A stretch of DNA of 21,950 bases from a virus. Within the stretch, counting starts at the first letter, position 1. The number at the start of each line of letters is the position of its first letter. Positions 1-21,950 of this stretch are shown in pieces. Location: positions 1-21,950 of IMG/VR virus record IMGVR_UViG_3300010885_013606; one strand, written 5' to 3'. The position numbers and the translations under genes were made by a program. Under the pieces are notes generated by a model. The model was not told the DNA's origin, did not search any database, and was given only the letters and a program-made list of their open reading frames with translations.

Positions 1-1038
1 ACATATATTAACACTAAGCAGAAGTCATTAGAAGAGGTAATTAACTACCTTTATTCTTTCAATAACATAAGTGCTAGATTAGAATTAAAGAGAATAGAGC
101 CTATTGGTTTTGAGTTTTCAGAGCAGATTATTTCTGCTAACATGACTCAGGATGAGATTAGGACTAAATTAGGCCTGGATGTTATAGATAAAAATGAAAC
201 TAATGATAACCAACAATTAATTAACTCATTAAACTCATTAAACCCTACTTTATTAGGTAAAGTTTTAGAGAATTTAAGTTCTAAAGAGTTAAGGGGATTA
301 ATAGGGTTAGATTTGGCACCTACTGCAGTAGCTATTACAGGCCCTGTAGTGCAAAGAGTTGCACAAAGTCATGATGATAGCCATACTACTTGTTTTAGTT
401 CTGTAAAGGATGAGGAAATACTAAGTAAATTTGAAGGTAAAGGAGTAAGTAAAGAGCATTATAAGATTATTAAACAGGATAAACTTGTATTTTCTAGCAT
501 GAATGACTTTATTAAGCAGGAATTATTTGCTGACTATGAGTTAAATGGCTTACAGACTAAGATTTTAGATGAGATTAAAGCAGACCCATTAGTAAAAGTA
601 GAAGATATTGCTACTAAATTGGTTACTCAACCTAGTATAGTAAAAGAAACCATAGCTAAATTAATAGATGATGAGTTAATTACTGAGAAAGTAACTACTA
701 AAAATGGCGAAAAGATATTAACTAGAAAAATAACTAAGATTGGAGATAATGCTATTAGAAAAATTACTCCAATAAATGCTTATAAGGTTCTTTATTCTTA
801 TGAAGAGAGGCCTAATGTACCTCCTGCAAAGTCAGGAAGTAGACCATTATGCCAAAAATTATATGGTAGTGGACTATTTTTTACTAGAGAAGAGATACAA
901 AGTATTAGTTCTCAGTTAGGATATTCAGTATTTACTCTTTGTGGAGGATGGTATCATAACCCTGACACTAATATGACTACTCCTTATTGTAGACATGAGT
1001 GGAGAAGAAATGTAGTAATAGAAAAAACAAGCAGATAA
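1..1038 (+). CDS. Portal protein C-terminus with winged-helix and minor-head-like domains (5' partial)
   Basis: The reading frame is open from base 1, so the gene enters from the left and the ATG at 142 is probably internal; 345 residues are visible. The first 60 or so resemble the end of a siphophage portal protein, the ring through which DNA enters the head. Visible residues about 180-245 read like a winged helix (motif LQTKILDEIK, then DIATKLV, then a charged hairpin). Residues about 265-340 carry a Cys/His pattern (SRPLCQKL, CGGWYHN, YCRHEW) like the C-terminal part of phage minor head proteins of the Mu gpF type. A portal joined to such a domain fits what I recall of Bacteroidota phages; this is recall, not a search. 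The stop overlaps the next start (TAATG). Portal identity is moderate because most of the protein is outside the window. Confidence 0.6.
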   Translation, partial: TYINTKQKSLEEVINYLYSFNNISARLELKRIEPIGFEFSEQIISANMTQDEIRTKLGLDVIDKNETNDNQQLINSLNSLNPTLLGKVLENLSSKELRGLIGLDLAPTAVAITGPVVQRVAQSHDDSHTTCFSSVKDEEILSKFEGKGVSKEHYKIIKQDKLVFSSMNDFIKQELFADYELNGLQTKILDEIKADPLVKVEDIATKLVTQPSIVKETIAKLIDDELITEKVTTKNGEKILTRKITKIGDNAIRKITPINAYKVLYSYEERPNVPPAKSGSRPLCQKLYGSGLFFTREEIQSISSQLGYSVFTLCGGWYHNPDTNMTTPYCRHEWRRNVVIEKTSR

Positions 1039-1631
1039 TGAGCAGAAATATATTAATGATTAGTGAGCAGTCTTTTAAAGATTTCACTATAGCTAGTAAT
1101 AACATTGATATGAAAAATATCACTCAGGTTATTAAAATGACACAGGATAGGTATATACATCCAATCTGTGGTACTGCTCTATATAATAAGATATTAGATT
1201 TAATCGAACAGGAGGAAATGAATGACCCCTTAAATGAGGTTTATAAGACTCTATTAGATTTATATTTAACTGATACATTATTTAACTATGTTCTAGGGGA
1301 ATTACCTATAGCAATGCAGTATAAATATGTAAATAAAGGAGTATTAAAAAGGACTAGTGAAAATACTGAGCAGCCTACTTTTAATGAATTATCTAGTGTA
1401 AGTCAATATTATAAAGGCTATGCTGAATGGTATGCAGAAAGAAGTATTAATTTCCTTTGTGCTAATGGCCCACAATATCCTGAGTATTTAAACCCAGGCA
1501 GTAGTAGTGCTACTATACAACCTGTAAGCAATCAATATAAGACCTCAATTAATTTAGGTAGAGGAGATTTTGAAGATTATAGACCTTACTCAGAGAGATA
1601 CCAGGGGAATAGATATAAAAAACCTTTTTAA
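1038..1631 (+). CDS. Head-tail connector-like protein (DUF6712-like)
   Basis: A 197-residue protein. I chose the ATG at 1038 because it overlaps the upstream stop as TAATG; an in-frame ATG at 999 would add 13 basic residues from inside the previous gene. The N-terminus (MSRNILMISEQSFKDF), the early helix ending in a PICGTALYNKI-type segment and the overall mainly helical character match the DUF6712 family of Bacteroidota phages, thought to be a gp6-like head-completion protein sitting under the portal. Position straight after the portal supports that role. The C-terminus is Arg/Tyr rich, ending in RYKKPF. Family assignment is from memory; the structural role is inferred. Confidence 0.6.
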   Translation: MSRNILMISEQSFKDFTIASNNIDMKNITQVIKMTQDRYIHPICGTALYNKILDLIEQEEMNDPLNEVYKTLLDLYLTDTLFNYVLGELPIAMQYKYVNKGVLKRTSENTEQPTFNELSSVSQYYKGYAEWYAERSINFLCANGPQYPEYLNPGSSSATIQPVSNQYKTSINLGRGDFEDYRPYSERYQGNRYKKPF

Positions 1632-1633
1632 AT

Positions 1634-1774
1634 ATGGCATATACCAAAAACGAAAAGAAACTAAAAGAATATTTAAACAAACAAAATGACACTAAGGACA
1701 CTAATAGAAACTCTCAAAAATCTACAAGAATCTCACTCAATGATAAACACATTCGGAGAGGGAGACATATATGA
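1634..1774 (+). CDS. Small basic ORF overlapping the neck gene
   Basis: A 46-residue open frame with an ATG 3 bases after the previous stop, in a typical A-rich start context. It begins MAYTKNEKKLKEYLNKQN and is strongly basic. Its last 89 bases overlap the next gene in another reading frame. It fills an otherwise empty 54-base gap, which supports translation, but the overlapped half may simply be read-through of the neighbour. No family recognised. Confidence 0.35.
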   Translation: MAYTKNEKKLKEYLNKQNDTKDTNRNSQKSTRISLNDKHIRRGRHI

Positions 1775-2123
1775 TTATGTAGATAATGGAGGGGAAATTA
1801 AGTATCCTGTCATGTGGACTATAGTAAAGCCTAGTAATTATTCTACTAGTAGTATGAAATATAGTTTAGCTATTGTTTTTGCTGACTTATTATTAGAAGA
1901 TAAAAGTAATAGATTGACTATTCAGTCAGACCAAATATTAGTAGCCTTAGATATAGTAAGTAAATTAAAACTAAACAATGATTACCCATTTAATGTTTCA
2001 GATGGGATTCAAATAGACTTTTTTCAGGAAAGGTTTGATGATTTTACTGCAGGTGTAACAATAGATATAGAAATAGTAGATGCTCAGCCTTTAGATGCCT
2101 GTGTATTTCCAAATGTAATATAA
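1686..2123 (+). CDS. Neck or tail-completion protein
   Basis: A 145-residue acidic protein of mixed alpha/beta character. It has an N-terminal helix, a segment with FGEGDIYDYV then YPVMWTIVKP, a strand with IVFADLLLEDKSN, and a helix with SDQILVALDIVSKL. This pattern matches a widespread Bacteroidota phage family that follows DUF6712-type connectors and is usually taken as a neck or tail-terminator protein. The function is inferred from order and fold pattern only; no catalytic motif is visible. Confidence 0.55.
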   Translation: MTLRTLIETLKNLQESHSMINTFGEGDIYDYVDNGGEIKYPVMWTIVKPSNYSTSSMKYSLAIVFADLLLEDKSNRLTIQSDQILVALDIVSKLKLNNDYPFNVSDGIQIDFFQERFDDFTAGVTIDIEIVDAQPLDACVFPNVI

Positions 2124-2124
2124 T

Positions 2125-2328
2125 ATGAATATTTTTTTAAAAGATGAGGTGGGTGTCCCTTCAACAATGGGTGCAATTTTGTTCAATTTTTTCCAATTAA
2201 TCGGAGTGGATTTAATCAGTATGGGTTTGACATGGAGTATATCCTTGTTATCTATTATATATTTAGTGTATAAAATTAAAAACGAAAAAAGACAATATGA
2301 CCGACTCAAAAACGATAGCAAAGATTAA
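2125..2328 (+). CDS. Small membrane protein, possible holin or antiholin
   Basis: A 67-residue protein beginning 2 bases after the neck gene. Residues about 12-50 are hydrophobic, enough for one or two membrane spans (clearest at ISMGLTWSISLLSIIYLVY), followed by a short charged tail (KIKNEKRQYDRLKNDSKD). Its last 32 bases overlap the endolysin start in a different frame, so the two are probably translated together. Size, charged tail and position before an endolysin suggest a holin or regulator of lysis, but a second holin-like segment lies two genes downstream, so the division of labour is unclear. Confidence 0.5.
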   Translation: MNIFLKDEVGVPSTMGAILFNFFQLIGVDLISMGLTWSISLLSIIYLVYKIKNEKRQYDRLKNDSKD

Positions 2329-2782
2329 TCTTTTACATCCTAAATTAAGGGTAGAAGCATTAGCTATATACTCTAAAATATGTCAGGAGTTATCAAAAGA
2401 TTCTTTCTGTAGATTTACCCATACATTAAGGACTTTTGAGGAGCAGAATGCTTTATATTCACAAGGCAGGAAAACAGATGGGCCTATAGTAACCAATGCT
2501 AAAGGTGGCAGTAGCTACCATAATTATGGCTTAGCTATTGATATAGTCCTAATTAAAAACAATGCTGCTATCTATGATACTAAAATAGACTTAGATGGGG
2601 ATGGTAAAAGTGATTGGATAGAGGTAGTTAATATCTTTAAGCAGCATGGATGGGAATGGGGTGGAGATTGGAAATTTTCAGATACTCCACATTTTCAGAA
2701 AACATTTGGGCATTCTATTAAGGCCCTATCAGACCTACATAGTAAAAAGAAAGTAGACAAAGATAATTATGTAATAATATGA
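2297..2782 (+). CDS. Endolysin: M15-family L-Ala-D-Glu / D-Ala-D-Ala type peptidase
   Basis: A 161-residue zinc peptidase expected to cut peptidoglycan stem peptides in the periplasm during lysis. The M15 signature is complete: an early Arg in HTLRTFEEQ (about 45), SSYHNYGLAID giving zinc ligands His75 and Asp82, and the C-terminal DTPHFQ with ligand His132 after WEWGGDW. A loop at about 98-106 reads DLDGDGKSD, like a calcium-binding loop; I recall similar inserts in other Bacteroidota M15 enzymes. There is no signal peptide, so it needs a holin for export. The gene overlaps small membrane protein genes on both sides, the last four bases being ATGA with the next start. Exact bond specificity cannot be read from sequence. 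Confidence 0.88.
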   Translation: MTDSKTIAKINLLHPKLRVEALAIYSKICQELSKDSFCRFTHTLRTFEEQNALYSQGRKTDGPIVTNAKGGSSYHNYGLAIDIVLIKNNAAIYDTKIDLDGDGKSDWIEVVNIFKQHGWEWGGDWKFSDTPHFQKTFGHSIKALSDLHSKKKVDKDNYVII

Positions 2783-3405
2783 AGATAAATTATATTACTC
2801 ATTGGCAAACTACCATTATTGGTATAGTTATTATATTAGCTTCTTTAGGTAGTGTATTTTTTGCTCAGTCTACCTGGACAGATGCTTCTATAGGGTTAGG
2901 TATTGGTATCTTATTAATATTTTCTCCTGACACTATTTTTAAGAAATTAAGTACATTACTAAAAGTGTTAGCATTATTTTGCTTAACATCATGTGTATCT
3001 GAAAAGAAATTAGCTAAAATATGTGCAGAAAAATACCCTATTAAGGATAGTATAGTCTATGTAGCAAGTACAGATACCTTATATGAGTATGTTAAGGGAG
3101 ATAGCATTAAGCTAGAGTATATAGTTAATAATGTTATTAAGTATAAGGATACTATATGCCCTCCTAAAAGAGTTAAAACTATCATTAAAAGCACTCAAAA
3201 GATAGTATATCAGGAAAATACTGCTAAAACACATATTTTACAGGTTAAATGTGATGATTTAATGACTAATACTAGAAAATTAGAAAATAATATAGCAGAT
3301 AAAGATATTAAAATAACTAACTTACAGAGATTTAAAAATTATACCATATCTTTGCTAATAGTTTTAGCAATGTACACAGGAATAATGTTATACTTAAAAA
3401 AATAA
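2779..3405 (+). CDS. Lysis protein: holin-like N-terminus joined to u-spanin-like lipoprotein
   Basis: A 208-residue protein overlapping the endolysin stop (ATGA). Residues 11-29 and 38-50 are two hydrophobic spans with a short loop, like a small class II holin. Residues 55-72 then form a typical lipoprotein signal: KK, a hydrophobic run, and lipobox LTSC with Cys72. The rest is a charged, probably periplasmic stretch, with a likely coiled coil at about 155-185 and a final membrane span at 187-205 ending LYLKK. Lipobox plus C-terminal span is the layout of a unimolecular spanin, which links outer and inner membranes. There is no ATG or TTG between the two parts; only a GTG at 2965, which would leave too short a signal. 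Topology is visible; function is inferred from topology and the endolysin neighbour. Confidence 0.65.
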   Translation: MKINYITHWQTTIIGIVIILASLGSVFFAQSTWTDASIGLGIGILLIFSPDTIFKKLSTLLKVLALFCLTSCVSEKKLAKICAEKYPIKDSIVYVASTDTLYEYVKGDSIKLEYIVNNVIKYKDTICPPKRVKTIIKSTQKIVYQENTAKTHILQVKCDDLMTNTRKLENNIADKDIKITNLQRFKNYTISLLIVLAMYTGIMLYLKK

Positions 3406-3408
3406 ACC

Positions 3409-4272
3409 ATGCAAATAAGCAAACCCTCTAAGTCAGTTACAGAAATTAAACTAAAAGGAGTTAATCAAAGTTTTTTATTATTATCAGATGTCCATTTTGA
3501 TAGTAAAAGTTGTGAAAGAAGGCTCCTAAAAGAAACATTAGATGAGGCATTAAAAAAGAAAACTATTGTATTATTCAATGGGGATTTTTTCGACATGATG
3601 CAAAGCAGAAATGATAGAAGAGGTACCAAAGGCAATCTAAGGAAAGAATATTTAGGGGATAACTATTTTGACCTGGTAATAGAAGATGCTGCAGAGTTTT
3701 TAAAACCTTATGCTAAAATTATTGCAGTTATGGCAGATGGGAACCATGAAACTGCTATCACTAAGAATGCAGAAACTAATCCCTTAGAAAGACTTTGCTA
3801 TATATTAAGGAAAGAGTATGGTAGTTTAGTTAATCATTGTGGGTACCAAAGTTGGGTAGTTATTAATATGGCAGATGGTACTGCTATTTATACCTATAAG
3901 ATTAAAATGCATCATGGGGCAGGTGGTAATGCCAGGGTTACTAAAGGAGTAATAGAGCATAATAGAATGAGTACCTATGTAGAAGGTGCAGACCTTATTT
4001 GGTTAGGCCATACACATACTCAGTATTGTATGCATTCTACTACTGAAAGGCTTATATATGGTAAGTCATGTTCTGTAGTATTAGAGAAAGTATACCATAT
4101 TCGCACAGGGTGTTGGAAGCAGGAATACAAAGAAGGGGGATGGTCAGTAGAAAAGGGATTCAGCCCCTCTGAGATTGGTGGTTATTGGTTAGATTTAAAC
4201 CTTAAAAAGTATAAAGATGATGATAACAAACAGAAATCTAATGTAGTAGTTAAAATATATCCAACTTATTAA
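3409..4272 (+). CDS. Calcineurin-like metallophosphoesterase
   Basis: A 287-residue protein with every core motif of the metallophosphoesterase fold in order: D27-x-H29 (SDVHF), GDFFD at 58-62, GNHE at 111-114, His168/169 (KMHHGAGG) and GHTH at 200-203. These bind two metal ions and hydrolyse phosphoester bonds; substrates in the family range from nucleotides to DNA. There is no signal peptide, so it should act in the cytoplasm. It starts 3 bases after the lysis gene and ends 3 bases before the next, so it is transcribed with the late block. That setting does not reveal the substrate; nucleotide turnover, DNA processing or counter-defence are all possible. Confidence 0.85.
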   Translation: MQISKPSKSVTEIKLKGVNQSFLLLSDVHFDSKSCERRLLKETLDEALKKKTIVLFNGDFFDMMQSRNDRRGTKGNLRKEYLGDNYFDLVIEDAAEFLKPYAKIIAVMADGNHETAITKNAETNPLERLCYILRKEYGSLVNHCGYQSWVVINMADGTAIYTYKIKMHHGAGGNARVTKGVIEHNRMSTYVEGADLIWLGHTHTQYCMHSTTERLIYGKSCSVVLEKVYHIRTGCWKQEYKEGGWSVEKGFSPSEIGGYWLDLNLKKYKDDDNKQKSNVVVKIYPTY

Positions 4273-4275
4273 TAT

Positions 4276-4530
4276 ATGTGGTTAGAAGTAGATGTACTAT
4301 TAAGGGAAAATGCCATTAATTGGAGAGAGTTAGGCTTAGATATTAAGCATGATTCATGTAGAAGGATGATTAGATTATCAGATGTGGCCTCTGTACAGGA
4401 ATTGGCCCATGATATTCAGATTTTAACCTTTACAGATGTAACCTCTATATATATTGTAGGCAAATATGACCATATTAGAGACCATATTCTACATTTACAA
4501 CAAAGTATAGATGATGATACTGATGAATAA
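4276..4530 (+). CDS. Hypothetical protein, 84 aa
   Basis: A small protein at the end of the late block, followed by a double stop (TAATAG) and the terminator. It looks like an alpha/beta domain: an early strand (WLEVDVLL), a middle segment with RMIRLSDVASVQEL, a strand with TSIYIVG, and an acidic tail QSIDDDTDE. No cysteine or metal motif and no recognised family. Its tight linkage to the metallophosphoesterase (3-base gap) suggests a shared role, but nothing in the sequence proves it. Confidence 0.6.
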   Translation: MWLEVDVLLRENAINWRELGLDIKHDSCRRMIRLSDVASVQELAHDIQILTFTDVTSIYIVGKYDHIRDHILHLQQSIDDDTDE

Positions 4531-4548
4531 TAGGGTTTAAAGGCATTT

Positions 4549-4582
4549 TAAGCATATATCTAAGGGTATGTGCTTATTTTTT
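4549..4582 (+). terminator. Rho-independent terminator after the late block
   Basis: An 11-base-pair stem (4549-4559 with 4566-4576; nine Watson-Crick and two G-T pairs) closes a 6-base loop (CTAAGG) and is followed by a T-rich tract (4577-4582). It lies 18 bases past the last late gene and just before the early promoter, so it should separate the two transcription units. Confidence 0.8.
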
Positions 4583-4602
4583 ATAAAATAAATAAAAATA
4601 AT

Positions 4603-4644
4603 TTTAAAAATAATTTGGAATTTAAATTTATAGGTGTACATTTG
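4603..4644 (+). promoter_or_regulatory. Bacteroidota-type promoter P1 (early genes)
   Basis: The -33 box TTTG (4614-4617), a 19-base spacer and the -7 box TACATTTG (4637-4644) match the Bacteroidota housekeeping consensus TTTG / TAnnTTTG exactly. The 15-mer ending at the -33 box (4603-4617) is identical to that of promoter P2 at 10015-10029. Transcription would start near 4650, about 25 bases before the ATG at 4676. Confidence 0.8.
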
Positions 4645-4647
4645 AAT

Positions 4648-4667
4648 ACCGAACCAAACCAATCGGT
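4648..4667. promoter_or_regulatory. Inverted repeat at the P1 start, operator candidate
   Basis: ACCGA (4648-4652) and TCGGT (4663-4667) are perfect inverted repeats around a 10-base centre, located where P1 transcription should begin. It contains two CpG steps in a window where CpG is rare. It could be a repressor site or a small 5' leader hairpin. Confidence 0.35.
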
Positions 4668-4675
4668 CTAAAATT

Positions 4676-4876
4676 ATGAAAATTACATTTGATTATTTAG
4701 CTTTAGTTAATGAAGTAAACAAAAGCAAAACACTATTAGAAATACTTGATATTTTAAATAATGATTATGCAGAAAAGAAAATAAGTTTATTTAGATACGA
4801 ATTATTTATAGGTCATTTAAATATAGCTATAAGATTTAACGAATTAATGAGACAAAGAGAATCTTTAACAAAATAA
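4676..4876 (+). CDS. Early hypothetical protein, 66 aa
   Basis: The first gene after promoter P1, so probably among the earliest expressed. It is small and mostly helical by residue pattern (SKTLLEILDILNNDY, then ELFIGHLNIAIRFNELM), with a basic C-terminus. No transmembrane segment, cysteines or known motif. First genes of phage early operons are often host-takeover or counter-defence factors, but that is only a positional argument. Confidence 0.6.
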   Translation: MKITFDYLALVNEVNKSKTLLEILDILNNDYAEKKISLFRYELFIGHLNIAIRFNELMRQRESLTK

Positions 4877-4884
4877 ATAAACAT

Positions 4885-4909
4885 GGGGAGCAGCATCCAT
4901 AACTGCAAA
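4885..4909 (+). repeat. GGGG-GCAGCATCC element, copy 1
   Basis: A G/C-rich 25-base block, unusual in this AT-rich region, that recurs at 5847-5872. Both copies read GGGG, one variable base, GCAGCATCC, a short variable stretch, then AACTGCAA. GCAG (4890-4893) can pair with CTGC (4903-4906) around a 9-base loop. It lies between two small early genes and could be an RNA structure or a protein-binding site. Confidence 0.6.
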
Positions 4910-4926
4910 TTTTTAAAATTAAAATC

Positions 4927-5046
4927 ATGAACAGATTTAAAACCAAAGACACAGGAATTGAAGACTCTACAATAGTAGATTTAATTTTATTTACCATTTT
5001 ATCTATATTGGTAATGGTTACATTATTTACCCTTAGAAACTTTTAA
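4927..5046 (+). CDS. Small single-span membrane protein, 39 aa
   Basis: An ATG-to-TAA frame of 39 residues starting 17 bases after repeat copy 1 and ending 2 bases before the next gene. The first 15 residues are polar; residues about 16-36 (IVDLILFTILSILVMVTLF) form one membrane span followed by RNF. The tight fit between neighbours and clean topology favour a real gene. Function unknown; it could alter the host membrane early in infection. Confidence 0.55.
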   Translation: MNRFKTKDTGIEDSTIVDLILFTILSILVMVTLFTLRNF

Positions 5047-5048
5047 TC

Positions 5049-5387
5049 ATGGAAAGCATTAAATTATCTGAATTGAAAAACTATACTAGTAATCATGAAT
5101 GTGCAGTAGAAGTTTATGATTGTGTAGACATTCATACTCCTCAATACATTATAGATGTAGACATTGATGGATTAATGTATAGTGTTAATATTAGTTGGAA
5201 TGAGATAGAGGCTTATATCATTGCTAATAATGAAACTACATTTAGGCATATAGATAATGAAAGTACATTGTGTATTTTAGAAACAGATGCCCAGGGTAAT
5301 ACATCTTATAGCACTCCTATCTTTGAGTGGTTTAATGATTTTAAGTATAGCATATTACAGGAAGTTATAAAATTAAATACTAAATAG
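5049..5387 (+). CDS. Early hypothetical protein, 112 aa
   Basis: An acidic protein with alternating strand-like segments (YIIDVDIDGLMYSVNISW, then STLCILETDAQGN) and a helical C-terminus. No metal motif, membrane span or recognised family. It begins 2 bases after the 39-residue membrane protein and ends 1 base before the next start. Acidic small proteins in early phage operons are sometimes DNA mimics or inhibitors, but nothing specific here shows that. Confidence 0.6.
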   Translation: MESIKLSELKNYTSNHECAVEVYDCVDIHTPQYIIDVDIDGLMYSVNISWNEIEAYIIANNETTFRHIDNESTLCILETDAQGNTSYSTPIFEWFNDFKYSILQEVIKLNTK

Positions 5388-5388
5388 T

Positions 5389-5559
5389 ATGGCAAAGAAA
5401 GAAAAAATAACACATCCAAAAAATGTAAGCATTATGAGTAGTGTTTACCCTACTGAGCAGTTAGCTTTTAATGAGTGGTGCAGAGAGTTAATGGTATCAT
5501 GTCAGTATGTTAAAAAGGAAGTCCATTTTATTTATGAGAGATTTAAAAGGACTAACTAA
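5389..5559 (+). CDS. Early hypothetical protein, 56 aa
   Basis: A short ATG-to-TAA frame that starts 1 base after the previous stop. It has a lysine-rich beginning (MAKKEKITHPKNVS), a middle with LAFNEWCRELM, and a basic C-terminus ending ERFKRTN. Good spacing and codon use like its neighbours make it likely to be real. No family recognised. Confidence 0.55.
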   Translation: MAKKEKITHPKNVSIMSSVYPTEQLAFNEWCRELMVSCQYVKKEVHFIYERFKRTN

Positions 5560-5569
5560 TAAAAAATAT

Positions 5570-5600
5570 TTTAAAATTAAATTTATTATTCGTACTTTTA
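5570..5600 (+). promoter_or_regulatory. Weak promoter candidate before the 72-residue gene
   Basis: TTTA (5570-5573), a 19-base spacer and TACTTTTA (5593-5600) match the geometry of promoters P1 and P2, with G replaced by A at the end of both boxes. It lies in the 62-base gap before the ATG at 5622. The shared spacing is suggestive but the boxes are degenerate. Confidence 0.35.
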
Positions 5601-5621
5601 CAGGACACTAAAAAAAACCAA

Positions 5622-5840
5622 ATGGCACAAAAAGACCAAATTACTAAGCTACAAAATCTAGACATTGATTTAGATATTTTCTATGCTATTAGAATCTATA
5701 AAGATTTTATTCATTTACAAGGGAATTTAGACATATTAGCTAAAAGACATTTAGAAAATCTAGGATATGAGTTTCAATTAAATGATGACTTTCTAGAAGC
5801 TAGAAAAGATGGTGTAGAAATCATTTTATCTATACACTAA
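5622..5840 (+). CDS. Early hypothetical protein, 72 aa
   Basis: A small acidic helical protein (MAQKDQITKLQNLDIDLDIF), ending in a pattern of short strands (YEFQLNDDFLEARKDGVEIILSIH). No motif, membrane span or known family. It has its own weak promoter candidate and is followed directly by repeat copy 2. It precedes the recombination genes but is separated from them by 124 bases. Confidence 0.55.
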   Translation: MAQKDQITKLQNLDIDLDIFYAIRIYKDFIHLQGNLDILAKRHLENLGYEFQLNDDFLEARKDGVEIILSIH

Positions 5841-5846
5841 AATTAA

Positions 5847-5872
5847 GGGGTGCAGCATCCTCTCAACTGCAA
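5847..5872 (+). repeat. GGGG-GCAGCATCC element, copy 2
   Basis: The partner of the element at 4885-4909. Here TGCAG (5851-5855) pairs with CTGCA (5867-5871), one base pair longer than in copy 1, while the loop differs in sequence and length. Conserved flanks with a variable loop suggest an RNA hairpin. It sits 6 bases after a stop codon and about 93 bases before the ERF gene. The rest of the gap (5873-5964) shows nothing I can name. Confidence 0.6.
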
Positions 5873-5964
5873 TAATTAACCAAATATCAAACAGATTATT
5901 AGAGTAGCTTAGATAGCTTAAAAATAGGCTCCTTTAGCAAAATAATAATCACAAACCAAATCAA

Positions 5965-6549
5965 ATGAAAAATCTAATGAAATCATTAGGAGCATTTCAG
6001 CAGGAATGTCCAATTATCCACAAGGATACACAAGGTCATAAGTATACCTATGCAGACCTACCTAAAATTTACTCAGTAATTAACCCTTTATTAGCTAAGC
6101 ATGGCCTGGTAGTTACTCAGCCATTAGTTAATGGATGTATTCAGACTATTCTATTCCATATAGATAGTGAAGAGATGTTAGATTCTATGACCCCTATTCC
6201 ACAGGTATCCTTAGGTAGCATGAATGAGTACCAGGCATTTGGTAGTGGAGTTACTTACTATAGGAGATATGCTTTATCTAGTATGTTAGGCTTAGTAACT
6301 GATAAAGATACAGATGCAGCAGGGGAGCAAGTTAGAAAGGCACCTGCAGCAGTAATAGAGCAAGTTAAAAATGCACTAGAACAGAAGTCAGAAAAGCCTT
6401 TTATGAATGATGTAACCATGTTAAAACTAATTAAAAGGTATAATGATGGGGAAACAGATGTCTTTAATAAAGCTAAAGAGCATTTAGAATTAAGGGAAAA
6501 GGATTTTAAAGTAATTGATGGTTTAAAAACAATTAGTCCTTTATTATAA
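5965..6549 (+). CDS. erf: ERF-family single-strand annealing recombinase
   Basis: A 194-residue protein of the ERF superfamily, which coats single-stranded DNA and anneals complementary strands during phage recombination. The N-terminus has the usual pattern: a helix with KSLGAFQQECP, then YTYADLPKIYSVINPLLAKHG, a strand pair, and the hallmark GSGVTYYRRYALSSMLGL followed by DKDTDA. The last 60 or so residues are charged and variable, as is common. Its stop shares a base with the start of the exonuclease gene, and the two should work as a pair, the exonuclease producing the single-stranded tails. Confidence 0.85.
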   Translation: MKNLMKSLGAFQQECPIIHKDTQGHKYTYADLPKIYSVINPLLAKHGLVVTQPLVNGCIQTILFHIDSEEMLDSMTPIPQVSLGSMNEYQAFGSGVTYYRRYALSSMLGLVTDKDTDAAGEQVRKAPAAVIEQVKNALEQKSEKPFMNDVTMLKLIKRYNDGETDVFNKAKEHLELREKDFKVIDGLKTISPLL

Positions 6550-7193
6550 TGATAGAGCAATATACCCAGGAGTGGTTTACCCAAAGATTAGGGAAAATTA
6601 CTAGTAGTACCTGCTTTAATTTAATGGTAGAGCCTAAAACTAAGCTAGAAGGTAGTTTATCAGACACTACTAAAAACTATTTGAAGCAAAAAGTAGTAGA
6701 AAAATTAACAGGTGTACAAAGAGATTATAAAAGTGATGCTACTACTCATGGTTTAATGATGGAAGCTGAGGCCCTAAATTATTATGCTAATAAAACAGGT
6801 AATATTGTAGGGGAAGCAGGATACATTGAGTCTATTACAGACTTATATGGAGGTACCCCCGATGGTTTTGTTAATCATAATGGTATTATTCAGGTTAAAT
6901 GTCCCTATAATTATGTTAATCATTTGAATTATGGTATTATAGAGGATATAAATACTTTTAAAAAGAAGTATAAGGAGTATTATTGGCAATGTCAGTCTGA
7001 TATGTTAGTATCGGGTAGAGAATTTTGCGAATTTGTGTCTTATTGTAATGATATGCCTGAAGATTTTAAGATGTTTATATTCAGAATTGAATCTAACCTG
7101 GAAGACATGGAGTTATTACTTGAAAAAATAACAATGTCAGCAGAATATATGAATGACTTAGTAGCTATTTTAGAGAGCAAATGGAAAAACTAG
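6549..7193 (+). CDS. YqaJ/lambda-type exonuclease
   Basis: A 214-residue nuclease of the PD-(D/E)xK fold that degrades one strand of duplex DNA to feed the annealing protein next to it. The N-terminus has TQEWFTQRLGKITSS, as in YqaJ proteins; HGLMMEAEALNYY gives an early acidic residue; GGTPDG contributes Asp105; IIQVKCPY contributes Lys117. The expected glutamate two residues before that lysine is glutamine here (Gln115, codon CAG at 6891), which is odd for an active enzyme. Fold assignment is firm; full activity is less so. The gene overlaps the next by 13 bases. Confidence 0.82.
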   Translation: MIEQYTQEWFTQRLGKITSSTCFNLMVEPKTKLEGSLSDTTKNYLKQKVVEKLTGVQRDYKSDATTHGLMMEAEALNYYANKTGNIVGEAGYIESITDLYGGTPDGFVNHNGIIQVKCPYNYVNHLNYGIIEDINTFKKKYKEYYWQCQSDMLVSGREFCEFVSYCNDMPEDFKMFIFRIESNLEDMELLLEKITMSAEYMNDLVAILESKWKN

Positions 7194-7579
7194 ATACTGC
7201 ATTATCATATATACAACTTTATACAGGATGTAATGACCATACTAAAAATAGGATTAAGCATTTGCTTGAAAGTATGGACTGCTTTACTATTGAGCAGATT
7301 GTATTACCACAGAAAATAGAAACTAAAACTATTACTTTACGATATACTAAGAAAAAAATTAGCATAGAACCATTAGATAAATGGGTAGTAGGGTACTGCA
7401 ATAGAAAAAAAATAACAGAAGATGTGTTAAAAATTCATAGCAGAAAGGCAGAAAATGTTAAAATTAGGGACAAATTCTGTAGAGTTGCTTATAAATGTGG
7501 CTATACTATTACAGAAATAGCTAACTACCTAAACAAACATCATACAAGTATTTTACATAGTTTATATAAACCACAATAG
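7181..7579 (+). CDS. DnaA domain IV-like DNA-binding protein
   Basis: A 132-residue basic protein. Residues about 95-132 resemble the DNA-binding domain of the initiator DnaA: a helix with RDKFCRVAYKCGY, then TITEIANYLN and the signature-like HHTSILHSL (compare DHTTVLH in DnaA). There is no AAA+ ATPase part. Two genes downstream of recombination and four genes upstream of the replication initiator, it could bind the origin or act as a regulator. The resemblance is by motif only. Confidence 0.55.
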   Translation: MEKLDTALSYIQLYTGCNDHTKNRIKHLLESMDCFTIEQIVLPQKIETKTITLRYTKKKISIEPLDKWVVGYCNRKKITEDVLKIHSRKAENVKIRDKFCRVAYKCGYTITEIANYLNKHHTSILHSLYKPQ

Positions 7580-7581
7580 AA

Positions 7582-7836
7582 ATGGAAAGACCAAAAAATC
7601 AACTAGCAGAGGTGTTATATGTTTTATTACATAGCCCACAAACAAGTTTAGACATCATTCAGAATGGTGTTTTAAGTCCAACAAGTAAAATTAGCCAATT
7701 AAGGGCCAGGGGAGTTCAGGTATTATGTGATAATATTAATACTAGGAATAAATTTGGTAGAAAAATTAGCTATGGAGTATTTAGTATCCTTAATAAGGAT
7801 GAGTCAATAGAAGTTTATAACCAAATTAATAATTAA
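7582..7836 (+). CDS. Helix-turn-helix protein, 84 aa
   Basis: A small basic protein starting MERPKNQLAEVLYVLLHSPQ. A helix, then SLDIIQNGVLSPTSKISQLRARG looks like the two helices of a winged-helix domain, followed by a wing with FGRKISYGVF. I recall similar small proteins beside replication genes of Bacteroidota phages. It lies 2 bases after the DnaA-like gene and 3 bases before the next, in a run of DNA-binding proteins. Target unknown. Confidence 0.6.
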   Translation: MERPKNQLAEVLYVLLHSPQTSLDIIQNGVLSPTSKISQLRARGVQVLCDNINTRNKFGRKISYGVFSILNKDESIEVYNQINN

Positions 7837-7839
7837 AAG

Positions 7840-8070
7840 ATGATAAGTTCAAAAGATAAGATTTTTAATGATAACAATGTTCAAAGTTCAGCTAAAATGC
7901 TATACATTTTTATTAAAGAAAAGGGGAAAGTAGAATTAACTAATGAAGAGTTAGCAGTTCAATTTGGTGTAACTAGTGTAAGTATTAATAATTGGCTAAC
8001 TAAGTTAGTATCATTAAGTTATATTAAGATTGAAAATAAAGATAAAATTAAAGTTATTAAGTCTTTATAA
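7840..8070 (+). CDS. Winged-helix DNA-binding protein, 76 aa
   Basis: A small protein with a clear winged-helix pattern: SAKMLYIFIKEKGKVELT, then NEELAVQFGVTSVSINNWL as helix-turn-helix, then LVSLSYIKIENKDKIKVIKS as the wing. It resembles MarR/GntR-type domains without any effector part. Placement among replication genes allows either origin binding or control of the early operon. Confidence 0.6.
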   Translation: MISSKDKIFNDNNVQSSAKMLYIFIKEKGKVELTNEELAVQFGVTSVSINNWLTKLVSLSYIKIENKDKIKVIKSL

Positions 8071-8105
8071 ATAGTATATTGCAAACCCAAAAAACTAACT
8101 AAAAT

Positions 8106-8285
8106 ATGAAATATTCAGATACATATGGCTCTATGGGTTATGAGGAAATCCAAAATGGGTTAGAAGATGCAGCTAATTTAATAGATGTATTTATTGCAGA
8201 TAATTCAGAGTATGAACATATGCAATATATGATAGATTGCATAAATGATGCTAAAAATATTCTAAAAAACTTGCAAAAATTATGA
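8106..8285 (+). CDS. Hypothetical acidic protein, 59 aa
   Basis: An ATG-to-TGA frame whose stop overlaps the start of the replication initiator as ATGA, a common coupling in this window. It is acidic and helical: YEEIQNGLEDAANLIDVF, then YEHMQYMIDCINDAKNILKNL. No family recognised. It fills the only gap between the winged-helix gene and the initiator. Confidence 0.6.
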   Translation: MKYSDTYGSMGYEEIQNGLEDAANLIDVFIADNSEYEHMQYMIDCINDAKNILKNLQKL

Positions 8286-8677
8286 AAGAAAACCCTCAGC
8301 ATAATTGGTATGCAGTAATTCCTGCTGAAATACTATTAGATAAGACTTTAAGCAGTACACAGAAGCTATTAATAGCCTTAATTAGCAATTTATCTAATCA
8401 TAAAGGATTCTGCTATGCTACTAATAAGTACCTGGGGGAATGTCTTAACTTATCTTCTAAGACTATCTCAGATAATATTTCTGAATTGGAAAAAAGAGGT
8501 ATAATTATTAGAAATCTAATAAGAAAAGAGGGTACTGCACAAGTTGAAAAAAGGATGATTAAGATTAAGACCCTATCCCGAAAAATCCGTACCCCCCTCC
8601 CGAAAAATCTCTACCCCCCCCTCCCGAAAAATACGGAAGGTAATAACAAAGTTTTAATAACAAAGATAATAATGTAA
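8282..8677 (+). CDS. Replication initiator-like winged-helix protein
   Basis: A 131-residue protein whose first 90 residues match the N-terminal domain of phage replication initiators (helix-turn-helix proteins of the lambda O / DnaD-partner type): WYAVIPAEILLDKTLSSTQK, then GFCYATNKYLGECLNLSSKTI and ISELEKRGIIIRNL. The C-terminus is short and proline-rich (TPLPKN, YPPLPKN) because it is encoded by DNA repeats that look like initiator-binding sites. It lies 2 bases before the DnaB helicase, which it would load. It is shorter than typical initiators, lacking a recognisable helicase-interaction domain. Confidence 0.7.
   Translation: MKENPQHNWYAVIPAEILLDKTLSSTQKLLIALISNLSNHKGFCYATNKYLGECLNLSSKTISDNISELEKRGIIIRNLIRKEGTAQVEKRMIKIKTLSRKIRTPLPKNLYPPLPKNTEGNNKVLITKIIM
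8576..8632. repeat. Iteron-like repeats inside the initiator gene (candidate origin)
   Basis: The 11-mer TCCCGAAAAAT occurs at 8576-8586, 8598-8608 and 8622-8632, with C-runs between copies. Spacing is 22 and 24 bases, so the first copy is read in a different frame from the other two: the DNA, not the protein, is conserved. C-runs and CpG steps stand out in this AT-rich, CpG-poor window. This matches origin iterons in the lambda O gene. Confidence 0.7.
8641..8665. other. AT-rich repeats beside the iterons (candidate unwinding element)
   Basis: Directly after the iterons, TAATAACAAAG occurs twice (8641-8651 and 8655-8665) in an A/T-only context apart from a few C and G. In lambda-type origins an AT-rich unwinding segment lies next to the iterons. 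The helicase gene begins 15 bases downstream. Confidence 0.55.
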
Positions 8678-8679
8678 TT

Positions 8680-10008
8680 ATGATAGAAAAACAGGTACCT
8701 CCTCACAATACTGAGATAGAAGATAGCATTATAGGTTTGTTATTAGTAGATTCTTATATACTTACTGAGTATATGACTAAATTGAGTACAGAATTTTTCT
8801 ATAATACTGCTCATAGAAATATTTTTCAATCTATACAGGACTTATTTGATAAAGGAAGGCATATAGATGTTATAACCATAACCAATGATTTAAGGGTAAA
8901 GGGTAAATTGGAACCTAGTGGAGGTGCCTATGCTATTTCAATGATGGTATCATCTGTTTCAAGTTCTGCACATATAGATACCTGGTTAGCTATCCTTATG
9001 CAGTATTATATGCAGAGGCAGGGAATTAAAATAGGTCAAAAATTAGTTTCAGATAGTTTCAATTTAGAGGATTCTGAATGTCTTAATCTAGCTAGTAACT
9101 CTATTTTACAAGTTCAGGAGTCTGTTTTTAAGAATACTGAAAAAAGCATTAACCATTTTATTAAAGAGTTAGCTATTCAAAGAGAAAAGAGTTCATTAAA
9201 TGGACAGATAGGAATAGATACAGGCTATAAAAACCTAAATGATATCATTAGTGGATGGGTAGCACCTGACTTAACAATCTTAGCAGCTAGACCTGCACAG
9301 GGTAAAACTGCTTTTATGCTTAACTCTATCATGAATGTACTTAATCAAAATCTAGCAGTAGGTGTATTTAGCTTAGAGATGAGTGGGGAGCAATTAGTTA
9401 ATAGGCTTATTAGCTTAGATACAGGCATAGCACATTCAAACCTTAGACATAATACTCTAGATGCTACTGAAAGGCAAAGATTAGCAAATAGTGAGGTAAA
9501 ATTAGCACAAACTAAACTACATATAGATGATAGCCCTAGTTTAAACATTAGAGAATTAAGAAGTAAGGCTACTATTATGAAACGAAAGTATGATATTCAA
9601 TTTCTATGTATAGACTACCTGCAGTTAATGAGTGGTACTGCAAAAAATGGTACCAGGGAAACAGAGATATCTGAAATTAGCAGGGGTTGTAAAATTATAG
9701 CTAAGGAATTAAACATACCTGTACTAGCTTTATCTCAATTAAGTAGAGCAGTAGAGAGTAGAGGGGATAAAATGCCTCAATTATCTGACCTTAGAGAGAG
9801 TGGTAGTATAGAACAGGATGCAGACTCAGTTATATTCATTATGAGGCCCGAAACTTATGGCATTAAAGAAATTGAAATCAAAGGTAATACTATTTCTAGT
9901 GAAGATATGTGCGTAGTTAAGATAGGAAAGAATAGACATGGGGAAATAAAAAACTTACCTTTTCAATTTAAAGGAGAGACTATGTCATTTAAAGAATATA
10001 TCTATTAA
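8680..10008 (+). CDS. dnaB: Replicative DNA helicase, DnaB family
   Basis: A 442-residue hexameric helicase that unwinds DNA at the phage fork. The N-terminal domain (residues 8-150) has the usual EDSIIGLLL and HRNIFQSIQDLF. The RecA-like core has Walker A at 204-211 (RPAQGKTA), GVFSLEMSGEQLVNRL at 228-243, Walker B FLCIDYLQL with Asp312, and SQLSRAVE then DLRESGSIEQDADSVIF at 352-386. The arginine-finger region is KIGKNRHGE at 414-422. All helicase motifs are intact, with no intein. Length is close to bacterial DnaB. It follows the initiator by 2 bases and is the last gene before promoter P2. Confidence 0.95.
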   Translation: MIEKQVPPHNTEIEDSIIGLLLVDSYILTEYMTKLSTEFFYNTAHRNIFQSIQDLFDKGRHIDVITITNDLRVKGKLEPSGGAYAISMMVSSVSSSAHIDTWLAILMQYYMQRQGIKIGQKLVSDSFNLEDSECLNLASNSILQVQESVFKNTEKSINHFIKELAIQREKSSLNGQIGIDTGYKNLNDIISGWVAPDLTILAARPAQGKTAFMLNSIMNVLNQNLAVGVFSLEMSGEQLVNRLISLDTGIAHSNLRHNTLDATERQRLANSEVKLAQTKLHIDDSPSLNIRELRSKATIMKRKYDIQFLCIDYLQLMSGTAKNGTRETEISEISRGCKIIAKELNIPVLALSQLSRAVESRGDKMPQLSDLRESGSIEQDADSVIFIMRPETYGIKEIEIKGNTISSEDMCVVKIGKNRHGEIKNLPFQFKGETMSFKEYIY

Positions 10009-10014
10009 AATAAG

Positions 10015-10056
10015 TTTAAAAATAATTTGCTTATACAATAATTAAATGTAATTTTG
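10015..10056 (+). promoter_or_regulatory. Bacteroidota-type promoter P2 (middle genes)
   Basis: TTTG (10026-10029), a 19-base spacer and TAATTTTG (10049-10056) match the Bacteroidota consensus exactly. The 15-mer 10015-10029 and the ATA-extended -7 box are shared with promoter P1. Transcription would begin at about 10060-10063, essentially at the ATG of the nuclease gene, so the transcript would have little or no leader. Confidence 0.75.
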
Positions 10057-10059
10057 AAT

Positions 10060-10440
10060 ATGCTAGAAAAAAATCTACATTCAAGTGTCTGTAAATGGTT
10101 AAAACTACAATACCCTGGTATATTGTTTAGGACTGATTATGCAGCAGGTATGAGATTAAGCATAGGAATGGCTATGAGGCAAAAAGTATTGCAAAGCCAT
10201 AAAGGATACCCTGACCTATTTATCATTGAACCTAGGGGTTCTTATGCAGGTCTATTCATAGAATTAAAAACAGAAACTACAAAGATTTTTAAGAAAAATG
10301 GGGAATTAATTTCTAACCCACATATAGAAGAGCAGCATAAAATGCTTGAAATGTTAAAAGATAGAGGATTTGTAGCAGAATTTGGTATAGGATTTGATGA
10401 TATTATTGCTAAAATAACAAGGTACCTTGAAACACATTGA
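10060..10440 (+). CDS. VRR-NUC domain nuclease
   Basis: A 126-residue protein consisting of one VRR-NUC domain, a PD-(D/E)xK nuclease fold found in phages and in the repair nuclease FAN1. Key residues are visible: HKGYPDLFII with Asp52, and GLFIELKTE with Glu68-x-Lys70, plus an N-terminal helix LEKNLHSSVCKWLKL. I chose the ATG at 10060; an in-frame TTG at 10054 lies within the -7 promoter box. It probably resolves branched DNA or processes ends during replication. The stop overlaps the next gene by 14 bases. Confidence 0.82.
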   Translation: MLEKNLHSSVCKWLKLQYPGILFRTDYAAGMRLSIGMAMRQKVLQSHKGYPDLFIIEPRGSYAGLFIELKTETTKIFKKNGELISNPHIEEQHKMLEMLKDRGFVAEFGIGFDDIIAKITRYLETH

Positions 10441-10912
10441 TTGGTTATATTGCCCTGAGTTTGAAAGTGCATTTAAAAACATAGGGAAAGACCTATGGGA
10501 GGATTTAAGGCAGGAGGTTGCTCTGATAGTTTTAGAATATGATAAGGATAAAATAGAAGAGTTAGTAAAAAAGGGTAAACAAGTCTTTAAATTTTGGATA
10601 GTTAGGATTTGTTGTAACCAAATTAACTCTAAATATGGTAAATTAGGTAGAATGTATAGCAGTTTATTACCTGTAGAGGATATAACTCTATTAATGAAAG
10701 ACTATGAAATAGAAGATAACACAGAAGATACCATAAAAAAGGTACAAGTATTAGTAGAAACTCTATATTGGTATGATAAAGAGATATTAAAGATGTATAT
10801 TGAGGAGGGAAGTGTTAGAAAGGTTGCTGCAATAACAGGAATACCACATACAAGCATATTTATAACCATTAAAAGAATAAGAAAATGTATCAAGCAATCA
10901 CTAGTATATTAG
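10427..10912 (+). CDS. Sigma-70-like factor
   Basis: A 161-residue protein read from a TTG at 10427; no ATG occurs until far inside, and an upstream stop at 10415-10417 rules out an earlier start. The N-terminal half has DLWEDLRQEVALIVLEYD and FKFWIVRICCNQINSKYGKL, like sigma region 2. The C-terminal half has LYWYDKEILKMYIEEGSVRKVAAITGIPHTSIFITIKRIRKCI-type order, a helix-turn-helix like sigma region 4. It could redirect host RNA polymerase to late phage promoters such as those for terminase and tail. Identity rests on pattern; weak sequence support for region 2. Confidence 0.55.
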   Translation: MKHIDWLYCPEFESAFKNIGKDLWEDLRQEVALIVLEYDKDKIEELVKKGKQVFKFWIVRICCNQINSKYGKLGRMYSSLLPVEDITLLMKDYEIEDNTEDTIKKVQVLVETLYWYDKEILKMYIEEGSVRKVAAITGIPHTSIFITIKRIRKCIKQSLVY

Positions 10913-11151
10913 GAGCAGTATTTATTAGCTTAATTTGGATTTATATTATTAAGGCTCCTATATTTTTATATAAAATCACTAAGATTAAAGTAGGGAAACC
11001 TTTAAATTGTGGTTTTTGTATGGCATTTTGGCTATGTTTTTTTTATATGTTGCTGAAAACAAACCTAATAGATAGTATATTTATCAGTAGTATTGCTCCA
11101 TTTCTATTTTTATATGTGGAGGATTTTATAACCAATAAATGGGAATTATGA
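10885..11151 (+). CDS. Small membrane protein with CGFCMAFW motif
   Basis: An 88-residue protein with three hydrophobic segments (about 5-25, 42-58 and 64-82) and a conserved-looking LNCGFCMAFWLCFF motif in the middle one. I recall small membrane proteins with a similar CGFC-x-x-FW motif in Bacteroidota phages; function is not known to me. It overlaps the sigma-like gene by 28 bases and the next gene by ATGA. The paired cysteines could bind metal or form a disulphide. Confidence 0.6.
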   Translation: MYQAITSILGAVFISLIWIYIIKAPIFLYKITKIKVGKPLNCGFCMAFWLCFFYMLLKTNLIDSIFISSIAPFLFLYVEDFITNKWEL

Positions 11152-11534
11152 AACAAGAAGATTTGCAAGTATTAGAAAGGCATTTTATTAAATATTATAC
11201 CTTTGTTAAAAGTCAATATATTACTAACTTTAATAAGGAAGTATATAATGAATTAATTGGAATTTATACTGAATATGTCAGTAAAAAAAATAATTTTAGT
11301 CATTGGTGCAGCAGTTGCAGAGTAGATTTAATTGTAAAACTATATACCTGGTATATAAGTTCTCAGCCAAATGGTAAGGAGTGGGAAAAGGCTCAGATAG
11401 AAAAGATTGAAGGTAAAAAAGTAGTTACTCCTATTGTAGAAGTAATTAAACAAGAAATTGTTGAGATTAAACAAGAAGTTATTGAGATTAAACCTATTAT
11501 AAAAGTAAAAAAAACAAGAAAACCTAAAAAATAA
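11148..11534 (+). CDS. Hypothetical protein with Lys/Glu/Ile repeat tail
   Basis: A 128-residue protein. The ATG at 11148 overlaps the upstream stop (ATGA) and is preferred to the one at 11139. The N-terminal 80 residues are helical, with HWCSSCRVDLIVKLYTWY carrying a Cys-x-x-Cys pair. The last 40 residues repeat IKQEIVEIKQEV-like units and end in a basic VKKTRKPKK tail; the tail is encoded by short direct repeats in the DNA (about 11445-11495). No family name is known to me; a nucleic-acid or scaffold role is only a guess. Confidence 0.6.
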   Translation: MKQEDLQVLERHFIKYYTFVKSQYITNFNKEVYNELIGIYTEYVSKKNNFSHWCSSCRVDLIVKLYTWYISSQPNGKEWEKAQIEKIEGKKVVTPIVEVIKQEIVEIKQEVIEIKPIIKVKKTRKPKK

Positions 11535-11538
11535 AATC

Positions 11539-11769
11539 ATGCAAAAAGAAAAAATCAAACTAGGCAATGGTAAAAAGAGAAATGAAACCTGGATTACTGC
11601 TTCTATCTGTGTAAGTGATGCTAAAGAGCATTCTTATAGCTTTAATGGTAAGGAATATGTTAATATTAACATTAATATATTTAAGGAGCCTAATCAATAT
11701 GATAAGGATGTAGCCATTACTCTAAATGATTATAAGAAAAGTGATACTGACCTATCTATAAAAATCTAA
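11539..11769 (+). CDS. Hypothetical protein, 76 aa
   Basis: A small beta-rich protein: ETWITASICVSDAKEHSYSF, then KEYVNININIFKEPNQYDKDVAITL. I recall similar short proteins in Bacteroidota phages near replication genes, all without assigned function. The strand pattern with a KEPNQYDKDV turn might suggest a small OB-like fold, but this is a guess. Its stop overlaps the next start (TAATG). Confidence 0.6.
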   Translation: MQKEKIKLGNGKKRNETWITASICVSDAKEHSYSFNGKEYVNININIFKEPNQYDKDVAITLNDYKKSDTDLSIKI

Positions 11770-12134
11770 TGAGTATTATTTTCTTTATTTTAGCAGCTAT
11801 TTTTAATGGTATGATGGATGTACTAGTATCTAGGTACTATGTTTCTATATTTGGAAACCTAAAAAATAAGCAATTTTGGGACTATAATATATCATGGCGC
11901 AATAAATGGCAATGGGGGGATAAAAGAAATGGAGAAAAATTCTTTTTATCTTCTACTATCTTAGTTTTTTTAACAGATGGGTGGCATTTAGCTAAGGGGT
12001 TAATGTTATTATGCTTAATAGCATCTATAATGACCTATACTCCTATACTAGGTATATTTGATTTACCAATATATATGATAGCATGGGGATTATCTTTTGA
12101 GTTTAGCTATAGGGTTCTATTTATTGAAAAGTGA
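11769..12134 (+). CDS. Membrane protein, 121 aa
   Basis: A hydrophobic protein with spans at about 3-18, 62-92 (probably two) and 95-117. A polar loop between the first two contains FWDYNISWRNKWQWGDKRNGEKF, and a conserved-looking FLTDGWHLAKG lies in the second hydrophobic block. I recall this FLTDGWH motif in membrane proteins of Bacteroidota phages, with no known function. It ends in a GTGA overlap with the HNH gene. Confidence 0.6.
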   Translation: MSIIFFILAAIFNGMMDVLVSRYYVSIFGNLKNKQFWDYNISWRNKWQWGDKRNGEKFFLSSTILVFLTDGWHLAKGLMLLCLIASIMTYTPILGIFDLPIYMIAWGLSFEFSYRVLFIEK

Positions 12135-12391
12135 AAAAATATACTAAGGTATACATGGATTACTTTGGGTATTGCATAGAAGATTTTATACCTTGTGAAA
12201 CCTGTGGAACCAAAGCAGTAGATATACATCATATTGATGCCAGGGGAATGGGTGGGAGTAGTATAGATAAAGATAATATAAGTAATATAATGGCCCTATG
12301 TAGAAACTGCCATATAAAATATGGGGATAAAAAAGACCAACTAGAATACCTTAAAAAGAAACATAAAGAAAAGATAGATAGTAATGGCTAA
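12131..12391 (+). CDS. HNH endonuclease
   Basis: An 86-residue protein starting with GTG, coupled to the upstream stop as GTGA. The HNH motif is complete: CETC (Cys22, Cys25), DIHHID (His33, His34), an Asn in NISNIMALC, and CRNCH (Cys57, Cys60, His61) for the structural zinc. In HK97-type phages an HNH protein works with terminase in cutting DNA at packaging sites; here it lies about 1.2 kb before the small terminase on the same strand, so that role is plausible. It could also act in replication or as a free-standing nuclease. Confidence 0.82.
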   Translation: MKKYTKVYMDYFGYCIEDFIPCETCGTKAVDIHHIDARGMGGSSIDKDNISNIMALCRNCHIKYGDKKDQLEYLKKKHKEKIDSNG

Positions 12392-12506
12392 AGTAAAGTT
12401 AAGTGCAGCAAAGGCATCATTTGGTAAAAGGATAAGTGGTAAAGCAGTAAAATCATTAAACAAACATTCAAGAAAGGCAAAAAAGTATAAAGGCCAGGGT
12501 AGATAA
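12384..12506 (+). CDS. Small highly basic protein, 40 aa
   Basis: A 40-residue frame overlapping the end of the HNH gene. About half its residues are Lys, Arg or Ser (MAKVKLSAAKASFGKRISG, ending RKAKKYKGQGR), and it has no acidic residue. Such composition suggests nucleic-acid binding or a DNA-condensing role. Overlap with the upstream gene and a good A-rich context favour a real gene; the function is a guess. Confidence 0.55.
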   Translation: MAKVKLSAAKASFGKRISGKAVKSLNKHSRKAKKYKGQGR

Positions 12507-12529
12507 ATTAAACAAAATAAAAAAAAGTT

Positions 12530-12712
12530 ATGACAAAAGAGTTAAAACCATTCGCATTAAATTTCTCTAATGGAGAAAAACTATTAACATTATCTACATT
12601 TGATAAAGATGATGTCTTTAAAATTGCAGAGATATTCTCTAAGCTATTAACAGAACATGGAGTTAATAATGAGTTAGTTTATACTGAAGTACCTAAAGAA
12701 GATGGAGTATAA
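12530..12712 (+). CDS. Hypothetical protein, 60 aa
   Basis: A short protein with strands (PFALNFSNGEKLLTLSTF) followed by a helix (DDVFKIAEIFSKLLTEHG) and an acidic end. No motif or family recognised. It overlaps the next gene by 11 bases, consistent with coupled translation. The preceding gap of 23 bases is A-rich and typical of starts here. Confidence 0.55.
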   Translation: MTKELKPFALNFSNGEKLLTLSTFDKDDVFKIAEIFSKLLTEHGVNNELVYTEVPKEDGV

Positions 12713-12992
12713 CTACATAAAGCCCCCACATTATGACAAAGGGGGAAAGAAAGTATGGCAAATGATGGTAGACATATGGGGAGAGGAAGCCTTTATTAAG
12801 TTCTGTGAAATGAATGCCTTTAAATATAGAATGAGATTAGGAGAAAAACCTGAACAAACTATAGAGGATGAGATAGGGAAGGCTAAATGGTATGAGGATA
12901 AGGCTCAGGAATTGAGAGCAAAACATACTAAAAGCACTAATAGCACAGATGATAGTAATCCTAATTGGATTTTAAGCAGAAACTATTTATGA
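12702..12992 (+). CDS. DUF3310-like protein
   Basis: A 96-residue protein matching the DUF3310 pattern: PPHYDKGGKKVWQMMVDIWG, then FIKFCEMNAFKYRMRLG and EIGKAKWYEDKAQEL. The family is widespread in phages, sometimes labelled as a nucleotide-kinase-like domain, but its biochemical role is not established as far as I know. The C-terminal 20 residues are Ser/Thr/Asn rich and variable. The stop overlaps the next start (ATGA). Confidence 0.75.
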   Translation: MEYNYIKPPHYDKGGKKVWQMMVDIWGEEAFIKFCEMNAFKYRMRLGEKPEQTIEDEIGKAKWYEDKAQELRAKHTKSTNSTDDSNPNWILSRNYL

Positions 12993-13192
12993 CACCTTAT
13001 TCAAAAGCCATAGAGTTAGTAGGTAACCTATTATGCTATACTAAAGACATAGATATAATTCTATCTAAGAAGTTTGCAGTAATATCTGTAGAGGAAATAT
13101 TAAAAGCCATTGTAGAGCAAGGGGATTCTGCATTTTATTTAGATAATGTAAAATATTGGAAAGAAGTTAAAAAGGAAATAGAGAATATTTAG
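12989..13192 (+). CDS. Hypothetical protein, 67 aa
   Basis: I chose the ATG at 12989, which overlaps the DUF3310 stop as ATGA; an in-frame TTG at 12965 would add eight residues. It is a helical protein (YSKAIELVGNLLCYTKDIDI, then EEILKAIVEQ, and a charged end KEVKKEIENI). No family recognised. It is the last gene before the 384-base non-coding region. Confidence 0.6.
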   Translation: MTPYSKAIELVGNLLCYTKDIDIILSKKFAVISVEEILKAIVEQGDSAFYLDNVKYWKEVKKEIENI

Positions 13193-13576
13193 CACCTACT
13201 ATAGATATAACTTATAGGTATAATTAACAAGGCTTAATAGCTATAAATATTACAAAGGTTCTAATGTCCTGTTTTTTAACGAATTAAGTGGACAAAATAC
13301 ATGAAACTTTACTAAAAAATTATGCAAACATTTAACAATCACTAAAAAGAACATTTAACATTTGTATGGATATAATATGACAAACAAAAGAAAAATGTAA
13401 GCCTTTAGATTGACTAATTTTGGAAAATAATATCTAATTTTAGCCTTATAGTGGAAAAAATAAGCCTTAAAAGGGATAATTATATATTATTTTGGTAGTT
13501 ATATGACAAGTTATATTCCCAAAATGGGAACCCAAAAACCTAAAGTAAATTTTATAAAGTAAACACTATAAAAAAG
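13193..13576. other. Repeat-bearing non-coding region before terminase (candidate packaging or control site)
   Basis: This is the longest stretch without a gene. It holds two copies of AACATTTAACA (13327-13337 and 13350-13360, 23 bases apart), three GCCTT units (13401, 13443, 13464), a dyad ATTTTGGAAAAT (13416-13427) and an inverted repeat TTCCC/GGGAA (13516-13520 and 13526-13530). There is no full P1/P2-type promoter, although a lone TAATTTTG box lies at 13415-13422. Position directly before the small terminase fits a cos or pac region or the late promoter; the sequence does not decide between them. Confidence 0.5.
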
Positions 13577-13963
13577 ATGGACAAAAAAAAGGGAGCAGAA
13601 GTGTCTCTAAAAGTAAGGCAGGAAAATAGAGAAAAGAAAAAAGAGGAGTTCATTAAAATATATAGTGAGAAGGCTAATAATATTTATCTAACCTGTAATG
13701 CACTAGGAATTGAAAGGGCCACATTCTATAATTGGCTTAAAGAAGATAACTCTTTTAAAGAGAAGATAACTGCTTTAGAAGAGGGAGATATAGATACTGC
13801 AGAGAGTGCTTTAAAAAGACAAATTAGAGAAGGGAATATTACTGCTATTATCTTCTACCTTAAAACTAAGGGGAAAAATAGAGGCTATGTAGAGAGACAG
13901 GAATTATCAGGGGTAAATGGGCAGAAGCTATTTGAAGTGAACATTATAGACAATAATGAATAG
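13577..13963 (+). CDS. Terminase small subunit
   Basis: A 128-residue basic protein. The N-terminus is Lys-rich; residues about 35-60 form a helix-turn-helix (YLTCNALGIERATFYNWLKED), followed by a helical stretch ALEEGDIDTAESALKRQI and AIIFYLKTKGKNRGYVER. This matches small terminase subunits that bind the packaging site and hand DNA to the large subunit. It lies immediately after the repeat-bearing region and overlaps the large subunit gene by 8 bases. Confidence 0.82.
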   Translation: MDKKKGAEVSLKVRQENREKKKEEFIKIYSEKANNIYLTCNALGIERATFYNWLKEDNSFKEKITALEEGDIDTAESALKRQIREGNITAIIFYLKTKGKNRGYVERQELSGVNGQKLFEVNIIDNNE

Positions 13964-15110
13964 CATTAAAACTAATAAAGTATTTAAGCACCTAGAGCAG
14001 TCCAAATCTAAAATAGTAGTAGAGCAGGGAGGTACCAGGTCAGGAAAGACTTATAATATTTTATTATGGATTATCTTTAGTTATTGCCATAAGAATACAG
14101 GCAAAATAATAACCATTTGTAGAAAGACATTCCCTGCACTAAGGGGAGCAGTTATGAGAGATTTCTTTCAGATTATAAAAGATAATGACTTATACTCTGA
14201 AGATTACCATAGCAAAACCATTAATGAATACTATATTAATGGAAATACCATAGAGTTTATTAGTTTAGATATGCCTCAAAAGATAAGGGGTAGAAAGAGA
14301 GATTTGCTTTTTATTAATGAGGCCAATGAATTAAACTATGAGGATTGGCAGCAGCTAATCTTTAGAACAAATGAAAGGGTAATATTAGATTACAACCCCT
14401 CTGAAGAGTTTCATTGGATATATGACCAGGTACTTAACAGGAATGATGTAGAGTTTTATCAAACTACCTACAAAGATAATCCATTTCTAGAGGAATCTAT
14501 TATTAAGGAAATAGAGAGGCTACAAACAATAGATGAGGGATATTGGAGAGTATACGGCTTAGGAGAGAGAGGTCAAAGCAGGAGCCTTATTTATACCTTT
14601 AGCACCTGTCTAGATATACCCTCTACTGCTAAGCTAATATCTTATGGCTTAGACTTTGGATATAGCAATGACCCTACTAGTTTAGTCAGGACTTATGTAG
14701 ATGGGGATAACATGTATGTGGATGAGTTAATCTATAAAACAGGGTTAACTAATCAGGACATAGCCAAAGAAATGAAGGCCCTAGGATTGGATGAGAGAGA
14801 TGAGGTATATGCAGATAGTGCAGAGCCAAAGAGTATAGAAGAGATTCATAGAATGGGATGGAATATAAAGCCAACTATTAAAGGTAGCATTAACATAGGC
14901 ATAGACATTGTTAGAAGGTATAGGCTATTTGCTACAGATAGAAGCTATAATCTTATCAAAGAATTAAGAAACTATAAGTACATAGAGGATAAGAATGGGC
15001 AATTAACCAATAAGCCTGTAGATAATTTTAACCATGCCCTGGATGCTTTAAGATACTCAGTAGTCAACAAACTAAGTCAGCATCATCTAGGCAAATACAC
15101 ATTTAGATAA
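13956..15110 (+). CDS. Terminase large subunit
   Basis: A 384-residue packaging motor and nuclease. The ATPase part has Walker A GGTRSGKT at 25-32, an adenine/C-motif region CRKTFPALRG, Walker B DLLFINE with Glu122, and LDYNPSE at 144-150. The RNase H-like nuclease part has acidic residues at Asp233 (YGLDFGYSNDPT), Asp287 (VYADSAEP) and Asp363 (ALDALRYS). The pattern fits the PBSX/terminase_3 group. It cuts concatemeric DNA and drives it into the head through the portal. Unusually, tail genes rather than the portal follow it. Confidence 0.95.
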   Translation: MNSIKTNKVFKHLEQSKSKIVVEQGGTRSGKTYNILLWIIFSYCHKNTGKIITICRKTFPALRGAVMRDFFQIIKDNDLYSEDYHSKTINEYYINGNTIEFISLDMPQKIRGRKRDLLFINEANELNYEDWQQLIFRTNERVILDYNPSEEFHWIYDQVLNRNDVEFYQTTYKDNPFLEESIIKEIERLQTIDEGYWRVYGLGERGQSRSLIYTFSTCLDIPSTAKLISYGLDFGYSNDPTSLVRTYVDGDNMYVDELIYKTGLTNQDIAKEMKALGLDERDEVYADSAEPKSIEEIHRMGWNIKPTIKGSINIGIDIVRRYRLFATDRSYNLIKELRNYKYIEDKNGQLTNKPVDNFNHALDALRYSVVNKLSQHHLGKYTFR

Positions 15111-15139
15111 ACGAAACAACAAAAAATATATTTATAAGT

Positions 15140-15724
15140 ATGTGGGACAAACTAACTTGCAGTCAATTTATTGGCTTATATGACATTGATAATAATGATA
15201 GGCTTAACATAGTAGAAAAGCAGCAGCTTATGCTAGGGGTAATTGAAGGTAAAAACCCTGAGGAATATGATACAATTAAGTACAAAGACTTACTTGAAAA
15301 ATGCAGTAAAAAGCTATCATTTTTTTCAGAATTACCTGAGAGTAAACCTGTAGATTATTTAGAGGTTAATGGTAATAGATATAAGTTCTGCTTTGAAGTT
15401 AGTGAAATAACTGCAGGGCAGTATATTGACATTAGCACCTTTAGTGGAAATATTATGGAGTTAAATAAGATAGCTGCCTGTTTCTTTTTACCAATGAAGG
15501 GAAAGAGATACATGGAGTATGGTTCGGTTCCACATGATAAGGTAGCTGAAGATTTGCTAGATGCTAATTTCCTAGAGTTGTATGGTTGTATGGTTTTTTT
15601 TTGTCAACTATTGAAGGGATTAATAAACGATATGGAAACCTTTTCAAATCTGACACAGGAGCAGAGGGAGAGGCTAACTCATTTATGGCAAAATGGGGTT
15701 GGGTACACTCAACTAAGCAAGTAG
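15140..15724 (+). CDS. Tail assembly chaperone, zero-frame product
   Basis: A 194-residue product read in the first frame. The N-terminal 150 residues (MWDKLTCSQFIGLYDID, then EVNGNRYKFCFEVSEITAGQ) resemble small chaperones that coat the tape measure during tail assembly, comparable to lambda gpG. A run of nine T at 15594-15602 lets part of the ribosomes slip back one base and continue into the extension at 15601-15864. Without slippage, translation adds about 40 residues (CQLLKGLINDMETF...) and stops at 15724. The N-terminal family is inferred from position and from the frameshift arrangement. Confidence 0.7.
   Translation: MWDKLTCSQFIGLYDIDNNDRLNIVEKQQLMLGVIEGKNPEEYDTIKYKDLLEKCSKKLSFFSELPESKPVDYLEVNGNRYKFCFEVSEITAGQYIDISTFSGNIMELNKIAACFFLPMKGKRYMEYGSVPHDKVAEDLLDANFLELYGCMVFFCQLLKGLINDMETFSNLTQEQRERLTHLWQNGVGYTQLSK
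15594..15602 (+). other. T9 slippery site for -1 frameshifting
   Basis: The zero frame reads GTT TTT TTT TGT, so the heptamer T-TTT-TTT (15595-15601) is a canonical X-XXY-YYZ slip site. After a one-base slip translation continues as TTG TCA ACT and stays open to 15864. I see no clear downstream hairpin. Confidence 0.7.
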
Positions 15725-15864
15725 CTGACTTTGAGAATATAACACTAACAGAAGGGTATAAATTAAATGTTATACATTACTTAAATACTTTAGCTTATTT
15801 AAAAGACTATAATAAGCAAAAAGATTTAGACTATAAAAAATGGGAAAAGAAACAGAATCAGTAG
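15601..15864 (+). CDS. Tail assembly chaperone, -1 frame extension
   Basis: These 87 residues are reached by slipping at the T9 run; the joined product (15140-15601 then 15601-15864) would be 241 residues, comparable to lambda gpGT. The extension contains FMAKWGWVHSTKQVADFENITL and NVIHYLNTLAYLKD. I recall this KWGW pattern, followed by an NVIEF-type helix, as a conserved Bacteroidota tail protein, which argues that the frame is translated and selected. A standalone start at an ATG (15586) is possible but lies inside the upstream frame without a good leader. The end overlaps the next gene by 25 bases. Confidence 0.7.
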   Translation: MSTIEGINKRYGNLFKSDTGAEGEANSFMAKWGWVHSTKQVADFENITLTEGYKLNVIHYLNTLAYLKDYNKQKDLDYKKWEKKQNQ

Positions 15865-16472
15865 TAGCTAATTTAAAAATAGGGGGTAGAACATTACAAC
15901 CTAATGAATATCTAGCTGCAGCAGATGAAACTACAAGTAAAAACTTAAAGAGCATTCTAGATAGACTAGGGGTAGCTTTGGTTTCTGCTTTAGAAAAGAA
16001 TTCCCCTGTAGCTAGTGGTAAGTTAGCTAGTTCATGGAGAGTCATTGGTGTCAAAGATACTAAGGATGGTACTAGATTAGAAGTAGGTACCGACATTGAA
16101 TATGCAGATTATATAGATAAGGGTGTAAAGGGAATAAAGAATAGAAAGAAGCAGATTAAAAATAAGGATGGTAAATACTATCAGTTTAAAACTTATGGTA
16201 TGCCTCCTGAGGCTTTAAAGTCTTTAGAAGGGTGGGCAAAAATTAAAAACATAGATTTAAAAGGTCAGAAAGCAGTAGACAAAAGTGAGGGCAGACCTAA
16301 TTATAACAAGCTAATAAAATCCCCATCACAAAGATTAGCCTATTATATTAAGAAGTATGGTATAGCAGGTAGAAACTTTAAGCAAAAATCATTAGATGAG
16401 GTACTACCTGATTATGAAGTACAGATAAAAGAAGTTAGTTTTAACTCATTAGTATTAAAAATTAAGACATGA
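15840..16472 (+). CDS. HK97-gp10-like tail or neck protein
   Basis: A 210-residue basic protein. Its central part matches HK97 gp10-type proteins: a helix with ILDRLGVALVSALEKNSPVASGKLASSW, then LEVGTDIEYADYIDKGVKG. Such proteins join tail to head or complete the tail. The C-terminus (SQRLAYYIKKYGI) resembles the end of similar Bacteroidota proteins. It overlaps the chaperone extension and the next gene by 4 bases. In other siphophages a long tape measure gene would be expected about here; none is present. Confidence 0.65.
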   Translation: MGKETESVVANLKIGGRTLQPNEYLAAADETTSKNLKSILDRLGVALVSALEKNSPVASGKLASSWRVIGVKDTKDGTRLEVGTDIEYADYIDKGVKGIKNRKKQIKNKDGKYYQFKTYGMPPEALKSLEGWAKIKNIDLKGQKAVDKSEGRPNYNKLIKSPSQRLAYYIKKYGIAGRNFKQKSLDEVLPDYEVQIKEVSFNSLVLKIKT

Positions 16473-17659
16473 TAACATTAATAGAGCCTATACAATATAT
16501 AGTATCGGCATTCAACAGAATAAACTACAAAATAAGTAGTGATGAGGTATTACAGGATGGGTTTAAATATGTAGTTAAAGTATTTGATGCTAATGATTTG
16601 CTAATCAGTACCATATATTATGATGCTGAGGCAGTATATGATAGCCCACTAGAGTTTGATATTTCTAATTTTGTTAATACTAGGTTCCAATATCAGGATA
16701 GTATAATGCAAGAAATGGCCCTGGTAAGTTTACCTACATACTCATATAAGTATAGGCTTAAATGCTATGAATATTATCTAAATGACTTAGGTGTATATGC
16801 TATAGATGTGGCTAGTGAAGTAGTATCTGAGTGGAAAATAGCAGTACCTTTATCTATTCCATTAATAGAGTTATCTAATTTTTATACTAATGAATACCCT
16901 TATAAGTTCACAGATGTATGTGATGAGAGTGGGGGTAATTTAAAGCCTTTGACAGATTGGGAATATCAAAAGCTAAGACTAACTGACTTATATACTATCT
17001 GCTGCTATAGCTTAGATAATAGACCTATTATTAGCTTTATTATGAGGGCCTATACAGGAGAAAGTTATACAGACTTAGAATATGTAACTTATGGAATAGA
17101 TGAGTCCCTATATGTATTAGGAGTAACCCCTATTAATTTTGGGAACCCTGACAAAATAGAGATATTTGTTAAGTTTAGTTCAGGGGCCTGTGGAGATTCT
17201 TATATTAAATTAGTACAAACTCTATATATTCAGCCATGTAGCAAATATGAGCCTGTTAGATTAATGTATCTAGGTAAATATGGAACCATGGAGTACATGA
17301 ACTTTGACCTGGTAAGTAGACAGAGTTTCGACATTGATAGAAAGAAATATCAAAGAGATTATACAGGAGATTTATTAAGGCCATTAATTAATAATATGCA
17401 AAATATCACTCCTATTTATTATACAGGAGAGAAAGAAAAGTGGAAGTTAACCTCTGACTATCTAACCAATGAGCAGAGTCATTTGCTAAGGTACTTATAT
17501 TCAAGTCCTTTAGTATATATGGTTATGCCTAATGGGCAATATGTTAATGTTAATATAGTACCTAATACTTATGAGGTTAAAAATAGCACTATAGATAAGT
17601 TATTTAATCTAGACTTAGATATTGAAATACCTGTATTAAACACTAGACAATCTATATAA
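16469..17659 (+). CDS. Conserved tail protein, 396 aa (possible distal tail component)
   Basis: A beta-rich protein of 396 residues with many Tyr and aromatic strands. It starts MITLIEPIQYIVSAFNRINY, has a middle with CDESGGNLKPLTDWEYQKL and SFIMRAYTGESYTDLEYV, and a C-terminal helix DYLTNEQSHLLRYLYSSP. I recall proteins of this size and layout as the gene before the tail hub in Bacteroidota phages; their exact role is not established to my knowledge. Spacing to the next gene is 3 bases, so it is translated as part of the tail-tip operon. A distal tail (Dit-like) role is inferred. Confidence 0.6.
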   Translation: MITLIEPIQYIVSAFNRINYKISSDEVLQDGFKYVVKVFDANDLLISTIYYDAEAVYDSPLEFDISNFVNTRFQYQDSIMQEMALVSLPTYSYKYRLKCYEYYLNDLGVYAIDVASEVVSEWKIAVPLSIPLIELSNFYTNEYPYKFTDVCDESGGNLKPLTDWEYQKLRLTDLYTICCYSLDNRPIISFIMRAYTGESYTDLEYVTYGIDESLYVLGVTPINFGNPDKIEIFVKFSSGACGDSYIKLVQTLYIQPCSKYEPVRLMYLGKYGTMEYMNFDLVSRQSFDIDRKKYQRDYTGDLLRPLINNMQNITPIYYTGEKEKWKLTSDYLTNEQSHLLRYLYSSPLVYMVMPNGQYVNVNIVPNTYEVKNSTIDKLFNLDLDIEIPVLNTRQSI

Positions 17660-17662
17660 AGA

Positions 17663-19885
17663 ATGGCAGCTAAATTATTTGTAGAAGGGCATGAAGTTGA
17701 GACCTTTGGAGATATAGATACTGAGTTTACTTACTCTATTGCTAACATTAGTGATATTGAAAAGAGAAACTCATCATTTTCTAAGACTATTATTATACCT
17801 GCTACTAACAGAAACAGGGAAATATTTGGGCATATATTTGATATATCTGTTCAGAATGATTATTTAGGTAGCAATCCTAATGTCTATTCTAATTTTAACC
17901 CTGCTAAAAAGGCTAAGGCTTTAATATACCTGGACTCAGTTAAGATATTTGATGGTATTATAAGAATGATGTCTATTAGTAATGTTAATGGAGATATCAA
18001 ATTTGAAACTAATGTATTTGGTAGGCTTAATGATATCCTTTATTCACTAGGAGATAAGACATTAAATGACTTAGATTTTACTAACTATGACCATGAGTGG
18101 AATTTAGTACAGATTGAGAATAGTTGGGATAGAGAAATGTGGACTTTAGGAGGGGATAACTATGTATATCCTTTAATTGATTATGGGATGTCTTTAGATA
18201 ATGGGTTTACTTATCCATTAACTCAGTTTAGACCCGCTATTTTTGTTAGGGAAATTCTAGGTAGAATGTTTCAAGAAGCAGGGTTCCAAATTATAGCCCC
18301 TTTCTTTGATACTGACTATTTTAAAAAGTTAGTTCTAATCTATACAGATAATGCACCTGTTAAAAGCATACCATTAGGGCTTAATGTAACTAGCGCAAAT
18401 GATGGGGATATTATTAATTATATAGATACTCCATTAGTTGAAGATGATACTATTCCTTTATCCTTACCAACTATTACAACAGGTACAGGGTGGACTCAAA
18501 TGGGTGGTGGGATACAATATGAATACAATGAAGTAACCCCTATAGATAGTAACTTAATAGTAAACTATGATATAAGTGCATTTCATCCCACAAATGGAAC
18601 CATTGCAATGACACTATTTGTAGAGAGAGATAGAGGTGGGTTAGTAGAAATAATTGGTACTGCATATGGGCAGTTTAATTTTAGATATCAAACTCCCCCT
18701 GTTTATAATTCTAGATTTCAGGGCCAAATAAATACTACTGCTCAAATAGAACAGAATGATATTATTACAATTAAGTTAAGAACACAATCTTTAGTAGGTG
18801 GTGTAGGTATTAAAGCAGATTTGACAGGTACCATTAATTTAATTTTAGGTACTGATATCCCTGTAACTACTCCATTAGTAGAATTTGATACCATGAAAAT
18901 GGCTTATATATTACCTAAGTCTATTAAGCAAAAAGATTTTTTAAAGTCTGTTATTCAGATGTTTAATCTTTATATAGAGCAGGATAAGTTAATTGATAAT
19001 GCTTTAATTATAACTCCTTACCCTTTGTTTTTGGATATATATAAAGACCAGGCAGTAGATTGGAGCCAAAAATTAGATACAAGTTCTGAGGTATCCATAA
19101 CCCCATTAAGTGAATTAACATTTAAGGAGTATAGATTAAAGTATCAAGAAGATAACGATTATTGGAATGACTTTTATCAAAAGAAATTTAACATGACTTA
19201 TGGCGAATCTGTAAGTATTTTTGATAATGACTTTCAAAGAGATGTAAAAGAGGTAGTAATACCTTTAGGCCCTCCAATGATGAGAGATGAGTATGGAGGT
19301 TTAATCATGTTATCTTTGTATAAGGTACAAAATGACATAAAACAACCTTCTAATTTTAGACCTAGAATAGCATCATGGAAATATAATGGAGAAAGTACCC
19401 CTGCTAATTGGCAGATAGCTTATAGTTTTTTTGATGGGGCCTGGCAATATGCACCTCAAAATACATATCCTTATGCAGGGCATTTAGATGACCCTTATAA
19501 TGCTACTACAGATTTACTATTCGGGTATCCTAGAGAGGTTTATTTTAGTATTAACCCTTATCCTAATGCTAATCTATTTAATGCTTTCTATAGTGGTCTT
19601 ATTAGTGAAATAAGCAATATCTATAGTAGGTTATTAAAGGGCCAATTCAGATTATTAAATACTGACATATTAGACTTAGATTTTAGAAGGTTAATTAAAG
19701 TTGGTAAACATTTTTTCAGGTTAATAAAAGTAGATAAATATAATCCTGTAGCAGATGGGCTTTCTGAAGTCAGTTTATTAAAGGTATTAGAAGGTTTGAG
19801 GTTCTCAGATTTTGATTATATATTATTAGAAGATGGTACTAGTTATCTTCTACAACAAAACGGAGTAAGTAAAATTTATATTTAA
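17663..19885 (+). CDS. Tail hub or tail-tip protein, 740 aa
   Basis: A large protein whose first 150 residues contain RNSSFSKTIIIPATNRN, then NPAKKAKALIYLDSVKIFDGI and IKFETNVFGRLNDILYSLG. This N-terminal pattern is typical of the tail hub of Bacteroidota phages, comparable to Tal/gp27-like baseplate proteins. A middle section (about 260-395) rich in Thr, Gly and strands may be a carbohydrate-binding-like insert, followed by LPKSIKQKDFLKSVIQMFNLYIEQD, typical of hub domains. The end is LLEDGTSYLLQQNG. No peptidase or lysozyme motif was seen. It precedes the fibre gene by 4 bases. Confidence 0.65.
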   Translation: MAAKLFVEGHEVETFGDIDTEFTYSIANISDIEKRNSSFSKTIIIPATNRNREIFGHIFDISVQNDYLGSNPNVYSNFNPAKKAKALIYLDSVKIFDGIIRMMSISNVNGDIKFETNVFGRLNDILYSLGDKTLNDLDFTNYDHEWNLVQIENSWDREMWTLGGDNYVYPLIDYGMSLDNGFTYPLTQFRPAIFVREILGRMFQEAGFQIIAPFFDTDYFKKLVLIYTDNAPVKSIPLGLNVTSANDGDIINYIDTPLVEDDTIPLSLPTITTGTGWTQMGGGIQYEYNEVTPIDSNLIVNYDISAFHPTNGTIAMTLFVERDRGGLVEIIGTAYGQFNFRYQTPPVYNSRFQGQINTTAQIEQNDIITIKLRTQSLVGGVGIKADLTGTINLILGTDIPVTTPLVEFDTMKMAYILPKSIKQKDFLKSVIQMFNLYIEQDKLIDNALIITPYPLFLDIYKDQAVDWSQKLDTSSEVSITPLSELTFKEYRLKYQEDNDYWNDFYQKKFNMTYGESVSIFDNDFQRDVKEVVIPLGPPMMRDEYGGLIMLSLYKVQNDIKQPSNFRPRIASWKYNGESTPANWQIAYSFFDGAWQYAPQNTYPYAGHLDDPYNATTDLLFGYPREVYFSINPYPNANLFNAFYSGLISEISNIYSRLLKGQFRLLNTDILDLDFRRLIKVGKHFFRLIKVDKYNPVADGLSEVSLLKVLEGLRFSDFDYILLEDGTSYLLQQNGVSKIYI

Positions 19886-19889
19886 TAGT

Positions 19890-21950
19890 ATGGCAGACAG
19901 AAAAATATCTCAATTAGCAGCTATAGGCTATACATCTATAGGAGAGGAAACACAAATACCTATAGTAGTAAATAATTCAAGTAGCACTACTAACAAAATA
20001 TATGTAGAGCAATTTGCTATTTATATTAGCAATCAAATAGGTAGTGCTTATGTAAATGTAGCAGGTACTCAGACTATTACAGGAGAAAAAACTTTTACAT
20101 CTCCTATTATATCTTCTGTTACTACAGGTACTGCACCTTTACAAGTGGCATCTACTACTAAGGTTACTAACCTTAATGCTGACTTATTAGATGGTTTATC
20201 TTCTGCTGCTTTTCAGGTGGCATTAAGTGGCACAGGTATAGTTAAATCTGTTAGTGGTACTATATCATATATAACAGATAATTCTACTAATTGGACTACT
20301 GCTTATAACGATAAGATTAACTCTGCTGCAGTTACAGGTACTACTACTAAAACATTAACATTAACTCAACAGGATGGTGGTACTATTACTGCATCATGGA
20401 GTGATATAAATACAGATGCAGTAAGTTCTGTATTTGGCAGAACAGGTGCAATAGTAGCAACTGAGGGAGATTATTCATTAACTCAACTTTCAGATGTAAC
20501 CTTAACAAGTCCCTCAAATGGTCAAGTTTTAAAATATAATGGCACTACCTGGGTAAATAATTCTGACACAGGTTTAACATCTGTGGGTATATCTATGCCT
20601 TCTGCATTTTCTGTTTCTAATAGTCCATTAACATCTAATGGTACTATAGCAATAACAGGAGCAGGTACTACTGCACAATATGTTAGGGGAGATGGTAGCT
20701 TAGCTACATTCCCTACTATTGCAAATGAAGCACAAAGATTAATAACTGAGGTATATAATCAAAGTGGTAGTGTAATGACTAAAGGTACTATTGTTTTATT
20801 AGATGCTGAGCATGGAAATTTACCTACTATTACAAGGGCAATAGCTACAGGAGATGCCACATCTGCTCAGACTTATGGCATTGTGCAGAATAATATTGCA
20901 AATATGAGCAATGGCTATGTAGTAGTTGTTGGTCTATTAGAAAATTTAGATACTAGAGCCTATGAAAGTGGTCAGATATTGTATTTAAGTTCTACTATTG
21001 AAGGCGAATGGACAACTGAAAAACAATATGCACCTGCACATTTAGTGTATGTGGGTATAGTTGTAAGGGTACATCCAACACAAGGTAGTGTAGCAGTAAA
21101 GATACAGAATGGCTATGAAATGGATGAGTTACATAATGTTTCTGCTCAAAGTCCTAATAATGGAGACATCTTAAAATATGTATCTTCTACAGGATTATGG
21201 ACTAAAACTGCAGGTACTACTACTAACATTACTGAAGGCACTAACTTGTATTTTACAAATGCTAGAGCAAGGGCTGCATTAAGTTTTGTAGCAGGTTCAG
21301 GAGCATATAATAGTACATCGGGGTTAATTACTATCCCAACAAACAATAATCAAATCACTAACGGCGCAGGATATATTACAAGTTCTGCATTAAGTTCTTA
21401 CTTACCTTTAGCAGGTGGAACTTTAACAGGTGCTTTAAATGGTACAAGTGCAAGTTTTTCACAAAAGGTTCAAGTGACAGGTTCAACTGCTCCTGCAAGT
21501 GGTAGTGGATTAGAATTATTTTATGATGGTTCTTATGCAGGTATTTTAGGATATAATAGAACAAGTCCTGGTTATTTACCTATTGCAATAGATGGTAGTT
21601 CGGTTACTTTATTTACAGGCTCAACTGCAAGATTAACTGCTAATTCTGCGGGTAATGTAGGAATAGGATTAACTGCACCAAGTGAAAAATTAGAAGTACA
21701 AAGTGGAACTGCAGGTGCTAAAATAAAAGTTAGTAATACAGGTGGTGGTTATGCTACTTTAGAATGTTCATCAAATGCTACATCAGTTGCTCAATTAAGT
21801 TTTACAAATCAATTAACTTTAAGTGGTGGTAATGTTATTTTAAGTAATGGTTTAACGGCAGGAGATTTAATATCAACATCATATGGAACTGCTCGTATTC
21901 AAGTAACATCAACCACAAATAGTGCAAATTCTGCATTAAGGTTTGGTGCT
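19890..21950 (+). CDS. Tail fibre protein (3' partial)
   Basis: The frame starts at ATG 19890 and is open for 687 codons to the window edge without a stop. The protein is rich in Thr, Ser, Gly and Asn with trimeric-fibre features: MADRKISQLAAIGYTS at the start, TQTITGEKTFTSP, LNADLLDGLSSAAF, SYLPLAGGTLTGALNG and VGIGLTAPSEKLEVQSG. LDG/SSxF and LPLAGGTLTG repeats are standard in phage tail fibres, and the VGIG...PSEKLEV pattern often precedes a C-terminal self-cleaving S74 chaperone, which would lie beyond the window. It should bind the host surface. From about 21300 the base composition changes, suggesting an exchanged tip. Confidence 0.85.
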   Translation, partial: MADRKISQLAAIGYTSIGEETQIPIVVNNSSSTTNKIYVEQFAIYISNQIGSAYVNVAGTQTITGEKTFTSPIISSVTTGTAPLQVASTTKVTNLNADLLDGLSSAAFQVALSGTGIVKSVSGTISYITDNSTNWTTAYNDKINSAAVTGTTTKTLTLTQQDGGTITASWSDINTDAVSSVFGRTGAIVATEGDYSLTQLSDVTLTSPSNGQVLKYNGTTWVNNSDTGLTSVGISMPSAFSVSNSPLTSNGTIAITGAGTTAQYVRGDGSLATFPTIANEAQRLITEVYNQSGSVMTKGTIVLLDAEHGNLPTITRAIATGDATSAQTYGIVQNNIANMSNGYVVVVGLLENLDTRAYESGQILYLSSTIEGEWTTEKQYAPAHLVYVGIVVRVHPTQGSVAVKIQNGYEMDELHNVSAQSPNNGDILKYVSSTGLWTKTAGTTTNITEGTNLYFTNARARAALSFVAGSGAYNSTSGLITIPTNNNQITNGAGYITSSALSSYLPLAGGTLTGALNGTSASFSQKVQVTGSTAPASGSGLELFYDGSYAGILGYNRTSPGYLPIAIDGSSVTLFTGSTARLTANSAGNVGIGLTAPSEKLEVQSGTAGAKIKVSNTGGGYATLECSSNATSVAQLSFTNQLTLSGGNVILSNGLTAGDLISTSYGTARIQVTSTTNSANSALRFGA

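Follow-up and report, generated by a model that had tools for sequence, protein, structure and literature searches.

Holins, endolysins and spanins are regarded as distinct proteins, with three layers as their targets. The locus described here lies in a 21,950-base virus record (the whole stretch analysed, which we will call the window) and raises the question of whether two of these roles, those of holin and spanin, can be combined in a single gene. A reading made from the sequence only had proposed such a combination, a holin joined to a unimolecular spanin (u-spanin). The fusion itself is supported by split homologues, independent fused copies, an invariant cysteine and purifying selection, while the N-terminal half is a putative holin, with another membrane protein of the lysis cluster as its rival, and lipidation and cleavage at Cys72 are predicted steps.

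Organisation of the fused gene

The gene occupies positions 2779–3405 of the plus strand, as are all window features below, and is an open frame of 208 codons running from ATG to stop with no internal stop. Its ATG overlaps the stop codon of the preceding gene (ATGA), as it does in relatives. That gene (2297–2782) is an M15 endolysin, as the earlier reading had it, matching Peptidase_M15_4 (E=2.3e-18) and the endolysin family PHROG 2649 (E=1.5e-31), and its closest relatives are found in Bacteroidota and their phages. A phosphoesterase-like gene, recognisable by the motifs DVHFD, GDFFD, GNHE and GHTH, starts after the fused gene at 3409.

Hydropathy analysis reveals hydrophobic segments at about residues 13–29, 38–54, 57–73 and 190–206, the third of which ends in L69-T70-S71-C72 (2983–2994), matching the lipobox consensus [LVI][ASTVI][GAS]C (quoted in PMC6139136). 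The predicted succession of two N-terminal spans, an internal lipobox and a C-terminal span in one frame is thus borne out. The N half (residues 1–62; 2779–2964) is a two-span holin-like module with spans at about 9–28 and 33–52, followed by positive charges at residues 55–62. The internal lipoprotein signal segment (residues 57–72; 2947–2994) leads into the C half (residues 72–208; 2992–3402), a u-spanin-like mature lipoprotein closed by a membrane span at 190–206 (3346–3396; mean hydropathy 2.22), which is present likewise in the split forms and in all fused forms. The AlphaFold model of the protein is weak (mean pLDDT 68, pTM 0.26); it places helices at 9–28 and 33–48 in the N half, four strands at 92–143 and a long helix at 148–207 running into the C-terminal span. 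The periplasmic helical stretch expected earlier is therefore found in part, but the region is not purely helical.

When 4697 ORFs were scanned for a span followed by an internal lipobox and a C-terminal span (those of at least 100 aa being tested), only members of the fused family and one antisense frame were returned, so the layout exceeds what chance would produce.

The two halves as neighbouring genes

Homologues in which the two halves are separate genes, the search for which had been suggested as a check, do exist in the nearest relatives, the two genes adjoining each other in the very slot of the fused gene, between the M15 endolysin and the phosphoesterase-like gene. A 62-aa two-span protein sits there in loci L001–L006, L011 and L018, and about 67 nt after it starts a lipoprotein with a C-terminal span, 154 aa long (139 aa in L001), seen for example in L002, L004 and L018; the sequences of L006 and L011 end within or before the lipoprotein. 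The halves of the window protein are 40–50% identical to these split proteins, and its internal signal segment aligns with the N-terminal signal peptides of the lipoproteins. In the window the stop of the 62-aa gene, the lipoprotein start and a 24-codon ORF lying between them are missing, and the frame reads through.

This 24-codon ORF of the split loci (MKKWWKEFCYLYxKCQQHQFIGKI, variable at several positions; e.g. L001 5186–5260 and L004 5186–5260) overlaps both neighbouring genes by ATGA and does not occur in the fused loci; it could encode a tiny lysis peptide or serve as a device for coupling. The short lipoprotein frame of L001 (5257–5676; 139 versus 154 aa in close relatives) is interrupted inside the C-terminal span, possibly by a deletion or a sequence error.

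The two modules also occur apart. In L134 the lipoprotein still follows the endolysin, and an unrelated 68-aa two-span protein lies by the endolysin in place of this N half. L019 and L215 have only the two-span protein, near an Amidase_2-type enzyme, and lack an adjoining lipoprotein. Judging from these arrangements, the lysis modules are exchangeable. After the phosphoesterase gene of L019 (4292–4840) and L215 (6112–6651), both without the lipoprotein, lies a protein whose single N-terminal span is followed by a long remainder, a possible i-spanin or replacement.

Fused forms in distant phages

Fused proteins were found in four viral contigs of the same group as the window (L008, L009, L010 and L128), in one distant viral contig (L226) and in six Bacteroidota genomes (G099, G812, G911, G1105, G874 and G803, the last with a degenerate box), making 12 with the window. 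L226 turned up when viral contigs were scanned for a DNA pattern, the G099 prophage protein in a genome search with PHROG 5595, and the other five genome copies when the same profile was run on 380 genomes of one order. Common to all are two hydrophobic segments at the N-terminus, of which the second has weak hydropathy in some, then a third that ends in Cys, a periplasmic part and the C-terminal span. The PHROG 5595 profile (243 positions, 'unknown function') matches the window protein across the junction (residues 11–118, E=1.3e-5) and also most of the other fused proteins; the comparison covers sequences that match the profile, and the family has no assigned function. Further PHROG 5595 matches in G035, G606, G826, G852, G1041 and G1343 were not counted as fused, since they do not display the layout.

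Outside the group of the window the C halves are only 11–17% identical to that of the window, yet the lipobox Cys is aligned in 12/12 fused proteins, as also in the split lipoproteins, and the preceding residue is G, A or S in 11 of them, the exception being F in G803, which carries the poor lipobox MTFC. Loss of Cys72 or of the lipobox in homologues, which would have spoken against the fusion, was thus not seen. Within the group, L008–L010 (from three metagenomes) and L128 share the window junction ...L(I/L)KV...SC. Values of dN/dS between L008 and L010 (0.06 for the N half, 0.15 over the few sites of the junction, 0.19 for the periplasmic part and 0.06 for the C-terminal span) point to purifying selection on each of the two halves in L008–L010. 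Taken at the level of sequence, the join of a holin-like and a u-spanin-like module is a real gene fusion, recurring in several distant Bacteroidota phages. The alignment of the window with G099 is gap-free over the first 72 residues, which suggests that the fusion is old and that fission came later. Phylogenetic trees, built for the phosphoesterase, for the lipoprotein part and for the N half, are compatible with either one or several origins of fusion within the window's group (AU p=0.43 for the phosphoesterase tree).

The fused protein of L226 (9944–10810, minus strand) carries another lipobox, LASC256, close to its C-end, and the proline-rich tail after it recalls a small Rz1-like o-spanin; this is one case only.

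Linkage to wall-cutting enzymes

Nearly all fused genes lie just downstream of a peptidoglycan hydrolase, and these hydrolases belong to four unrelated families: M15 peptidase in the window group, Amidase_2 in L226 (by Pfam) and G812 (by sequence likeness), N-acetylmuramidase in G803 and GH108 in G911, G874 and G1105, where in G1105 a small lipoprotein gene intervenes. In G099 a DUF5675 protein is found two genes away. It is mainly this linkage to four unrelated wall-cutting families which makes a lysis role of the fused protein well supported. The fused genes of L226, G803, G812 and G099 adjoin a DUF2586-type gene (by Pfam in L226 and G803, by likeness in G812 and G099), probably a tail sheath gene, and this neighbour suggests that the window group and these four are different kinds of phage. 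L241, L242 and L244 (genomes G911, G1105 and G874) share an element composed of the GH108 enzyme, the fused gene and a methyltransferase-like protein of ~1,580–1,606 aa; the part of these loci that was read shows no recognisable tail or terminase gene.

Proposed mechanism and alternatives

The reading that we favour, with some caution, is a two-in-one lysis precursor, a holin-like hairpin and a u-spanin freed by a signal peptidase II cut at Cys72. Residues 1–62 would form a small two-span hairpin, N-in/C-in, acting as a putative holin or holin partner in the inner membrane, and residues 57–72 a third span doubling as lipoprotein signal peptide. Cys72 would be lipidated by the host and signal peptidase II would cut before it, leaving the N-terminal 71 residues in the inner membrane and freeing residues 72–208 as a u-spanin, with the lipid anchor in the outer membrane and the C-terminal span in the inner one. 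With the wall opened by the M15 endolysin, this part would be able to fuse the membranes. We infer cleavage because without it both ends of the protein would be held in the inner membrane. A C half that works as a u-spanin has to come off this membrane at its N-end, and lipidation of Cys72 with a signal peptidase II cut is then the most likely step. Several features count against the precursor: a short hydrophobic run before C72, the presence of K62, periplasmic cysteines C82 and C127 conserved in this family, the MTFC of G803 and a rival holin candidate.

That rival is a 67-aa membrane protein (2125–2328) encoded upstream of the endolysin and overlapping its start, conserved in L001–L006, L019, L128, L134 and L215. 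Profile searches gave no useful family match for it, and the N half has no match to a holin family in Pfam, PHROG or NCBIfam. The 67-aa protein could be the holin and the N half an accessory membrane module, either an antiholin or an anchor coordinating the spanin with the holin, the C half still being a u-spanin. The 67-aa gene is kept in every related locus examined, even in L134 which is without this N half, and for the inner-membrane spanin of phiCbK the extra N-terminal spans have been taken as perhaps linking it to the holin (PMC3556154). However, the N half occurs alone as a small two-span gene in the endolysin clusters of L019 and L215, and its replacement in L134 is by an unrelated two-span gene, both as expected of a holin. 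We hold this accessory role to be a minority possibility.

Somewhat less likely still, in our opinion, is that one gene gives two products, the full-length protein and a lipoprotein whose translation begins inside the frame, in span 2 or beyond it, which would make an internal cut unnecessary. In-frame ATG codons able to open a signal peptide are present in 8/11 of the other fused genes (L128, L008–L010, L226, G911, G1105 and G874), so internal initiation is possible for those, but there is no conservation of their positions, and S, A or L also occur in the Met column that closes span 2. G812, G803 and G099 lack such an ATG, and G812 has no candidate start with K/R. The window frame contains neither ATG nor TTG between codon 2 and C72, and its sole GTG, codon 63, would leave 9 residues before the Cys and no positive charge. 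One polypeptide is thus the simplest reading there. A conserved start near codon 53, a further possibility that could have undone the fusion, was not seen among the fused homologues; the window would need an ATT start at this codon, and conservation of Ile53 extends to the split N-half genes, where it cannot begin a lipoprotein.

It is quite improbable that the third span is an uncleaved anchor that keeps the entire protein in the inner membrane, where it has another lysis role. The hydrophobic stretch between K62 and C72 has 9 residues, one below the split homologues, and K62 separates it from the remainder of the span. G099 and L226 match a strict PS51257-like pattern, but the window, L128 and L008–L010 miss it, and G803 has no good lipobox. 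Against such an anchor stand the invariant Cys with G/A/S before it in so diverged a set, and the free lipoprotein of the split relatives. Lastly, an assembly or sequencing error joining two genes, to which the 67-nt spacer missing from the window might point, can practically be dismissed, since the same junction comes from other metagenomes (L008, L009, L010 and L128) and whole genomes contain the same layout, independent copies that already contradict it.

Returning to the precursor, its stricter form, a phage lysis polyprotein in which the host's signal peptidase II, acting on an internal lipobox, divides one translation product into holin and u-spanin, seems to us about evenly balanced between true and false.

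Comparison with known systems

Searches for relatives gave little: tblastn against 50,697 phage records found no match for the window protein, the split halves, L009 or L226, and one weak partial match (E=0.2) for the G099 protein; a search of genome contigs with the window protein found none; Foldseek against BFVD gave low TM-scores only; and no relative was found in the PDB. Sub-threshold Pfam matches to SPATA24 and SPW were set aside.

By layout, the C half resembles u-spanins, lipoproteins with a C-terminal span which link the outer and inner membranes (PMC6139136) and, according to one survey, the only spanins used by Bacteroidetes phages (PMC12596118). With the prototype, phage T1 gp11, it has in common a lipobox, a periplasmic domain with predicted beta strands, a C-terminal span and a place in the lysis cluster (PMC6139136). 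The fused protein differs by the two extra spans ahead of the signal peptide, which make the lipobox internal, and by the conserved periplasmic cysteines, such a Cys being found in 0/58 catalogued u-spanins (PMC6139136). Since the signal, N-terminal in the split homologues, has 62 residues and two spans ahead of it in the full protein, we class the latter as a fusion containing a u-spanin-like half and not as a plain u-spanin. The N half resembles class II holins, a class defined by two spans, N-in/C-in (PMC3556154), in being a predicted small two-span hairpin beside an endolysin, but it has no match to a named holin family and is fused to a lipoprotein.

The nearest precedent for the fused gene is the phiCbK-like inner-membrane spanin (PMC3556154), a spanin subunit with additional spans proposed to coordinate with the holin. 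There, however, the system is two-component and the extra spans are on the i-spanin and not ahead of a lipobox, and the passages of PMC3556154 on this spanin describe no separate-gene homologues. In the open-licence literature we found neither a description of a holin-spanin fusion nor an earlier case of an internal site being cut by signal peptidase II, and the fused gene would offer a clear test of such internal processing.

If a conserved single gene does serve both holin and spanin roles, it shows that the two can be made, and perhaps timed, together. A lysis polyprotein, if real, would fix the holin to u-spanin ratio at one to one and tie the disruption of the outer membrane to hole formation in the inner membrane. 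A lysis role would also give a function to the unannotated PHROG 5595 in phages of Bacteroidota, whose lysis is little studied.
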